This document shows positions 1 to 64,000 of a stretch of 64,000 nucleotides of DNA, piece after piece. Under the pieces are notes generated by a model. That model saw nothing but the letters and a program-made list of their open reading frames with translations. It had not been told where the DNA came from and did not search any database. A program made the translations under genes and the position numbers. Position 1 is the stretch's first letter; each line of letters opens with the position of its first letter. This DNA is from Picosynechococcus sp. PCC 7117 (GTDB lineage: Bacteria; Cyanobacteriota; Cyanobacteriia; Cyanobacteriales; MRBY01), in the NCBI RefSeq assembly GCF_001693275.1, contig NZ_CP016477.1, positions 2,852,001-2,916,000 of the forward strand. Reading direction: 5' to 3'.

Positions 1-2
1 TC

Positions 3-1355
3 ATGGGGATTGTGTTGATCTTGTCTCAGTTGACGGCAATCTTGGGGGAAAATTTACGGCGATCGCCCCAGCAGATTTCCCCTGAACCCGCCACCGGCGT
101 TTCGACGGACACTAGAGATTTACAGCCGGGCAATGTGTTTGTGGCCCTCGTGGGCGAGAAATTTGATGGCCACGATTATGTTGACCAAGCACACCAGGCC
201 GGGGCGATCGCCCTCATTACCAGTCGGCCCCTAGAGACGGATTTACCCCAGTGGATCGTCAACGATACCCTCCGGGCTTACCAAGATTTAGGGGCGTGGT
301 GGCGGCAACAGGTCAACATTCCGGTGATTGGGATTACGGGTTCTGTCGGGAAAACCAGCACCAAGGAACTGATTGCGGGGGTTTTGGGCACCCAGGGCAA
401 AGTGCTCAAAACCGAGGCCAATTTTAACAATGAAATCGGCGTCCCCAAGACCTTGTTAAACTTGACCCCAGACCATGATTTTGCTGTGATTGAAATGGCG
501 ATGCGGGGGCCAGGGGAAATTGCCCGACTCGCAGAAATTGCCCAGCCAACGATCGGCATTATTACCAACGTCGGGACAGCCCACATTGGTCGCCTCGGAT
601 CACGGGAGGCGATCGCCAAGGCCAAATGCGAACTGCTCGAATTTATGCCCAAGGACAGCGTGGCGATGCTCAACGCCGATAATGAGTTACTGATGGCGAC
701 GGCAGCAACGGTTTGGTCTGGGGAAACCCTCAGTTATGGCTTTAACCAGGGGGATTTAACCGGGGAATACATCGCGCCGGATCAAGTCAAAGTGGCCGAT
801 CAAGTATTTCCGGTGCCCCTGGCGGGTCAGCACAATGCCCTCAATTACCTGGCGGCCCTGGGCGTGATGCAAGTGCTGGGTTTTGGTTGGCAGGGTTTAA
901 CGACAGAAATTTTCCTGGCCATGCCCAAGGGGCGATCGCAGCGCCTGGTGCTCCCCAATGACATTGTCTTATTAGATGAAACCTACAATGCGGGGCTAGA
1001 GTCGATGTTGGCGGCCCTTGATCTGCTCAAACAAACCCCCGGCGATCGCCACATTGCCGTGCTTGGGACAATGAAGGAACTAGGGGAATTTTCCGAGGCG
1101 CTCCATATCCAAGTGGGCGAAAAGGCCCAGGCCCTCGGTCTCGATCAGCTCTATGTGCTGGTGGATGACCCCGAAGCCCAGGCGATCGCCGATGGTGCCC
1201 CAGGGGTGCCGAGTCTTTGTTTCCCCGACCATAGGAGTTTAATCGAGCATTTACAGGCAACTATGCAACCCGGCGATCGCCTTTTGTTTAAAGCCTCCAA
1301 TTCCGTGGGTCTCAGTCGCGTGGTGGAAGCGCTCCAACAGGCCTATGCTGCCTAA
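3..1355 (+). CDS. murF: UDP-N-acetylmuramoyl-tripeptide--D-alanyl-D-alanine ligase (MurF)
   Basis: MurF adds D-Ala-D-Ala to the UDP-MurNAc-tripeptide, the last cytoplasmic ligation of peptidoglycan precursor synthesis. The 450-residue protein has the Mur-ligase order: an N-terminal substrate domain with STDTRDLQPGNVFVAL (residues 34-49), the ATP-binding P-loop GITGSVGKTST (110-120), the NNEIGVPKT segment (142-150) typical of MurF, and a C-terminal ligase domain with LDETYNAG. The length is normal for the family. The ATG at base 3 gives a complete N-terminus, but only two bases precede it, so an upstream start or operon partner cannot be excluded. The next gene is convergent. Confidence 0.95.
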   Translation: MGIVLILSQLTAILGENLRRSPQQISPEPATGVSTDTRDLQPGNVFVALVGEKFDGHDYVDQAHQAGAIALITSRPLETDLPQWIVNDTLRAYQDLGAWWRQQVNIPVIGITGSVGKTSTKELIAGVLGTQGKVLKTEANFNNEIGVPKTLLNLTPDHDFAVIEMAMRGPGEIARLAEIAQPTIGIITNVGTAHIGRLGSREAIAKAKCELLEFMPKDSVAMLNADNELLMATAATVWSGETLSYGFNQGDLTGEYIAPDQVKVADQVFPVPLAGQHNALNYLAALGVMQVLGFGWQGLTTEIFLAMPKGRSQRLVLPNDIVLLDETYNAGLESMLAALDLLKQTPGDRHIAVLGTMKELGEFSEALHIQVGEKAQALGLDQLYVLVDDPEAQAIADGAPGVPSLCFPDHRSLIEHLQATMQPGDRLLFKASNSVGLSRVVEALQQAYAA

Positions 1356-1410
1356 TTATCTGGATGTAGGGTAGAGTGGAGGTTTGGCAGACCTCTGCCG
1401 TTCGGGAAAG

Positions 1411-2337
1411 TTAAAAAGCCTCAAATTGCTGTTGCATTGACTGAATCACATCGGCCCCCAACAGCGCCACAAATACCCCAAAGCTCAACAGACTTAACAG
1501 CAAAATTTGCACCCGCAACAACGTAAAACGGCGGAACAGTTCCCGTTGGTAATATTGGCGAATTTGACTAAAGCTGAGGGGCAAGGTGCCGGCTGTTTCC
1601 CCAGAACGAATGATTTGGCGCACCATCGGCGAAAAATAGGGGGCGATCGCCGTCGTTAAGTCTGTGCCCCGGCGCACCTGGGGTTCAATGCGTCGGCAAA
1701 TGGTTTGGAGGTCTGGATCTGGAAATCCCTCGGCTAACCAGGCGATCGCTGCCGTTAGGGGCAAACCACAATCCAGGGGCAACTGGAGATAACCCAGATG
1801 AATGAGCATCTGCAACCGAGTAATGTTTCGCAGCGGTGGCACCCGCCGTAAACCGAGGCGCAGCGGTTCCCAAGTGATCGCCCCATACAGAAAAACCATT
1901 AAGGCGATCGCCGTAACTAATGCCGTCGTCCCGAAGTCTCCCGCCAGGAGTGAGCCCCCCAGCAGCAGATAAATAACCATCACCCAAGACCAGACCATGA
2001 CCAGTCCCCGCAGGAGCATCCCTCGGATTAAGCGCCGCCGTTCTGCCATTTCCACCAAGGTATCTGACACATCCCGGCAAACGGTCACCAAGGCCCCACT
2101 GGTTTCGGCCATCTCCAGGAGGGCGATCGCCCAGGCCGAAAACTGCGATCGCACCGGTAGCCAACTTTCCCGGAGACTATGGCCCCGCTCTAACTGTAAA
2201 ATTACCCCCTGCCAAGGCTCCCGTTGGCGCCGGGGAATTTCCCCCATGGCCAAGGCCACCGCCTGACCCAAGCCCATGCCTGCTTTGAGGGTTGACCCCA
2301 ACTGCCGAAAAAATAACGCCTGTTGCTGTTCTTTCAT
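1411..2337 (-). CDS. Type II secretion system F / PilC-like inner-membrane protein
   Basis: GspF/PilC family platform protein. Family members sit in the inner membrane and couple the assembly ATPase to pilin or pseudopilin polymerisation. The 308-residue sequence carries two T2SSF-type helical repeats (about 8-130 and 170-295), each ending in hydrophobic segments (about 112-155 and 280-300). LKAGMGLGQAVALAMGEIP near the N-terminus and the ETSGAL and ETAGTLPLSF turns match the family pattern. It is shorter than canonical PilC (about 400 residues), lacking the N-terminal extension. No pilin or ATPase gene adjoins it, so the apparatus it serves is unknown. The ATG at 2337 is the clear start. Confidence 0.85.
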   Translation of the reverse strand: MKEQQQALFFRQLGSTLKAGMGLGQAVALAMGEIPRRQREPWQGVILQLERGHSLRESWLPVRSQFSAWAIALLEMAETSGALVTVCRDVSDTLVEMAERRRLIRGMLLRGLVMVWSWVMVIYLLLGGSLLAGDFGTTALVTAIALMVFLYGAITWEPLRLGLRRVPPLRNITRLQMLIHLGYLQLPLDCGLPLTAAIAWLAEGFPDPDLQTICRRIEPQVRRGTDLTTAIAPYFSPMVRQIIRSGETAGTLPLSFSQIRQYYQRELFRRFTLLRVQILLLSLLSFGVFVALLGADVIQSMQQQFEAF

Positions 2338-2505
2338 TGCAAATTATCTCTCTGCTGCACCATCGCAATCTAACCTCCCAGTACCGATAAGTATTTTTTC
2401 TTAGGTTTTCTGGCGATCGCCCTACCCATGCCCGTAGGCTAATGCGATAATTCACCATAGTGACGCCAGCCAAGTTCATAACCCTTTAAGTAAAACAAAA
2501 ATTCC

Positions 2506-3075
2506 ATGATGCAAGCCCGGCACCTTTCCCCCAAGCACATTCTTCTTAGCCTCCTCGTTATTCTCATAACAACGCTATCCCTATGTGTCACCCCCGCCTG
2601 GGCGAGCCTCAACGATGATCGCTACGATGGCAATGTTTTTGTTCTTTACGCAGGCAATGGTTCCCTCGTACCGCCCCGCCTCTCCCTCCAAGAAACTAGG
2701 GAACGGGAACTTCCCGCCATGTTGGTTTTTTATGCCGACGACAGTAGCGACAGTAAGCGTTTTGCCCCCATTGTCTCCGAAATCCAGTCCTACTACGAAA
2801 AAGTGATCAGCATTATCCCCGTGGCGATCGACTCCATTCCCCAGAAAAAACGCTACAGCAAAGACGAAGTCGGTTATTACTACGGCGGAAAAATCCCCCA
2901 AACCGTCATCCTCGATGCCAAGGGCAAAGTCATTTTTAATGAAGTCGGCCAGAGCGATTTTAACGACATCGACAATACCTTCCGGAAGCTCTTTGACCTG
3001 CCCCTACGGGAAGGCGAGAACCTCAAAAAACCGATCCAATCCTTTAACGAATACAACTCCGGTTTCGCCCAATAA
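2506..3075 (+). CDS. Lumenal thioredoxin-fold protein, likely photosystem I accumulation factor
   Basis: This 189-residue exported protein begins with a hydrophobic leader (about 10-33, ending near AWA), followed by a thioredoxin-like fold. FYADDSS (75-81) occupies the active-site strand and helix, and GGKIPQTVILD carries the expected cis-proline. The CxxC redox pair is missing: DSSDSK stands where WCxxC would be, so it cannot act as a dithiol oxidoreductase. It resembles the conserved cyanobacterial family named thylakoid membrane photosystem I accumulation factor. That name is from memory of the family and the role is inferred. Two tandem ATGs (2506, 2509) could serve as start. A strong hairpin terminator follows. 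Confidence 0.7.
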   Translation: MMQARHLSPKHILLSLLVILITTLSLCVTPAWASLNDDRYDGNVFVLYAGNGSLVPPRLSLQETRERELPAMLVFYADDSSDSKRFAPIVSEIQSYYEKVISIIPVAIDSIPQKKRYSKDEVGYYYGGKIPQTVILDAKGKVIFNEVGQSDFNDIDNTFRKLFDLPLREGENLKKPIQSFNEYNSGFAQ

Positions 3076-3104
3076 CCACTACTTTTTCCCATAATCCAGT
3101 TCCT

Positions 3105-3137
3105 AGAGAATGAGCCAAGCGCTGATTCTCTTTTTTT
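3105..3137 (+). terminator. Rho-independent terminator after the thioredoxin-like gene
   Basis: Inverted repeat AGAGAAT (3105-3111) / ATTCTCT (3125-3131) with a 13-base loop, followed immediately by a run of T residues to 3137. It lies 30 bases past the stop codon. Confidence 0.85.
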
Positions 3138-3266
3138 ATGTCCTGGTTTCACCTCCCCAGCCCAGGTAACTTTTCCACAACAGAAGCCCATCAAGACAAA
3201 CGACCTGCGCTAGCCTGAAAACAAATCCTGCTTATATTTACTCAACAACCATTGAGGCAGATTCCA

Positions 3267-4265
3267 ATGAACCCTTTAGTATTTATCATTTTGGCCCTGG
3301 GTGGTTCCGCTGTTTTTGGTTCCGTCAAGATTGTCAACGAAAAAAATCAATATTTAGTTGAAAGCCTCGGTAGCTATAAAAAAACCCTTGAACCGGGCTT
3401 AAATTTCGTCACCCCTTTTATCGACAAAATCGTTTATCGCGAGACCATCCGGGAAAAAGTTTTAGATGTCCCCCCCCAATCTTGCATCACCCGTGACAAC
3501 GTTTCCATTAGCGTGGATGCGGTGGTTTACTGGCGCATTGTCGATATGTACAAAGCCTATTACAAGGTAGAAAATCTCCAATCGGCCATGGTGAACTTGG
3601 TTCTCACCCAAATCCGCTCGGAAATGGGCAAGCTAGAACTTGATGAAACCTTCACCGCCCGCACCGAAATTAACGAGCTCTTGCTGCGGGAATTGGATAT
3701 TTCCACGGATCCTTGGGGCGTAAAAGTCACCCGGGTCGAACTGCGCGACATTGTACCCTCAAAGGCGGTGCTGGACTCCATGGAGCTGCAAATGGCCGCT
3801 GAGCGGAAAAAACGGGCCGCAATCCTCACCTCTGAAGGGGAACGAGAATCGGCGGTCAACTCTGCCCAGGGTCGTGCTGAGTCCCAGGTGTTAGAGGCCG
3901 AATCCCAGAAAAAAGCAGCTATTCTCCAGGCAGAAGCAGAAAAAGAAGCGATTATCATGCGGGCGGAGGCGAAACGCCAGGAAGAAGTGATGCGCGCCCA
4001 GGCCTCTGCCCAAGCGATGCAAATTGTCGCCCAACAGCTCAAAACCAATCCTGCCGCCGGTGAAGCGTTGCAGTTTATCTTGGCCCAGCAATACCTCGAA
4101 ATGGGGCAAACCATTGGTAGTAGCGGCAGCAGTAAGGTGATGTTCCTCGACCCCCGCAATATGATGTCTACCCTAGAGGGGATGAAATCGGTGATTGGTA
4201 ATAATGCGGATATTGCCGCTTTAGACTTGGATTTAGACCAGTTGGATCGCCACCAGGCCGGTTAG
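3267..4265 (+). CDS. SPFH (band 7 / stomatin-like) membrane protein
   Basis: Stomatin/prohibitin-type scaffold protein of 332 residues. One N-terminal membrane segment ([18 protein letters not shown]) is followed by the SPFH domain (about 20-190; RLGSY-like [17 protein letters not shown], then LDVPPQ and [12 protein letters not shown]). A long Ala/Glu-rich coiled coil (about 185-260) comes next, then a C-terminal oligomerisation segment. Such proteins form large ring assemblies at the membrane and often modulate proteases or lipid domains; its partner is unknown here. The ATG at 3267 is preferred over an in-frame TTG at 3252, because GAGG lies 9-13 bases upstream of the ATG and the hydrophobic segment starts there. 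Confidence 0.9.
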
Positions 4266-4312
4266 ATGCATTGCGGTTTGAGATAAAAAATAAAAACCTA
4301 AAAATCATGCTG

Positions 4313-4348
4313 AAAATCCCCCTGCATCCACAAGGGGATTTTGTGTTT
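4313..4348. terminator. Bidirectional hairpin terminator between SPFH gene and gap1
   Basis: Nine-base perfect inverted repeat AAAATCCCC (4313-4321) / GGGGATTTT (4334-4342), with T-rich sequence on the plus side and A-rich sequence before it. It sits between two convergent genes and can serve both. Confidence 0.8.
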
Positions 4349-4373
4349 TTAAGAGATCTTAGGTGAGGTTCCC

Positions 4374-5417
4374 CTAGGCGGCGATCGCCATTTCTGTTTC
4401 TTTTTCCTTAGCAGCCATACTTAGGAGCAAATCTAAAACGCGATTGGCATAGCCCCATTCGTTGTCATACCAGGCCACTACCTTAAAAAAGTGCTCATTC
4501 AGCGCCATCCCAGCCCCGGCATCGAAAATGCTGGAATGGGGATCGCTGGTGAAGTCTGTAGAAACCACATCATCCTCGGTGTAGGCCAAAACACCTTTGA
4601 GCTCACCATTGGCCGCCTCACGCATCGCGGCACAAATTTCCCCATAGGAAGTGGGTTTTTCGGTGCGGAAGGTCAGATCAACCACCGAAACATCAGGGGT
4701 CGGCACCCGCATTGCCATCCCGGTTAAACGTCCGGCCAACTCCGGTAAGACCAAGGTCACTGCCTTTGCCGCGCCAGTAGAAGCCGGAATAATATTCTGA
4801 CCTGCGCCGCGACCACTCCGATTGTCTTTTTTATTGGCTCCATCCACGGTGGGCTGGGTCGCTGTCATCGCGTGGATCGTCGTCATCAACCCCTCTGCTA
4901 GGCCAAAGTTATCGTGGATCACCTTGGCAATGGGGGCGAGACAATTGGTCGTACAACTGGCGTTGGACACAATGCGGTCATAGGCCGGGGAATAATCATG
5001 GTGATTTACCCCAACCACAAAGGTGGGAATGCGCTGGGGTTCGCTGGTAGGCGCAGAAACAATTACCCGTTTCGCTCCGGCTTCTAGGTGCTTGGAGACG
5101 CCGACAAAATCCCGGAAACATCCAGTAGATTCAATCACATAGTCAACGTTCAATTCTTCCCAGGGCAACATACTGGGGTCTTTGACCATCGTGCAGCGGA
5201 TAAACTGACCATTCACATAAATACCATCGGCGGTGGCTTCGATGGTGCCCGGAAAACGACCATGGGTAGAGTCATATCTGAGGAGATAGGCAATCTTTTC
5301 CGGGGAAATCAGATCATTGATGCAAACAAAATTGAGATTGGGGTTGTGGAGGGCAGCACGAAAAACGAGGCGGCCAATGCGGCCAAAACCATTGATTGCG
5401 AGATTGAGAGAAGCCAT
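4374..5417 (-). CDS. gap1: NAD-type glyceraldehyde-3-phosphate dehydrogenase (Gap1)
   Basis: Catalyses the reversible oxidation of glyceraldehyde-3-phosphate in glycolysis. The 347-residue sequence has the Rossmann start NGFGRIGR (10-17), an acidic Asp35 after the second strand (CIND) favouring NAD, the active-site SNASCTTNC with Cys155, and ASTGAAKAV for phosphate binding. YDSTHGRF and the overall sequence match cyanobacterial Gap1 (catabolic) rather than the NADP-using photosynthetic Gap2. The C-terminus carries an unusual short tail ending EMAIAA. Gap1 in this clade supports sugar breakdown in the dark; the paralogue gap2 is not in the window. Confidence 0.93.
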
Positions 5418-5932
5418 AATATTTGTGCGTCAGTCCAACTGGATAGAACTGGGTAGGTTGGTTACGGCCCCATTCTAGGCAGTGAATTTGGGTCGGCTGA
5501 GACAGCTCAAAGAAGTATAAAGTTACGAAAAATTTTCTTCTTTTACGAAGGGTATGGGCAGATGAACTTTAGTAACGCTAATGGGGGGATTGCCGTGGCG
5601 ATCGCTTTTTTTGCTGCGATATGTTTCGGGGATCGCTCCAGAAAAAAGCAATGCCGCCCTGAGATCCGGTGTTGTCATCGCCAGTTCATGACATCCAGAA
5701 GTTGCGAAACGTAAAGCCTGCCCGAAAATCTCGACAAAGGGGGTGATCGCTTAAAATTCTGTAAAGCTTCTTCGAGAAATCATGCCTGGCCCCTGAACCA
5801 AGGGGTTACACTAGAGGGCAATCTTGCTGGACTACTTACTGAGCTTTGGTGGTGCTAGTCCTCGGTTTTAAAAATTTTTTTATATTAATATTTCCGCCGT
5901 TAAAAAACTATTTTGTCTCCCCCGACGCTAAT
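5418..5932. other. Divergent intergenic region, gap1 / PilB-like gene
   Basis: About 515 bases upstream of both neighbouring genes, so it should carry both promoters. A TATACT-like -10 for gap1 lies on the minus strand at 5514-5519. A small hairpin, CCCCT/AGGGG, lies near 5791-5806. The stretch 5846-5932 is open in the frame of the downstream gene from a TTG, but has no ribosome site and is not counted as coding. No other gene is visible. Confidence 0.5.
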
Positions 5933-7120
5933 ATGCCAGCCCCCTTGCCCATCACCATTGAGCCCTTTACTTGGTCTAATCTCGACTTGCAGCAGACCTT
6001 TCAGCTGATTGATCGCTATTTGCCCCTGAATCTTTGCCGTAATCACGAAATTCTACCCCTCACCCTCCAAGATCGCTGTCTCACCCTGGGCATTGTCGAT
6101 CCCCAACGCTCAAGCGTCGCGGCCATCGTCAATAAACTGCTCAGTCGCGGCGGACTGCAACTCAAAGCCCAAAAGCTTGATCTCAAAACCTACCAGCTAA
6201 TTCTGTCTTCTTACCTGAATTACCATCAAAGCAAGCAAAAATCTCCGCCCCAACCCAAAACGTCCCCAGTCCCTGGCCGAAAAAACGCCACCCCACCAAT
6301 CTCAGAACGGGCGACTTTAGTCATGGAAAATGGACCACCACCCATGCCGTCGTCTGTTTCTAATGATGCGGATCAAGACACTGCCGTGTTTTCTGGGGAG
6401 ACAACGGCTCTACAGATGCCGGTGAATAATGAACTGTCCGAATTTTTTCGACATGTGCCAGCGGTGGTGATTCCCAAGGGGCCAGTACAACTGCAAGCGT
6501 CACCGTCTGCTACGGCGAATGATGCAGGGGAATTGCAAATTTCACCGCAATATCTCAACACTCCCCTCGAAGAACTCAACCACTTATCCGCGTCGCAACT
6601 ATACCAAGAACTGTTGGGCCGCATTTTAACGGAGGGCATTGGCCGCCTCTATTTTGAAAACCACGCCCGGGCAGGCCGCATTTTTCTCAGTGAAAGTGGT
6701 TTGATGAAAGGGTCATTGTCCGGTATTCCCCAGGAAACATTCCACGGCATCCTCGATGAATTTAAGCGCCTCGCTCACCTGCCCCCAGGGCCCATCGACC
6801 GACCGAAAAAAGTGGAAATGGAACAATACTATCAGGGTGAGCGAATTTTACTGCGGCTGCGGGTCATGCCGGGACAGTACGGTGAAGAGGGCACCTTGCA
6901 AGTCTTACGGGGTCAAGCACTGGCGTTTTATCAACAGCAGCAGATGGATGAACTTGGACAAGAGGCCATTGAAGCGGCCCAACGTCTAGAGCGGAAATTG
7001 CGCCATATTTATCTGCGGAGCCAAATTAATCCGGCTCCCCTTAATGCTTTGGATGAACTGTATGGTTTTTGCGATCGCCTCCGAGAACAACTTGATAATC
7101 TGAACAAGCCCCACCAATAA
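5933..7120 (+). CDS. PilB/GspE-like protein lacking the ATPase domain
   Basis: The 395-residue protein opens with an MshEN/T2SSE N-terminal-type domain (about 10-95; pattern Leu-Pro-Leu then LGIVDPQRSS). A proline- and serine-rich linker (about 100-215) follows. The C-terminal domain (about 230-370) resembles the second N-domain of PilB: LLGRILTEGIGRLYFE in place of the xSDIHxE motif, then a region of the type preceding the ATPase core. No Walker A, Asp box, Walker B or tetracysteine is present, so it cannot be a pilus motor. It may bind nucleotide signals such as c-di-GMP (known for some MshEN domains) or dock to the pilus base; both are inferences. The start is MPAP at 5933; an upstream TTG is possible. 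Confidence 0.7.
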   Translation: MPAPLPITIEPFTWSNLDLQQTFQLIDRYLPLNLCRNHEILPLTLQDRCLTLGIVDPQRSSVAAIVNKLLSRGGLQLKAQKLDLKTYQLILSSYLNYHQSKQKSPPQPKTSPVPGRKNATPPISERATLVMENGPPPMPSSVSNDADQDTAVFSGETTALQMPVNNELSEFFRHVPAVVIPKGPVQLQASPSATANDAGELQISPQYLNTPLEELNHLSASQLYQELLGRILTEGIGRLYFENHARAGRIFLSESGLMKGSLSGIPQETFHGILDEFKRLAHLPPGPIDRPKKVEMEQYYQGERILLRLRVMPGQYGEEGTLQVLRGQALAFYQQQQMDELGQEAIEAAQRLERKLRHIYLRSQINPAPLNALDELYGFCDRLREQLDNLNKPHQ

Positions 7121-7126
7121 CGATCT

Positions 7127-7810
7127 TCAATTACGGATTTGTTGACGATACCATTGACGGAGAATCTCTGGATCAATGCCGAGATGATAACCGAGGAGCA
7201 TTTTTTGGTTAATCCAAGTGGTGCGCCACAGACCCAGTCGCTGCCATCTGCGAGCTGAAGTTTGTACAGGTTGGCTTGTCAGGCGAATCTTGCCCCGTTT
7301 TCTCAGCCGTTGCATTAGCTCATAGTCTTCCATAATGGGAATTTCGGCATAACCCCCCAGGGCTTCAAAATCCTGACGCCGCAAAAAAATGGCCTGGTCA
7401 CCGTAGGGCAAAGCCAAAAGTTGCGATCGCCATTGGACTAACTTTTCTAAAGCACGAAATCGCCACCGAGAATCGGCAATTCCTAAAGGAAAGGCTCCAG
7501 CCACCACCTGGGAATCCGCCAAGGTCTCTGTCACAAGGGCAGCAAAGTCCTGGGGTAATTGGGTATCGCCATGGAGAAACAGAAAAATGTCTCCCTGGGC
7601 GATCGCCGCCCCTCGATTCATTTGTTGGCCGCGCCCCCCAGTGGTTTGACAAAGGGTCACCGGAAACTGACGCACTAGATCACAAGTCGGATCCTGACTG
7701 CCCCCATCCACAACAATAATTTCTAAAGGAGTAGGAACTTGGAGCAAGGATTGTAAACAAGGGACAATACCGGCTGCCTCATTTAAAACAGGCATAATCA
7801 CTGAAATCAT
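7127..7810 (-). CDS. Family 2 glycosyltransferase (arsenosugar-cluster type, TIGR04283-like)
   Basis: Small GT-A glycosyltransferase of 227 residues: ISVIMPVLNEAAGI at the N-terminus, IIVVDGGSQD for nucleotide-sugar binding, and FLHGDTQLP in place of the DxD region. The PYGDQAIFLRR acceptor-site segment and the LGYHLGID tail are also present. These match the TIGR04283 group. No membrane anchor is evident. It starts five bases after the stop of the PP2C gene on the same strand, so the two are probably co-transcribed, although no functional link is known. Sugar donor and acceptor cannot be read from the sequence. Confidence 0.85.
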   Translation of the reverse strand: MISVIMPVLNEAAGIVPCLQSLLQVPTPLEIIVVDGGSQDPTCDLVRQFPVTLCQTTGGRGQQMNRGAAIAQGDIFLFLHGDTQLPQDFAALVTETLADSQVVAGAFPLGIADSRWRFRALEKLVQWRSQLLALPYGDQAIFLRRQDFEALGGYAEIPIMEDYELMQRLRKRGKIRLTSQPVQTSARRWQRLGLWRTTWINQKMLLGYHLGIDPEILRQWYRQQIRN

Positions 7811-7815
7811 GATTT

Positions 7816-9804
7816 CTAAAAACTTGAGGCCCCAATATTAGGACGCACCCGTAACCGCACAAGCACCGCCGTAATGTTGTCATGACCATTGCGTTCATTA
7901 GCCAGGGCAATTAAGCGATGCACCCCTTCATCTAAATTGGCCCGGGCACTCAGGAGGGGGAGGAGCATTTCTTCCCAGGTCGTTTCAATTAAGTCATTGT
8001 CCGATAAGCCATCGGAACAGAGCAAAAACAGACTATCTTCGTTCACCTGGAAAAAATTAATATCCGGCTCCACAAAACTATTTTCCCGGGGGCCAATGGC
8101 CTGGGTCAGTTGGTAGGCATCGGGCCTCCCATAGGCAATCTCTGGGGTGACGCCCCGATGTAATTCCCGCTGACCCACCTCATGGTCAACGGTGAGTTGT
8201 TCGAGATTTCCTTTGCGGCTCACACGATAGATGCGACTGTCTCCCACATGGGCGATCGCCACCTGATTGTCTTGAACCAACATCAAAACTAAGGTCGTGC
8301 CCATGCGCCCGCTCCCAGAACGGGAATTTTTCAAGTTGATATTGTAAACCGCCTCATTGGTCTCCCAAATGGCCTGGCGGATCACGGCCTCATCCGGTAA
8401 CTTGTCCTGCCAATGCTCCTGGAAAAAAGCCTGAATCGTTTCCACAGAAAGGGCACTGGCCACTTCCCCCGCCGCATGGCCGCCCATACCATCACAGACC
8501 ACATAGAAGCCGCGCCCTTGAATTTGTCTCCCCAGGAGATTTTCCTGCTTTTCGATGCGGGTACGCATACCAAAATAGTCCTCGTTGTGATCCCGCTCTT
8601 GACCAATATCCGTGCAGCCTGCATCGTCTAAACTCACCAAATTCATCGGTAAGACTACCGTTGAGGCTTCCTCTTCCTCTGGGAAAGCCAAGGGTTCAAA
8701 GTCCCCCGAAGCAATGCTCCCTCCAGAATGTTCAATCTGGGGTGAGTCCTCGGCTTCTGATTCAGGATTAGCCGTTGCTGTTTCTCCGTCCGGGGTTTCT
8801 GCGAGATCTTCTGGGCCTAAATCAGCCGACAACAAAACATCATCCAGGGTGGTTAAATCCTCTGGCTGTAATTCGATGGCTTCTAACTCTCCCTCCACTT
8901 CCCCATAAAAATCATCGGTATCTTCTGGGGCGAGGGCACGGAGGGCTTTTTTTAGGCGGGAGACCGTATCCAAACCACCAATTTGGGCCGTTTCAGTCAG
9001 CTCATAGAGGGGTTGCCACGCTGGTTGGGTAGATAGGTGAAACAAATCTTGCCATAGTTGAGGCAGTCGCTGCAGTGCCGGGAGATGGTCTGGATCATCC
9101 TGGAGGAGTTGTCGCACCACGAGGCTTTGGTCTTCGTCGAGGTATAAATTTGTTGGTTCAAGGATAGTTTGGCAACATTGGAGGGGCACCAATTCTCGCC
9201 ATAGCTGCACCATCTGAAAACACCATTGCAGCAGTTGTTCGTAGAGGGGGGTTTGTACTTGGCAGTAGGTTTTTAAGGGCGTGATGGGCTGTGGGCGTTG
9301 CTCAAACAGCAGCACTTGATATTCTGGCTGACGCCAAGCTTCCAGGAGTTTTGGCACCGCAGAAAAATCATCTTGCAGGCTGAGATACTGACGGGCGATC
9401 GCCGGAATTTCTTTATCTTGCCAGAGGTCGGGATCAGCGAGCTGGGCGGGATCGGTTATTTCTAACTCTTGGAGGGCAGTTTCTAAAATTGTTGGGGTTT
9501 CTGGGGTTGTATCGATCACCGCGAGCCAAGGAAATGTTTCGGCCCGTACCGTTGGGCGATCGCCCAGGCGATAACGACCAGCTTCATCAAGGGTTTCTCG
9601 TGCTTGGCAAGATGCCGCTTCACCGTCCAGGATCAAGGCTGTGAGAGGCCGACTGACCCACCCTTGGCAAGATTCACATTGCTCTTGCTGTAACCGTACG
9701 GGCGTTTCACAGTGGGGACAGGGCCTCGTCAGAGAGCTTCCACAATACTGACAGAAACGATTTTCTGGCGGGTTTTCTTGGGTACATTGGGGACAAACAA
9801 CCAT
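7816..9804 (-). CDS. Double zinc-ribbon PP2C-type serine/threonine phosphatase
   Basis: A 662-residue signalling phosphatase. The N-terminus carries four CxxC knuckles (CPQC, CQYC, CPHC, CESC) forming two zinc ribbons. About 340 residues of acidic, poorly conserved sequence follow. From about residue 400 comes a complete PPM/PP2C domain: DIGQERDHNEDYFG, VCDGMGGHAAGEVAS, GTTLVL, AHVGDSRIYR, LCSDGLSDN and HDNITAVLV, which supply the aspartates for two metal ions. It should remove phosphate from Ser/Thr, counteracting Hanks-type kinases such as the one at 38.2 kb. The start is the ATG at 9804; a GTG six bases earlier is an alternative with better-spaced AAGG. Confidence 0.92.
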   Translation of the reverse strand: MVVCPQCTQENPPENRFCQYCGSSLTRPCPHCETPVRLQQEQCESCQGWVSRPLTALILDGEAASCQARETLDEAGRYRLGDRPTVRAETFPWLAVIDTTPETPTILETALQELEITDPAQLADPDLWQDKEIPAIARQYLSLQDDFSAVPKLLEAWRQPEYQVLLFEQRPQPITPLKTYCQVQTPLYEQLLQWCFQMVQLWRELVPLQCCQTILEPTNLYLDEDQSLVVRQLLQDDPDHLPALQRLPQLWQDLFHLSTQPAWQPLYELTETAQIGGLDTVSRLKKALRALAPEDTDDFYGEVEGELEAIELQPEDLTTLDDVLLSADLGPEDLAETPDGETATANPESEAEDSPQIEHSGGSIASGDFEPLAFPEEEEASTVVLPMNLVSLDDAGCTDIGQERDHNEDYFGMRTRIEKQENLLGRQIQGRGFYVVCDGMGGHAAGEVASALSVETIQAFFQEHWQDKLPDEAVIRQAIWETNEAVYNINLKNSRSGSGRMGTTLVLMLVQDNQVAIAHVGDSRIYRVSRKGNLEQLTVDHEVGQRELHRGVTPEIAYGRPDAYQLTQAIGPRENSFVEPDINFFQVNEDSLFLLCSDGLSDNDLIETTWEEMLLPLLSARANLDEGVHRLIALANERNGHDNITAVLVRLRVRPNIGASSF

Positions 9805-9953
9805 GGTCACAGGGGCCTTCTGGATGGGGGGGACCCGCGAAGCTTAACCTAAGCTTGTGGGGGAGAAACCTAAATTTGCAAACAGTCTGGGTGTTTTAGG
9901 AACTTTTGAGCAGCGACGGGCCATGGTTGGCTTTAACGTTATAGAAACAACAT

Positions 9954-9996
9954 TGGGGAGTAGCCTTTGCCCGCAAGCACAACTGACTCCCCAGCG
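9954..9996 (-). terminator. Possible hairpin terminator after infC
   Basis: Inverted repeat GGGGAGT / ACTCCCC with a long loop, about 40 bases past the infC stop on its strand. The following minus-strand sequence is T-rich but lacks a clean U-run, so the assignment is weak. Confidence 0.3.
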
Positions 9997-10036
9997 ATAA
10001 ATAGCTACATTTTCATGTTGGCCGCCTCAATCGCGC

Positions 10037-10573
10037 CTAGGTAGATTTTTTCGGGGCGAGAATCATCATCATGTTACGCCCTTCTCGTTTGGGTCGCTGT
10101 TGAATTTCACCGACTTCTTCGAGGTCTTTGGCCATGCGATCTAGCAGTTTTTGGGCGAGGTTGGAGTGTTGGATCTCCCGGCCCCGGAAGGTGATCGTTG
10201 CTTTGACTTTGTCGCCTGATTTGAGAAAGCGCTGGGCACTGTTTACCCGGACTTGGTAGTCATGTTCCTCAATTTTGTAACGCATTTTGACCTCTTTGAG
10301 ATCCGCATTGTGCTGTTTCTTTTTGGCTTCTCGGGCGCGTTTTTCCTGCTCGAATTTGTACTTCCCGTAGTCCATAATCCGGCATACTGGCGGCTTGGCG
10401 GTTTCGCTGACGAGGACAAGATCGAGGTCTTCTTCTTCGGCGATCGCCAGGGCCTCGGCGGGGGTCATGATGCCAAGTTGTTCCCCGTCTCCACTGATGA
10501 CTCTGATATTTGGAAAACGAATTCTTTCGTTAATTTTCGGGAGGTCACGTTTTACGCGTCTTTTATCTTTCAC
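10037..10573 (-). CDS. infC: Translation initiation factor IF-3
   Basis: IF-3 binds the 30S subunit, checks start-codon pairing and prevents 50S joining. The 178-residue sequence is full length: [13 protein letters not shown] and [24 protein letters not shown] in the N-domain, then [15 protein letters not shown], a basic linker, and the C-domain with [10 protein letters not shown] and RGREIQH. The only plausible start is GTG at 10573; a stop codon lies two codons upstream and no ATG follows before the conserved part. Rare start codons at infC are a known autoregulation device in bacteria. No rpmI or rplT follows, in contrast to the usual bacterial operon. Confidence 0.95.
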
Positions 10574-10742
10574 AGGCTATGCGTTGAATGTTGTTACGAT
10601 TTGGTAGGTAGGTTTATTACAGTCAATAAAAAATTGAGAACTATGCCCATTTTACTCATTGGCGGACTTTTCGTTACGTCCTGGGGCAGATTTTAGGGAC
10701 AATTTGTGATGATTTTTCAAGCGAGGATGCTCAATTTAAGTT

Positions 10743-11690
10743 ATGGCGATCGCCCAACACCCTAGGGGAATAAATGCTGCAATGGCGCTTCAACCTTGGT
10801 CACAACGGATCGGGTCACAACGGTGCTGGATTTGGCGGGGCTGGCAGATTCGTTACAGTTTTTGGCGCACGGTTCCGGAAAACAGGGGGCGATCACCCCT
10901 TGTCCTCCTCCATGGATTTGGGGCGGCCCTGGAGCATTGGCGTCATTTAATGCCCTTGCTGGCCCAGGATCGCGATGTGTATGCTTTGGATTTATTAGGG
11001 TTTGGGGGTTCGCGGAAAGGCAGCGCAGAGTTTGGCGTCCCCCTCTGGACAGCGCAACTGAGCGACTTTTTAAACCTTGTGGTGCGGCGTCCGGTAATTT
11101 TGTTGGGCAATTCCCTTGGTTCTTTGGTCTGTGCCAACCTGGGCCAAGATCCGAAAAATCAGGTCGAGGCGATCGCCCTGATGAGTGTACCGGATGTCGC
11201 CCAACGCCAAGCGATGCTCCCAAAACCTCTGCGCCCGATTGTCAATGGTTTGGAGCGCAGTGCCATGCAACCCTGGCTCCTGAAACTCATCTTTCGGGTG
11301 GCGCGCCGTCCCTTTGTCCTGAAAAATTGGCTGAAATTAGCCTATCCTTCCTGGCCAAACATTGATGCCGAACTGTTAGCAATTGTGCAGGCCCCGACCC
11401 TGGATCAAGATGCTGCTCAAGCATTTGTTGCCCTGAGTCGCCGCGTTGGTCAGCCAGGTTTTGCGCCGCCCATGGCTGAGGTTTTTGCGAAAATGCCTTG
11501 TCCGATATTGCTGCTCTGGGGTGAACAGGATCGCTTTGTCCCCGTGGCGATCGCCCCCCAACTTGCCGCCGTTAATCCCCGGATCACTCTAAAAATTTTG
11601 CCCAGCCTTGGCCACTGCCCCCACGACGAAGCCCCGGCCCTCATCTATGAATTATTTTCCCAATGGCTAGAAGGTGCCAGCGAGCTATAG
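10743..11690 (+). CDS. Alpha/beta-fold hydrolase
   Basis: A 315-residue alpha/beta hydrolase. VLLHGFGAALEHWRHLMPLL supplies the oxyanion HG motif, LLGNSLGSLVC the nucleophile elbow Ser, LLWGEQDRFVP the acid, and LGHCPHDEAP the histidine. DLLGFGGS follows the first crossover. There is no signal peptide, so it acts in the cytoplasm or at the inner membrane. Cyanobacteria carry several such proteins, some linked to esters of lipids or chlorophyll, but the substrate cannot be deduced. The first ATG is taken; MALQPW at residue 15 is an alternative. It diverges from infC. Confidence 0.88.
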   Translation: MAIAQHPRGINAAMALQPWSQRIGSQRCWIWRGWQIRYSFWRTVPENRGRSPLVLLHGFGAALEHWRHLMPLLAQDRDVYALDLLGFGGSRKGSAEFGVPLWTAQLSDFLNLVVRRPVILLGNSLGSLVCANLGQDPKNQVEAIALMSVPDVAQRQAMLPKPLRPIVNGLERSAMQPWLLKLIFRVARRPFVLKNWLKLAYPSWPNIDAELLAIVQAPTLDQDAAQAFVALSRRVGQPGFAPPMAEVFAKMPCPILLLWGEQDRFVPVAIAPQLAAVNPRITLKILPSLGHCPHDEAPALIYELFSQWLEGASEL

Positions 11691-11740
11691 TAATATATCC
11701 CCTTGGTTTTAGTACGTAGCGCCGCCCCAATCCCCAGACC

Positions 11741-12262
11741 ATGATGAAACACACCCTCTCAGTTCTTGTTGAAGACGAAGCCGGAGTCCTCACCCGCATT
11801 GCCGGACTCTTTGCCCGTCGTGGTTTTAACATCGAAAGCCTCGCCGTTGGCCCCGCCGAAAAAGAGGGTATTTCCCGGATTACCATGGTTGTTCCCTGCG
11901 ACGAAAAAGAAATTGAACAGGTTTCTGCCCAACTCGACAAGCTCATCCACGTGCGGGAAGTGGACGATGTCACCGCCAAACCCTGTGTGGAACGGGAACT
12001 GATGTTGGTCAAGGTCAATGCCGATGCGAGCCAACGCTCCGAAGTGATGCAATTGGTACAGGTTTTCCGGGCGCGGATCGTCGATATTTCTGACAGAACC
12101 GTGACGGTGCAGGTGGTGGGTGACCCCGGCAAAATGGTCGCCATCCTTCAAATGCTCGAAAAATTCGGCATCATCGAAGTGGCGCGGACTGGAAAATTAG
12201 CCCTCGTCCGGGAATCTGGTGTAAACACAGAATATTTAAAATCTGCCGGTAGAAAGGCCTAA
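11741..12262 (+). CDS. ilvH: Acetolactate synthase small (regulatory) subunit
   Basis: Regulatory subunit of acetohydroxyacid synthase, the first common enzyme of branched-chain amino-acid synthesis. The 173-residue protein has an N-terminal ACT domain ([21 protein letters not shown], with [12 protein letters not shown]) that binds valine for feedback control. The C-terminal domain has the VGDPGKM and [10 protein letters not shown] segments typical of IlvH/IlvN. Length is standard. Tandem ATGs at 11741 and 11744 are both possible. The catalytic subunit gene ilvB is not adjacent, as is usual in cyanobacteria. Confidence 0.95.
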
Positions 12263-12448
12263 TTTCCCCCATGAGTGCTAGGGACAGACAGTGCATTACA
12301 GCATTGATGAAACTGTCCTAACTCTTCTGAATTCCACAAAATTTTTCTTGATTTTCCTGGGACTGACTTGATGTTTCTTAACATCTAAGCCCGCCTTTGT
12401 GTGGCTAAGATCATGGGGTGACACATTTTGATCAGGGATAGTCTAGCT

Positions 12449-12880
12449 ATGAATCAGTACCCCAACCCAAATCCTCAGCCTGAGGATGATGGCTCTGCGA
12501 ATGAAGTCGCGAAACTGCGCCAAGAACAGCAAAAAGCGGATGCGATTCGGAAAAGGGTTTTGTTTAGGCGCATCGAAAATAGCATTTACATTCTCGTGGG
12601 TTTACTGGAAGTGCTCTTAGTCTTGCGGTTTTTCCTGCGGCTATCTGGCGCCAACCCAGAAAATACCTTTGCAAAATTTATCTATGCTCTTTCGGGGCCT
12701 TTTGTCTCGCCCTTTTCAACGCTGTTTATCAGCCCGGTAGAACGCACCGATGCAACCCTGGGCACGAATATTTTTGATGTCAATCTCCTTATTGCGATTG
12801 TGATCTACGCGCTGTTGGGCTTCCTTGCCAGTTGGATTGTTCGTTACATCTATCGGCAAGTTGCCCCGACAGATTTCTAG
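12449..12880 (+). CDS. YGGT-family membrane protein
   Basis: A 143-residue protein with a charged N-terminal cytosolic part rich in Asn, Pro and Gln. Two hydrophobic hairpin regions follow (about 50-70 with ENSIYILVGLLEVLLVLRFF, and 108-132). The RFFLRLSGANPENTFAKFIYALSGPFVSPF stretch is the YGGT/Ycf19 signature region, here quoted only as the pattern RFFL, GAN, FVSPF. Family members influence thylakoid or plastid organisation and cell division, but no biochemical activity is established. ATG at 12449 is used; the frame is open seven codons further to a TTG. Confidence 0.8.
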   Translation: MNQYPNPNPQPEDDGSANEVAKLRQEQQKADAIRKRVLFRRIENSIYILVGLLEVLLVLRFFLRLSGANPENTFAKFIYALSGPFVSPFSTLFISPVERTDATLGTNIFDVNLLIAIVIYALLGFLASWIVRYIYRQVAPTDF

Positions 12881-13026
12881 GGAGCGGTAAGCCTAAAAAA
12901 ATTTTCATTGGGAGCCGGGCGAGAACCTTGTAAAATAGGGCGAATGTGCTTGCTGTCTTGCCCTTGGTTTGACACAGTAGCGACAAAAAGTTTGTATTGA
13001 ATCTATTCCTAGGCGATCGCCCCTGT

Positions 13027-14619
13027 ATGACTTCTCCCGTTCGTTTTGCCCTGACAACTCCCCTCTATTACGTCAATGACGTGCCCCACATTGGCAGTGC
13101 CTACACAACGATGGTGGCCGATGCGATCGCCCGTTTCCATCGCCTTAAGGGGGATGACGTGCTCTTTATTACAGGCACCGACGAACATGGCCAAAAAATC
13201 CAGCGCACCGCCCAGGAAAAAGGCGTTGATCCCCAGGTACACTGCGACGAAATCATCGGTAGCTTCAAGGATCTCTGGCAGCACTACAACATCCAATACG
13301 ACCGCTTTAGCCGCACCACCGCCCCTAACCACGCGAAAATTGTCGCCGAATTTTTCCAGCGGGTCTGGGACAACGGCGATATCTACCTCGCCCAACAACA
13401 GGGCTGGTATTGCGTCGCCTGCGAAGAATTTAAAGAAGAAAAAGACCTGATCGAAGACCACCACTGCGCGATCCACACCAACAAACAGGCCGAGTGGCGG
13501 GACGAAGAAAACTACTTTTTCCGTCTGTCTAAATATCAAGTCCAACTCGAAACCCTCTACCAGGAAAATCCCGACTTCATCCAGCCCGCCAGCCGTCGCA
13601 ACGAAGTGATCAACTTTGTGAAACAGGGATTGCAGGATTTTTCAATTTCCCGCGTCAATCTCGACTGGGGTTTCCCGGTACCCACCGACGAGAACCACAC
13701 GATCTATGTTTGGTTTGATGCGCTGTTGGGTTATGTTACGGCTCTGCTAGAAGACGGGGAGGAAGTCAGCCTCGAAAATGCCCTAAAAAAATGGTGGCCC
13801 ATCAACCTTCATTTAATTGGTAAAGATATTCTGCGCTTCCATGCGGTCTACTGGCCAGCGATGCTCATGTCGGCAAACCTGCCCCTGCCTGATAAAGTAT
13901 TTGGCCACGGCTTTCTCACCAAAAATGGCCTCAAGATGGGTAAAAGCCTCGGCAATACCATCGACCCCATCGCCTTGGTCAATCAATATGGTGCCGATGC
14001 CCTGCGTTACTACTTCCTCAAAGAAGTGGAACTGGGGAAAGATGGTGATTTTAACGAAACTCGCTTCGTGAATGTGGTCAATGCTGACCTGGCCAATGAC
14101 CTGGGGAATTTGCTAAACCGCACCCTAGGCATGCTGAAAAAATACTGCAAAAGCGAAATTCCGTCCCTAGATCTGGCTGCCATTGCCGCCGACCACCCCC
14201 TCAAAGCCCTGGGGGAAACCCTTGGCGATCGCACCTGTGCCGCCTACGACAACCTCAACTTTACTGCCGCCTGTCAGCAGGTATTAGCACTCATCCAAGC
14301 CAGCAACAAATACATCGATGACCGCGCCCCCTGGGCCTTATTTAAAGCGGGAGAACAAGCCCAAGTCGAAGAGATTCTCTTGACGATCCTAGAGTCAGTG
14401 CGTCTGGCGGCCTATTTACTGTCTCCAGTGATCCCCAATCTCAGCAATCAAATTTATCGTCAATTAGGTTTCCCTGGCGACTTCAATCGCCCTGAAGACC
14501 TTGTTAATCTGGCTCCCTTTGCCAGCCATAGCCGCTGGGGTCTGCCTTGGTCTGAACGAACCCTAACGAAAGCCCAGCCTATCTTTGCCCGCCTTGAAGT
14601 CCCTGAAGCCTCTGCTTAA
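13027..14619 (+). CDS. metG: Methionyl-tRNA synthetase
   Basis: Class I aminoacyl-tRNA synthetase that charges tRNA-Met. The 530-residue protein has the HIGH-type signature as VPHIGSAY near the N-terminus, TGTDEHGQKI, a CVAC knuckle in the connective domain, VWFDALLGY, and the KMSKS loop as KMGKSLGNTIDP. An anticodon-binding helical domain follows. No C-terminal tRNA-binding (EMAP-like) domain is present, giving the short MetG type. The conserved sequence begins right after ATG 13027; the frame extends upstream to TTG 12997 without support. Confidence 0.96.
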   Translation: MTSPVRFALTTPLYYVNDVPHIGSAYTTMVADAIARFHRLKGDDVLFITGTDEHGQKIQRTAQEKGVDPQVHCDEIIGSFKDLWQHYNIQYDRFSRTTAPNHAKIVAEFFQRVWDNGDIYLAQQQGWYCVACEEFKEEKDLIEDHHCAIHTNKQAEWRDEENYFFRLSKYQVQLETLYQENPDFIQPASRRNEVINFVKQGLQDFSISRVNLDWGFPVPTDENHTIYVWFDALLGYVTALLEDGEEVSLENALKKWWPINLHLIGKDILRFHAVYWPAMLMSANLPLPDKVFGHGFLTKNGLKMGKSLGNTIDPIALVNQYGADALRYYFLKEVELGKDGDFNETRFVNVVNADLANDLGNLLNRTLGMLKKYCKSEIPSLDLAAIAADHPLKALGETLGDRTCAAYDNLNFTAACQQVLALIQASNKYIDDRAPWALFKAGEQAQVEEILLTILESVRLAAYLLSPVIPNLSNQIYRQLGFPGDFNRPEDLVNLAPFASHSRWGLPWSERTLTKAQPIFARLEVPEASA

Positions 14620-14786
14620 GCGCAGCCCCAAAACCGAGGGAATGATAAAAGTTTTGACGAAGTTCCAGCTTTCTCAGTAAGCTTAGTTATTGGGTTTCCC
14701 TTTTTTACAATGGGGCATCTATTTTTTTATAAAAACTGTTTCATAAATATTTTCGTTTTAATAAAATCTCAAGAGGCATAATCACA

Positions 14787-15401
14787 ATGCTGGATCACTT
14801 TGGTAGCGATCCGGTTTTCTCGCCTGAACAGGTACTTGAAAATCGAGGTCGTGTTGCGATCTTTATCGATGGTTCTAATCTATTCTATGCAGCGCTGCAA
14901 TTAGGCATCGAAATCGACTACAGCAAACTTCTTTATCGTTTAACGGGCGGGTCACGGCTACTGCGGTCTTTTTTCTATACAGGGGTTGACCGGGCTAACG
15001 AAAAACAGCAAGGCTTTTTGTTGTGGATGCGCCGCAATGGTTATCGGGTCATCGCCAAGGATTTGGTGCAACTGCCGGATGGTTCGAAAAAAGCCAATTT
15101 GGACGTGGAAATTGCAGTGGATATGATGGCCCTCGTGGGCTCCTATGATACGGCGGTGCTCGTCAGTGGTGACGGGGATCTGGCCTATGCGGTGGATGCG
15201 GTCAGCTATCGGGGAGCACGGGTTGAGGTGGTTAGCCTGCGATCGATGACTAGCGATAGTTTGATTAATGTGGCAGACCGTTACATTGACCTAGAGCAAA
15301 TCCAGACGGATATCCAAAAGCTCCATCGGGGCCAGTTTTCGGAACCGAGGCTGATGGAAGATCGTGGTGGTGGCACAATTGAGTTACCCAGTCATGAGTA
15401 A
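14787..15401 (+). CDS. LabA-like NYN-domain protein (putative RNase)
   Basis: The 204-residue protein is a NYN/PIN-like nuclease-fold protein of the LabA/DUF88 group. VAIFIDGSNLFYAA supplies the first acidic centre, KKANLDVEIAVDMMAL the second, and LVSGDGDLAYAVDA the third, making a full Asp cluster for a metal-dependent RNase. LabA of Synechococcus elongatus acts in circadian output, where its loss alters negative feedback on KaiC-dependent transcription. Assigning that role here is an inference from family. An A/T-rich promoter-like region precedes it, and lptC starts nine bases after its stop. Confidence 0.85.
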   Translation: MLDHFGSDPVFSPEQVLENRGRVAIFIDGSNLFYAALQLGIEIDYSKLLYRLTGGSRLLRSFFYTGVDRANEKQQGFLLWMRRNGYRVIAKDLVQLPDGSKKANLDVEIAVDMMALVGSYDTAVLVSGDGDLAYAVDAVSYRGARVEVVSLRSMTSDSLINVADRYIDLEQIQTDIQKLHRGQFSEPRLMEDRGGGTIELPSHE

Positions 15402-15410
15402 GTAAATGTG

Positions 15411-16565
15411 ATGGTGCGTTTGTGTCGATGGAAATGGGGGCGATCGCCAAAAATCTTCGCCTTAGCACTACTCCTGATGGGGAATCTTGGGGGAATAACG
15501 GCCTGTCGCAATAGCCCGCCAGCGGCGGAAACAGAACCCCAAAGCCAAAATTCTGAAAATCGCCTCATTGTCGAAGATGCCCTCCTCGAACAATCCGATG
15601 CCGAGGGAAATATTCTCTGGAAAATCCAGGCCGAAGAAGCCATCTATAGCCAAGACCGCAAAGCCGCCACCCTCACCAAGCTCGTGGGGAACCTCTACCA
15701 AGATGGGGAAGTGATCCTCAGTCTCCAAGCGAACAAGGGCCAGGTGATTAACGATGGCGATCGCATTATCCTCGAATCAGGGGTTTTAGTCACAGATAAT
15801 CGTCAGGGGGCCGTCTTTGAAACCGAGAAAGCCGAGTGGGAACCCGCCAATTTCATCCTCCAGATCACCACGGGTCTCCAAGCCAAATATCCCAACGGCA
15901 CACTCAGCGCCAAACAGGGCAAATATTTCATCGACCGCCAGGATTTAGAACTCGCCGATACCGTCGAAGTGGTCATTGTGGAGCCCCCCTTGCAACTCCA
16001 AGGCAGCAAGCTCAATTGGCTCGTGGCTGAAGATAAAATTACCGCCGCCGAGGGCCTCACTGTCCAGCGTTACACCGCAGAAACGATCACCGATCGCCTC
16101 CGGGCAGATCAAGGTGAAGCCCAACTCAAAGCCCAGAAAATTATTGTCAGTGGCAATGTCTTGTTAAATAGCCTTGACCCAGAGATTCAGTTTGCCAGCG
16201 GAGCCGCCACCTGGGATATCCAAGCGGGTATCATTACAGGCCAAGATTCTGTACAACTCACCCAAACCGCCGAACGAGTCCAATTTCGAGGCAACCAAGG
16301 ACGCTACAATCTCAAGACCCAACAGGCACAATTGAGCGGTGCGGTCAGGGGAACGAGCGAAGATCCCCCCACCTCCCTCAAGGCCAACCAAGTGGATTGG
16401 AATCTCACCGCCGAAGAAGTGGTGGCCGTGGGCAATGTGGTTTATGAACAGACTAACCCCCGGGTCAAACTCAATGGCGATCGCGCCGTGGGTAAATTCA
16501 AACAAAATCAATTGGTTGTGACAGGGTCAGCCCAAAAACCAGTCACCACGGAAGTCATCCCCTAA
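15411..16565 (+). CDS. lptC: LPS export periplasmic protein LptC (lipoprotein form)
   Basis: LptC bridges the inner-membrane LptBFG exporter and the LptA/LptD periplasmic bridge, moving lipopolysaccharide outward. The 384-residue protein starts with a short basic stretch, a hydrophobic core and a lipobox-like GGITAC, suggesting a lipoprotein signal. Repeated beta-jellyroll segments follow, with VEDALLEQSD, GNLYQDGEVILSLQA and VTGSAQKPV near the end. It is about twice the length of E. coli LptC, as in other cyanobacteria, and appears to combine LptC and LptA-like repeats. ATG 15411 follows the NYN gene closely, suggesting one operon. Confidence 0.8.
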   Translation: MVRLCRWKWGRSPKIFALALLLMGNLGGITACRNSPPAAETEPQSQNSENRLIVEDALLEQSDAEGNILWKIQAEEAIYSQDRKAATLTKLVGNLYQDGEVILSLQANKGQVINDGDRIILESGVLVTDNRQGAVFETEKAEWEPANFILQITTGLQAKYPNGTLSAKQGKYFIDRQDLELADTVEVVIVEPPLQLQGSKLNWLVAEDKITAAEGLTVQRYTAETITDRLRADQGEAQLKAQKIIVSGNVLLNSLDPEIQFASGAATWDIQAGIITGQDSVQLTQTAERVQFRGNQGRYNLKTQQAQLSGAVRGTSEDPPTSLKANQVDWNLTAEEVVAVGNVVYEQTNPRVKLNGDRAVGKFKQNQLVVTGSAQKPVTTEVIP

Positions 16566-16716
16566 GTGATCAACAAGTTCAGCACATCCTTAGGGAGCGA
16601 CACAGCCCAGCAGCGAGGGGATACCAGTACAATGGTAAATCGCTAGGTACATCAGGCAGTGCATTTATCTAGTTGTAGGCAATTCACCAAAAAAGATATT
16701 GAGATCAGATAAGGCC

Positions 16717-17778
16717 ATGGGTAAAGTTGCAGTTGGGTTATCAGGGGGCGTAGACAGTTCCGTCACCGCAGGGATTCTCCATCGCCAGGGCTATACCGTC
16801 GAAGGGGTGACCCTCTGGCTGATGAAAGGCAAAGGTCAATGTTGCTCGGAGGGGATGGTCGATGCGGCAGATATTTGTGAGCAATTGGGCATTCCCCACC
16901 ACATCGTGGATAGCCGTGATTTGTTTCAGAAATACATTGTTGATTATGTTGTGTCTGGGTATGAAGCGGGAGTGACACCTTTACCCTGCTCACAGTGCAA
17001 TCGGATGGTGAAATTTGGGCCAATGTTGCAATGGGCCAAGGCAGAGCTGGGCATTGATCAGATTGCGACGGGCCACTATGCCAGAATTCGTTACAACGAC
17101 CAAACCGGACGCTATGAACTGTTGCGGGCGGTGGATCGCCATAAGGATCAATCCTATTTTCTCTATGATCTCACCCAGGAAATGCTGGCGGGGACGCTGT
17201 TTCCTTTGGGGGAAATGACCAAGGGCGAAACCCGGCAAATTGCAGCGGAAATGCAGCTTTCGACGGCGAAAAAACCAGAAAGCCAAGACCTCTGCCTCAT
17301 TGAAGCCCATGGTTCGATGAAAACCTTTTTAGATAAATACATCGAACAGCGGGAAGGAGAAATCGTCGATCTCGACGGGAAAGTGCTGGGGCACCATACA
17401 GGCATCCATCATTACACCATCGGCCAACGAAAGGGCTTGGGCATTGCCGCCCCGGAACCCCTCTATGTGGTGAAGCTAGATAATGTGATGAATCGGGTGG
17501 TGGTGAGTACCCGCGATCGCGCTGGTCGGTCTGAATGTACGGTACAGCGCATGAATTGGTTGGCGCTCCCAGGCATTACAAGCCCCATCCGCGCAGAGGT
17601 GCAGGTGCGTTATCGCAGTGGTGCGGTGCCTGTGACAGTGATTCCGCTAGAAGGCGATCGCCTTAGACTCGTTTTCGAAGAACCCCAATTTGGCATTACC
17701 CCTGGCCAAGCGGCTGTGCTCTATGACGGCGATCGGGTGCTGGGGGGCGGCATTATCGAACATCCCGAAGCGGCTTAG
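16717..17778 (+). CDS. mnmA: tRNA-specific 2-thiouridylase MnmA
   Basis: MnmA thiolates U34 of tRNA-Lys, -Glu and -Gln. The 353-residue sequence has the PP-loop [15 protein letters not shown] at the N-terminus, the nucleophilic Cys in [28 protein letters not shown], and the second catalytic Cys in SQDLCLI. The C-terminal beta-barrel with [10 protein letters not shown] and [16 protein letters not shown] completes the family architecture. The start MGKVAV is preceded by AAGG. It is followed by the convergent hppD. Confidence 0.96.
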
Positions 17779-17795
17779 TTCTATTTGCCGGACAT

Positions 17796-18809
17796 TTAGG
17801 GGCGGGGGGAAACCAGCCGTTGCCGTTGGGCCTGTTCAATGGCTTCAAATAACGCTTGAAAATTCCCTTCGCCAAAGCCCTGGGCCTGTTGTTTGCGTTC
17901 GATAAATTCCCAGAAAAATGTCGGCTCTTTAAAAATAGGCTGGGTGAAAATTTGTAGGAGCATTTCCTTGGGCGATCGCACCACATCCACGAGGATTTTT
18001 TCCTGTTGAATTTGGGGCCAATGGGGTAATGTTTCTAGGTGGGGATAGCGATCACAGAGATTCTTGTAATAGGTGGCCGGAACGTCGAGAAATGCCATAT
18101 TTGTCCGGCGAAAGTGCCCGATTTGCTCCGGTAAGTTTTTGTATTTCAGGGCAATATGTTGAATCCCAGCACCACGATTAAACTCGATAAATTCTTGGAT
18201 TTGGGAACGCTGTGCCGTTTCCGGATTTTCACAGCAGTCTCCCGGTTGATTAATGGGTAGTTGAATTCCGCTGGGATGGGAAAGAACCTGGGAAGCGAGA
18301 CCGGAATAATTGGTTTTGATCGTAAAAGTTTGCTGACGGTTAAACCCAAACTTATCTTCGTACCATTGCACCGTTTCTTGGAGTTTTCCTACTGGTACAT
18401 TGAGCACTAAATGATCGATTTGGGTATTCGTTCTAGGAACTGTATCTCGATAAATAAGGGTGTGTTGAAACCCGACATTATTGCGTAGTAAAGTAACAGA
18501 TTGATCGGTATTTTTTGGCTGAAAAAAAGCTTTTTGGTCAATATAAAAGGCAACATCCGCAACACCACAGGGATGATGGGTTAAATACTGGGCGACGGTA
18601 TCGGCAGGGGTTTGGGGCGCCGAGAGCATCAGGGTTAACTCTGGGCGACTGAGTTGGATGGTGTTTTGAGGTAAAAACGAAAATGTTGCTTGGGGGGCGG
18701 TGATGTTGAGTTGAAATTTTGTTTGAAACCAGGTCTGCCAATAATCCAGATCGTCTACATAGAAATGGACATAGGCGATCGCCAAATTCGGGGGGCTCTG
18801 GTTTGCCAT
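17796..18809 (-). CDS. hppD: 4-hydroxyphenylpyruvate dioxygenase
   Basis: A non-haem iron dioxygenase that makes homogentisate from 4-hydroxyphenylpyruvate, the head-group precursor for tocopherol. The 337-residue protein has two vicinal-oxygen-chelate halves. The iron ligands are visible: His in IDHLVLNVP, His in GIQHIALKY, and Glu in FFWEFIERK near the C-terminus. FYVDDLDYWQTWF marks the first half. It runs opposite to mnmA and stands alone. Functionally it pairs with the MPBQ/MSBQ methyltransferase at 44.5 kb in the same pathway. Confidence 0.93.
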   Translation of the reverse strand: MANQSPPNLAIAYVHFYVDDLDYWQTWFQTKFQLNITAPQATFSFLPQNTIQLSRPELTLMLSAPQTPADTVAQYLTHHPCGVADVAFYIDQKAFFQPKNTDQSVTLLRNNVGFQHTLIYRDTVPRTNTQIDHLVLNVPVGKLQETVQWYEDKFGFNRQQTFTIKTNYSGLASQVLSHPSGIQLPINQPGDCCENPETAQRSQIQEFIEFNRGAGIQHIALKYKNLPEQIGHFRRTNMAFLDVPATYYKNLCDRYPHLETLPHWPQIQQEKILVDVVRSPKEMLLQIFTQPIFKEPTFFWEFIERKQQAQGFGEGNFQALFEAIEQAQRQRLVSPRP

Positions 18810-18880
18810 GTGTCGGGAAAGATAAACAACAGCTCCTATTCAACTTAGCGTACTTTCTCAGGATTGACCGATGGCTTGGG

Positions 18881-19756
18881 TTATTGCTGGGAGCGTTCGA
18901 GAAAGTCTCGGTTGAGCTGGGCTGCTTTTTTGCCACAGAGGTAACTGGCGATCGCCAAGGGCAGCCAAATCACTGTCAGCAGCCGACCAAAGCGTTCCCC
19001 AGTGCGGCGAATGTCTGCTTCGGTGCCGAGGGCAATTTTTAAGCGACCTCCCAGTGGATCAACCAATTGTTGATCCCGCAGGGCCGCCACCACCGTGACT
19101 GTTTGGCCGTGGGGCAGGACGCGACGATCTAAATCCGTCGTAATGTAATCAAGTCTGCCCCAATCTGCGGCGGTGAGAGGGAAGGTTTGATCGGCATAGG
19201 TAATGGCTTTGGGTTTACTTAAGCGGGCCGATTCTCCGGTGCGTTCGATCTTGGGACGCTGGTCAGGCTCTGGTTGCGCCGCCGGGAGGGGAAATTGCTC
19301 CAGGGCGATCGCCAAGGGAATGCTGGTCTCCCCATCACTCAAAAAAACCTGCTCAACGGCGGCTTCCCAAGTAAACAGCACCTTTTGAATTGTGTCTTCG
19401 GCAGTGCTGGGGCCATTGCGGGCGACCAGTTCAATTTTGCCCTGAATGATCTGTAGGGCGGGATCATCGGGCAGCGTTGGGGGATTGTCCGCCACAAGAT
19501 AGCCTTCGAGCTTAATGAGATCGCGATTCGTCGTTGCTTCACTGGCGGCCTGTACCGAAAGCGACTCCACCTGGGCAAGTTCCTGGGATGTTTTGAGAGC
19601 TTGGCCCGTTAGCCCCATCAACAAAGAGATCACCGCTAAACCACCACTGGCGATCGCCCCCAGCACGAGGAATTCAAATTTGGCATATTCATTTTCACTG
19701 ACATTGCGCGGTGCGTCCTTCCACCAACTCCAGCGCATCCGTCGTTTTGGGCTCAT
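18881..19756 (-). CDS. Two-pass membrane protein of unknown function
   Basis: A 291-residue protein with two hydrophobic helices, one near 28-50 (FLVLGAIASGGLAVISLLMG) and one near 263-280 (LLTVIWLPLAIASYL). Between them is a large domain with LIKLEGYLVADNPPTLPDD, ITTDLDRRVLPHGQTVTVVAALRD and alternating hydrophobic strands. The arrangement, two helices bracketing a beta-rich domain, recalls the GIDE-type domain of mulan-like proteins, but there is no RING finger and the resemblance is weak. It probably resides in the plasma or thylakoid membrane. No function is assigned. Confidence 0.6.
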   Translation of the reverse strand: MSPKRRMRWSWWKDAPRNVSENEYAKFEFLVLGAIASGGLAVISLLMGLTGQALKTSQELAQVESLSVQAASEATTNRDLIKLEGYLVADNPPTLPDDPALQIIQGKIELVARNGPSTAEDTIQKVLFTWEAAVEQVFLSDGETSIPLAIALEQFPLPAAQPEPDQRPKIERTGESARLSKPKAITYADQTFPLTAADWGRLDYITTDLDRRVLPHGQTVTVVAALRDQQLVDPLGGRLKIALGTEADIRRTGERFGRLLTVIWLPLAIASYLCGKKAAQLNRDFLERSQQ

Positions 19757-19828
19757 GGCTTTTCGGGGCGGGTTACAACGAAAAATTTGTCACGGAAAAT
19801 TCAAAGGCGATCGCCTTTGAAATACATT

Positions 19829-20038
19829 TTAAAAACTGAGCTTCAGGGCATTGACGGGCACATCATCCCAAGAATCAACGGTGCGGATCTTTGCTTCCCA
19901 GCCGATGGTGGTTTTATCCGTGGCGAGTTTTTGTTTCCATTGCTCATGGCAATCCTTCGCGGCTTCTTCATTTTGACAAGCGATACAAGCTTGAAGAATG
20001 CCCGTCGGATCAATTTGTTCATTTACCCAAATGGTCAT
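19829..20038 (-). CDS. Small conserved cyanobacterial protein
   Basis: A 69-residue acidic protein starting MTIWVNEQIDPTG, with three Cys (QACIACQ, KDCHEQW) and the WDDVP motif near the C-terminus. Short proteins with this beginning are widespread in cyanobacteria from memory; none has a proven role, and some database labels for them (for example glycogen debranching) appear unfounded. A clear ATG and separate spacing from coaE support a real gene. The cysteines are not arranged as a recognisable metal site. Confidence 0.7.
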   Translation of the reverse strand: MTIWVNEQIDPTGILQACIACQNEEAAKDCHEQWKQKLATDKTTIGWEAKIRTVDSWDDVPVNALKLSF

Positions 20039-20074
20039 CGCAGCTACCTTAAAATGATGATTTCACCGCTCATT

Positions 20075-20689
20075 CTAGCAACCTCTTTTAAGGGCTCGAT
20101 CAACTTGGTGATGGAGTGTTGCAAGATCCAAAGAATTATCAAGCACCACATCAGCCCGCTGGATTTTTTCGGCGAGGGGCATCTGGCTGGCGATCCGCGC
20201 TTGGGCCTGGGCAATGCTTAACTGGTTACGCTGCTGGAGCCTCGCCAACTGCTGCTCAGAAGTACAGGCAACCACCCAAATTTCCGTAACAAAATCCGTT
20301 AACTGCGCCTCAAACAGCAGTGGGATCGCGCAAATCACCGTGGCCTGTGTCTCCTGAATGGTTGCTAAGGCTTCACGGAATCGCTGGCGCACGTAGGGAT
20401 GAATCTGGGCTTCGAGCCACAGTTTTTCGTCGGGATCGTTAAAAACAATGTCCCCTAAAGCTTGGCGATTGAGGGAACCATCGGCGTTTTGTACTCCCGC
20501 CCCGTAGCGGGTAAAAATTTGCGTCAATATTGCCGAGGGCGGGGCGATCGCCTCACGGGCATAAACATCGGCATCAAGAATGGGGAGTTGGTAACGTTGG
20601 GCCAGGTAAGTCGTTACGGTACTTTTTCCCGTTGCTATTCCCCCTGTCAGACCGATGATTCTTGGTTTTGTCACTTTATGGTGCGACAT
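20075..20689 (-). CDS. coaE: Dephospho-CoA kinase
   Basis: Phosphorylates the 3'-hydroxyl of dephospho-CoA, the last step of coenzyme A synthesis. The 204-residue protein has the P-loop GLTGGIATGKST (13-24), the DADVYAREAI substrate segment, and the lid region with RQRFREAL. Length is normal. The N-terminus overlaps the 3' end of the 99-residue gene upstream by 14 bases, which is unusual for a housekeeping gene. A decayed copy of the same 5' coding region lies at 22.04-22.17 kb in the same orientation, so this intact copy may owe its place to a duplication or insertion event. Confidence 0.95.
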   Translation of the reverse strand: MSHHKVTKPRIIGLTGGIATGKSTVTTYLAQRYQLPILDADVYAREAIAPPSAILTQIFTRYGAGVQNADGSLNRQALGDIVFNDPDEKLWLEAQIHPYVRQRFREALATIQETQATVICAIPLLFEAQLTDFVTEIWVVACTSEQQLARLQQRNQLSIAQAQARIASQMPLAEKIQRADVVLDNSLDLATLHHQVDRALKRGC

Positions 20690-20975
20690 GACGTTTCACT
20701 AACAGTGGAATCCCGCAGTCATGCCAAAATTCAGGGCTTATCCCGCCGCTAGACATGCCGCCATGCATAAATCTTTCGACGGTGAAATGTTCTCTATGAT
20801 TGATGGGGTGACCTGTCGCTACTTCGTATTCCTTCTTAAGGATGCTTTTGAGTTGTTCGGGTGTGTCTGGCATATCAACGTTATCCAGTCTTTCCTTCAA
20901 TTCATGCCAAAGATATGGATCACCCCGCAATCCCCATTGTTGGGGTTCGTCCTTGAATATTTCAGATATTTTCAT
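20676..20975 (-). CDS. Hypothetical protein of the foreign cassette island (99 aa)
   Basis: A 99-residue soluble protein starting MKISEIFKDEPQQWGLRGDPYLW and ending with an FMHGGMSSGGISPEFWHDCG segment followed by GIPLLVKR. Proteins with QWGLRGDPYLW and HGGMSSG occur in scattered bacteria as small orphan genes, from memory; no function is known. It is free of the HIP1 octamer and has weaker codon resemblance to its neighbours, like the 253-residue gene upstream of it. A degraded attC-like site lies just before its start. Its 3' end runs 14 bases into coaE, so any terminal recombination site of its own has been lost. The ribosome site is poor. Confidence 0.6.
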   Translation of the reverse strand: MKISEIFKDEPQQWGLRGDPYLWHELKERLDNVDMPDTPEQLKSILKKEYEVATGHPINHREHFTVERFMHGGMSSGGISPEFWHDCGIPLLVKRHVAP

Positions 20976-21045
20976 TTTCTGTCAGGACTATAAAGTCAAA
21001 GGTAACCAGCGTGAGTCAGCGCGTCTGGTTTACCGCATTGTTAGC
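20976..21045 (-). repeat. Degraded integron attC-like recombination site
   Basis: On the minus strand, GCTAACAATGCGG (the last coding codons of the 253-residue gene) starts the site. Two complementary arms follow, GGTAAACCAGACG and CGCTGGTTACC, which pair with two unpaired A residues on one arm only, as extrahelical bases do in attC. The far core is decayed (TTTATAG in place of a GTTAG-type core). The gene ending NNAVNQTR by running into the site is typical of cassette ORFs. Assignment rests on pattern; integrase and attI are not in the window. Confidence 0.5.
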
Positions 21046-21777
21046 AGCCTTTTTGATCTTAACTTTTTCCCAAGACCACTGGGGCCATCCCTGCGACTTA
21101 TCATATTTTTCTTTCAGTATGCCGGTTTTTTCCAGCAATTCAAAATTATCCTTGTTTTTTGCGAGGTTATTGACCTGGTCCTGGGAAACCTCGAACTCAA
21201 CGAGCTCCGATTCAATTATTGCTGCATGACGCGTTTCTACCTCAAACACTACTGTATACTTTCCCGCCTCGAATAGAGGATTGTTTTTCCTGAAATCTAT
21301 GCGATCAATTGTTGTCTTAGCCTTAAGGAAATCATCAAGATTCATTTGACCAGTCCTCGTTTGGTGGTTTAAATGTTCCTGATATGCACGATTTACCTTT
21401 TCGGCTTTTTCAATTAAGTCAGGTGATTGCATTCGAATCAGTGCAACCGTCATTTCATCCCTCGTTACATTCAAGCCTATCGCGTCATCAGTGCCATCTC
21501 TATCGACTATGAACTGCCATTCGAACAAAGTCTCGCGGCCTGATTCATGCGTGACTCTTGAAGTGATTCGTGTAATTAGCACGGAACTATTCTTTGCGTA
21601 GAATGCTAATTTGGGATTGAAGATTGGGCCTAGTTCAGTGAACCCAATTTCTGCCCAGTTATCTGATAGAACTTCAAGACGTGGCTTTTCTAGTATCTTG
21701 ATAATCACCGAAATTAGGTGCGGAATCCAGGCCAATGCTCCGAGTATTGCAGGAATTGACGTGAGCCATGCCATCAT
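21016..21777 (-). CDS. Hypothetical membrane-anchored protein of the cassette island (253 aa)
   Basis: A 253-residue protein. One N-terminal hydrophobic segment (about 3-27, with SIPAILGALAWIPHLISVI) is followed by a soluble part rich in beta-strands and charged helices (LEVLSDNWAEIGFTELGPIF, then a long Lys/Glu-rich end). The last residues, NNAVNQTR, are encoded by the attC-like site. Base composition is more A/T-rich than neighbours, and no HIP1 octamer occurs between 20.55 and 22.03 kb. GGAG lies upstream of tandem ATGs. I do not recognise the family. By context it is a captured gene cassette. Confidence 0.6.
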   Translation of the reverse strand: MMAWLTSIPAILGALAWIPHLISVIIKILEKPRLEVLSDNWAEIGFTELGPIFNPKLAFYAKNSSVLITRITSRVTHESGRETLFEWQFIVDRDGTDDAIGLNVTRDEMTVALIRMQSPDLIEKAEKVNRAYQEHLNHQTRTGQMNLDDFLKAKTTIDRIDFRKNNPLFEAGKYTVVFEVETRHAAIIESELVEFEVSQDQVNNLAKNKDNFELLEKTGILKEKYDKSQGWPQWSWEKVKIKKAANNAVNQTR

Positions 21778-21799
21778 TTTATTCTCCGTTTGTTGTCCT

Positions 21800-21837
21800 G
21801 GTGGTTGCTAACTAGGAGTTACACCGCACCTGCAGCA
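21800..21837 (-). repeat. Right half of a second attC/attI-like site
   Basis: On the minus strand, GGTGCGGTGTAACTCC then TAGTTAGCAACC immediately precede the 253-residue gene. The order (CG-rich arm, TAAC, then GTTAG core) matches the 3' half of a standard attC (59-base element) and places the core crossover just upstream of the cassette. No matching left half was found. Confidence 0.4.
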
Positions 21838-22034
21838 TCACAACCCAAATCTACCAGAATATTACCGCAGACTTTGGCTACAGAATAGCGGCCAAGAGGC
21901 AAATACCATAATCACAGATAGCTTGCAGATCATTTAACTCAAGTCGCAGTTGCTTACCAATGAGCACCGCTGCCTGTTCCAGCAATTCATCCAAGAAAAA
22001 ACCGATATGCTGATTGTTTTTCATTTTGGCGATT
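21838..22034. other. Unassigned stretch inside the island
   Basis: About 200 bases with no confident gene. A minus-strand frame reads through it (ELLEQAAVLIGKQLRLEL, then a stop at 21878) but begins inside the coaE relic in a different frame. It may be the tail of a destroyed gene joined by deletion. No promoter or repeat beyond the half site is visible. Confidence 0.4.
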
Positions 22035-22172
22035 CTTGGCGATCGCCTTACGGACATAAATATCGGCATCAAAAATGGAGAGCTGATCGCGTTGGGTCAA
22101 GTAAGTCTTGCTATACTTTTTCCCGTCGCGATGCCCCCCATCAAACCGATGATTCCTGGCTGCGTCACCGTT
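22035..22172 (-). pseudogene. coaE: Decayed 5' fragment of a second coaE
   Basis: On the minus strand the sequence reads VTQPGIIGLMGGIATGKS, then breaks frame at TACTTGA, and resumes in another frame as LTQRDQLSIFDADIYVRKAIA. This aligns along its whole length with intact CoaE (VTKPRIIGLTGGIATGKS, then a segment ending DADVYAREAIA). It stops after about 46 codons, at the HIP1 octamer corresponding to the one in coaE. It is a truncated, frameshifted relic in the same orientation as coaE, about 1.5 kb away. Confidence 0.85.
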
Positions 22173-22183
22173 CGCGAATCATC

Positions 22184-22426
22184 CTATAGCTTGGCATGAC
22201 TGCCATCACAAAACGGCGCATCTTGGGTGTGTTTACAAAGACACAGCGTCACTTTTTTCTTCTCTTCTAGGGTGAACTTTTGGGGCTTAAATTCTGTACC
22301 CTTGTGACTGCCATCGCAAAAGGGTTGATCCGCAGATTTACCGCAGGCACACCAGAAATAATCGCCGGCCTCAAGTTCCAGCGTCATGGGCTTTTTCGCC
22401 GCAATCGTTGGTTTAGCCATATTCAT
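22184..22426 (-). CDS. CDGSH iron-sulfur domain protein
   Basis: An 80-residue protein with two CDGSH-type [2Fe-2S] sites: CACG...FCDGSH and CLCK...FCDGSH, each offering three Cys and one His. Bacterial dual-CDGSH proteins of this size are small soluble electron-transfer or Fe-S storage proteins; partners are unknown. Start choices are the ATG at 22426 with AGAGG close upstream, or MAKPT at 22420. It ends just short of the coaE relic. It shares its strand and short spacing with the pirin gene upstream and might be co-transcribed with it. Confidence 0.88.
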   Translation of the reverse strand: MNMAKPTIAAKKPMTLELEAGDYFWCACGKSADQPFCDGSHKGTEFKPQKFTLEEKKKVTLCLCKHTQDAPFCDGSHAKL

Positions 22427-22464
22427 TTTTCCTCTATAAACTTTGGGCAACAAACTCGGCTGAC

Positions 22465-23166
22465 CTAGGGCAAATCAAACAATAAAAATTCCGTTTCGGC
22501 CCCTTGACCTGCAAAAATCAGTTCTGTTTCGCCACTGATGCCAGCCCCATCGCCCGCTTCCATCGTAACGCCATTCACCGTGAGGCTTCCTTTGACAATT
22601 TGTAGCCAAGCATGACGGCCCTCTGCCAATGGATGGGTGACCTTGGCTCCAGAAGACAACAGTGCCGCATAAATCGAGGCATTCTGGTGAATTTTTACGG
22701 AGCGATCGCGCCCATCGGGGGAAGCAACAATTCGCAATTGATTTTCTTTTTCTTCCGGGGCGAAGTAGGTTTGCTCGTAGCTGGGTTCTACATTTAGTTG
22801 ATCGGGGGTAATCCAAATCTGCAATAAATGCACAGGCTGTTCTGACGAAGGATTAAATTCGCTGTGCAAAATGCCAGTGCCCGCGCTCATGCGTTGCACA
22901 TCCCCAGGACGAATAATCGAACCATTGCCAATGTTATCTTTGTGGGCCAGTTCCCCTTCGAGGACATAGGTGACGATTTCCATATCGCGGTGGCCATGGG
23001 TGGCGAATCCTTTGCCTGGGGCGATGTAATCTTCATTGATCACCCGCAGGTTAGAAAAATTCATGTGGGCCGGATCGTAGTACTGGGAAAACGAAAAACT
23101 AAAGTAGCTCTCTAGCCAATCTAGTTTGCCACGACCCCTTTCAGCAGAGGGACGGAGTTGAATCAT
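22465..23166 (-). CDS. Pirin family protein (YhhW/quercetinase-like)
   Basis: A 233-residue bicupin of the pirin family. [17 protein letters not shown] near the N-terminus, [16 protein letters not shown] with the metal-binding His cluster, and [12 protein letters not shown] are the family signatures. E. coli YhhW and YhaK-type members bind a metal and some have quercetinase activity; the physiological substrate is usually unknown. GGAGGTTTTT directly precedes ATG 23166, making this start firm although the frame extends upstream. It is divergent from a LysR regulator, a common pairing that implies control by that regulator. Confidence 0.93.
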
Positions 23167-23253
23167 AAAAACCTCCGAGGCGTTTTTTAGCGGGTTTAGG
23201 TGATTGCTTCTATTGTAGATTGCCGCCAAATAAAAGACAATAAGCTATTTTAT

Positions 23254-23266
23254 ATACAGAATGTAT
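23254..23266. promoter_or_regulatory. LysR-type operator palindrome
   Basis: The 13-base palindrome ATACA-GAA-TGTAT lies between the divergent pirin and LysR genes, 22 bases before the LysR start. It fits the T-N11-A rule for LysR-type regulators and is a good candidate operator for self-regulation and pirin control. Confidence 0.5.
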
Positions 23267-23287
23267 CTTAAAAAGAAACAATAGGCC

Positions 23288-24184
23288 ATGGATAAGTTAG
23301 CCAGTTTGTATGCCTTTACCCAGGTGGTGGAAGCGGGAGGATTTGCGGCGGCGGCACGACAGATGAATGTCGGGCGATCGGCGGTGAATAAGCTAGTGAT
23401 TGCCCTCGAAAATCACCTCCAAGTTCAACTCCTCCACCGCAGTACCCGCAAGGTGACACCGACCCCCACGGGCCTCGCCTTCTATGAAAAATGCGTCCAG
23501 ATTTTGGCGGATCTAGAGGAGGCAGAGCTATCAGCTTCGCAACTACACGGGGAACCCAAAGGCTTGTTACGGGTAAATGCGCCGATGACCTTTGGCCGGA
23601 TGCAGGTGGCCCCCCTCGTGGCAAAATTTATGGCCCAATATCCCCAGGTGCAAATCCAACTCACCCTAGAGGATCGGTTTGTGGAGGCGATCGCCGAAGG
23701 CTATGACCTCGTGATTCGGATCGCTGAACCCGTCGAATCGGCCAGTCTCATTAGTCATCCCCTCTGTGAGACAAAACTAAGCCTCTGTGCGGCCCCCAGC
23801 TACCTAGAACGCCATGGTATCCCCCAAAGTCCTAGGGATTTAGTTCATCACAACTGTTTGCGCTACGGCCCCACGGGCAATACCTGGCATTTGGTCGGCC
23901 CCCAAGGGGAAGTTTCTGTTAACGTGTCCGGCTCTTTTTGTGCGAACAATGGTGAAGCATTGGCGATCGCCGCGGCGGCGGGCTTAGGCATTGCCCAGTT
24001 ACCCCAATTTATTCTCGATGCAGCCCCCTGGACAGAACAACTCACGGTGGTCTTGCCTGAATACAATCACCGCACCCTCAGTACCTATGCCCTCTATCCG
24101 ATCAATCGCCATCTTTCCACCAAGGTAAAACTCCTGTGCGAATTTCTCCAGCAACACCTTGCTGCTGCTGATCCTTCAGGCTAA
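23288..24184 (+). CDS. LysR-family transcriptional regulator
   Basis: A 298-residue regulator. The N-terminal winged helix (about 1-60) contains FTQVVEAGGFAAAARQMNVG and the LLHRSTRKVTPT wing. The effector domain (about 90-295) carries VRIAEP, CAAPSYLERHG and the AIAAAAGLGIAQLPQF pattern of LysR substrate-binding domains. Divergent placement and a shared palindromic operator link it to the pirin gene. Proteobacterial relatives of this subgroup often control pirin or quinone and flavonoid detoxification genes. The inducer is unknown. Confidence 0.93.
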   Translation: MDKLASLYAFTQVVEAGGFAAAARQMNVGRSAVNKLVIALENHLQVQLLHRSTRKVTPTPTGLAFYEKCVQILADLEEAELSASQLHGEPKGLLRVNAPMTFGRMQVAPLVAKFMAQYPQVQIQLTLEDRFVEAIAEGYDLVIRIAEPVESASLISHPLCETKLSLCAAPSYLERHGIPQSPRDLVHHNCLRYGPTGNTWHLVGPQGEVSVNVSGSFCANNGEALAIAAAAGLGIAQLPQFILDAAPWTEQLTVVLPEYNHRTLSTYALYPINRHLSTKVKLLCEFLQQHLAAADPSG

Positions 24185-24191
24185 CTTTAAA

Positions 24192-24217
24192 CACAAAAAA
24201 ACCTCCCCCTGAGGTTT
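24192..24217 (-). terminator. Terminator of tRNA-Leu
   Basis: Read on the minus strand: AAACCTC, a five-base loop AGGGG, GAGGTTT, then a run of T. It lies 27 bases past the tRNA 3' end. Confidence 0.85.
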
Positions 24218-24243
24218 GGGAAGGCTTTCTGTTTTTTATGGTA

Positions 24244-24325
24244 TGCGGATGGCGAGACTCGAACTCGCAAGGATCGCTCCACACGCCCCTCAAGCGTGCG
24301 TGTCTACCAATTCCACCACATCCGC
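24244..24325 (-). tRNA. tRNA-Leu (anticodon GAG)
   Basis: The 82-base class II tRNA folds with acceptor GCGGATG / CATCCGC, discriminator A, D arm with GGTAGACACG, anticodon stem CACGC / GCGTG and loop TTGAGGG (anticodon GAG, codons CUC/CUU). A short variable arm and T arm GCGAG-TTCGAGT-CTCGC complete it. CCA is not encoded. It stands alone, with a TATATT -10-like box about 15 bases upstream on its strand. Confidence 0.97.
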
Positions 24326-24452
24326 TCGTTTTGACTTGAACGAATATAGCATACTCATTTGGTGATCGCCAAGAGTTTTTGAGAAAAAAATTATCCAATC
24401 TCTGAAAATGGTTCTTGTCTTTGCCGAAAGTCTCCAGCCGATTTCTGTCTGG

Positions 24453-25706
24453 TTAATTTCTGGACTGACCTTGGTCTGGGTTTTGGGACTTGGAGCGTAA
24501 CGAGATTTGTCGTTGCTGGTTATAAATGGGGCGCTGTTGCTCGATGCGATTAGCCACCTGAATCTGTTGTTGCAGTTGATCCGTCGAGGAAACCAACTGA
24601 CTGAGACCATTCACCAAATCAATCAGATTTTTCCGAAACTGCGGATCTCCGGTTAGCTCATCCAGGTCTGAGGTGATTTTTTGGGTATTTTCAAAGGTGA
24701 CCCGGGCTGCATCAAGGGTTTTTTGCAACATCAACACATTGGTTGGATCGTTCAGGGCCGTTGAGACATCCTTGAGATTTTCCGAAGCCGTTGCCGCGTT
24801 GGCCGTTAGCACCGTGAGATTTTCCAAAATTTCCTCGGTATTCGCTGCACTGAGATTTTGATTGACCGTATCGAGGGTCGTATCAAAGGAAGCCAAAGTG
24901 CGCTGCATTTGATCACTGGTGCGCCCAATGCTATTGAGGGTACCCACCAGAGCCTGGCGATTTTCGACCACAAGGCTATTAAAATTCCCTGTTAGCGTAT
25001 TCACCTGTTCAAGGGTGCGGTTGAGTTGATTGGAACTAGTCACTGCCGCATCACTGATGGCTTGGGCATTCTCGGCAAAATTATCCACTTCTCCCCGCAC
25101 TTCCTGAGATAACAGCGCTAATTCTTCGGTGAGGATCGCCACCTGGGCCGCCGCATCACTGGAATTGTCCGCCAAGGTACGTACAATTTCAAAGAACTCT
25201 GGATCACCATACAGTTCACTAAATTTGGTGGTATTGCGGAGCACCTGCTCGAAGCTCACCCCGATCACCCCCTCTAGGGTTGTACCATCACAGAGAATTG
25301 CTCCTTTTTCCGGGCAGTCCGCTGCGAAGGGACTCTGGGCCATTTCTGCTTGGGTTAATTCTGTTTGGGGAATAATTTCGAGGGAGGTTTCTCCGATAAG
25401 TCCCCCTTGGTTTGCCTCGACCACGACCTCTCGCGGCATGATCAGATCGGGGGTTTGGATTTGAATTTGGATCTCAACGCCATTGCTAGAAGGTTGTACG
25501 TCAATGATGCGCCCCACCTCCAGACCCCGGTAGCGGACGATCGCCCCCTCTTGCATCGCATTGGCATTGTCAAAGCGGACATTAATCGAATAGGTGCGTT
25601 TCCCCAGGGTTGCCCCTGTCAGCCAGATGAGCACGACGCCGAGCAGGGAGAGTCCAGCGAAAATAAATAAACCGAGGGAGCCTTCTTTGAGGGTACGCGA
25701 TCGCAT
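24453..25706 (-). CDS. MCE/MlaD-family lipid-transport protein
   Basis: Substrate-binding component of an MCE (Mla/TGD-like) ABC system that moves lipids between membranes. The 417-residue protein has one N-terminal membrane anchor (about 12-32), an MCE domain (about 38-115, with VRYRGLEVGRI and IGETSLEIIP) and a very long Asn/Thr-rich helical tail (about 170-400) able to form the needle or tunnel seen in related hexamers. The gene follows the ABC ATPase at 25.8 kb on the same strand (57-base gap). The permease is not adjacent. In plastids the homologous TGD2 works with TGD1 and TGD3. Confidence 0.9.
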   Translation of the reverse strand: MRSRTLKEGSLGLFIFAGLSLLGVVLIWLTGATLGKRTYSINVRFDNANAMQEGAIVRYRGLEVGRIIDVQPSSNGVEIQIQIQTPDLIMPREVVVEANQGGLIGETSLEIIPQTELTQAEMAQSPFAADCPEKGAILCDGTTLEGVIGVSFEQVLRNTTKFSELYGDPEFFEIVRTLADNSSDAAAQVAILTEELALLSQEVRGEVDNFAENAQAISDAAVTSSNQLNRTLEQVNTLTGNFNSLVVENRQALVGTLNSIGRTSDQMQRTLASFDTTLDTVNQNLSAANTEEILENLTVLTANAATASENLKDVSTALNDPTNVLMLQKTLDAARVTFENTQKITSDLDELTGDPQFRKNLIDLVNGLSQLVSSTDQLQQQIQVANRIEQQRPIYNQQRQISLRSKSQNPDQGQSRN

Positions 25707-25763
25707 TGGATTCGTCAGTAGGGGGAATAAATTTACGTTTTATTGTATGGGGGAGGATGAATT

Positions 25764-26558
25764 TTAGCCGATAACTTTAATCGGGCCTTCCACCGCCGCG
25801 TCAAAAAACTGGCGCACAAGGGGATTATCGGTCTGGTCAATTTCTGCCACTGTCCCCGTCCATTGGATCTTACCGCCATAGAGAAAAATAACTCGGTCAG
25901 CGGTGCGACGAATCGTGCTGTCCTGGTGGCTGACCATCACGTAGGTACCACAAACCCCTTGCATTTGTTGGAGATGGCGCACGAGATCTTCAATCACCGT
26001 TGAGGCAATGGGATCAAGGCCAGCGGTGGGTTCATCGTACAAAATAATTTCGGGATTGTCCTTGGGATTATCAGGGTTGGCCATGATTGCCCGGGCAAAG
26101 CTAACTCGTTTGCGCATCCCCCCAGAGAGTTGGGATGGGTAGCGATCGCCGACCCCTGACAACCCCACCATATCCAACCGTTCTTCTACCAATTCGCGAA
26201 TGGTTCTCGCAGACAGGTTTGAATGTTGATAGAGCAAAAAACCGACATTTTCCGCCACGGTGAGGGAGTCGAAGAGGGCCGCCTGCTGGAAGACCATGCT
26301 GATCCCAATGGGATCGTTGCCATCCTCGATCAGTCCCCGGCGTTTGATGCCATTGATATAAATTTCCCCTGCATCTGCTGCCAGTAGTCCCGCAATAATT
26401 CGCAGGATGGTGGATTTCCCCGTACCAGAGGGGCCAATAATCACGAGGGCTTCTCCCCGATAAATGCTCAAGTCAACATCATCGAGAATGACATTTGACC
26501 CGAAGGCCTTGGAAATTCCCCGCAATTCAATTAAGGGTTCGGCTTGGGTGGCAACCAT
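25764..26558 (-). CDS. ABC transporter ATPase of the MCE system (MlaF/TGD3-like)
   Basis: A 264-residue ATP-binding subunit with Walker A GPSGTGKST, Q-loop FQQAALFDSLT, signature LSGGMRKRV, Walker B IILYDEPTAGLD and H-loop SHQD. MVFQQAALFDSL and GMRKRVSFARAI are typical of MlaF-type ATPases. It energises the MCE protein encoded next downstream. The ATG at 26558 (MVATQ) is chosen over an upstream TTG. The lipoprotein gene upstream is on the same strand; the pair may form one unit. Confidence 0.93.
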   Translation of the reverse strand: MVATQAEPLIELRGISKAFGSNVILDDVDLSIYRGEALVIIGPSGTGKSTILRIIAGLLAADAGEIYINGIKRRGLIEDGNDPIGISMVFQQAALFDSLTVAENVGFLLYQHSNLSARTIRELVEERLDMVGLSGVGDRYPSQLSGGMRKRVSFARAIMANPDNPKDNPEIILYDEPTAGLDPIASTVIEDLVRHLQQMQGVCGTYVMVSHQDSTIRRTADRVIFLYGGKIQWTGTVAEIDQTDNPLVRQFFDAAVEGPIKVIG

Positions 26559-26610
26559 AGGACGCAAAAGATGAGGGCAATTGATTTTAACAATAGCGAT
26601 AGATCCGCAA

Positions 26611-27348
26611 CTACACCGGCAAACGGCGATATTTTAGGTAATAACCCAGAAATAACAACGCCACTAGGCCCCCGGAGCCAAGGCCTACCCAACTGGGCAC
26701 CCAAAAGGCCACTTCCAGATGATTGAGCTGCCCCGGTTGTAATGTCCAAATTAGGCGATCGCCTTCCTTGCGGGTGACGGGCGCCGCCGTCGTGTTGCGA
26801 TTAATCACCCGTGCTCCCAAAGGCGTTTTTAGGCTGACGTCTAAATCCAGGAGGGAACCGGGACTGAGGATCAAACTGCCCCGCTGGGACAAAACGCCTA
26901 AGGCCCGCAAATCCACATCCAGGGTGGCTCGGTTACGTTCAAACAAAAGCCAGTTTTTTTGTTCAAGGGCGATCGCCGATTTGAGTTGTACCAAATCGAG
27001 ATCCGTGGCCTGGAGATTTTGTCCTTCCGGGTTAAAAAAGTCATTGAACTTTTCTACTAAATCTGCCCCATTGTGGAAGGGAATTCGTACATCCAACTCC
27101 TGGGTCGAGAGCCGCTGGGCAGAACCATGGAGCCCCCTAGCGCGTTTTTCCACACTTTTGAGCCAGTGCTTTGCTTCTTGCTGATTAAAGTTCGTAAACT
27201 CATCCCCCAACTGGAGATGCTGGTGAATTTCGCCATGGTGCTGGTGGTCGAAGGCGATCTCCACATCATAGTCCACACAACCCGCCAGGCAGAGGACACA
27301 CACACAACAGAGACTCAGCAATCGGATCAAAGATTTCACAGGCATCAT
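26611..27348 (-). CDS. DUF3153 lipoprotein
   Basis: A 245-residue protein with a lipoprotein signal (hydrophobic leader to CLAGC, Cys at about 23) and a C-terminal membrane helix (about 217-236). VDYDVEIAFDHQHHGEIHQ after the Cys and a Leu/Asp-rich central region match DUF3153, a conserved but uncharacterised family of cyanobacteria and plastids. Neighbouring lipid-transport genes on the same strand suggest an envelope role, but that is only inference. The TnpB element lies about 80 bases upstream of its start and may have cut it from a former upstream promoter. Confidence 0.8.
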   Translation of the reverse strand: MMPVKSLIRLLSLCCVCVLCLAGCVDYDVEIAFDHQHHGEIHQHLQLGDEFTNFNQQEAKHWLKSVEKRARGLHGSAQRLSTQELDVRIPFHNGADLVEKFNDFFNPEGQNLQATDLDLVQLKSAIALEQKNWLLFERNRATLDVDLRALGVLSQRGSLILSPGSLLDLDVSLKTPLGARVINRNTTAAPVTRKEGDRLIWTLQPGQLNHLEVAFWVPSWVGLGSGGLVALLFLGYYLKYRRLPV

Positions 27349-27426
27349 CGCTCACAATGCAGGGGCAAGTATGGCAATTTTAACTAATGAGGAGTTCGAT
27401 ACCCCAAAAATCGACACACTATTTAT

Positions 27427-28755
27427 CGATTCTAACAGGAAGTGCAAATCTGTTAGAATGTAGCTATGTTGAATTTGACCTACAGCTACCGAATCTATCC
27501 AGAAGTTGACCAAGAAGCACAGATGCTTGATTGGTTGGAGCAATGCCGTCGCGTGTATAACTACGCTTTAGCAGAGCGCAAGGACTGGATAAATTCGCGT
27601 AAATGTCCGGTCAATGCTTGCAGTATCAGACAGGAATACATCATCCTTGCTGACGCGCCATATCCCGACTACTACAAACAGCAAAACGCGCTGACCAAGG
27701 CAAAAGGGGTTATCCCAGAACTGAAGGCAGTTCATTCTCAAGTCTTGCAAGATGCTTTGAAGCGGCTGGATAAGTCGTTCAAGTTTATGCAAGAGAGAGG
27801 GTTTGGATTCCCTCGTTTCAAAAAGCTCGGTCAGTACCGCTCGTTTGTATTTCCGCAGTTCAAATCGAATCCAGTCAACGGATTTGAAATAAAGCTGCCG
27901 AAAATTGGAGCCATGCCCATCAAGCTGCATCGACCGATTCCAGAAGGATTTGAGGTTAAACAGGTGCGGATCCTGTTCAAGGCATCGGGTTGGTATGCTC
28001 AACTGATTCTGCAAGCCGATGTTTCTATTCCTGATGTCACGCCCCATGGCGAACCCATTGGCATTGACTTGGGACTGGAGAAATTCTTGACTGTATCGAC
28101 GGGTGAGTTGGTGGAGCGCCCTCGCTTTTTCGTGGATTTGCAAAGCAAGCTTCGATGGCTGCAACGCAAATTGAGAAACAAGAAAAAGGGTTCTGCTAAT
28201 TACCGCAAGATTCAAGCCAAGATTCGCAAACTGCATGAACACATTCACAACGTTCGCCGCGAGTTCCACTTTCTGACGGCTCACAAACTTTGCGATGGTG
28301 TTGGCATGATTTTTGCTGAGGATTTGAACCTCAAAATGACCAGTCGCGGTATGTTGGCAAAGTATTGTTTGGATGCTGCTTGGGGGAGTTTCTTGGAAAT
28401 TCTCAAGTGGGTTGCTTGGAAGCGTGGAGTCTATTTTGCGAAGGTTGACCCCAATGGGACAAGTCAAACTTGCCCTCAATGTGGAGCGCACACTGGCAAG
28501 AAAGAACTGAGCGAACGAGTACATCATTGCGATGAATGTGGATATGTAACTGACCGAGATGTTGCTGCCGCTCAAGTGGTAGAACAACGAGGTCTTGCTA
28601 GCACTGAGCAATGTCGAAGTGTAGCCGTTGGACAGACGGTGATACTGCCTGTGGAGGAAGGTTGCCTAGGAACCCCGATGAAGCAGGAAATCTCAAGAGC
28701 GATCTTGGGAAGCCCGCGCTCTACCCGCTTCGGGTGAGCGTCGGGAGGATGTCAC
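27427..28755 (+). mobile_element. IS1341-type (IS200/IS605 group) element carrying tnpB only
   Basis: The single gene tnpB is bracketed by non-coding ends. The left end has the hairpin ATTCTAACAG / CTGTTAGAAT (27429-27438, 27450-27459). The right end has a hairpin around CTACCCG-CTT-CGGGTG (28718-28735) and then GGGAGGATGTCAC. Ends were placed so that joining the flanks TTTAT and ACCGCC restores a stop (GTA TAA) for the adjacent tldD gene. No tnpA is present, so it moves only with TnpA from elsewhere. HIP1 octamers are absent inside. Boundaries are inferred and could shift by a few bases. Confidence 0.75.
27466..28737 (+). CDS. tnpB: RNA-guided nuclease TnpB (OrfB)
   Basis: A 423-residue TnpB. 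The RuvC-like catalytic residues are intact: Asp201 in GIDLGLEKF, Glu285 in FAEDLNL and the DRD motif (363-365) in VTDRDVAAAQ. A zinc finger CPQC...CDEC precedes the last. The N-terminal LTYSYRIYPE and FPRFKK segments match OrfB of the IS1341 type. Known TnpBs use an RNA from the transposon right end to cut target DNA next to a short motif, favouring element retention. All key residues are present, so the enzyme is probably active. The gene lacks the host HIP1 octamer. Confidence 0.93.
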   Translation: MLNLTYSYRIYPEVDQEAQMLDWLEQCRRVYNYALAERKDWINSRKCPVNACSIRQEYIILADAPYPDYYKQQNALTKAKGVIPELKAVHSQVLQDALKRLDKSFKFMQERGFGFPRFKKLGQYRSFVFPQFKSNPVNGFEIKLPKIGAMPIKLHRPIPEGFEVKQVRILFKASGWYAQLILQADVSIPDVTPHGEPIGIDLGLEKFLTVSTGELVERPRFFVDLQSKLRWLQRKLRNKKKGSANYRKIQAKIRKLHEHIHNVRREFHFLTAHKLCDGVGMIFAEDLNLKMTSRGMLAKYCLDAAWGSFLEILKWVAWKRGVYFAKVDPNGTSQTCPQCGAHTGKKELSERVHHCDECGYVTDRDVAAAQVVEQRGLASTEQCRSVAVGQTVILPVEEGCLGTPMKQEISRAILGSPRSTRFG

Positions 28756-28772
28756 ACCGCCCTGGACGCAAC
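28620..28772 (+). ncRNA. Putative omega (re)RNA overlapping the tnpB 3' end
   Basis: By analogy with studied TnpB systems, the scaffold RNA spans the 3' end of tnpB and the right end. Its conserved hairpin is visible near 28718-28735, and the variable guide would be the first 16-20 bases past the right end, beginning ACCGCCCTGG. This guide is host DNA of the tldD 3' end. The 5' limit is not determined from sequence. Confidence 0.5.
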
Positions 28773-30050
28773 CCCCAACTTGCCGAACAGAATCGCTGGC
28801 ATATAAGCACTACCACCAACCCATTCGCAGGTGTCACTAAAATCAACTAAATCTGCAAAGGCTTCAAAGATGCTGCCCGCCACCATGGTATTTTTCAGGC
28901 GACCAACAATTTCGCCGTTTTCGACTTTGTAACCGAGGTCAAGGTTCACGGAAAATTCTCCAGCTAGCTGATTAGATTGACCCGCTCCTAACACTTGATC
29001 AACGATCACGCCTTCCTTCATGCCCTTGATCAGCTCCGTTAACGGGGTTTTCCCGGCCCCCATGCAGAAATTCACCATGTCGGGACTGGGACGAGAAAGA
29101 CCGCCCCGGAAACCGTTCCCCTGGGCCTCGGCGTTGCCCCGGGCGGCCCACTGGCGATCCCAATAGAATTGCTGGACAATGCCGTTTTCGATAAAGGTTT
29201 TTTTCTGGGTGGGGGTGCCTTCGTCGTCAAAGGGACAGGCAGAAACGCCAATGGTGGGATCTTCGTAAATACTTAGGCGATCGCCAAAGAGTTGTTCGCC
29301 AATTTTTCCGGCGAGGGGTGAGGCTTTTTGCACGACCACTTGACCGGAGAGAATCGTATCAAACAGGCCGCCGATGGCGCTGAGGGCCGCCCTGGGGGTA
29401 AACAGCACCGGGTATTGGCCGCTGGAAATTTGGGCCGCTTTTTCGGCATTGGTATATTTTTCGATGAGGGTAGCGAGGATTTTGTCATAATCCGGTTCCC
29501 CATCCTTGGCGACATCGTAACCGTAGGCATTGAGGAAATCTTCCCCCTGGACAAGATTTCCCCCCAGGCTGGCACTAACAATTTTGCTGTTGCGCTCGCC
29601 GTAGACGCCGCTGGTAGTGGCCAGTTTGGTCTGACCGGAGCGGATATGGAACCCCGCACTGACGAGAATATCGTCGTTGTAAGCCCGTACTTTTTCGATG
29701 AGGGTTTCGCCAATTTTTACCAGTTTTGCGGTTTCTGGCAGCACATAATCGCTTTCGGGGACAACCCCTTGAAAATCCTTGGCAAACTCAAAATCCACGG
29801 GATCACCGATTTCTGCCGTGGCGATCGCCGCATCAACGACATCTTCGAGGCGCGTTAAATCCGTGGCACTGGCAAAGCCCAATTTCCCATCGACGACCAC
29901 CCGCAGGGCAACCCCCTGGCTCGCTTTGGTTTCGAGGGACTTGAGGCGATTATTCTCAAAATCGATGGGAGTATCACGGCTACTGCGGTAGTACACCTCC
30001 GCTTCGATACCCTTTTGTTTGGCGAGATCCAGGATTTGCTCAACTACCAT
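28752..30050 (-). CDS. TldD/PmbA-family metalloprotease-like protein
   Basis: A 432-residue protein of the TldD/PmbA family, whose members form a heterodimeric metallopeptidase that trims peptides (microcin B17, CcdA). The sequence runs from MVVEQILDLAKQKG through SYGVYRD-like YYRSSRDTPIDF, the GFHIRSG and LFTPRAALSAIGGLFD regions, and GNGFRGGLSRPSP and GAGKTP near the C-terminus. This form resembles PmbA, which lacks the metal-binding HExxxH. Its last codons and TGA stop lie at the right end of the TnpB element. ATG 30050 starts the conserved part. Confidence 0.85.
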   Translation of the reverse strand: MVVEQILDLAKQKGIEAEVYYRSSRDTPIDFENNRLKSLETKASQGVALRVVVDGKLGFASATDLTRLEDVVDAAIATAEIGDPVDFEFAKDFQGVVPESDYVLPETAKLVKIGETLIEKVRAYNDDILVSAGFHIRSGQTKLATTSGVYGERNSKIVSASLGGNLVQGEDFLNAYGYDVAKDGEPDYDKILATLIEKYTNAEKAAQISSGQYPVLFTPRAALSAIGGLFDTILSGQVVVQKASPLAGKIGEQLFGDRLSIYEDPTIGVSACPFDDEGTPTQKKTFIENGIVQQFYWDRQWAARGNAEAQGNGFRGGLSRPSPDMVNFCMGAGKTPLTELIKGMKEGVIVDQVLGAGQSNQLAGEFSVNLDLGYKVENGEIVGRLKNTMVAGSIFEAFADLVDFSDTCEWVGGSAYMPAILFGKLGVASRAV

Positions 30051-30148
30051 AAAACTTTCTAAACACAATTTGAGAATAACGGCCGCTCCCCATTGTAGAA
30101 GATTCTTTTGGATCACCGGGGGCGATCGCCTTTGGCTGAAAATTGCCT

Positions 30149-30179
30149 AAAAAAAAGAGGGACAAATGATCTTTCCCTC
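30149..30179 (-). terminator. Rho-independent terminator of prs
   Basis: Minus strand: GAGGGA, eleven-base loop, TCCCTC, then eight T residues. It lies 37 bases past the prs stop. Confidence 0.9.
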
Positions 30180-30215
30180 CCCAAAATCAATTAATTGTTC
30201 TAGCCAAGCCAAAAT

Positions 30216-31208
30216 TTACCGAAACATACTGCTCACAGAACTTTCTTCGTGAATGCGCCAAATGGTTTCACCGAGGAGATTGGCCACCGTCAGCACCGTC
30301 AGTTCTTCAAATTGCTTATCGGCAGGCACCGGAATCGTATTGGTTACGATAACTTCCTCAAACAGGCCACTAGAGAGCCGTTCCACCGCAGGCCCAGAAA
30401 AGACTGGATGGGTCGCACAAGCGTACACTTCCTTGGCCCCTTCCTTCTTCAATAGTCTGGCCCCTTCCTGGAGCGTCCCAGCGGTGTCGATCATGTCATC
30501 GACGAGAATCGCGGTTTTTCCTTTGACTTCCCCAATGACGTTCATCACTTCGGCGACATTGTGGGCCTGGCGACGTTTGTCAATAATGGCCAGGGGCGCA
30601 TCATCTAACTTTTTCGCAAAGGCCCGCGCCCGCGCCACCCCGCCCACATCGGGAGAGACCACCACAATATCCTCTAAATTTTTGCTTTTGAGATAGTCAA
30701 TGATCACCGGGGAACCGTAGACATGGTCACAGGGAATGTCAAAATACCCTTGGATTTGCGCCGAATGGAGATCCATTGCCAGCACCCGACCGGCCCCTGC
30801 CTGGGTAATCAAGTTAGCCACCAGTTTCGCTGTAATGGATTCGCGACCAGCGGTTTTGCGGTCAGCGCGAGCATAGCCATAGTAGGGGATCACCGCTGTG
30901 ATTTGGCGTGCCGAAGCCCGACGACAGGCATCGATCATGATCAACAGTTCCATCAGGTGATCGTTGACCGGACGGCAGGAGGGTTGAATGAGGTAAACAT
31001 CGCAACCCCGGATCGACTCTTGCACCTGGATGTACATTTCACCGTCGGCAAACTGCTTCCGGATCATGGGGCCAAGATCCATGCCCAGATAACGGGCCAC
31101 TTCGTTGGCTAGGGGCAAATTCGCCGATCCCGAAAAAATCCGGAGACGGTTGCTATCGGTGGGGGTTTGCAGAACAGATTGTAAGGCGAGGGTGGCGGAG
31201 TGGCTCAC
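30216..31208 (-). CDS. prs: Ribose-phosphate pyrophosphokinase (PRPP synthetase)
   Basis: Makes PRPP from ribose-5-phosphate and ATP for purine, pyrimidine, His and Trp synthesis. The 330-residue form has LRIFSGSANLPLA, FADGEMYIQVQESIRG, the ATP loop RADRKTAGRE, and the PRPP-binding VVSPDVGGVARA and AILVDDMIDTAGT motifs. No ATG occurs in frame near the conserved N-terminus. GTG at 31208 (then SHSATL) has GAGAGG about 11 bases upstream and overlaps the TGA of a 21-codon leader ORF. An in-frame TTG at 31316 would add 36 unconserved residues. The start is therefore inferred. A strong terminator follows. Confidence 0.92.
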   Translation of the reverse strand: MSHSATLALQSVLQTPTDSNRLRIFSGSANLPLANEVARYLGMDLGPMIRKQFADGEMYIQVQESIRGCDVYLIQPSCRPVNDHLMELLIMIDACRRASARQITAVIPYYGYARADRKTAGRESITAKLVANLITQAGAGRVLAMDLHSAQIQGYFDIPCDHVYGSPVIIDYLKSKNLEDIVVVSPDVGGVARARAFAKKLDDAPLAIIDKRRQAHNVAEVMNVIGEVKGKTAILVDDMIDTAGTLQEGARLLKKEGAKEVYACATHPVFSGPAVERLSSGLFEEVIVTNTIPVPADKQFEELTVLTVANLLGETIWRIHEESSVSSMFR

Positions 31209-31270
31209 AGCAGAATAAACCTCTCTTTCGGTTTGATAAAGGACATCCAAGGGATCAGTGCAGACACCAT
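31205..31270 (-). CDS. Possible 21-codon leader peptide upstream of prs
   Basis: On the minus strand ATG at 31270 is preceded by a perfect AAGGAGG three bases away. It reads MVSALIPWMSFIKPKERFILL and ends with TGA, which overlaps the proposed GTG start of prs (GTGA). Such overlap normally couples translation of two reading frames. The peptide lies wholly in a different frame from the longer prs reading. It could equally be fortuitous: the spacing of the Shine-Dalgarno sequence is short, and the GTG two codons later would fit it better. Confidence 0.35.
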   Translation of the reverse strand: MVSALIPWMSFIKPKERFILL

Positions 31271-31487
31271 AATCCTCCTTTTGGTCGTTTCGGTGATATG
31301 TGTTACTAAAGTACAATTACTTAGCCCCATTTTTTAGACTGGATAGATACGGTAAAACCATTGGGGGCAATCATCGCCACTGGAAAGGATTAGGGTTAAT
31401 AGAAAATAAAAAAATTGTTAAGGAAGGTGCTGATCTTCAGGGTCTATTGTACTCAATAAACCTTTAAATTCAATTTGAAATTTTTCT

Positions 31488-32201
31488 ATGCTGCAAAATT
31501 GCTTGTTAATCGCGGGAACAGACACGGAAGTGGGGAAAACAGTGGTCAGCTCGGCCCTGATTGCCTATTGGCGTCATTTTCTTCCTTTTTCTCGGCTAGG
31601 GGTAATCAAACTACTCCAGACAGGGATCGGCGATCGCCAATGGTACGAAAAATTCTGTGATGGGGGAACAGTTCTCAAGGTGCCTTTGGAGTATGAAACC
31701 CCGGTTGCGCCCCCGGTGGCTGCCCGCCTAGAGGGAAAAGCCATTGATCTGGGGATCGTCTGGCAGGAGCTCCAGGATTTGAGGAATGCTCAAGATTTTG
31801 TCATTGCTGAGTCCCTGGGGAGCTTGGGATCGCCTGTAACTGACGAGTTGACGGTGGCAGATTTAGCAGGGCAGTGGAAGTTGCCGACGCTGTTGGTGGT
31901 GCCGGTGAAATTGGGTTCCATTGGTCAGGCGATCGCCCAGGTGAGTTTGGCACGGGAACGGAAGGTCAATCTCAAGGGAATTATCCTCAGTTGCGGTACC
32001 CCCGAAGCCATGGGACAAATTGAGGCTTTGACGCCACCGACCATGGTGCAACAGTTCACCCAGTTGCCTGTGCTTGGAATCATGCCCCACTTGGAAAACC
32101 TTTTAGACGCGTCGGCTCTGGCAAAAATCGCCGCCAATTGGCACTTAGAACAGTTGGTTTCTAAGGAACATTTGCGGCCCCAGGCTCCTTTGTCACAGTA
32201 A
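31488..32201 (+). CDS. bioD: Dethiobiotin synthetase
   Basis: Closes the ureido ring of biotin using CO2 and ATP. The 237-residue protein has P-loop GTDTEVGKTVVSSAL (as in E. coli GTDTEVGKT), KLLQTGIGD for the diamino substrate, ESLGSLGSPVTDEL, and the VVPVKLGSIGQ core typical of the SIMIBI fold. Length is typical. Its last 41 bases overlap the 3' end of a convergent ABC ATPase gene; the overlapping part lies outside conserved motifs of both. No other bio gene adjoins. Confidence 0.9.
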   Translation: MLQNCLLIAGTDTEVGKTVVSSALIAYWRHFLPFSRLGVIKLLQTGIGDRQWYEKFCDGGTVLKVPLEYETPVAPPVAARLEGKAIDLGIVWQELQDLRNAQDFVIAESLGSLGSPVTDELTVADLAGQWKLPTLLVVPVKLGSIGQAIAQVSLARERKVNLKGIILSCGTPEAMGQIEALTPPTMVQQFTQLPVLGIMPHLENLLDASALAKIAANWHLEQLVSKEHLRPQAPLSQ

Positions 32202-32814
32202 CTTGACCCCGATCAATGTGCCAACAACGGTCGGCGATCGCCTCTAATTCGTGGGGATCGTGGGTGACGATGAGCAACGTCCAATGTTGTTTGAGTTTCG
32301 CCAGTAATTTTGCCAACTGCGATCGCATCGACCAATCCAAGCCCGCCGTCGGTTCATCCAACATCAACAGGTTTGGCTGGCGAATTAATTGCACCGCGAG
32401 GGATAAACGCCGTTGCTGGCCGCCACTCAGGGCATGGGGTGAAGCCTTGAGATCCAAATTTTCGAGACCCACCTCCGCCAAAGCATCTTGGATTTGTTCT
32501 AGGCGTAATTCTGGATGGCCAAACCGGACTTCCTCTAAAATCGTCGAGGCGCAAAAGTGACGCTCCGGAAATTGAAACACGAGGCCCGCCAACTGTTGCA
32601 AATGGAGATTTGTTAAGGTTTGTTCTTGCCAGCGGATCTGCCCCTGGGTCTGCTGGGCCAAGCCCGCCAAAATTTCGAGTAACGTCGTTTTCCCAGAGCC
32701 ACTCGGCCCCACAATCATTCCCATTTCCTGGGGAGCTAACTTAAGGTTCACCTGCTGCAAAATCGGCTCAGGCGTTGCCGCAGGATGGTACACCAAATCT
32801 TGGATGTAGAGCAT
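32161..32814 (-). CDS. ABC ATPase, ECF/CbiO-like
   Basis: A 217-residue ATP-binding protein: Walker A GPSGSGKTT, Q-loop FQFPERHFCAST, signature LSGGQQRRLS, Walker B LLMLDEPTAGLD and H-loop VTHD. The FQFPE-H form of the Q-loop is close to energy-coupling-factor (EcfA/CbiO) ATPases for vitamin or metal uptake, and to plastid ABCI10/ABCI11 relatives. The partners (EcfT, S component) are not adjacent. The neighbour bioD is convergent, so a biotin link would be only speculation. MLYIQD at 32814 is the best start. Confidence 0.85.
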   Translation of the reverse strand: MLYIQDLVYHPAATPEPILQQVNLKLAPQEMGMIVGPSGSGKTTLLEILAGLAQQTQGQIRWQEQTLTNLHLQQLAGLVFQFPERHFCASTILEEVRFGHPELRLEQIQDALAEVGLENLDLKASPHALSGGQQRRLSLAVQLIRQPNLLMLDEPTAGLDWSMRSQLAKLLAKLKQHWTLLIVTHDPHELEAIADRCWHIDRGQVTVTKEPGAANVP

Positions 32815-33130
32815 TGACAGGCCCAAAGAGAAATCTTTTCCCAAGCTACCATAGCCGTTTGTGTAAGGGGGCGATCGCCTGGAAAATCGACCGGGTAAAC
32901 TTGAGGCCAAATATTTACTTTTCTTCACAGAAAAAATTGTTTTTACTCAGTGAAGAATGAACTTTCATTGAAAGTAATTGTTTTGGTCAAGAAACCCTGT
33001 TAAATTAAGAATTGAAGTTAGGTAGAACTTAACTTCCCTGGCAGATAAAACAGCCACTGTCTGAGTAAAGTAAAGTTAGTTAAGGAGATAAACCAAGCTG
33101 TTTCTTTGCATATCTGTCTCGTCGAACGAA
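32815..33130. other. Intergenic region upstream of ABC ATPase
   Basis: A/T-rich sequence upstream of the ATPase start. Minus-strand CCTTAACTAACTTTACT (33069-33085) contains two copies of a CTTAACTA/CTTTACTT-like octamer, which resembles the tandem direct repeats bound by the phosphate regulator SphR. The short partial match and the absence of phosphate genes make this uncertain. No gene is visible. Confidence 0.3.
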
Positions 33131-33303
33131 GCAAAACCACTCAAGCGCGAAATCCATACTTCCAACCACCTGTAGCAACAGGGAGCAACCTAACTGAATA
33201 AACTGTCAAGTCGGGCAGCAAGATAATTCAGTTAATGTCTCCAGAGAGTCTTAGTTAAAGGGTTCCGGAAGTTCTGAGGAAAGTAGGTTCTGGGTGGTTT
33301 TGT
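33131..33303 (+). ncRNA. Candidate structured non-coding RNA (rod-like, 6S-like architecture)
   Basis: About 175 bases fold as one long rod. The closing helix is CAAAACCAC (33132-33140) with GTGGTTTTG (33294-33302). The middle helix is ACTTCC-AACC (33158-33167) with GGTT-CC-GGAAGT (33261-33272). A small hairpin CCTGT-AGCA-ACAGG lies at 33169-33182. The terminal helix is TAACTGAAT (33191-33199) with ATTCAGTTA (33226-33234). Nested long-range pairs with a large internal loop are how 6S RNA is built, but no family motif is confirmed and the strand is not certain. No ORF fits. Confidence 0.45.
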
Positions 33304-33349
33304 TCTATTAAGGTTCAATTTGTATGGGAAACTCTTCACCCGAAAATCC

Positions 33350-33988
33350 CTAAACTTCCGCAAGGGCGATCGCCAATTTCTCAGCAAGAGCTGCGACCCA
33401 ATTTTCATCTTGTTTTGTATAGCTGCGGGGAATATTTGTCCCCAAAACTAAGAGACCTGTTTCACCGAGAGGCTGACAAATAATGCCCTGGGTATTTTCT
33501 GGTAAATAATCAAATTCAACCCGCCCCGGATACATTTTTAAGGTCACCAGATACACTGCCTTTTGGGTTTCGAGGACTCGCTTGGCGATCGCCCCAACAT
33601 TAAAATCTTTTTTCGCCCCAAAAATGCCCCGCCGCAGAATTGTCTCGCCATCACGGTAAACCACCACCGATTTTGTCACCGTATTGGTCAACAGTAGGTG
33701 GGATGCCCAAGCCAGTTCTGTTTTGACAGCGTCCGGCAGATCCTCGGCCAATTCAAACTGCTCTTCTCCTTCTAGAATCACCGCTTCTGGAGCCTTGGGC
33801 TGGATCTGTTCCCACAGCAAGGTGGTCAAAATCAAAACAGCACTGAGAATTACCCCCACCACGTCGGAACGGGCCTGGGAATCACTGAGGGCGGGAGTCA
33901 GTAAACGGTTAACCATCAACATTGTGCCCCCGATCATCCCGACGGTAAGCGGTAGATATTGCAACGGATTGCGCCCAGAATCAGCCAT
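33350..33988 (-). CDS. Cofactor assembly of complex C, subunit B (CCB2/CCB4-like)
   Basis: Assembly factor for covalent haem c' attachment to cytochrome b6 of the b6f complex. The 212-residue protein has an N-terminal pair of membrane segments (about 10-28 and 40-56) and a soluble C-terminal domain with VVVYRDGETILRRGIFG, VYLVTLKMYPGRVEFDYLP and GLLVLGTNIPRSYTKQDE; this pattern matches the cyanobacterial CCB family, which is related to plastid CCB2 and CCB4. The start MADSGR at 33988 gives the usual N-terminus; an upstream in-frame start (34000) is less likely. Confidence 0.8.
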   Translation of the reverse strand: MADSGRNPLQYLPLTVGMIGGTMLMVNRLLTPALSDSQARSDVVGVILSAVLILTTLLWEQIQPKAPEAVILEGEEQFELAEDLPDAVKTELAWASHLLLTNTVTKSVVVYRDGETILRRGIFGAKKDFNVGAIAKRVLETQKAVYLVTLKMYPGRVEFDYLPENTQGIICQPLGETGLLVLGTNIPRSYTKQDENWVAALAEKLAIALAEV

Positions 33989-34051
33989 GGTAAACCCCAA
34001 GATATTTTGTTTCAGCTTCCCTGAATTGATCGTTGAAAGTCAATAAAACCC

Positions 34052-34088
34052 CAAACAAAAACCACCTCGCCAGGGTCGCTCAGGTGGT
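34052..34088 (-). terminator. Terminator of the pentapeptide gene
   Basis: Minus strand: ACCACCT, fourteen-base loop, AGGTGGT, followed by TTTTTGTTTGG. Confidence 0.8.
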
Positions 34089-34137
34089 CAACGGGCAGTG
34101 ATTCAATATTTTGATGAAACTTGATCGCGCAGAAAAC

Positions 34138-34638
34138 CTAGGGGCAGTATAGGGTTGCCGCGGTATCACGGCCTGTGGTGGGATTGGTGCCGCTGGCCAG
34201 TTCGCAAAGCTTGTCATTTTCCCGCGCCAAGATCAGGGCATCAGTAAAATCGGCCCCTTCAATAACTGTGGATGGCGTAATTTTGACGCTGGCGAGGAAA
34301 GCCCCCTCTAGGTTGGCATTTTTAAAGTTCGCGTGGCCAATGCGGGCAGAATCTAAGACGGCTCCCCGGAGATCAGCCCCTTCAAAGTTGACGAATTCGA
34401 GATTAGCCGAGAAAAAACGCACCCCCCGCAGGTCTGAATAACTAAAATCGCAGCCCCGGAGACTGGAGAGATCGTAACTATTGTCCCGCAAGTCCTGGTG
34501 GGAAAAATCTTCTTGAATAAAGGTGCGCTTGTTGTAGTCTACGGCCCAGGCCTTTGGTGGGTCAAAATTGCCCCAGGCGAAACTTATAATCCCCACAACC
34601 AAGGCGATCGCCATTAGCCGTTTGCACATTGCTAGCAT
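34138..34638 (-). CDS. Exported pentapeptide-repeat protein
   Basis: A 166-residue protein with a hydrophobic leader (about 6-38, ending near WAVD), which directs it to the lumen or periplasm. It then has a right-handed quadrilateral beta-helix of A(D/N)LxX repeats (about 50-130; for example SDLRGVRF, ANLEFVNFEGADLRG). A capping C-terminus has paired Cys in DKLCEL and TLYCP that could form a disulfide. Several lumenal pentapeptide proteins of cyanobacteria and chloroplasts have this form; no function is known. Starts at 34638 (MLAM) or 34629 (MCKR) are both possible. Confidence 0.85.
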   Translation of the reverse strand: MLAMCKRLMAIALVVGIISFAWGNFDPPKAWAVDYNKRTFIQEDFSHQDLRDNSYDLSSLRGCDFSYSDLRGVRFFSANLEFVNFEGADLRGAVLDSARIGHANFKNANLEGAFLASVKITPSTVIEGADFTDALILARENDKLCELASGTNPTTGRDTAATLYCP

Positions 34639-35046
34639 ACCAGTCAGCTCCCAAGCTCTTTTCGTAAAGTTCACTCAAGCCTATTTTATCGGGAATCGAC
34701 CCCAACAAAATACGTCCGCAGCATTGACCTGGATCAAAAAAAGTGTCTTTTCTCCAAAAAAATAATTCGCTTTTTAGAAATCCTTGAGGACAGTCGTTGA
34801 AAAATAGATTCACCTTTAAATGTCGATCAATTTCCCATAGAAAAGAGTTGATTTGTTCAAAAAACTATTGATTTAAAAACTAAATTTTTGACAAAGAGCA
34901 TCACTAAATCGGCATGAATAAAGCTAACATCTGGCCATTAAAAACCATAAAGTTTCTGCTTCTTTTTAGCGGATGATTATTATAATTTGATAGAAGACAA
35001 AGCCAATCTATACTTAGACAGCTACGCGCAGTCAGTCTTGAGGACA
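34639..35046. other. Intergenic region before the FHA cluster
   Basis: A/T-rich stretch holding the divergent promoters of the pentapeptide gene and the FHA gene. A good TATAAT -10 box lies at 34981-34986, about 60 bases before the FHA start; no matching -35 was found at normal spacing. Nothing else is seen. Confidence 0.5.
34981..34986 (+). promoter_or_regulatory. TATAAT -10 box for the FHA cluster
   Basis: Perfect -10 hexamer 60 bases before the FHA/zinc-ribbon gene; -35 is not recognisable, as is common in cyanobacteria. Confidence 0.4.
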
Positions 35047-35580
35047 ATGGAAAAATTAACCCTAGCGTGGTCGTTACAAAATCATCTACACCACTACACA
35101 TTCCACCAAGCTGCAACCACAAAAGTTGCCCAAAAATTGCGGATTGGCCGAGACCCAGCCCAGTGTGACATTATCTTTGCTGACCGCAGTGTTTCTTCTC
35201 TCCATGTTGAGCTATTTTTTAGTGCGGCCTTAGATGCTGCGCTCATTCAGAATCTGCGTCCCTCTAATCCTCCGCTCATTGATGGCTTCCAACTGACCCA
35301 AGGAACAGCCAATCTATCCCAGGGCAGCCAAATTCAACTGGGTCGCATTCAATTGCAGGTATCCCAGTTAGTCCTACCAGGCCAAGCTCAGGTGGCAGCC
35401 CCGCCCCAACCCCAACCCCAAGTCCTCAATACGGCCTCGGCCTACGGTTTAAAATGCCCTAATCCGTCCTGTGGCAAGGTTTCTCGATATGATGAGCAGG
35501 TGCTTAAACAGGGATGTCCCTGGTGTGGATTTTCCTTAGCCGCTGCAAATACGGTGATGATGGTGCGGCCACAGTCCTAG
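35047..35580 (+). CDS. FHA-domain protein with C-terminal zinc ribbon
   Basis: A 177-residue protein with an FHA domain (about 25-105). LRIGRDPAQCDIIFADRSVSSLHVELF contains the conserved GR, S and H residues that bind phosphothreonine. A Pro/Gln linker and a CxxxxC...CPWC zinc ribbon follow (KCPNPSC, GCPWCGF). It is the first gene of a co-directional cluster with an FHA-FAD protein, a membrane protein and a Ser/Thr kinase. It is likely to read phosphothreonine marks made by such a kinase. ATG 35047 has GAGG nearby; the frame extends to a TTG at 34987. Confidence 0.85.
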   Translation: MEKLTLAWSLQNHLHHYTFHQAATTKVAQKLRIGRDPAQCDIIFADRSVSSLHVELFFSAALDAALIQNLRPSNPPLIDGFQLTQGTANLSQGSQIQLGRIQLQVSQLVLPGQAQVAAPPQPQPQVLNTASAYGLKCPNPSCGKVSRYDEQVLKQGCPWCGFSLAAANTVMMVRPQS

Positions 35581-35613
35581 GGTTTCTCTTGTTTTTCCTC
35601 AGAATTCATTGAT

Positions 35614-37566
35614 ATGACAACATTGCAGCAGGTCTGGTTAAGCTGGAAAGATCCCCTCACAAGTGACATGCAAACCTTAGCTCTGGGGTTACCCATTGCC
35701 ATTGGTCGTGATGCTAACAGTATGCCGACGGCGATCGCCAATGGACAACCTGTCGCCAAATTAACCCTCAATAGCTCCCAAGTTTCTCGGTACCATGCCC
35801 TCATTTCTCTCCAGGCCGATCAACTGTGGATTGGGGATCAAAATAGTAGCAATGGCGTGTTTGTGAATGGCCAGCGCCAAACCCAAAGGAGCTTGAAATC
35901 TGGGGATGTGGTGCGGATTGGCCCCTATGAAATTTCGATTACCACCACCGCCCCCAACCAACCTGCGACCCAGCGCCGCTCCAGCGATTCTTTCATTCAG
36001 GTGCCAGACCAACAACTGCCGGATCCCCCCAGCAGCAGTTCCCCATTAGAAGCCTTTCCCCCCGCAGAGTTTCAAGCGCAGTATGTCAGCCCCCAACAGT
36101 TATATGCCACCGGATTACCCGTCGAAGAGATAGACTATGTGGCCATTGGGGCCGGGCTTGGCAGTTATATTTGGGTTGATTTTTTACGGGTTTACGGGGT
36201 GCAGGCCCAGCAAGTTCGTGCTTTGGGCCTAGAAGGAAAACCCTATGGCCGCTACCAACGGCTCTGCTTAAACTCGCAAATTCCTGCCCACGAGCGGCTA
36301 CGGTCGAACTCGGATTCTTGTCCGGATAATCTCTGGGGTTGGCCGAGCTATGCGTTACGGGAAGCCTACGGCGATTTTTTGCGGGGACATTTCCAGGCAG
36401 CTCTACGGCATCTCTGGCAGGTCTTCACGGAACCGATTTTGACGGAAACCTATACGCCTCGTTCTGGCAATGTCTTCAAATCTATTGACCGGGAGGCGGC
36501 ACGGATTGGGTGGCACCATATGTATCGCTTTGGGCGGGTGCGGGCAATCCGGAAAACCGATGATGGTCGTTATGCGATCGCCTATTCTGCGGGACGGGGC
36601 CGCCATGCCTTTGTCATTGGCCGTTATGTTCATCTGTGTACCGGATATCCGGTGATCCAATTTTTGCCAGATCTCCAGGACTACCGCGAAAAAACAGGGG
36701 ATTTTAAAACGGTCGTCAATGCCTACGAGGAACATGACCACGTCTATAGCACCCTCGAACGCCAGGGGGGGACAGTCTTGATTCGGGGTCGGGGGATTGT
36801 CGCCTCTAGGGTGATCCAGCGCATCTACGAAGCCCGCCGCCGTAACCCCAACATTTCGATCTTGCACCTAATGCGATCGCCAAAACCCGTGGGAAATAAA
36901 TTTGGCCTGGCCCAGCGACCCGTGAGCAACCATTTTGAACTGCAACCATTTAATTGGCCTAAGGCCTGTTGGGGCGGCACCCTGCGCGAACAATTAGAAA
37001 ACGCTGCCCCCAGGGAACGCACTAACCTCCTGGCCGATTGGGGCGGCACCACCACCGCCGATCGCCATGACTGGCGCGATATTATCCAAACGGGTTTAGA
37101 TAAAGGCTGGTATCGAATTGTTTTTGGGGATGTCGTAGCCGTCGAACCCGATGCCCAAGGACGTCCGGTGACGCGGATTCGCGAAAAAGGCATCACAGGG
37201 GAACTCACCCTCACCGCCAACTACATCATTGACGCCACGGGTCTCGATGGTAAAGTCAAATCCACCCCCCTGCTCAATGACCTCGTGACCCATTACCAAC
37301 TGACCCTGAATGCCCTTGGCCGCTTCCAGGTGAACAATGATTTTGAAATGCCGGAAATGCGTAACCGCTCAGGACGAATGTACGCCGCCGGCGCCATTAC
37401 CTTTGGTGGCCCCCATGCCGCCGTCGATAGCTTTTTGGGGTTGCAATACTGTGCCCTAAAATCAGTAGAAGCCTTGGCTCAGGAAAATGCTTCCCAGGTG
37501 CGCCCTTTGCATCCCTTGGCTTCCCTATCCCAATGGTTTAAATGGATTAACAATCAAGCCCCATGA
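35614..37566 (+). CDS. FHA domain fused to an FAD-dependent oxidoreductase
   Basis: A 650-residue fusion. Residues about 1-115 form an FHA domain (LPIAIGRDANSMPT, SSQVSRYHALISLQ, NSSNGVFVNG). A Ser/Pro-rich linker follows. From about 170 comes a flavin monooxygenase-like domain with YVAIGAGLGSYIW (FAD-binding GxGxxG), a second Rossmann fold VLIRGRGIVASRVIQRI, and a YIIDATGLDG segment with a final GPHAAVDSFLG motif. The substrate is unknown; lysine/ornithine-hydroxylase and thioredoxin-reductase-like folds are both possible. The FHA part suggests control by phosphothreonine. The stop overlaps the next start by ATGA, so they are translationally coupled. Confidence 0.8.
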   Translation: MTTLQQVWLSWKDPLTSDMQTLALGLPIAIGRDANSMPTAIANGQPVAKLTLNSSQVSRYHALISLQADQLWIGDQNSSNGVFVNGQRQTQRSLKSGDVVRIGPYEISITTTAPNQPATQRRSSDSFIQVPDQQLPDPPSSSSPLEAFPPAEFQAQYVSPQQLYATGLPVEEIDYVAIGAGLGSYIWVDFLRVYGVQAQQVRALGLEGKPYGRYQRLCLNSQIPAHERLRSNSDSCPDNLWGWPSYALREAYGDFLRGHFQAALRHLWQVFTEPILTETYTPRSGNVFKSIDREAARIGWHHMYRFGRVRAIRKTDDGRYAIAYSAGRGRHAFVIGRYVHLCTGYPVIQFLPDLQDYREKTGDFKTVVNAYEEHDHVYSTLERQGGTVLIRGRGIVASRVIQRIYEARRRNPNISILHLMRSPKPVGNKFGLAQRPVSNHFELQPFNWPKACWGGTLREQLENAAPRERTNLLADWGGTTTADRHDWRDIIQTGLDKGWYRIVFGDVVAVEPDAQGRPVTRIREKGITGELTLTANYIIDATGLDGKVKSTPLLNDLVTHYQLTLNALGRFQVNNDFEMPEMRNRSGRMYAAGAITFGGPHAAVDSFLGLQYCALKSVEALAQENASQVRPLHPLASLSQWFKWINNQAP

Positions 37567-38003
37567 CCCCAACACTCCTTGGCCGCTGGCAAACTCGACT
37601 TCTTTTGATGGGTACGGTCGGTGCCCTCCTCACAGTCTGCTTTGCAGAGGGACTCTGGGGTAATCCCGTTGGTGCTGTCTATTGGGCGGTTTGGGGTTAC
37701 ATCACCGTTTTTGGCCTTGGCTGGGACTGTCTTTACATCTATTTACAAAATTACCGTTGGGATCAAGATTGGCCGGCGATTCTACAATGGCTGGCGGCCC
37801 TCTGGGAAGGGATATTCTTTTTGCTTTTGTGGGCTGGCTTACCGAATTTTGCGGGCGTCGCCTTACCCCTAACGGCAGATCTGTCTTTAACCTGGTTTGT
37901 GATTCACTACGGCTCGGTTTGGCTGGGGATCTTTGTGGTGTCCCAGAGTTTGATGCGTATCTTATTTCCCCTGTGGCGTTTCCATGGTGGACGTTGGTTT
38001 TAG
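37563..38003 (+). CDS. Four-helix membrane protein of the FHA cluster
   Basis: A 146-residue membrane protein with four predicted helices (about 12-30, 36-58, 72-95 and 112-132), rich in Trp and Gly. It starts by ATGA overlap with the FHA-FAD gene. This implies production in fixed ratio with that enzyme, and perhaps membrane recruitment of it. I do not recognise a family. The next gene, a Ser/Thr kinase, follows after 172 bases. Confidence 0.75.
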   Translation: MTPTLLGRWQTRLLLMGTVGALLTVCFAEGLWGNPVGAVYWAVWGYITVFGLGWDCLYIYLQNYRWDQDWPAILQWLAALWEGIFFLLLWAGLPNFAGVALPLTADLSLTWFVIHYGSVWLGIFVVSQSLMRILFPLWRFHGGRWF

Positions 38004-38175
38004 AAACGAAATTTTCCCAGAGGCGGCCTTGATATTTGACGGTAAGTAGAGGGCGATCGCCTTTTTGAAGTGGGAATTTCTCACCTCTAACCAGACTTTT
38101 GAGATTCTCCGTTTATGATGAAAGCATCAAAGGCCCCAAGTACTCCTTTGACATCGCGAAATATAACCTGAAGCC

Positions 38176-39792
38176 ATGACGAAACAGACAATCGGTTCTG
38201 GTCGATATCAAATTCTCCGTGAGTTGGGTAGTGGAGGATTTGGCGTCACATACCTCGTAAAAGACAGCTACATGCCCTCCCAGCCCATCCGGGTCGCAAA
38301 ACAGCTTCGGCCCATTGAGGATCAATCCGAAATCTATCGTCTGGTGCAGGAACGTTTCCAACGGGAAGCCGTATTACTAGAAGAACTCGGCAGCAATCCC
38401 CAAATTCCGAGCCTCTATGCCTATTTTGAGGAAGATGGCAAATTCTACCTCGTCCAGGAGTACATCGAAGGTCAAACCCTAGAAGCACTTTTAAAAAATG
38501 AAGGGCCCCAGTCCGCCGCCACCGTCCGGCAAATCTTAGTGGACACCCTCGATATTTTGGAATTTATCGAAACCAAACAAATTATCCACCGGGACATCAA
38601 GCCAGAAAATATCATTCTGCGCGCAGCGGACAAAAAACCTGTGCTGATTGACTTTGGTGCAGTCCGAGAAATTATGGGCACCCAAATGATGATCAGTGGT
38701 GCCACCCCAAAAAGCTCCATCGTGATCGGTACCCCTGGATTTATGCCCCCGGAACAGGCATCCGGTCGGCCCGTTTTTTCGAGTGACTTGTATGCCCTCG
38801 CTCTGACGATGGTTTATCTCCTCACCGGAATGATGCCCCAAGATTTTCAACATGACCCCATCACCGGCGAATTAACCTGGCCCAGTCAAAATATCGCGGA
38901 TCAACACCTGGTGGCGGTGCTCAATTTTGCCATTAAGCCCAATCCGAAAGAACGGTTTATGACGGCTAAGGCAATGCGGGCGGCCCTTACAGCGGCGATG
39001 CCCAACAATCAAGCCACGGAGGTCATGCCAGAAATTTTACCGACCATCGTTGCCTCTACCATTGCCACAGCACCAGTTGGCACGGGTTCCAATGCTAATG
39101 CTGCGGCTGGTACGCCGGTCACACCGCCAACCGAGATTACCGGGGGAGACCAAGCCCCACCGACCTATCACGTGGCCGAAGAGCTTTCTTTTTCGGCGGC
39201 AGATCTACAACAGAACAGTTCCAAAAAACGCGGCGCTCCCTGGGGATTACTCCTGGGTTTAGGGCTACTGGGACTGGGTGGCTACCAACTTTATCAAGTG
39301 GTGCAACAACGTCAAATTGCCGGGGAAGTCCAACCAGGGGTAACGCCCAGTAATCCAAATCCGGGGACAACGCCACCGGGAAATGGAGAAAACCCAAATC
39401 CTAACCCCACTAATCCGACCACGCCAGCAACCCCGACAACTCCCACACCAACAACACCCGATCCGGTTATTACCGCCCCGACTGATGGCGTCTTTTTTGG
39501 GGCGATCGCCTTTTCGGAGGCCACCGGGGAATATGGCTATGTGATTGATGTGCCGACCCAAGCAGAGGCCGAGCAAGCCGCTGTGGAAGATTGTGAATTT
39601 TTTGCTGCGTCTGGTGATTGCCAAGCCTTAGTCTGGTTCCGCAATGCCTGTGGGGCGATCGCCATGGGGCCAGAGGCCTATGGCAGCGGCTGGGGGGCTG
39701 ATATTGAGAGCGCCGAGGCAGCAGCCCTCGATGTGTGTAGTGATTTTGGCTCCGGCTGTGAGGTGGTCGATTCCATTTGTACGAGCCAATAA
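38176..39792 (+). CDS. Transmembrane Ser/Thr protein kinase with DUF4189 domain
   Basis: A 538-residue Hanks-type kinase. The kinase domain (about 8-275) has LGSGGFGVTY, the Lys in VAKQL, IIHRDIKPEN (catalytic Asp140), IDFGAV (a DFG motif) and GTPGFMPPEQ. A single membrane helix (about 355-375, WGLLLGLGLLGLGGYQLY) and a long Pro/Thr-rich linker (about 385-435) follow. The C-terminal DUF4189 domain (about 440-535) has paired Cys (ACGAIA, DFGSGC, SICTSQ). The extracytoplasmic domain may sense a ligand. It is encoded just after two FHA proteins, which are natural readers of its products. Confidence 0.9.
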   Translation: MTKQTIGSGRYQILRELGSGGFGVTYLVKDSYMPSQPIRVAKQLRPIEDQSEIYRLVQERFQREAVLLEELGSNPQIPSLYAYFEEDGKFYLVQEYIEGQTLEALLKNEGPQSAATVRQILVDTLDILEFIETKQIIHRDIKPENIILRAADKKPVLIDFGAVREIMGTQMMISGATPKSSIVIGTPGFMPPEQASGRPVFSSDLYALALTMVYLLTGMMPQDFQHDPITGELTWPSQNIADQHLVAVLNFAIKPNPKERFMTAKAMRAALTAAMPNNQATEVMPEILPTIVASTIATAPVGTGSNANAAAGTPVTPPTEITGGDQAPPTYHVAEELSFSAADLQQNSSKKRGAPWGLLLGLGLLGLGGYQLYQVVQQRQIAGEVQPGVTPSNPNPGTTPPGNGENPNPNPTNPTTPATPTTPTPTTPDPVITAPTDGVFFGAIAFSEATGEYGYVIDVPTQAEAEQAAVEDCEFFAASGDCQALVWFRNACGAIAMGPEAYGSGWGADIESAEAAALDVCSDFGSGCEVVDSICTSQ

Positions 39793-39861
39793 CCATTGTG
39801 GGCCTGGCTTCCCAAGGGGTAGAGTAATAATCAGTTTGAATTTTCTTGGGTTTTTTCTACC

Positions 39862-41793
39862 ATGGCCACTCCGCAAACCGCCCCCTACGGCACTTGGCGA
39901 TCGCCGATTACCTCTGACCTGATTGTTTCGAGCAGCATTGGTTTGGGGGCAGTGGCCTGGGCTGGCACAGATCTTTACTGGCTTGAGGGCAGACCCCAGG
40001 AAAAAGGGCGCAATGCCCTGGTAAAACGCAATAGCGACGGAACGACAGTTGATATTACGCCGCTGGGTTTTAATGTGCGTAGCCGTGTCCATGAGTATGG
40101 TGGTGGTGCTTTTCTAATTACGGAAACTGGCACCGTTTATTTTTCCAACGATGGCGATCGCCGCGTTTATGTCCAAAAGTCAAACCAGGAACCCCAGGCC
40201 CTCACCCCAGAAAATCAACGCCGCTATGCTGATTTCATTCTTGATGCAGCCCGCAACCGTTTAATTTGTGTTAGCGAAGACCACAGCGTCCCAGGCCACG
40301 AACCCAAAAACGATTTGGTGGCGATCACCCTCGATTCCGGCGACCTTCAAGTCCTTGTTGAAGGCAATGATTTCTACACTTCGCCCCGTCTTTCCCCCGA
40401 TGGCACAACCCTCGCCTGGGTCAGTTGGGATCACCCCGATATGCCCTGGGACAACAGCCAACTTTGGATCGCGGCGCTTCAAGGGGATGGCACCCTAGGA
40501 GAAAAAACGCTCGTAGCTGGGGGCAATGGTGAATCCGTCGTTGAACCCCGTTGGTCGCCCGGTGGTGTGTTGTATTTCAGTGGCGATCGCAGCGGCTATT
40601 GGAACCTCTATCGCTACGTTGAGGGAACTGTCCAAGCGGTCTATCCTGCCGAAGCGGAATTTGGCTATCCCCACTGGGTATTTGGGGAATCGATCCTCGG
40701 CTTTGTCGATGAAACAACTCTGGTGTGCACTTACAACGACCACGGCACTTGGAAGCTGGCGACCCTCAACCCCGACCGCCGTGCCCTTACGCCGATCCCC
40801 GTCCCCTACAGCAGCATTAGTGACCTCCAGGTGCAGGGGGAAATGATTGCCTTTATCGGCGGTGCCGCCACCCAACCCACCGCCATTTTTACCCTGGATC
40901 TGTTTACGGGGGAAACGGTGCGGGTCAAGGAAGCCAGCACGTTACAGATTGATCCCAGTTATCTGGCCCAACCCCAGGCGATCGCCTTTCCCACAGAAAA
41001 TGGCCTCACCGCCCACGCCTGGTATTACCCCCCAACAAACCAAGATTTCCAAGCTCCCACCGACACAGCACCACCTCTATTGGTGAAAAGTCACGGTGGC
41101 CCCACGGCGATGGCTGCAGCGAGCTTAAATCTGCGGATTCAATATTGGACGAGTCGGGGTTTTGCCTTTGTGGATGTGAACTACGGCGGCAGCACGGGCT
41201 ATGGTCGGGAATATCACCAACGCCTTGATGGGAATTGGGGCATTGTCGATGTGCAGGATTGCGTCAACGTGGCGAAGTATCTTGTGGAAAAGGGGTTAGC
41301 CGACGGGGAGAAACTGGCGATCGCCGGGGGCAGTGCCGGGGGATACACAACCTTAGCCGCGCTCACGTTCCATGATGTCTTTAAGGCCGGGGCCAGCTAT
41401 TATGGCATTTCTGACCTGGAGGTACTCGCCACCGATACCCACAAATTTGAGGCCCGCTACCTCGACCGCCTCATCGGTAAATATCCCGCAGAAAAGGAAA
41501 AATACGTCGGGCGATCGCCGATCCATTTCACCGAAAAACTCGCCTGTCCCGTGATTTTCTTCCAGGGCTTAGAGGATAAAGTCGTCCCCCCCAACCAAGC
41601 GGAAATGATGGTAGAAGCGATTAAAACCAAAGGTTTACCCGTTGCTTATGTTCCCTTTGAAGGAGAGCAGCACGGTTTCCGTCAGGCCGAAAATATCAAA
41701 AAAGCCCTCGACAGCGAATTTTATTTCTACAGTCAAATCTTTGGCTTTACTCCGGCCGATGTCCTCGACCCTGTGGAAATTATCAATCTCTAA
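39862..41793 (+). CDS. S9-family prolyl oligopeptidase / acylaminoacyl peptidase
   Basis: A 643-residue cytoplasmic serine peptidase. An N-terminal beta-propeller (about 40-380, with SPDGTTLAW and WSPGGVLYF blades) gates a C-terminal alpha/beta hydrolase. The nucleophile is Ser491 in GGSAGGY, with the acid in LEDKVVPP and His in EQHGFRQ. It probably trims peptides from turnover. The gene converges with the GST-like gene, overlapping by four bases. No signal peptide is present. Confidence 0.93.
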
Positions 41794-42989
41794 CGAAAAT
41801 TGGCCGGATCTTGGTCGCGGCGGTGGCGCACGGGGATCGGTTCCCCCTGTCTTTCCCCAGCCAGTTTCGCGGTGTTTTCCAAAGCTGTTCGTAAATGTTT
41901 TGCCGCATAGATCGACATATCTCGCGGTACATTCAGGCGATCGCGCAGATACCGCAAGGCTTTGTCGGCATCCTTAGGTGGCTCACAAACTTCTCCGGTG
42001 ATCATGGCGGTTAGGGCACAACGCAACGCTTGGTCAAAAAATTGATCATTGGCGGGATTAACCTTAACAATATTGCGGCGATGTTTAATCACCCGGTACA
42101 GGGCTTCCTGTTTGGCGTTGGCTGGCTCAGGGTAAGCGACATCCGGCAGCCCAAACCAATCCCCTTCATCAACTTTGAGCTGATTCTCTAAAGCTTGGGG
42201 TTCGCCGTTGGCATAGCAGCCGCCCATTTGTGGAGGAAGGTCATGGACATGGGTATGGAAATCACTCTGGGTACCCCGGTAAGTTAGGCGAGTTTCCATG
42301 GCATCAAACCAGGCGGCAAATCCAGGATTTTCCTCCCGCAGGGAATAGCCTTTGTAGTAGTAGAGGCTGGCATTCATCCGCTCTACATAGGGCGTGAAAA
42401 TCACATCAACCACGCTAAATTCTTGGAGGAAGTAAGGGCCTGGGGTGGCGGCTAAGGCTTCTTCTACCTGTTGCACCACCTGGATAAACTTGCGGCGACC
42501 TTCTTTATCTTGTCCGGGAAATAGCGGTGGTCGACAGAGCCAATTGCACCAGGCGCGGAATAGTAATCTTTCGAGGCGACGCAGGGGCAAAACTCTGGGA
42601 TCCGTCAGACTAGAAGTGAGCGGCCCAAATGCCTGTTCTAAGGCGAGTAAAATATCGTCGCTCTCGGTGATCATTCGTCTATCGAGTTCCAGGGCTGGCA
42701 GCATGCCAGAGGGGACTTTTTGCTTGTACCAGGCTTCTTTTTCGCCGTAGCAAAACATGGTTACTTTCTTGATGCGGTAGGGGATGCGCATTTCTTCGAG
42801 CCAGAGCCAGACCTTTTGGCAGTAGGGACACCAGGCATGGTTATCCCGGTAGAGAGTGACCCGAATATCGCTTTCTGACTGACCAAAGAGCCGTAAACAG
42901 GATTGGGCGTTGGTCGGGCCGTTTTCGTAGTCAAGCTGAAAATCGGTGAGGGCTTCGAGTTCTGGCCAACTGAGGGGGGCAAAGGTCAT
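41790..42989 (-). CDS. Glutathione S-transferase-like protein
   Basis: A 399-residue protein of which the first third is a thioredoxin-fold GST N-domain with [14 protein letters not shown] and the cis-Pro region [13 protein letters not shown] helical GST C-domain follows, and about 120 further C-terminal residues are unique to this cyanobacterial group. The CPYC pair would allow glutaredoxin-like chemistry. The long tail and single Cys pair differ from ordinary GSTs; substrate is unknown. ATG 42989 (MTFAPL) is the best start; the frame extends upstream. The 3' end overlaps the S9 gene. Confidence 0.85.
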
Positions 42990-43116
42990 CGCTTTTGGGG
43001 AAATACGCAACAGTTGATTATTATGACGAAATTTTGTGGCTGGGGGCGATATCTGGTCAGAAAAACCCCCCAAATTTAAAACTTGAGGGCAGCACTGTGA
43101 TCAATAATTCAAAGAA

Positions 43117-44214
43117 TTAACTGTTCGTGGCAGTTTCTGGGGCGATCGCCTTTTCGGCGTTGGTATTTAAGCCTTGGACATAGGTCACATTGGTCGGGTA
43201 AGCGAATTCAATGTTCCGCTGACTGAACGCCTCAAAGATGGCTAGATTGATTTTTTGTTGGGTATCCATGTAGAGGGCGTAGTCACCACTTTCAACGTAG
43301 TAGACAATTTCGTAGTTCAAACTAAAATCGCCATAGTTGGCAAAGTGAGCCCGGTCGAAACTAACCTGTTCTTGGGCGCTAATGATGTCCTGGATGAGGG
43401 CCGGAATAATTTCTAATTTTTCTTTAGGCGTTTCGTAAAGCACACCGAGGCTAAAGACAATCCGTCGCCGCTTCATGTGCTTAAAGTTGCGGATGCGGGA
43501 GCCCGTGAGGTCGGTGTTGGCCATGACGATTTCTTCGCCGCTGAGACTCTTGAGCCTCGTGGTTTTAATGCCGATATATTCCACGGTACCGATGAAATCG
43601 CCCACGATAATAAAGTCTCCCAGGGCAAAGGGACGGTCGAGGACAATGGAAAAGTAACTGAATAAATCCGTTAAAATCCCCTGGGCCGCAAAGGCGATCG
43701 CCAAACCCCCAATCCCCAGACTGGCGACCACGGCAGAGATATCAAAGCCGAGGTTATCCAGGAGGAAGACCGCACCGATAGCCCAGAGTATGGCCCGCAA
43801 AATGGGCATCAGCGCACTAAAACTTTGTTCTAGCTCAATGTCGCCTTTACGCAGGAGGTAAGAGCGAATCGCATATTCTGCCAATTGGGAAATGAGCTGA
43901 ATACCGATCACCGTCGTGGCAATAACCGTTAAAGCCCGCACCGCTTGGTTCAAAATGGGGTGCAAGTTGAGATTCCCAATCGCCAAAAAAACGTTCCCCA
44001 CATAGAGGAGACGCACTAGGGATTGACTGAGAATTTTTGTGATGCGCGGATCGAGGGTCGTTTGGGTCTTTTTGGCCCAGCGCCGCAGTGAACTGAGAAT
44101 GAGCGCCCTGAATCCATTGATCAGGAGAAAGCCCACCACCAGCACGGCGATCGCCATGGCATAGGCGGCGAGGGTATTCCCCAAAATACTTCGGGTAAGA
44201 AAATCTAAATTCAT
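43117..44214 (-). CDS. Mechanosensitive channel, MscS family
   Basis: A 365-residue MscS-type channel opened by membrane tension to release solutes. Four N-terminal helices, then the pore helix region with IGGLAIAFAAQGILTDLFS, the beta domain DFIIVGDFIGTVEYIGIKTTRL, and the cytoplasmic ARNFKHMKRRR-like segment. It is longer than E. coli MscS (286) by an added pair of N-terminal helices. MNLDFL at 44214 is chosen as start; an upstream frame of 35 codons lacks a ribosome site. A gap of about 240 bases separates it from the next, divergent gene. Confidence 0.93.
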   Translation of the reverse strand: MNLDFLTRSILGNTLAAYAMAIAVLVVGFLLINGFRALILSSLRRWAKKTQTTLDPRITKILSQSLVRLLYVGNVFLAIGNLNLHPILNQAVRALTVIATTVIGIQLISQLAEYAIRSYLLRKGDIELEQSFSALMPILRAILWAIGAVFLLDNLGFDISAVVASLGIGGLAIAFAAQGILTDLFSYFSIVLDRPFALGDFIIVGDFIGTVEYIGIKTTRLKSLSGEEIVMANTDLTGSRIRNFKHMKRRRIVFSLGVLYETPKEKLEIIPALIQDIISAQEQVSFDRAHFANYGDFSLNYEIVYYVESGDYALYMDTQQKINLAIFEAFSQRNIEFAYPTNVTYVQGLNTNAEKAIAPETATNS

Positions 44215-44454
44215 AAAAAAAGATGCTTGAAGCTGCGTAAAAATTAAAAAAAGAATGAACATTTTGCAGTAAATGCCCGTCCAACTTAACAAAAATACAT
44301 GGAATCCGCTTCTAATCAATGGCGTAAAAGCAATCTTTCCTGGGGTAGATTTTTTGATTCTTGAATTTCCGAAAATGGCGATCGCCAGCCTCCCGGCGCG
44401 GATCAGTTAGGATAATTTGAGCCCTTTTTGCCGCAGTTCACGCAAACTCAACCC

Positions 44455-45444
44455 ATGAATATCTTGCTCCTTGCCCTGGGGATTAGTGCCACAATTTTGG
44501 CGATCGCCCTCATTAGCTATCTGCTGACAGCCCGCCGTTACAAATCTGCCGACACCGTCGCCGACTCCTACGACGAATGGACCGAGGACGGCATCCTTGA
44601 ATATTACTGGGGCGAACACATTCACCTCGGTCACTACGGCAACCCCCCGAGGGCGAAAAATTTCCTCAAAGCCAAGGCTGATTTTGTCCATGAGATGGTG
44701 CGCTGGGGCGGTTTGGATCAATTACCTCCTGGAACCAAAGTGCTGGATGTGGGCTGTGGCATCGGTGGCAGTAGCCGCATCCTCGCGCGAGACTATGGCT
44801 TTGACGTAACTGGGATCACCATCAGTCCCAAGCAAGTGGAGCGGGCAACTCAACTCACCCCCCCAGGAATCAGCGCCAAATTTGCCGTTGATGATGCGAT
44901 GAATTTATCCTTCGCCGATGGCAGTTTCGATGTAGTTTGGTCCGTAGAAGCTGGCCCCCACATGCCCGATAAGGCGATTTTTGCCCAGGAACTGCTCCGG
45001 GTACTGAAGCCAGGCGGAAAATTAGTTGTCGCCGACTGGAACCAACGGGACGATCGCCAAATTCCCCTCAACTGGTGGGAAAAACCCGTGATGACCCAAC
45101 TCCTTGACCAATGGGCGCACCCGAAATTTTCGAGCATCGAAGGCTTTTCGGAACTGCTAGAGGAGACAGGTCTTGTTCAAGATCACGTGATTAACGCTGA
45201 TTGGAGCCGAGAAACGCTTCCTTCCTGGTTACACACAATTTGGGTCGGCGCAATTCGGCCCTGGGGTTGGCTGCAATACGGTCTACCCGGTTTTATCAAG
45301 TCAGTACGGGAAATTCCGACCATTCTGCTGATGCGCCTAGCCTTTGGTACGGGCCTGTGTCGGTTTGGGATGTTCCAGGCGGTGCGGGGCGAGGGCAACC
45401 CAGTGGCTGAAAATCGGACAACCCAGCAGGCCATTTCCCGTTAG
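44455..45444 (+). CDS. MPBQ/MSBQ methyltransferase (tocopherol and plastoquinone synthesis)
   Basis: SAM-dependent methyltransferase that methylates 2-methyl-6-phytyl- or solanyl-benzoquinol (Synechocystis sll0418 type). The 329-residue protein has one N-terminal membrane helix (about 3-21) and motif I VLDVGCGIGGSSRIL. GITISPKQVERA is the post-I region. YWGEHIHLGHYG upstream and VADWNQRDD also match this family. It serves the same pathway as HppD at 17.8-18.8 kb. ATG 44455 follows an in-frame TTG 27 bases earlier. A TTGACA promoter for tRNA-Glu lies past its stop. Confidence 0.92.
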   Translation: MNILLLALGISATILAIALISYLLTARRYKSADTVADSYDEWTEDGILEYYWGEHIHLGHYGNPPRAKNFLKAKADFVHEMVRWGGLDQLPPGTKVLDVGCGIGGSSRILARDYGFDVTGITISPKQVERATQLTPPGISAKFAVDDAMNLSFADGSFDVVWSVEAGPHMPDKAIFAQELLRVLKPGGKLVVADWNQRDDRQIPLNWWEKPVMTQLLDQWAHPKFSSIEGFSELLEETGLVQDHVINADWSRETLPSWLHTIWVGAIRPWGWLQYGLPGFIKSVREIPTILLMRLAFGTGLCRFGMFQAVRGEGNPVAENRTTQQAISR

Positions 45445-45476
45445 ATGAATCCCGCCAAAAAGTTTGGGCAAAAGGG

Positions 45477-45505
45477 TTGACATCTCAAAATTCTTCAGTT
45501 AGATT
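45477..45505 (+). promoter_or_regulatory. Promoter of tRNA-Glu
   Basis: TTGACA at 45477-45482 and TAGATT at 45500-45505 with 17 bases between, about 56 bases before the tRNA. Confidence 0.5.
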
Positions 45506-45560
45506 GTATAACTGTGAGTCGCAAGCGAAACAAACAAAAGCGCTTCTGCTCAGTCCGCAA

Positions 45561-45633
45561 GCCCCCATCGTCTAGTGGCCTAGGACACCTCCCTTTCACG
45601 GAGGCGACAGGGATTCGAATTCCCTTGGGGGTA
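45561..45633 (+). tRNA. tRNA-Glu (anticodon TTC)
   Basis: The 73-base tRNA folds with acceptor GCCCCCA / TGGGGGT (G-U at pair 1:72), discriminator A, anticodon stem CCTCC / GGAGG with loop CTTTCAC (anticodon TTC), and T arm AGGGA-TTCGAAT-TCCCT. In cyanobacteria tRNA-Glu also supplies glutamate for 5-aminolevulinate synthesis, the start of chlorophyll and haem. CCA is not encoded. Confidence 0.97.
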
Positions 45634-45645
45634 CTAAACCTAAAG

Positions 45646-45675
45646 AGAGCTTCAGTTTTGGCTGGGGCTCTTTTT
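45646..45675 (+). terminator. Terminator of tRNA-Glu
   Basis: Ten-base stem AGAGCTTCAG / CTGGGGCTCT (two G-U pairs), loop TTTTGG, then TTTT. It lies 12 bases past the tRNA. Confidence 0.8.
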
Positions 45676-45700
45676 GCATTAAGGGAGAATTTTTTTGACC

Positions 45701-46750
45701 ATGGTAGCCCTGTGGACAGCAGAAATCTTAGCGGAAATGCGGCGATCGCTTTTGGATTGGTACCAACAGGCGGGCCGCACATTACCCTGGCGCAACGAAC
45801 CGGATATTTATCGGGTCTGGATTTCGGAGATTATGCTCCAGCAAACCCAGGTAAAAACGGTGATTCCCTATTACGAACGGTGGTTAGCACAGTTCCCGAC
45901 GGTGGAAGCCTTAGCCGCAGCGGATTTACAGGCTGTTTTAAAGCAGTGGGAAGGGTTGGGATATTACGCCCGGGCGCGGAATCTTCACCAGGCCGCGCAA
46001 CAGGTGGTGACGGATTTTGCTGGGCAGTTTCCCGAAGATTTAGACAAGATACTGCGCCTCAAGGGAATCGGGCGGACGACGGCTGGGGGCATTCTCAGTT
46101 CGGCTCGGAATTTACCGCTAGCAATCCTCGATGGCAATGTGAAACGGGTTTTGGCGCGGCTCATCGCCCTAGAAGTTCCGCCCGTTAAAGCGTTGAATGA
46201 ACTATGGGATGTTTCAGAAAACTTGCTCGATCCAGACAATCCTAGGGATTTTAACCAAGCCTTGATGGATTTGGGGGCGACCCTCTGCACGGTGAAAACC
46301 CCAGCTTGTCCCCGTTGTCCTTGGCAAAATCATTGCACTGCCTATCTCAAGCATCAACCGACGGATTTTCCCCGCAAGGCCCCGAAAAAACAAATTTCCA
46401 CGAAAAAAATAGTAGCGGCGATCGCCTTTAATCTGGAGAATCAAGTTTTTATTCAACAGCGGCCCCAGGACGGACTTTTGGGAGGACTGTGGGAATTTCC
46501 GAACCAGGAAGGCAATATTCAGCCCTTACTCACGGATTTATTTCCGGGGGCACAGTACGAACGCAGTTTAAACACGGTTTTCCATGCCTACACCCATTTT
46601 AAAATCCAGGTGGAACCGCAAATTTATCGGGTAAATTTATCAGGGGCGGGTTGGGTCTCGCTCCAAAGCCTCAAGGATTATCCTTTCTCAAAAGCCCATC
46701 TCAAAATTATTGAACAGTTGCAAGATCCTCAATTAAGCTTGCCGATCTAA
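45701..46750 (+). CDS. mutY: Adenine DNA glycosylase MutY
   Basis: Removes adenine mispaired with 8-oxoguanine. The 349-residue protein has the EIMLQQTQVKTVIPYY start, helix-hairpin-helix LKGIGRTTAGGI, catalytic Asp in LDGNVKRVL, a [4Fe-4S] loop with Cys spaced 6-2-5 (CTVKTPACPRCPWQNHC), and a C-terminal NUDIX-like 8-oxoG recognition domain (QQRPQDGLLGGLWEFP). AAGGGAG lies upstream of ATG 45701. It converges with ychJ, overlapping by four bases. Confidence 0.96.
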   Translation: MVALWTAEILAEMRRSLLDWYQQAGRTLPWRNEPDIYRVWISEIMLQQTQVKTVIPYYERWLAQFPTVEALAAADLQAVLKQWEGLGYYARARNLHQAAQQVVTDFAGQFPEDLDKILRLKGIGRTTAGGILSSARNLPLAILDGNVKRVLARLIALEVPPVKALNELWDVSENLLDPDNPRDFNQALMDLGATLCTVKTPACPRCPWQNHCTAYLKHQPTDFPRKAPKKQISTKKIVAAIAFNLENQVFIQQRPQDGLLGGLWEFPNQEGNIQPLLTDLFPGAQYERSLNTVFHAYTHFKIQVEPQIYRVNLSGAGWVSLQSLKDYPFSKAHLKIIEQLQDPQLSLPI

Positions 46751-47250
46751 CGTTTTTTGCCGTGGCATTGTTTGAATTTTTTGCCACTGTTACACCAGCA
46801 GGGTTCATTTTTCTTCGGTTGTAGGGGCGGCAGAATGTCCCCTTCGAGGTAAAACCAGCGGCCTTTTTCTTTGATAAATTGCGATCGCTCGTGGAGTTGA
46901 CCCACTGCCTTAGCTTCCTGGTAAACGGCGACAAATTCCACCATACCCGTTTCGTCCTGGGGGCGTCCCGCTGCCGTTGCAATAACCGTTAAACTCAACC
47001 AAGAAATGCTATTCGCCGTTGCTGTAATCAATTGGCGACTATCTGCATTGTGGCGGCTGGGATGTTCCGTTTTCAGCAGGTAATCCACATCCCGAAAACA
47101 GTAGGCGGTGTAGCGCGATCGCATCAGGGCTTCGGCGGTGGGGGCAGCCAGTTGACCTTGAAGATAAGGGGCACAACATTGGGCCAAAGGCTTTTGACTG
47201 CCGCAGGGACAAAGACGGGACGGGCGATCGCCAGAAATTAACACAGGCAA
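46747..47250 (-). CDS. YchJ-family SEC-C metal-binding protein
   Basis: UPF0225 protein with SEC-C motifs at both ends: LCPCGSQKPLAQCCAPYL near the N-terminus and PCWCNSGKKFKQCHG at the C-terminus; each gives a Cys-Cys-Cys-His/Cys zinc site. ALMRSRYTAYCFRDVDYL and FVAVYQE in the middle are the YchJ NTF2-like core. E. coli YchJ has no known role. The 167-residue form starts at a TTG (47250); a GTG at 47244 is an alternative, so the N-terminus is uncertain. The 3' end overlaps mutY. Confidence 0.85.
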   Translation of the reverse strand: MPVLISGDRPSRLCPCGSQKPLAQCCAPYLQGQLAAPTAEALMRSRYTAYCFRDVDYLLKTEHPSRHNADSRQLITATANSISWLSLTVIATAAGRPQDETGMVEFVAVYQEAKAVGQLHERSQFIKEKGRWFYLEGDILPPLQPKKNEPCWCNSGKKFKQCHGKKR

Positions 47251-47300
47251 ACAATGGGAAAGAACGGTCTTATTTTACCGAGCTACCGAATTCTAAAAGT

Positions 47301-47750
47301 TTATTTAAACGGTGTAAGCCAGCCCTGTTGCCTCCCGAAATTCAACGCCAAAGCCGTCAAACCAAAGACCACAAAATTTTCGCCACAGGCCGCCACAAAG
47401 GGCCAACCTTTTTGGGCGATCGCCGATCCCGCATCCACCAGAGCCACCCCCCGCACCAGGGCAAACGCCGCAATCACCCCAGCATTCAATTGAGGATTAT
47501 CATCGGTGCGCACCGCATAGCGGTAAGTCAGGGCAAACAGGGCACCGGATAAGGCGGAAGTACCCAGATTAACCAGCAAGGTGAGAGTGCCAAGGCCGCC
47601 CCCAAAATTTAGGGGCAATCCTTCAGAACCTGCGAAACGATGGAGTAATAAAAGTCCGAAGCTCAGCAATCCGGCAGTCACACCACCGGCGATCGCCGTT
47701 TTCAAAGAGGCAATGCGTTCGGCAGCAGAAAAACGAGAAGAAGTTGTCAT
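47301..47750 (-). CDS. Conserved membrane protein of unknown function
   Basis: A 149-residue protein with four hydrophobic segments (about 20-42, 55-75, 90-108 and 118-138), rich in Gly and Ala (AGGVTAGLLSFGLLLLH, TSALSGALFALTYRYAVR). It resembles small conserved integral membrane proteins of cyanobacteria. No motif gives a function. ATG 47750 is preferred over the in-frame TTG at 47759. It shares a strand with ychJ and is divergent from the SelD fusion. Confidence 0.7.
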   Translation of the reverse strand: MTTSSRFSAAERIASLKTAIAGGVTAGLLSFGLLLLHRFAGSEGLPLNFGGGLGTLTLLVNLGTSALSGALFALTYRYAVRTDDNPQLNAGVIAAFALVRGVALVDAGSAIAQKGWPFVAACGENFVVFGLTALALNFGRQQGWLTPFK

Positions 47751-47860
47751 GGGGGTCAATGGCGGTGATTTTTCTTGATTTTAAGCGTTCTGACCTTGGC
47801 TTGCGGTAGGGTAGCAAGCAGCAGCTTTTTCATCGTTTCCGGGGCCTGGGATTTAAGAAA

Positions 47861-50056
47861 ATGAGTGATCTTGTTTTTGTTGGGGGGGGTCATAGCCATG
47901 CGATCACCCTGAAAATGTGGGGGATGCAGCCGCAGGCAAAGGCGCGGTTAACCTTGATCAGTGATGTCACCTATACGCCCTATTCTGGGATGTTACCGGG
48001 CTATGTGGCGGGTTTTTATGGCTACGAAGAAACCCACATCGATCTACGGCGCTTGGCCCACTTCGCCCAGGCAGATTTTTTGAAAGATAAAGTGATTGGC
48101 CTCGACCTCGATCACAAGGTTATCCATTGCGAAAATCGTCCCCCTGTCCGCTTTGACTATCTCTCGTTGGATATTGGCAGTACCCCGGCAACAGAAACGA
48201 TCCCTGGGGTAAAAGCCTATGCGATCGCCGCGAAACCTGTCCCCCAATTTCTCGACGTTTGGCAACGAATTCTCGACACGGCAAACCAAGCGCCCGACCA
48301 ACCCCAACGGATCATCATTGTCGGTGGCGGGGCCGGGGGCACAGAACTCGCCTTCAATATCCACCATGCCCTCAGCCAACGTTTAGCTTCGCCCGAATTA
48401 TTAGAGTTGCACCTCGTCCACCGGGGCCAGCAACTTATGGGCACCAACCAAAATCCTGGGGTCAGTCGCCAAGCGCAAAAGCTGCTGCAACGGCGGAATG
48501 TCCAAGTCCATCTCCAGGAAACGGTCGTTGAAGTGATGCCTACGGGGGTACGGTGTCAGTCTGGATTGGTGCTGACAGGCAAAGTGATTTGGGTGACCCA
48601 GGCAGCAGCCCCCTCTTGGATCAAAGAAAGTGGCCTCCAAACTGATAACCGCGGTTTTGTGTTGGTGGATCAAACCCTGCGATCGCCTTCCCATCCTTTT
48701 GTGTTTGCCGCTGGTGATATTGCCACCATGCGCGACGAACCGCGACCCAAAGCGGGGGTTTTTGCGGTGCGCCAAGGGAAACCGTTACTACGGAATTTAC
48801 AGCGGGTTATCCTGGGCGAAACATTAGAAGCCTACCATTCCCAAAAACGTTATCTTGCGCTCATTGGCACGGGGGACAAACAGGCCTTTGCAACCTGGGG
48901 AAAATTGAGTTGGCGATCGCCTCTGTTGTGGCGCTGGAAAGATCACATTGATCGCAAATTTATGGCGCAATTTGCCGACTTGCCTCAGATGTCCCGGACA
49001 AGCGAATTTCCAGCCCAAGAACAACCTAAAATGTATTGTGCTGGTTGCGGTGCTAAGGTCGGCAAAGATATCTTAGCGAGCAGCTTAAAGGGCTTAAACT
49101 TACCCACCCATGCTGATGTGATCGTCGGTCTAGATCAGCCCGATGATGCGGCGATTATTCAAATTCCGAGGGATCAACTCCTCGTCCAAACCATTGATTA
49201 TTTTCCGAGCTTAATCAATGATCCCTTTCTACTCGGCCAAATTGTCACCCATCATTGCCTGAGCGATCTTTACAGTATGGGTGCAACTCCCCACAGTGTT
49301 CTTGTACTCGCTACATTGCCCCATGGCAAAGCGAGGGTACAACAGGGAATGTTGCAACAATTGCTTGCAGGGGTTGTCGAAATTTTAAATCGGGACAACA
49401 TTGCTTTAATTGGCGGCCATACTAACGAAGCGGATCAACTGGGGCTGGGCTTGACCTGCAATGGTTTGTTGCAAAAAGACGCAATTTGGCGCAAAACTGA
49501 GCTAAAGCGAGGTCAAGTATTAATTTTGACGAAATCGCTTGGGACAGGCACTCTTTTCGCCGCAGAAATGCAAAGAAAAACAAAAGGACATTGGATCGAT
49601 GGGGCGATCGCCGCCATGGTGCAATCCAATAAAACAGCGGCGGAGATTTTACGAAACCATGGGGCCACGGCCTGTACCGATGTAACCGGGTTTGGACTAG
49701 CAGGCCATCTTCTGGAAATGTTGCAACCCAGCGGTTTAGGGGCTGAAATCTACCTTGATCAATTGCCTATTTTGGAGGGGGCCAGGGAGACTCTGCAACG
49801 GGGTTTAACCAGTTCCCTCGCACCCCAAAACCACACCGCCGAACAGTTTATTCAAGTCACCCCAGCCCAACGGCAACGACCAGACTATGAACTACTTTTT
49901 GACCCCCAAACCTCCGGCGGACTCTTGGCGGCGATCGCCCCAGAAAATGCCCAAGCTTGTCTCCAAGCCTTACAAAGCAACGGCTATGCCCAAAGCGCGA
50001 TCATTGGTCGGATTGTTAAGTCCCCAGCAAGCCAAGCCCAGATCAGTATTTCCTAA
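47861..50056 (+). CDS. selD: NADH-dehydrogenase-like domain fused to selenide, water dikinase (SelD)
   Basis: A 731-residue fusion. Residues about 1-385 form a two-dinucleotide-domain flavoprotein: FVGGGHSHAITLK, GMLPGYVAGFYG, IIIVGGGAGGTELAFN, HPFVFAAGDIATM. This is like NDH-2/sulfide-quinone-type oxidoreductases. Residues about 391-731 are SelD: MYCAGCGAKVGKD with Cys396 and Lys399 at the positions of E. coli Cys17 and Lys20. GLDQPDDAAII, ALIGGHTNEADQ and TDVTGFGLAGHL follow. SelD makes selenophosphate for selenouridine or selenoproteins; the fused flavoprotein might deliver reduced selenium. Such fusions are known in cyanobacteria. The 3' end overlaps the next gene by four bases. Confidence 0.93.
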   Translation: MSDLVFVGGGHSHAITLKMWGMQPQAKARLTLISDVTYTPYSGMLPGYVAGFYGYEETHIDLRRLAHFAQADFLKDKVIGLDLDHKVIHCENRPPVRFDYLSLDIGSTPATETIPGVKAYAIAAKPVPQFLDVWQRILDTANQAPDQPQRIIIVGGGAGGTELAFNIHHALSQRLASPELLELHLVHRGQQLMGTNQNPGVSRQAQKLLQRRNVQVHLQETVVEVMPTGVRCQSGLVLTGKVIWVTQAAAPSWIKESGLQTDNRGFVLVDQTLRSPSHPFVFAAGDIATMRDEPRPKAGVFAVRQGKPLLRNLQRVILGETLEAYHSQKRYLALIGTGDKQAFATWGKLSWRSPLLWRWKDHIDRKFMAQFADLPQMSRTSEFPAQEQPKMYCAGCGAKVGKDILASSLKGLNLPTHADVIVGLDQPDDAAIIQIPRDQLLVQTIDYFPSLINDPFLLGQIVTHHCLSDLYSMGATPHSVLVLATLPHGKARVQQGMLQQLLAGVVEILNRDNIALIGGHTNEADQLGLGLTCNGLLQKDAIWRKTELKRGQVLILTKSLGTGTLFAAEMQRKTKGHWIDGAIAAMVQSNKTAAEILRNHGATACTDVTGFGLAGHLLEMLQPSGLGAEIYLDQLPILEGARETLQRGLTSSLAPQNHTAEQFIQVTPAQRQRPDYELLFDPQTSGGLLAAIAPENAQACLQALQSNGYAQSAIIGRIVKSPASQAQISIS

Positions 50057-51453
50057 GGCACTGGCACAAAATCATAGCCAAAGCCCGACCGTTCCCCTGG
50101 TTGGACGGTGACCATTTCTAGGGCCTGGTTGCGATCGCCGGACGGCAAAAATTGAATCGTTTGGGCCGCCCCCGCTGCGGAAAAATTTGGATTAGCGAGA
50201 ATTTGTTGCAAACCTTGACGATCGGGTGTGGGGCTTTGTTGAATCCCGGTCATGAGGGCGATCGCCGCATCGTAACTTAGGGCCGTGCGCCAGTTCACAT
50301 CACCCCCCCACAGAGCGCGGGACACCTGGGGAAAGGTGCCATTGGTATGGTTCAAAATGTGCCAAGGAATCGCCACCACCATATCCACGGCATCGCGCCC
50401 ACCAATTTGTAGGGTTTCTGGTTTGTAGAGGCTATCGCCAGCGACAATGGGAAGCTGATTTTCATTCACCTGGATGATCTGGAGCGCTTGGTTGAGGGTC
50501 GGGGTATCGGTGACGAGGGCGATCGCCGTTGCCCCTTTATTTTTCGCGTCCGTGAGAGCTTGGGCACCATTAAATCCCCCAGGGCTCACATCCACCTCGG
50601 CCACCACGGTACCACCACGGGTAAAGAGTTCTGTGGTGAGGCTGTCCTTGAGGGAATTACTATAGCCACTGGCACTGTTAAAAAACACCACCACTTGCTG
50701 CTGATTCAGACGCTCTAAAAGATAGTTGGCCAGGGCTGTCCCTGTGAAGCGATCGCTCGGTACTGTCCGAAAAATATAATCCCCTGCTGTAGAGAGGGAC
50801 ACCGCCGTACTCGTGGGGGAAATCATCACCAGGTTCTCGGCCTCATAGATTTGGGCCGCCGCCAAACTGGTATCACTACTAAAATGACCCACCACCCCTA
50901 AAATGTCCGCTTGATCCGCGAGGGCTTGGGCCACCTCAGCGGCGATCGCCGGATCGCCATCATCATCAGCAAGTACCACCAAAAATCCGCGACCCCCATC
51001 AAGGGCTTCCTTTTGGGCCTGGGCCACACCCCGCAAAATTTCCTTCGCGCCGCTTGTATCGGTATCCACTGGTAAAGAGACCACTACGGCGATCGCCTGG
51101 GGATTGGCAGTTTGCTGGCGGATTTTAGCGTTATTCAGATAAATCAAAGTTTCAGGATCGTTGGGGCTCGCCTGGAGAGAAGCTTGAAAGAGCCGAATTG
51201 CTTCCGGGAAATCTCCTGTTCCATAGGCCGCAATTCCTTGTTCTTTGTCCGGTTGGCGATCGCCTTGGAGCAGTAACCTTTCCCCTCGACTAAGGCGATT
51301 TGCGGTTTCCCCCTGGCCAATTACATCTCCCAGGGAAGCCGGCAACTGGAGAGATTGATTTTGTTGGAGAAACCACCAGCCACCAGCGCCCAATAACCCC
51401 AAGGTGATCACCAAGGCTCCCAATAATGCCGCCGTATCATTCTTTTTCGCCAT
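50053..51453 (-). CDS. TPR-linked periplasmic ABC-type ligand-binding protein
   Basis: A 466-residue protein. An N-terminal membrane helix (about 9-28) is followed by a short TPR-like helical repeat (about 75-110, GIAAYGTGDFPEAIRLFQASLQ). From about 120 comes a type I periplasmic-binding fold of the Leu/Ile/Val-receptor family (GVVGHFSSDTSLAAAQIYEAENLVMISPTST, FRTVPSDRFTGTALA). No permease or ATPase is adjacent, so it may be a sensor rather than a transporter part. GAGGAG lies before the ATG at 51453. It converges with selD with a four-base overlap. Confidence 0.85.
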   Translation of the reverse strand: MAKKNDTAALLGALVITLGLLGAGGWWFLQQNQSLQLPASLGDVIGQGETANRLSRGERLLLQGDRQPDKEQGIAAYGTGDFPEAIRLFQASLQASPNDPETLIYLNNAKIRQQTANPQAIAVVVSLPVDTDTSGAKEILRGVAQAQKEALDGGRGFLVVLADDDGDPAIAAEVAQALADQADILGVVGHFSSDTSLAAAQIYEAENLVMISPTSTAVSLSTAGDYIFRTVPSDRFTGTALANYLLERLNQQQVVVFFNSASGYSNSLKDSLTTELFTRGGTVVAEVDVSPGGFNGAQALTDAKNKGATAIALVTDTPTLNQALQIIQVNENQLPIVAGDSLYKPETLQIGGRDAVDMVVAIPWHILNHTNGTFPQVSRALWGGDVNWRTALSYDAAIALMTGIQQSPTPDRQGLQQILANPNFSAAGAAQTIQFLPSGDRNQALEMVTVQPGERSGFGYDFVPVP

Positions 51454-51733
51454 GGCTTTTTTCTCCTCTACTACCGAATGCCTCTACTGTGATTGTGCCG
51501 AAAAATTCCCTCAAAACGTTGCTTCATAGCCGAAGAAACCATAAATCTTTTTGAATGACGTCTTTTTGCCTCTTATCCAGTTGATCTGGAATCGTTTGAT
51601 CTGTCGGCAAAAATTCCAATGCACCGGAGGAAGAACCATTACGCAAACCAGAGGAGACTTTAAAGGCGATCGCGGAGCTTGACCAAGAGAGTGCAGAAAA
51701 TTTGGCTAGTATTAGGTCGATGTTGGGTTTGTC

Positions 51734-51759
51734 GCTGGTTTCGGCTTCGCTCAACCAGC
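51734..51759 (+). repeat. Palindromic repeat A (left copy)
   Basis: GCTGGTT / AACCAGC, a perfect 7-base stem with the loop TCGGCTTCGCTC. A divergent copy lies at 52176-52200. Confidence 0.75.
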
Positions 51760-51774
51760 TTTTAAGACAGATGA

Positions 51775-51796
51775 GGGCTGAGCGGAGTCGAAGCCC
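51775..51796 (+). repeat. Palindromic repeat B (left copy)
   Basis: GGGCT / AGCCC stem around GAGCGGAGTCGA; the same element, GGGTT...AAGCCC, recurs at 52150-52171 with a similar loop. Confidence 0.7.
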
Positions 51797-51823
51797 GATC
51801 TTTTGACAACAAGGAGTTCAACT

Positions 51824-52138
51824 ATGCCCCACATGTATATTTTGGAATGTGCCGACGGATCGTTTTATACGGGTAGTACGAAGGATTTAGAGCGGCGTTT
51901 ATGGCAGCATCAAAATGGGCAGGGGGCTAATCATACGAAGAAACGTTTGCCTGTTAAATTGGTTTATGCGGAATATTATGATCATGTAGCCAATGCTTTT
52001 TATCGGGAGAAGCAGGTGCAGGGTTGGAGTCGGGCGAAAAAGTTAGCTTTGATGAATAGCGACTGGGATCGTCTTCATGTTTTGGCGGAATGTCAAAACG
52101 AGTCGCATTACCAAAAACGAAGAATTAACGAGGGCTGA
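51824..52138 (+). CDS. GIY-YIG endonuclease-domain protein
   Basis: A 104-residue single-domain nuclease. MYILECADGSFYTGST provides the YxL-YTG form of the GIY-YIG motif, DLERRLWQHQNG the conserved Arg, and YREKQVQGWSRAKKLAL the catalytic Glu with the basic helix. It belongs to the UPF0213/YhbQ-like group. AAGGAG lies 8 bases before ATG 51824. The gene sits between two copies each of palindromes A and B, in mirrored order A-B-gene-B'-A'. This suggests the gene and repeats form a unit that has moved or multiplied, much like REP-associated transposases. Confidence 0.88.
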   Translation: MPHMYILECADGSFYTGSTKDLERRLWQHQNGQGANHTKKRLPVKLVYAEYYDHVANAFYREKQVQGWSRAKKLALMNSDWDRLHVLAECQNESHYQKRRINEG

Positions 52139-52149
52139 CAAATTAATGA

Positions 52150-52171
52150 GGGTTGAGCATTGTCGAAGCCC
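52150..52171 (+). repeat. Palindromic repeat B' (right copy)
   Basis: GGGTT / AAGCCC arms with GAGCATTGTCG between them; shares GTCGAAGCCCG with the left copy. Confidence 0.65.
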
Positions 52172-52175
52172 GGTC

Positions 52176-52200
52176 GCTGGTTTTGGCTCCGCTTAGCCAG
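52176..52200 (+). repeat. Palindromic repeat A' (right copy)
   Basis: CTGG / CCAG arms around TTTTGGCTCCGCTTAG; aligns with the left copy A (GCTGGTTTCGGCTTCGCTC) with a few changes. Confidence 0.65.
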
Positions 52201-52357
52201 TAAAGGCGATCGCCTCCGGTGCAAGAGCGTTCCAATCCTCAACTCTCACTTATGTCACTGATTAGGAGCATCTACCTATGATCCCGCCGGGATAGGTTTT
52301 ATACTGGATAGGACATAAAAATTCCAAGTCAAAAAACTGCGAGGTATTACAACACCA

Positions 52358-52720
52358 GTGTTTGTCCTCTCCGGCTATGAATATTTCCTAGGCTTTCTCA
52401 TCGTCAGTAGCCTAGTCCCGATCCTTGCCCTCACCGCATCGAAACTGCTGCGTCCTAAAGGGGGCGGGCCTGAACGCAAAACCACCTACGAATCAGGGAT
52501 GGAACCCATCGGCGGCGCGTGGATTCAGTTCAACATCCGCTACTATATGTTCGCCTTGGTGTTCGTTGTCTTCGACGTGGAAACCGTTTTCCTTTACCCA
52601 TGGGCGGTGGCCTTTAACCAACTCGGCCTCCTTGCCTTTGTTGAAGCCCTCATTTTTATCGCAATCCTCGTGATTGCCCTTGTGTACGCCTGGAGAAAAG
52701 GAGCCCTTGAATGGTCATGA
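52358..52720 (+). CDS. ndhC: NAD(P)H-quinone oxidoreductase subunit 3
   Basis: NdhC is a membrane subunit of the cyanobacterial NDH-1 complex, which takes electrons from ferredoxin to plastoquinone in cyclic flow and respiration. The 120-residue protein has three membrane helices and the diagnostic [19 protein letters not shown] loop, then [16 protein letters not shown]. The start is GTG at 52358. A TATACT -10-like box lies at 52300-52305. It overlaps ndhK by 10 bases; the order ndhC-ndhK-ndhJ is conserved in cyanobacteria and plastids. Confidence 0.96.
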
Positions 52721-53442
52721 ATCCGACATCCTTTGAACAACAGCAAACCGAAAAACTGCTCAACCCCATGGGGCGATCGCAGGTCACCCAAGATCTCTCG
52801 GAGAATGTCATCCTCACCACCGTTGATGACCTCTACAACTGGGCGCGCCTCTCTAGTCTGTGGCCGCTCTTGTACGGGACAGCCTGCTGTTTTATCGAAT
52901 TTGCCGCCCTCCTTGGCTCCCGCTTTGACTTCGACCGCTTTGGCCTCGTGCCCCGTTCTAGTCCTCGTCAGGCAGATCTAATTTTGGTCGCTGGTACCGT
53001 CACCATGAAAATGGCTCCGGCCTTGGTGCGTCTCTACGAAGAAATGCCCGAACCGAAATATGTGATCGCCATGGGTGCTTGCACGATCACCGGCGGGATG
53101 TTCAGTAGCGACTCCACCACCGCTGTCCGGGGCGTTGATAAGCTGATTCCGGTGGATCTATATATTCCCGGTTGTCCCCCCAGACCAGAAGCCATCATTG
53201 ATGCCATTATCAAATTGCGCAAAAAAGTTTCTAACGAAACCATTCAAGAGCGGTCTTTAAAAACAGAACAGACCCACCGCTACTACAGCACCGCCCACAG
53301 CATGAAAGTGGTAGAGCCAATTCTCACCGGGAAATATTTGGGTATGGATACCTGGAACAACCCGCCGAAAGAACTCACCGAAGCGATGGGAATGCCTGTT
53401 CCCCCTGCACTGCTGACCGCGAAACAAAGAGAGGAGGCCTAA
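52711..53442 (+). CDS. ndhK: NAD(P)H-quinone oxidoreductase subunit K
   Basis: NdhK carries the N2 [4Fe-4S] cluster that passes electrons to plastoquinone. The 243-residue protein has tandem Cys in [11 protein letters not shown], then [15 protein letters not shown] and [14 protein letters not shown], completing the ligand set. The N-terminal [14 protein letters not shown] is variable; starts at 52711 (MVM) or 52717 both fit. It overlaps ndhC and ends three bases before ndhJ. Confidence 0.96.
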
Positions 53443-53445
53443 GCG

Positions 53446-53970
53446 ATGGCAGAAGAAAATCAAAACCCCACCCCCGAAGAAGCCGCCATTGTTGAGGCGG
53501 GTGCTGTCTCCCAATTGTTGACAGAAAACGGTTTTAGCCACGAATCCTTAGAGCGAGATCACTCTGGTATCGAGATTATTAAAGTCGATGCTGATCTCCT
53601 AATTCCCCTCTGCACTGCCCTCTATGCTTTTGGGTTTAATTATCTCCAATGTCAAGGGGCCTATGATTTGGGGCCAGGCAAAGAATTGGTGAGTTTCTAC
53701 CATTTGCTGAAGGTCGGAGACAACGTGACCGACCCAGAAGAAGTCCGCGTTAAGGTATTTCTACCGAGAGAAAATCCAGTGGTACCTTCGGTGTATTGGA
53801 TTTGGAAAGGGGCCGACTGGCAAGAGCGGGAAAGCTATGACATGTACGGCATTGTCTATGAAGGACACCCCAACCTTAAGCGGATTTTGATGCCGGAAGA
53901 TTGGATCGGCTGGCCGCTGCGGAAAGACTATATTTCCCCTGATTTTTACGAACTCCAGGACGCTTATTAA
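53446..53970 (+). CDS. ndhJ: NAD(P)H-quinone oxidoreductase subunit J
   Basis: NdhJ is a peripheral-arm subunit of NDH-1 (homologue of NuoC/Nqo5). The 174-residue protein begins with a variable acidic segment ([17 protein letters not shown]). The conserved core is [40 protein letters not shown] and [22 protein letters not shown], in pieces. It closes the ndhC-K-J operon, which a strong hairpin ends. Confidence 0.96.
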
Positions 53971-54010
53971 GGTCTACTGAACAGCATTGACGGCTTGGAA
54001 TTTATGGTGG

Positions 54011-54036
54011 CACCTCCTAGATGGGGGTGTTTTTTT
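54011..54036 (+). terminator. Terminator of ndhCKJ
   Basis: CACCTCC / GGGGGTG stem with one T-G pair, loop TAGAT, followed by seven T residues. Confidence 0.9.
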
Positions 54037-54143
54037 ATTTTGTAGCTTGGGGGAGACTACAACATTTTCTGAACTTTTGGGTCAGTGGCCCAACGGCGTT
54101 GCCTACCATTTGAAAGAAAACTCCTGAGAATTTAGAGATAGCA

Positions 54144-55067
54144 ATGGGTATCAAAAAGGCGATCGCCACTTTTTTTATTAGCACAGCACTTTTTCCCCTA
54201 GGCTTCAGCAGTGGTGCCCAGGCCGAGGTCGCAACTCTAGAATTTGATTACGAAACCCCCGATCACTCTGGAAGTATTACCAGCCAGGGAGTAACGGCGA
54301 ATCTCAGCTATGCCGAACAAACCAATCCAGAGGGCTGGAGCAACTATGTTCCGACCTTGACTATTCAGGTGGATGAGCGAGAAGTGTTACGGCGGACAGA
54401 AGACAGTTCCTTTATGATGTACAGCCTGGTGCAAATCGCGGAGATGGATCCGAAGAATGACTTCCCAGAGGTGATTTTTTCCCAATATTCCGGTGGTGCC
54501 CATTGCTGTGCCATGGTGCAAATTTTCACCCAAAATCCCGACAACAATACCTGGGAAGTGGTCGATTTAGGAGCCTTTGATGGGGGGCCAATTCCCGTCG
54601 AAGATCCCGATGGCAATGGTATTTATGAATATGTCACCAGTGATAATCGGTTTCTCTATCGCTACAGCAGCTATGCTGGCAGTTTTCCGCCCGTGCAAGT
54701 TTGGCAGCTAGACGGTTTAACTTTACAGGATGTCTCCCAAGAAGAACGGTTTTACCCCCTCCACCGGGAACGACTCCAAGCGATGTGGGCCGCGATTCAA
54801 AATGCAGAAACAGAAGGCTATGAAGTGAATGGGATGCTGGCGGGCTATGTGGCGACAAAGGCCATCCTCGGTGAAACCCAAGCGGGCTGGAATTTAATGC
54901 TCAATCGCTACGACAGAACTAGTGATTGGGGCCTCGAAGAATGCCGGGGCAATTTTGACGATCAGGGCAATTGTGAGGGGGGCTTGTTGACCTATGATTC
55001 TTTCCCCGCAGCCCTCAAAGACTTCCTAGAAGAAGCAAATTATTTAACAGCAGGAGAAATCAAGTAA
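54144..55067 (+). CDS. Secreted protein of unknown function
   Basis: A 307-residue exported protein with a Sec-type signal (residues about 1-27, ending AQA). The mature part has VATLEFDYETPDHSGSI, IFSQYSGGAHCCAMVQIF with vicinal Cys, DPDGNGIYEYVTSDNRFLYRY and a C-terminal CRGNFDDQGNCEGG. The aspartate-rich DPDGNG loop resembles calcium-binding loops. I do not recognise a named family. It stands alone between the ndh operon and a convergent GNAT gene. Confidence 0.7.
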   Translation: MGIKKAIATFFISTALFPLGFSSGAQAEVATLEFDYETPDHSGSITSQGVTANLSYAEQTNPEGWSNYVPTLTIQVDEREVLRRTEDSSFMMYSLVQIAEMDPKNDFPEVIFSQYSGGAHCCAMVQIFTQNPDNNTWEVVDLGAFDGGPIPVEDPDGNGIYEYVTSDNRFLYRYSSYAGSFPPVQVWQLDGLTLQDVSQEERFYPLHRERLQAMWAAIQNAETEGYEVNGMLAGYVATKAILGETQAGWNLMLNRYDRTSDWGLEECRGNFDDQGNCEGGLLTYDSFPAALKDFLEEANYLTAGEIK

Positions 55068-55083
55068 TTTTTCTGGGAAAAAC

Positions 55084-55569
55084 TCACGGTAAATATTTAA
55101 TGTAAGCGAGGTCACAGCGGGCGGTTTCGACATCGGTGATCGGTTGATAGCCTTGGCTTTCATAGAGTTGAACCGCTTCCTTGAGAACAGTGACAGTTTC
55201 GATCCAGATTTCTGCAAAGCCCCGGTTGGCGATCGCCTTTTCGAGTTCCTCCAGGAGATATTTTCCTAAACCCTGGCCCCGCACTTCAGGCAGAAGGTAC
55301 ATCTTGCGGATTTCGACGGCCTTGTTGCCTTTAGGAATGGGGTAGTAGGCGGCAGTGCCGACAATGGTTCCGGCCTGCTCGATAACCCAAAATTCACCAC
55401 CCTGTTGCCAATAATACTTGTCGATATTAAATAATTCCTCGTCGGCTCCTTCCGGTTCCCAGGGTAAACCGTACTCTTTTAAAACCTGTTCAATGACCTT
55501 GGCCGCATCGGCGCGATCGCCTGGTTGCCAATCCCGTACCCAAAATTTATCTCGCCAAACTTGATCCAT
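55084..55569 (-). CDS. GNAT-family N-acetyltransferase
   Basis: A 161-residue GNAT enzyme. IRKMYLLPEVRGQGLGKYLLEE carries motif A (Q/RGxGxG/A) for acetyl-CoA, VGTAAYYPIP and IWIETVTVLKEAVQLYESQGYQPI are the other GNAT strands. Substrate is unknown. The gene lies alone and converges with the secreted protein. Confidence 0.9.
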   Translation of the reverse strand: MDQVWRDKFWVRDWQPGDRADAAKVIEQVLKEYGLPWEPEGADEELFNIDKYYWQQGGEFWVIEQAGTIVGTAAYYPIPKGNKAVEIRKMYLLPEVRGQGLGKYLLEELEKAIANRGFAEIWIETVTVLKEAVQLYESQGYQPITDVETARCDLAYIKYLP

Positions 55570-55632
55570 GGTGCAAAGCCTTAACCTGAGGCGAAGCTAT
55601 TATGCCATGGTTTTTATTGATCGCTCTGGAGC

Positions 55633-56250
55633 TTAATAATCGCGGCCTCGATATTTACGGGTTTTCGGGGCAGGGGCTTCCGGTGGTGGTGAGGCAACAG
55701 TCGGCGTGGGCGGTTTTAGTTCAGGTGTATTTGAAGACACGGCAGGGGGAGCAACGGGAAATTCTTGACCCGCTTCTAGCTCCCGTTTCAGTTCCATGAT
55801 GCAGGTGACGAGGGTATTGTTGACGATGTTGATATTTCCCAGCACCTTGGCGACGGTTTTGAGGCCACTGACGGCTTCGATCGCAATGCTATTGAGATCA
55901 AATTGAGGTAAAAGATCTGCTGCTCCATTGGCGATCGCCGTTTCTCGATCAGCCGGGGCCACCTTACGGGTTTGGGCCGCAATTAAAATCACCGGAATCG
56001 GTTGCTCAAAGCTTTGCATCCACTGGCAAAATTTTGCCGTATCAAAGCTGGGTAGTTGTTGCTCTAATAAAATCAAGTTGGGTAAAGATTGTTGGGCCGC
56101 CGACAAATCCAGGAGCTCTCCCTGCAGATCAACGCTAAAGGGCAAGATCACAGACTGTAGCCCTTGGGAATGGAGGATTTTTTCCCAGATGTTCCCCTGC
56201 AACTCCGCTTGATGGAGAATCACGATTTTATCGGCAATGTTCATCAGCAT
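55633..56250 (-). CDS. Receiver-like protein with C-terminal YRGxxY motif
   Basis: A 205-residue protein. The first 120 residues fold like a response-regulator receiver (KIVILHQAE, LPNLILLEQQLPSFD, IPVILIAAQ, ANGAADLLPQF), but no clear phospho-acceptor site with the acidic pocket is seen (LEQQ where LxDxx lies), so it may be a pseudo-receiver. A helix (about 125-155) and a Pro-rich linker lead to the extreme C-terminal KYRGRDY, a YRGxxY-type tail found on several cyanobacterial proteins. The partner is not known. Tandem starts at 56250 and 56244. Confidence 0.65.
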   Translation of the reverse strand: MLMNIADKIVILHQAELQGNIWEKILHSQGLQSVILPFSVDLQGELLDLSAAQQSLPNLILLEQQLPSFDTAKFCQWMQSFEQPIPVILIAAQTRKVAPADRETAIANGAADLLPQFDLNSIAIEAVSGLKTVAKVLGNINIVNNTLVTCIMELKRELEAGQEFPVAPPAVSSNTPELKPPTPTVASPPPEAPAPKTRKYRGRDY

Positions 56251-56547
56251 TGGTTTTTATGAATATCCATAGGGGTGTGCGGAGGGGCGATCGCCACAGG
56301 GTAGAAACCCAAGTGATGCAACGGATATGACTCAACGGCCGCTGAGGGCTTGGTGGGTAACAACATCCCCTGGGGAGATACAGCTCATTTAAAAATTATC
56401 CTTGAGTCCAAGGTTCATCTTAAGGAGTATAAATTTTTTTCTTAGTGACGAAAGCTACATTTTGCGCGGCTTTAATGACGTAATACAAGATTATTACGGC
56501 AATACACTCATGGACCATAATTATGGGTTCTTCATTTTTATTTTGCT
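56251..56547. other. Regulatory region upstream of amt1
   Basis: Nearly 300 bases between divergent genes. It includes an NtcA-like site at 56445-56458 and a palindrome GTAAT-N8-ATTAC at 56480-56497, with a TAATAC -10-like box inside it at 56481-56486. These features fit nitrogen-regulated transcription. No gene is seen. Confidence 0.5.
56445..56458 (+). promoter_or_regulatory. NtcA-like site for amt1
   Basis: GTG-N8-TAC, one mismatch from the GTA-N8-TAC consensus of the nitrogen regulator NtcA. A -10-like TAATAC lies 22 bases further, the usual distance for NtcA-activated promoters, about 90 bases before the amt1 start. Confidence 0.45.
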
Positions 56548-58002
56548 ATGACTTTTTCATTTGATTCGTGGTTTCGGGGGCCTTCCCCTCGGCTTGGCTA
56601 CCCATTTCGCCGCCAGGGCCGCTTATTGCTTTTGGCCTGTGTGTTACCGCTCCTTTGGCAGGGGGTGGCGATCGCCCAAGGGAGCCTTGGTGAAATTCCC
56701 CCAGCCGTTCAGGTCACCCTAGATACCCTCTGGGTTGTTTTCGCAGCAATGCTCGTGTTCTTTATGAATGCGGGGTTTGCGATGTTAGAAAGCGGCTTTT
56801 GTCGGGCGAAAAATACCGTCAATATTTTGGCGAAAAACCTAATTGTCTTTGCCCTTTCGAGCCTTGCTTTTTGGGCGATCGGTTTTGCCCTGATGTTTGG
56901 CGATGGCAATGCCGTTTTAGGCTGGAATGGCTTTTTTCTTACTGGAGCAGATAATAGTCCCCTCACGGGTTCGGCCTACAGTGGGATTTTTTCGTCCCTA
57001 AGCTGGGCGGGGATTCCCCTTTACACCAAGTTTTTCTTCCAATTGGCCTTTGCGGGAACGGCGGCCACCATTGTTTCTGGGGCCGTGGCGGAACGGATTA
57101 AGTTTGCTTCTTTCGTGATTTTTAGCCTGTTCTTAGTGGGATTTTCCTATGGTATTACCGGCCACTGGGTTTGGGGGGGCGGTTGGTTAGCGACCCTCGG
57201 TTTCTATGATTTTGCCGGATCAACGGTGGTGCATTCGGTGGGCGGTTGGGCTGCTTTGATGGGGGTGATCCTCTTGGGGCCGCGCCTCGAAAAATTTGCT
57301 GGCGATCGCATCAATGCCATTCCGGGTCACAACATGAGTACCGCCACTTTAGGGGGATTAATCCTCTGGTTGGGTTGGTTTGGGTTTAACCCAGGTTCGA
57401 CGATGGCCGCTGATCCCGATGCCATTAGCCATATCATCGTTACGACCAATATGGCTGCTGCCGCTGGGGCGATCGCCGCGACCATTACCTCCTGGATTCA
57501 ATTTGGGAAACCAGACCTCTCGATGATCATTAACGGTGTCCTGGCTGGGTTGGTGGGAATTACTGCCGCCTGTGCCTATGTAAATGTTCCTTCGGCCATT
57601 GTGATCGGGGCGATCGCCGGGGTGATCGTGGTTTTTTCGGTGCTGACCTTCGAGGGTTTACGCTTTGATGACCCCGTTGGTGCTCTCTCGGTGCATCTCG
57701 TCTGTGGTATTTGGGGCACCCTGGCCGTGGGCTTATTTAGTGTGGGGGGCGATGTTTACCCCTGGTATGCCGCCGATGCTGGCCCCAGCGCCGGATTATT
57801 ATTCGGGGGTGGTGTTGCCCAACTGCTCAGTCAATTTATTGGTGTTGTCGTGGTGGGTATGTTTACCGCTGGCTTTAGCTTTGCCATCTGGTTAGTCCTA
57901 GAACTGAGTATGGGCCTCCGGGTGAGCAAAGAAGAGGAACTAGAAGGCCTCGATATTGGTGAACATGGTATGGAAGCGTACCACCGCTTCTTCCGGGAAT
58001 AA
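56548..58002 (+). CDS. amt1: Ammonium transporter (Amt family)
   Basis: A 484-residue ammonium channel with a cleavable signal peptide (about 1-44) and 11 membrane helices, as in Amt proteins. Signature pieces include [18 protein letters not shown], the first His in [32 protein letters not shown] and the second His in [18 protein letters not shown]; the paired His line the pore. The C-terminal tail ([15 protein letters not shown]) binds GlnK/PII in relatives. An NtcA-like site lies upstream, implying induction in nitrogen shortage. Confidence 0.96.
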
Positions 58003-58094
58003 TCTCAGCACCTCCTTTCCTTTTAGGGACTCACCCGCCCCCTTCGGCACCTCCCTCCAGAGAGAATGTTAGGAGGCTCTTTAGCATCACCAAC

Positions 58095-58122
58095 AAAATC
58101 TCCTTTAGAGGGGATTTTTTTT
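58095..58122 (+). terminator. Terminator of amt1
   Basis: AAAATCTCC / GGGGATTTT stem (one T-G pair), loop TTTAGA, then T-run to 58122. Confidence 0.85.
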
Positions 58123-58126
58123 ACAT

Positions 58127-58152
58127 AAAAAACACCCTAGGTTTTAGGGTGT
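58127..58152 (-). terminator. Terminator of desA
   Basis: Minus strand: ACACCCTA, loop AAACC, TAGGGTGT, followed by a run of T. Back to back with the amt1 terminator. Confidence 0.85.
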
Positions 58153-58209
58153 CGAAACAAAAGCTCAGTCGGCAATATTTTCGTTTTTTAAAAAATTGTT
58201 TTACTGAAA

Positions 58210-59253
58210 TTAGCGTTTTTGATGTTGCGCAAAGGAAATGTAATTGTGCTCAGCGTCGTAGAGGTGACATTGCTCGGTAATCGCTTTCATCAACTCCCAA
58301 GAAAATTTGGTTTCGTAGAGATATTCACCCCAATTTTGCTTGATGCTGGCGTAGGCTTTGCGGAGATTGTAGGAGGGAATCCCGGTGGAAAGGTGGTGGG
58401 GCACATGGACATTGATGTCGTGGCAAAGGACTTCAACCCACTTGGGATAGTCGCAATGGACGGTTCCAGACAGTTGGGCGATCGCCTCATTCCATTTGTC
58501 CCGGTAGCTAAAGGGAATTTCCGGTACGGTGTGGTGGACAAGGGTAAAGGTGCTCATCCAGAAATGATAGCCAAGCCAGGGTATCAGCCAGAATTTCACA
58601 ACGCCCCAAACGCCGAGGGTGTAGAACATCACCGGAAAGGCGATCGCCCCAGCAATAATCACAAATAGGGCCGAAAAGCGCACCTGTTCCCGTTGTTTTC
58701 CTTCAAAGGCGAACCAATTGAAGTGGAGTTTCAGTTGGTGAATCACCGAAGCGAGCCACCAGAGTTTGCCCCGGATCGCCCGGTAAACGGCTTTAATAAA
58801 TGCCGGAGAGTCATCGTATAGCTCAGGGGTAAAGGGAGCCCAGGCATTGTCCTCATCCATATTGTTGGTGTAGCGATGGTGATGATTATGGAGAATGCGC
58901 CAGCTATGAAAAGGATAAATAAGGGGCAAAAAGGCCAGGTGACCGACTAAGTTATTGACCCAATTTTTACGGGAAAAGGAGCGGTGGCCGCAATCATGGC
59001 CAATCACAAAAAAACCCGTTAGGGCAGTTCCAGTTAAAAACCAAACGGGTAAAAGTAAATACCAAGGGGCGATCGCCAAGAGGGCATAACAACCCACCAC
59101 CGCCGCCACACTTAACAGCACCCTAGACCAAGCTTTTAGCGGATTTATTTCGTAGACGGAACGGGGCAATGTATCGAGGATATCCCGGAGCCGTAGATTT
59201 GGATGCTTTTCTAAAAGAGTTGTGGCACTAGGGCGCACAGTAACTGATGTCAT
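58210..59253 (-). CDS. desA: Acyl-lipid delta-12 fatty acid desaturase
   Basis: DesA puts the second double bond into oleate of membrane lipids using ferredoxin; in these cyanobacteria its transcription rises in the cold. The 347-residue protein has the three His boxes: GHDCGHRSF, HNHHHRYTN and NVHVPHHLS. Two hydrophobic spans separate them. The N-terminal LPRSVYEINPLKAW fits the omega-6/delta-12 group. It converges with amt1, with opposite terminators between them. The small gene at 59307 is divergent. Confidence 0.95.
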   Translation of the reverse strand: MTSVTVRPSATTLLEKHPNLRLRDILDTLPRSVYEINPLKAWSRVLLSVAAVVGCYALLAIAPWYLLLPVWFLTGTALTGFFVIGHDCGHRSFSRKNWVNNLVGHLAFLPLIYPFHSWRILHNHHHRYTNNMDEDNAWAPFTPELYDDSPAFIKAVYRAIRGKLWWLASVIHQLKLHFNWFAFEGKQREQVRFSALFVIIAGAIAFPVMFYTLGVWGVVKFWLIPWLGYHFWMSTFTLVHHTVPEIPFSYRDKWNEAIAQLSGTVHCDYPKWVEVLCHDINVHVPHHLSTGIPSYNLRKAYASIKQNWGEYLYETKFSWELMKAITEQCHLYDAEHNYISFAQHQKR

Positions 59254-59306
59254 TGATATTGTTTGCGAAATGTAACATGGTTTCTAAAGGTTATACCACG
59301 ATCACT

Positions 59307-59531
59307 ATGCAAGCGTTTTTTTTCGATTACCGGGTCTGGCTCTTGGCGAGTCTCCATTGTTTGATGGGGGTGATGGCGGCATTGGTCTCTTGGCGCAAGG
59401 GTTACAGCTTCCGGCGTTGGTTGGGTTGGGGCCTTTTGGGAGGGACACCAACGCTCATTTTTGCCCTGGGGCGATCGCCTCATAATTCCCCCACCGATCC
59501 TGAGAAAAGTCCGCCGAACCATCCCCTTTAG
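59307..59531 (+). CDS. Small two-helix membrane protein
   Basis: A 74-residue protein with two hydrophobic segments (about 8-28 with WLLASLHCLMGVMAALVSW, and 35-52 with FRRWLGWGLLGGTPTLIFALG) and a polar Pro/Ser tail. The ATG at 59307 starts just before the first helix; the frame runs upstream into the desA promoter region but lacks a site. I do not recognise it. It is close to the divergent desA start; a shared control region is likely. Confidence 0.5.
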   Translation: MQAFFFDYRVWLLASLHCLMGVMAALVSWRKGYSFRRWLGWGLLGGTPTLIFALGRSPHNSPTDPEKSPPNHPL

Positions 59532-59620
59532 CCTCCCTAGACTTTCACTTTTGTTTCATATTCACGAAACATACCTGATAAACTAAGCCATGGTTTTAAG
59601 CGAGATTTTCCCCAAGTAAT

Positions 59621-59938
59621 ATGACGGCCAGTCACCCCCCCAAACAGGAAAGACCCTGGAGTATTTGGACTGTTTTCGGCTCCACTTTTTTGACGATTTT
59701 CATTGCAGAAATGGGGGACAAAACCCAGTTAGCCACCCTCTTGATTTCGGCCCAAGCAGCTTCTCCCTGGGTGGTCTTTCTGGGGGCCGCCCTTGCCCTG
59801 GTCAGTACGAGCTTACTGGGGGTAATCATTGGCTATTGGCTCGCCCGGAAGTTGGCCCCCGATATTTTGGATATGTTTGTTGGCGTGCTGCTGCTCGTGA
59901 TTGCGGGTCTTCTGATTGTGGATATGCTGGCAGCCTAA
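59621..59938 (+). CDS. Half-size TMEM165/GDT1 (UPF0016) transporter subunit 1
   Basis: UPF0016 cation transporter half. The 105-residue protein has three membrane helices with the hallmark FIAEMGDKTQLATLL (E-x-G-D-K-T/S). Full-length GDT1 proteins (and Synechocystis Mnx) contain two such repeats and export Mn2+ or Ca2+. The second half is encoded separately just downstream, so the two should form a heterodimer. The ATG 59621 is clear. Confidence 0.88.
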   Translation: MTASHPPKQERPWSIWTVFGSTFLTIFIAEMGDKTQLATLLISAQAASPWVVFLGAALALVSTSLLGVIIGYWLARKLAPDILDMFVGVLLLVIAGLLIVDMLAA

Positions 59939-60014
59939 TGCCTTTCCCCAGGCAACCGTTCCTGGTTTTTGATTAACGTGATTCACCGATACCGATAAAA
60001 CAGTTTTCTCACCC

Positions 60015-60311
60015 ATGGTAGATATCGATTGGCAATTACTAAGTCTCACTTTTATTACCGTCTTCTTGGCGGAGATTGGTGACAAGAGTCAACTGGCGGC
60101 GATCGCCTTAGGGGGCAGTTCCAAATCACCCATTGCCGTATTTTTTGGCTCCGTGACGGCCCTAATTACCACCAGTCTTTTGGGTGTCATTGCCGGGGGA
60201 GCTTTCGCTGCGTTTATCCCTGCCCAGATTCTCAAGGGTCTAGCGGCCATCGGTTTTGCGACCCTCGCCGTACGGTTGTTGTGGCATCCGACCCCAGCAG
60301 ACGAAGATTAG
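60015..60311 (+). CDS. Half-size TMEM165/GDT1 (UPF0016) transporter subunit 2
   Basis: Second UPF0016 half, 98 residues, with FLAEIGDKSQLAAIALG and three helices. It differs from the first half and starts 77 bases after it, so the pair is likely co-transcribed and forms a heterodimer. Its substrate is expected to be Mn2+ or Ca2+, by family. Confidence 0.88.
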   Translation: MVDIDWQLLSLTFITVFLAEIGDKSQLAAIALGGSSKSPIAVFFGSVTALITTSLLGVIAGGAFAAFIPAQILKGLAAIGFATLAVRLLWHPTPADED

Positions 60312-60403
60312 GCCTCTATTTCCCCAGTCCGCAGATCGACGGGAGAAAAAAGAATCTTCTACACTAGAAGGGCAGATTTTTACGCCCTTGCGTTGGGTTT
60401 CCC

Positions 60404-61615
60404 ATGGTTGCCACCGTTAGCTTAGATGCCGTTCTCCATAAACACCGGATTCGTCCCACGATCCAAGCGCTCCAATCAGAAATTGTCCAGTGGCGTCGCC
60501 AGATCCACCAGAAACCGGAACTGGCATTTCGAGAAAATCTGACAGCAGAATTTATTGCCCATAAGCTCACGGCATGGGGCATCCCCCACCAAACTGGCAT
60601 CGCCGAAACCGGCATTGTCGCCCTCATCGAAGGTCACCAAAAGGGTAAAGTGCTGGGGATTCGTGCCGATATGGATGCCCTACCGATCCAAGAGGAAAAT
60701 GAGGTGGATTACCGCTCCCAACATCCGGGGGTGATGCACGCTTGCGGTCACGATGGCCATGTGGCGATCGCCTTGGGGACGGCCAAATATCTCCAGGAAA
60801 ACCGCGACAGTTTCCGGGGATCTGTGAAAATTATTTTCCAACCTGCTGAAGAAAGTCCCGGTGGCGCGAAACCAATGATCCAGGCGGGAGTGCTCCACAA
60901 TCCCGATGTAGATGCGATTATTGGCCTGCACCTATGGAACAATCTTCCCTTGGGCACGGTGGGGGTACGGCCGGGGGCGTTGATGGCGGCGGTCGAAAGC
61001 TTTGACCTGCGGGTACAGGGGAAAGGAGGCCATGGTGCTCTCCCTCACCAGACTGTCGATGCGATTGTGGTAGGGGCGCAAATTGTCGGTGCTTTGCAAA
61101 CCCTTGTGTCCCGTATTGTTAATCCCCTCGATGCAGCAGTAGTCACGGTGGGCGAATTTAAAGCGGGCCACGCGATGAATGTGATCGCCGACTATGCCGA
61201 TCTCAAGGGCACCATCCGCTACTTCAACCCCCAACTGGAAAAAACCATTGGCGATCGCCTCGAAACCATCGTCAACGGCATTTGCCAGAGCTACGGAGCC
61301 AGCTACAAATTAGACCATGTGCATCTTTACCCGCCGACGATCAACGATCCCGCCATGGCCGAGTTGGTGCGTTCCGTCGCCGAGGCAACCATCGAAACAC
61401 CCCTAGGCGTGATGCCCGAATGCCAAACCATGGGCAGCGAAGATATGTCCTTTTTCCTGCGGGAAGTGCCCGGCTGTTACTTCTTCCTTGGTTCGGCCAA
61501 TCCCTACTTTGATCTCGCCTACCCCCACCACCATCCCCGCTTTAACTTCGATGAAACAGCCCTGGGAATGGGGGTAGAAATGTTTGTCCGTTGTGTCGAA
61601 AAATTTTTAGCCTAA
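60404..61615 (+). CDS. M20-family amidohydrolase (N-acyl-amino acid / hippurate type)
   Basis: A 403-residue two-metal peptidase/amidohydrolase. The metal ligands are in GIRADMDALPI, MHACGHDGHVAIAL and FQPAEESPGGAKPMI; GHGALPHQTVDA marks the lid/dimerisation domain. The subgroup includes IAA-amino-acid hydrolases and N-acyl-L-amino-acid amidohydrolases. The true substrate is unknown. A bicupin starts five bases after its stop, suggesting an operon. Confidence 0.92.
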   Translation: MVATVSLDAVLHKHRIRPTIQALQSEIVQWRRQIHQKPELAFRENLTAEFIAHKLTAWGIPHQTGIAETGIVALIEGHQKGKVLGIRADMDALPIQEENEVDYRSQHPGVMHACGHDGHVAIALGTAKYLQENRDSFRGSVKIIFQPAEESPGGAKPMIQAGVLHNPDVDAIIGLHLWNNLPLGTVGVRPGALMAAVESFDLRVQGKGGHGALPHQTVDAIVVGAQIVGALQTLVSRIVNPLDAAVVTVGEFKAGHAMNVIADYADLKGTIRYFNPQLEKTIGDRLETIVNGICQSYGASYKLDHVHLYPPTINDPAMAELVRSVAEATIETPLGVMPECQTMGSEDMSFFLREVPGCYFFLGSANPYFDLAYPHHHPRFNFDETALGMGVEMFVRCVEKFLA

Positions 61616-61619
61616 CCCC

Positions 61620-62270
61620 ATGCAACTCCACGCCGATTTACAAGAACGCGTCGTCCTCGATACCAACGCTTTACCCTGGCAAGCCTCACCCATGGCCGGG
61701 GTCGAACGGCGAATGTTAGACCGGGATGGGGCCGAAGTTGCCCGTGCCACCTCCCTGGTACGCTATACCCCCAATAGTTATTTTTCGGAACATACCCACG
61801 GCGGCGGCGAAGAATTTTTTGTCCTCGAAGGCACCTTTGCCGATGAACATGGGGAATATCCCTCCGGCACCTATGTGCGTAATCCCGTGGGTTCCAGTCA
61901 CCGTCCCCACAGTAAAACGGGCTGTACGATTTTTGTGAAGCTCTGGCAAATGGATCCGGCGGATCAAACTTTTGTGCGGGTGAATACCAAAGCTCAATCC
62001 TGGGTACCCGGCTTAGTGAAAGGTTTATCGGTGCTGCCGTTGCATAACTTCCAGGGGGAAAATGTTGCCTTGGTGCGGTGGGAACCGGGCACTTATTTTC
62101 AAACCCATCGCCATTGGGGGGGTGAGGAAATTTTTGTCCTGGAAGGGACTTTTGAGGATGAACAGGGCAGCTACCCCGCCGGCAGTTGGTTGCGCAATCC
62201 CCCTGATAGTATTCATACTCCCTTTAGTCGAGCAGGCTGCATTATTTATGTGAAAACGGGCCATTTGTAA
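61620..62270 (+). CDS. ChrR-like bicupin protein
   Basis: A 216-residue protein with two cupin barrels. Each has the HTHGGGEEFFVLEG / HRHWGGEEIFVLEG motif (two His, one Glu) and a second metal motif (SHRPHSKTGC, IHTPFSRAGC). This matches ChrR-cupin proteins, whose anti-sigma partners sense singlet oxygen; here no zinc anti-sigma domain is present. It starts five bases after the M20 gene and is probably co-expressed. Confidence 0.85.
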   Translation: MQLHADLQERVVLDTNALPWQASPMAGVERRMLDRDGAEVARATSLVRYTPNSYFSEHTHGGGEEFFVLEGTFADEHGEYPSGTYVRNPVGSSHRPHSKTGCTIFVKLWQMDPADQTFVRVNTKAQSWVPGLVKGLSVLPLHNFQGENVALVRWEPGTYFQTHRHWGGEEIFVLEGTFEDEQGSYPAGSWLRNPPDSIHTPFSRAGCIIYVKTGHL

Positions 62271-62412
62271 GGCATCCATCAAATACCAGGGGATTTTTGC
62301 GTTTCTGTGGGATCTTGCTTTGAAAATCTGTGCTAAAACCCAACATAGGTGCAGACACTATCATTGAGTAGCGTTAACCCGTAAAACCATAGGTAAATTT
62401 CCCCGGAGCCAT

Positions 62413-64000
62413 ATGACTTTTTTTTGGCAGAATGATGACCTGGCTACGGGTCAAGGGATCAGCTTTGAGCAGCCGATTTTCCTGGATAGTCAGACGTCCC
62501 TCACCGAGGCGATCGCCCTCATGACGGGTCAGGAAAAAGATTCTCCCCAAAGTTGCTTAATCATTACGGAGGGGGAACAAATGGTAGGAATTTTAACGGA
62601 GCGGGACTTGGTGCGGCTGTCCCTCTCACCGAAAGCACTCCACCAAACCTTGGTGCGGGAAATTATGACCAGCCCGGTGGTGACCATTGAGCAGAAAAAT
62701 TTAATCGACGTTTTTTCGGCCTATAACTTAATGCGGCGGCATCAGATCCGCCATTTGCCCGTCGTGGATGAACAGCAGCGTGTGATTGGGGTTACAACCC
62801 TCAGTCTGTTGCGGCAGGCGTTACATTTGGGCTATTTTCTCCGGTTTCGGGAAGTGCGGGAGGTGATGTCTAGTCAAGTGATTTCCGCCCCACCAGAAAC
62901 CTCTGTCCTCGAAGTTGCGCAATTGATGGCGAGGCGACGGATTAGCTGCATAGTGGTGGCCATCGAAGCTGGATATTTCATCAAGCCTATTGGTATTGTC
63001 ACAGAAAGAGATATCGTCAAATTGCAAGGCTCTGGTGCTGATTTAGAGGCATTGGGTGTTGGGGAAGTGATGAGTGCGCCCCTCATCCAGTTACATCCTG
63101 GGGATTCCTTGGCGATCGCCCAAGAAAAACTCCAACGGCATCGGGTGCGGCGGATCGTTGTTACCGGAAAAGACGGGGAATTACGGGGTATTTTGACAGA
63201 AAGTAATCTCTCGCAAATTCTCGATCCCCTAGAACTGTTCGGGATGTTAGAAATTTTGCAGCATCGAGTCAAACAGCTGAGTGAAGACCGCGATCGCCTC
63301 TTACCCCACAAAAATCTTCACCTCCAGCAGGCCCTAAAAAACGGTGAATTTTTGCTCTATTACCAACCCCAGCTCGACACCGATAGCGATCACATCATTG
63401 GGGCAGAAGTGTTAGTGCGTTGGCAATCACCGGAACAGGGTTTGGTTTCACCGGGGGAGTTTATCCCCCTCGCCGAAATGACAGGCTTTATTGTGCCCCT
63501 GGGGGAATGGATCCTCAAAGCAGCCTGTACCCAAGCCGTCCAATGGCAACAACGGGGCCTGACTCCCTTGCAAATTTCGGTCAATCTTTCGAGTAAGCAA
63601 CTACAAAGCCCCCAACTGGTGCCCTGCCTCAAGGCAATTTTGGCGGAAACAGGGCTTGAGGCCCGCTGGCTCAAACTAGAACTGACCGAAAGTGCCCTAG
63701 TGGAGAATGTTGATTTTACGATGGCCCAATTTCGGCTGATTAAGGAACTAGGCGTGGCGATCGCCATTGATGATTTTGGGACGGGTTATGCCTCCCTGGG
63801 GTACCTGCAACATTTTCCCTTTGATACCCTCAAAATTGATCGCTGCTTCGTGGAAAATATTCACCAAAACCCTAAAAATGCCGCCATCACCAAAGCCTTG
63901 ATCAACATGGCCCAGCGGCTTAACTTTTCGGTCGTCGCTGAAGGGGTAGAAACGGCTGAAGAAATGGAATTTTTGCGCCAACATCACTGTTACACATTCC
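62413..64000 (+). CDS. CBS-EAL cyclic-di-GMP phosphodiesterase (3' end outside window)
   Basis: Open from ATG 62413 to the window end (over 529 residues, incomplete). Four CBS motifs in two pairs (about 15-135 and 150-280: ILTERDLVRLSL, HQIRHLPVVDEQ, IVTERDIVKLQ, RVRRIVVTGKDGEL) bind adenine nucleotides in relatives. The EAL domain from about 305 has AEVLVRW, the Asn in QISVNLSS, LELTESAL, IDDFGTGYASL, LKIDRCF and VAEGVET: the residues for metal binding and c-di-GMP hydrolysis are present. It is probably an active phosphodiesterase tuned by nucleotide state. The C-terminal part and any further domain are not seen. Confidence 0.93.
   Translation, partial: MTFFWQNDDLATGQGISFEQPIFLDSQTSLTEAIALMTGQEKDSPQSCLIITEGEQMVGILTERDLVRLSLSPKALHQTLVREIMTSPVVTIEQKNLIDVFSAYNLMRRHQIRHLPVVDEQQRVIGVTTLSLLRQALHLGYFLRFREVREVMSSQVISAPPETSVLEVAQLMARRRISCIVVAIEAGYFIKPIGIVTERDIVKLQGSGADLEALGVGEVMSAPLIQLHPGDSLAIAQEKLQRHRVRRIVVTGKDGELRGILTESNLSQILDPLELFGMLEILQHRVKQLSEDRDRLLPHKNLHLQQALKNGEFLLYYQPQLDTDSDHIIGAEVLVRWQSPEQGLVSPGEFIPLAEMTGFIVPLGEWILKAACTQAVQWQQRGLTPLQISVNLSSKQLQSPQLVPCLKAILAETGLEARWLKLELTESALVENVDFTMAQFRLIKELGVAIAIDDFGTGYASLGYLQHFPFDTLKIDRCFVENIHQNPKNAAITKALINMAQRLNFSVVAEGVETAEEMEFLRQHHCYTF

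Follow-up and report, generated by a model that had tools for sequence, protein, structure and literature searches.

A probable integron gene cassette in a swappable slot beside coaE of Picosynechococcus sp. PCC 7117

Introduction

What lies between an intact coaE gene and a decayed copy of its own 5′ end, and how it came to be there, is the question raised by a locus of Picosynechococcus sp. PCC 7117. It was studied within a stretch of 64,000 nucleotides (the window), which corresponds to G000:C1:2852001-2916000 of a genome of 3.43 Mb in 6 contigs. A first-pass annotation had proposed that foreign cassettes were captured beside coaE, the 5′ end of which was duplicated and then decayed. The gene in question, encoding dephospho-CoA kinase, is an essential one, and studies of integrons have mostly dealt with arrays situated beside their integrase. 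What we describe here are single cassettes in fixed slots by housekeeping genes, which change between species and whose enzyme is absent from two of the three genomes concerned. Cyanobacterial integrons are already known (PMC2426708), and a cyanobacterial attC model has been used previously (PMC8352920).

Results and Discussion

Organization of the locus

On the minus strand a CDGSH gene comes first, followed by the coaE relic, a decayed antitoxin gene and some 65 bp that lead up to the slot, in which the 253-aa gene and its attC lie; the 99-aa gene and then coaE complete the series (Table 1). As annotated in the first pass, coaE is intact, and PF01121 has no further match in the genome; the upstream copy is indeed a frameshifted and truncated relic in the same orientation, and the 99-aa reading frame does overlap coaE. 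A direct repeat of the gene end is thereby found on both borders of the island, and likewise at loci L015 and L016. Codons 1-5 of the present coaE (MSHHK) are supplied by the island, and only from codon 6, GTG, onwards does the gene match the relic.

Table 1. Features of the coaE locus; positions refer to the window.
Feature	Position	Strand	Evidence or remark
coaE (dephospho-CoA kinase), intact	20075..20689	-	Pfam CoaE E 7.7e-61
Duplicated coaE 5′ segment, ~codons 6-48	20543..20674	-	HIP1 decamer at its end, 20543-20552
99-aa gene	20676..20975	-	Same place in G000, G002 and G004; overlaps coaE by 14 bp
ACCATAA at 99-aa stop codon (possible R″ remnant)	20676..20682	-	Complements own start TTATGGT (as in G002/G004)
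Cassette attC	20988..21046	-	R″ TGCTAAC 21046-21040; R′ core TTTATAG 20994-20988; covariance model 18.6 bits, fold, alignment
Integron gene cassette (very probable), 818 bp	20994..21811	-	TTAGCA start to attC crossover base; three-species alignment, length, end-pairing
253-aa cassette gene	21016..21777	-	Probable N-terminal membrane helix
Left core site GTTAGCA	21806..21812	-	Crossover after G at 21812 (21812/21811); conserved left flank stops here in 3/3 species
Left half-site (attC-like 3′ half GCGGTGT-8-GTTAG)	21812..21875	-	77% copy on plasmid contig
Decayed Xre-type antitoxin gene	21878..22024	-	Intact paralogue G000:C1:1303063, 102 aa, weak HTH matches only
coaE 5′ relic	22038..22168	-	84% identity to 20543-20674; loss of a single base; HIP1 decamer 22038-22047 at its end

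The stretch between half-site and relic that had been left unassigned is now accounted for by the antitoxin relic together with some 65-75 bp that are repeated on a plasmid contig. The plasmid copy of the left half-site (G000:C6:61130-61201, L099/L098) is joined to a DUF4386 gene at CTAG^TT, and no attC was found after it. The gap in HIP1 octamers noted earlier at about 20.55-22.03 kb is real (the bounding octamers start at 20544 and 22039), but it is not unusual, as 5 of the 118 gaps in the window reach at least 1480 bp; the absence of HIP1 was therefore discarded as a sign of foreign DNA.

The cassette, its boundaries and its attC site

A hand-made attC scanner turned out to be too loose, and we used instead a covariance model made from 18 sites beside cyanobacterial integrases, of which one came from the G004 integron and none from the coaE locus. 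With this model the attC-like palindrome of the first-pass annotation scores 18.6 bits, corresponding to E values of 0.0023 in the 2.5-kb region, 0.09 in 100 kb and 3.2 in the whole genome. No other place in the window scores as high, and in the genome only a solitary attC at C1:1885590 (35.4 bits) surpasses it. It is the single attC of the locus, and its L″/L′ hairpin, in which some bases bulge out, is present (z = -2.1 for the DNA fold). The corresponding sites of two congeners, G002 and G004, score 11.0 and 3.7 bits, the latter being nearly gone, and sites adjacent to integrases range from 17 to 66 bits. The 253-aa gene runs into the palindrome, as had been noted, its last 10 codons and stop lying inside the attC, and the former 'half attC-like site' marks the start of the cassette, with the crossover following its terminal G.

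The alignment of the three species delimits the cassette on both sides: the left flank is common up to CTAGTTAG, the right flank is common from the TTATGG core onwards, and everything in between differs. The left boundary is CTAG^TT in all three, and the right R′ core reads GTTATGG in G002 and G004 versus TTTATAG in G000, so that in the latter the G to T change has removed the base that is cut by the integrase. A further property concerns the two ends of each cassette. A cassette that enters from a circle has its start and its end in one attC site, and its own ends are hence complementary. Indeed, the cassette start pairs with its own R″ over 7 of 7 bases in G000 (GTTAGCA/TGCTAAC) and over 8 of 8 in G002 (GTTAGCTT/AAGCTAAC), and in G004 over five bases plus CCC past one extra base (GTTAGACCC/GGG-CTAAC), while cross-pairs between the ends of different species' cassettes extend over only 5 or 6 bases. 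At random places of the window, pairings of 7 and 8 bases arise in 0.8% and 0.3% of the trials, and four other solitary cassettes of G000 and G004, taken as positive controls, pair their own ends over 7-10 bases. Since start and end would once have formed one attC in a circle, this pairing is the mark of insertion by an integron integrase, and the three cassettes of the coaE slot appear to have entered in this way, the sign being weaker in G004.

The identity of the cassette is thus well supported, and we consider it very probable that one integron gene cassette, spanning 20994-21811, is lodged in the slot of a coaE-anchored island. It has the G^TTRRRY start, the own-end complementarity and the gene running into attC that are typical of such cassettes, with an end that resembles attC in its R″, L″, L′ and bulged bases, and differs from them in being single, in a genome without integrase, with a mutated right R′ core and a weak attC. 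In contrast to a complete integron there is no integrase gene beside it. In having an attC without a neighbouring integrase it resembles the CALIN or orphan attC of IntegronFinder, whose version 2.0 by default defines a CALIN by at least two attC sites without integrase (PMC9024848); the coaE locus, unlike a CALIN, has one site, below that default, and a slot that is common to three species and holds different cassettes.

Integrases in the genus and the order

Among 391 genomes of the order, 35 have a match above cut-off to the integron integrase family TIGR02249; one of them is G004 (470 bits), where the gene is located elsewhere in the genome than the coaE locus. The search for an intI elsewhere that the first-pass annotation had suggested thus yields one in a congener, and none over cut-off in G000 or G002 (best matches 1.5e-9 and 3.7e-9). 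In G000, Pfam phage-integrase domains are matched no closer to the island than about 58 kb. As in other cyanobacterial chromosomal integrons, the G004 chromosome carries intI, an attI-like site and attC, and so do other genomes of the order, whereas the coaE cassette lies far from any integrase and is tied to a duplicated gene end. As G000 is without a recognisable integrase and the G of its right crossover is mutated, its cassette can probably no longer move. On one plasmid contig of G000, two tyrosine recombinases (C6:151727-152230 and 248446-248949) obtain the same scores and may belong to a repeated element.

The same slot in congeners and its cargo

A CoaE search over six genomes of the genus detects a second match of 45 codons, 2.6-2.9 kb upstream of coaE, only in G002 and G004. 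Both share the layout of G000, in which the coaE relic and the decayed Xre-type antitoxin gene precede the slot and the 99-aa gene and coaE follow it, but the slot holds different cassettes, of 2191 and 1848 bp respectively, compared with 818 bp in G000. The cassette of G002 encodes a C5-cytosine methylase and a Bpu10I-type endonuclease (Pfam 1.1e-67 and 8.3e-30), forming a type II restriction-modification pair, and that of G004 an AAA_15 ATPase of the OLD/GajA/AriA kind, an OLD/GajA-like nuclease. As judged from these families, the cargo is of the anti-virus or defence type in two of the three species. The coaE-side slot is very probably a swappable capture site left by an integron.

The 253-aa and 99-aa genes are not conserved together with the palindrome across the cyanobacteria searched. 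The 253-aa protein has no relatives in 291 cyanobacterial genomes, genome contigs, viral contigs and plasmids; among the genomes searched the 99-aa gene occurs only in G000, G002 and G004, with a short fragment in G024, although relatives with 31-44% identity are found on plasmids of other phyla. Neither protein has a family in Pfam, NCBIfam or PHROGs, and the 99-aa protein has none in PADLOC; a scan of genome contigs with its alignment gave no match, and its structure model (73.5) found nothing in the PDB with an E below 0.86. The structure model of the 253-aa protein (pLDDT 39.5) is too low for use, and its match to a PADLOC homing endonuclease model, at 0.003 only, was not trusted. Because of its company and its position a defence role may be guessed for the 253-aa protein, a guess to which we give even chances. 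The 99-aa gene is probably the remnant of a second cassette whose attC is gone, and the ACCATAA at its stop codon, which complements its own start, may be what is left of the R″ box. The capture proposed in the first pass therefore stands, given three cassettes in one G^TT slot, the pairing of their ends and the integrase of a congener; its plural does not, as there is one cassette and a probable attC-less remnant.

Gene-end repeats and the HIP1 decamer

The coaE duplication ends, in G000 and G002, at a HIP1 decamer, GGCGATCGCC. In the window 87 of the 119 HIP1 octamers are decamers (73%), and a similar share, 71%, is reported for Synechococcus PCC 7002 (PMC4390886); as there are 1.4 decamers per kb, the chance that any one breakpoint lies inside a decamer is about 1.4%. 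PMC4390886, citing Akiyama 1998, mentions evidence for a part of HIP1 in site-specific recombination in PCC 7002, and events that use homology on one side and join illegitimately on the other are known from naturally transformable bacteria (PMC3240628). The position of the breakpoint suggests that the duplication of coaE arose by recombination at the decamer.

Repeats of this kind are not confined to coaE. Three more integron or cassette loci are flanked by direct repeats of the end of a neighbouring gene, in each case the 3′ end: Uma2 in G000 and G004 (about 43 bp), argH in G004 (about 150 bp, with four further copies around the integron) and dihydroorotase in G004 (136 bp, 72%). Three of the five argH copies start at a HIP1 decamer, and a truncated integrase relic is joined there to an argH relic; among the four duplications, that of Uma2 does not end at HIP1. 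No gene-end repeats were seen at a fifth locus, L088. As a general cyanobacterial trait such repeats were rejected, none being present at most integrase loci of other cyanobacteria; homology between the coaE left flank and the attI-like sites of G004 could be shown for no more than the last dozen bases.

Gene-end direct repeats on both sides of an island, here as at argH, Uma2 and dihydroorotase, are also what would be left as attL and attR by a site-specific element, such as a phage satellite or an ICE-like island, which replaces the 5′ end of its target gene and carries the cassette as a passenger. This possibility, which is compatible with the cassette itself, appears unlikely to us, as no site-specific recombinase, relaxase or phage gene is found among the reading frames of the islands of G000, G002 and G004 (1.5-2.9 kb), and the length of the repeats (about 43 to 170 bp) and the gene end involved vary from locus to locus. 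The coaE island shares with the islands that target the ends of tRNA genes, dusA, trmE and similar genes the repeat on both sides and the reconstituted gene; it differs from them in having no recombinase, in involving a 5′ end and in a repeat that ends at a HIP1 decamer.

Movement of the island between species

Between G000 and G004 the dS is 0.19 for the 99-aa gene and 0.43 for coaE codons 6-47, whereas in the surroundings it ranges from 0.78 to saturation (remainder of coaE 1.33, pirin gene 1.29, CDGSH gene saturated). In the 99-aa gene and the 5′ part of coaE all three species are about equidistant, with 90-93% identity, versus a backbone in which G002 is near to G000 (mean 90.7%) and G004 far from it (mean 79.5%, maximum 89.3%; 30 windows). 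The identity between species drops at the HIP1 decamer that ends the coaE duplication. Strong conservation of the protein does not explain the low divergence of the 99-aa gene, as about 11% of its residues differ between species versus 8% of its bases. These results indicate that the present 5′ end of coaE travels with the island, and that the island, this end included, has moved between species. A duplication of the 5′ end followed by decay, as first proposed, is thus too simple, even though a duplication and a decayed relic are there. Natural transformation followed by recombination through coaE would be the simplest reading of how the island spreads.

That the slot was instead inherited vertically from a longer ancestral array, with differential loss of cassettes and no later exchange, we regard as decidedly improbable. 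The antitoxin relic and the 99-aa gene do look like leftovers of an array, and in a tree of the coaE 5′ copies with outgroups, based on about 130 bp and with support of 0.66-0.88 at the relevant nodes, the relics are somewhat nearer to one another than to the intact copies; however, neither the low dS of this segment against about 1.3 in the flanking genes nor the near equidistance of the three species fits such a history. Least probable of all, and by our estimate highly so, is a turnover of defence islands in which homologous recombination alone swaps genes between conserved flanks and the palindrome is a coincidence: the defence-type cargo of G002 and G004, the clear movement of the island by recombination and the low attC scores at all three junctions would agree with it, but it does not predict the G^TT boundaries in three species, the own-end pairing, the textbook solitary cassettes in the same genomes or the integrase of G004.

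We favour the combination of integron cassette and mobile flanks, in which an integrase like that of G004 would have carried out the exchanges at the slot. A cell with an active integrase would insert a cassette, and the island would then spread by homologous recombination, for example through natural transformation, with coaE as its anchor; wherever the integrase is absent or the core is mutated, the cassette would become fixed. Since the relic, the cassette gene, the 99-aa gene and coaE all have one common orientation, the former coaE promoter may drive the captured gene, and coaE itself would now depend for its start on island codons, MSHHK, overlapping the 99-aa gene.

More tentatively, and with less than even confidence, we suggest that the genus has a set of small gene-end islands (coaE at the 5′ end; argH, Uma2 and dihydroorotase at the 3′ end), each combining a duplicated, replacing gene end with an integron slot. 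They would be built at HIP1 decamers, spread by homologous recombination and swap defence genes beside housekeeping genes, perhaps expressed from the promoters of the latter, without a resident integrase. The coaE slot lends itself to studying how cassettes are maintained, expressed and passed on where an integrase is missing, and the part of HIP1 in recombination, an old question, becomes directly testable in a naturally transformable laboratory cyanobacterium.

Further cassette loci of the genus

The solitary attC at C1:1885590 (L085, G000:C1:1878000-1893000, also L065; attC at 7591-7678) belongs to a solitary cassette of textbook form, which carries a Schlafen/AlbA_2 gene (375 aa) and sits in an attI-like site, without integrase, and the 3′-end relic of the Uma2 neighbour lies on the opposite side of the cassette. 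In G004 the same site (L086, C1:498000-513000, 6495-7818) has a flank of 93% identity up to the crossover G and then a different cassette, encoding a 283-aa membrane-like protein; the Uma2-side site is a second slot with swapped cassettes.

The argH integron of G004 (L030, C1:522000-541000) comprises an intact intI, attC and several attI-like copies. Also present are two intI relics, both truncated, and the argH 3′ end in five copies, of which some are joined at HIP1. At another locus of G004 (L087, C1:2140000-2155000, 6531-11754) an attI-like site, a solitary attC and an intI fragment accompany a GajA/GajB-like pair (Gabija-type), with direct repeats of the dihydroorotase 3′ end on both flanks.

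In the window, at 23234-23683, in and beside the LysR gene, the identity of G000 with G004 (81-85%) exceeds that with G002 (76-81%). This runs counter to the regional trend and may reflect a local exchange. A further congener, G005, has 21 attC matches over many small contigs (C2, C20, C51, C73, C164, C165, C167, C185 and C197), corresponding to a large, badly assembled array.
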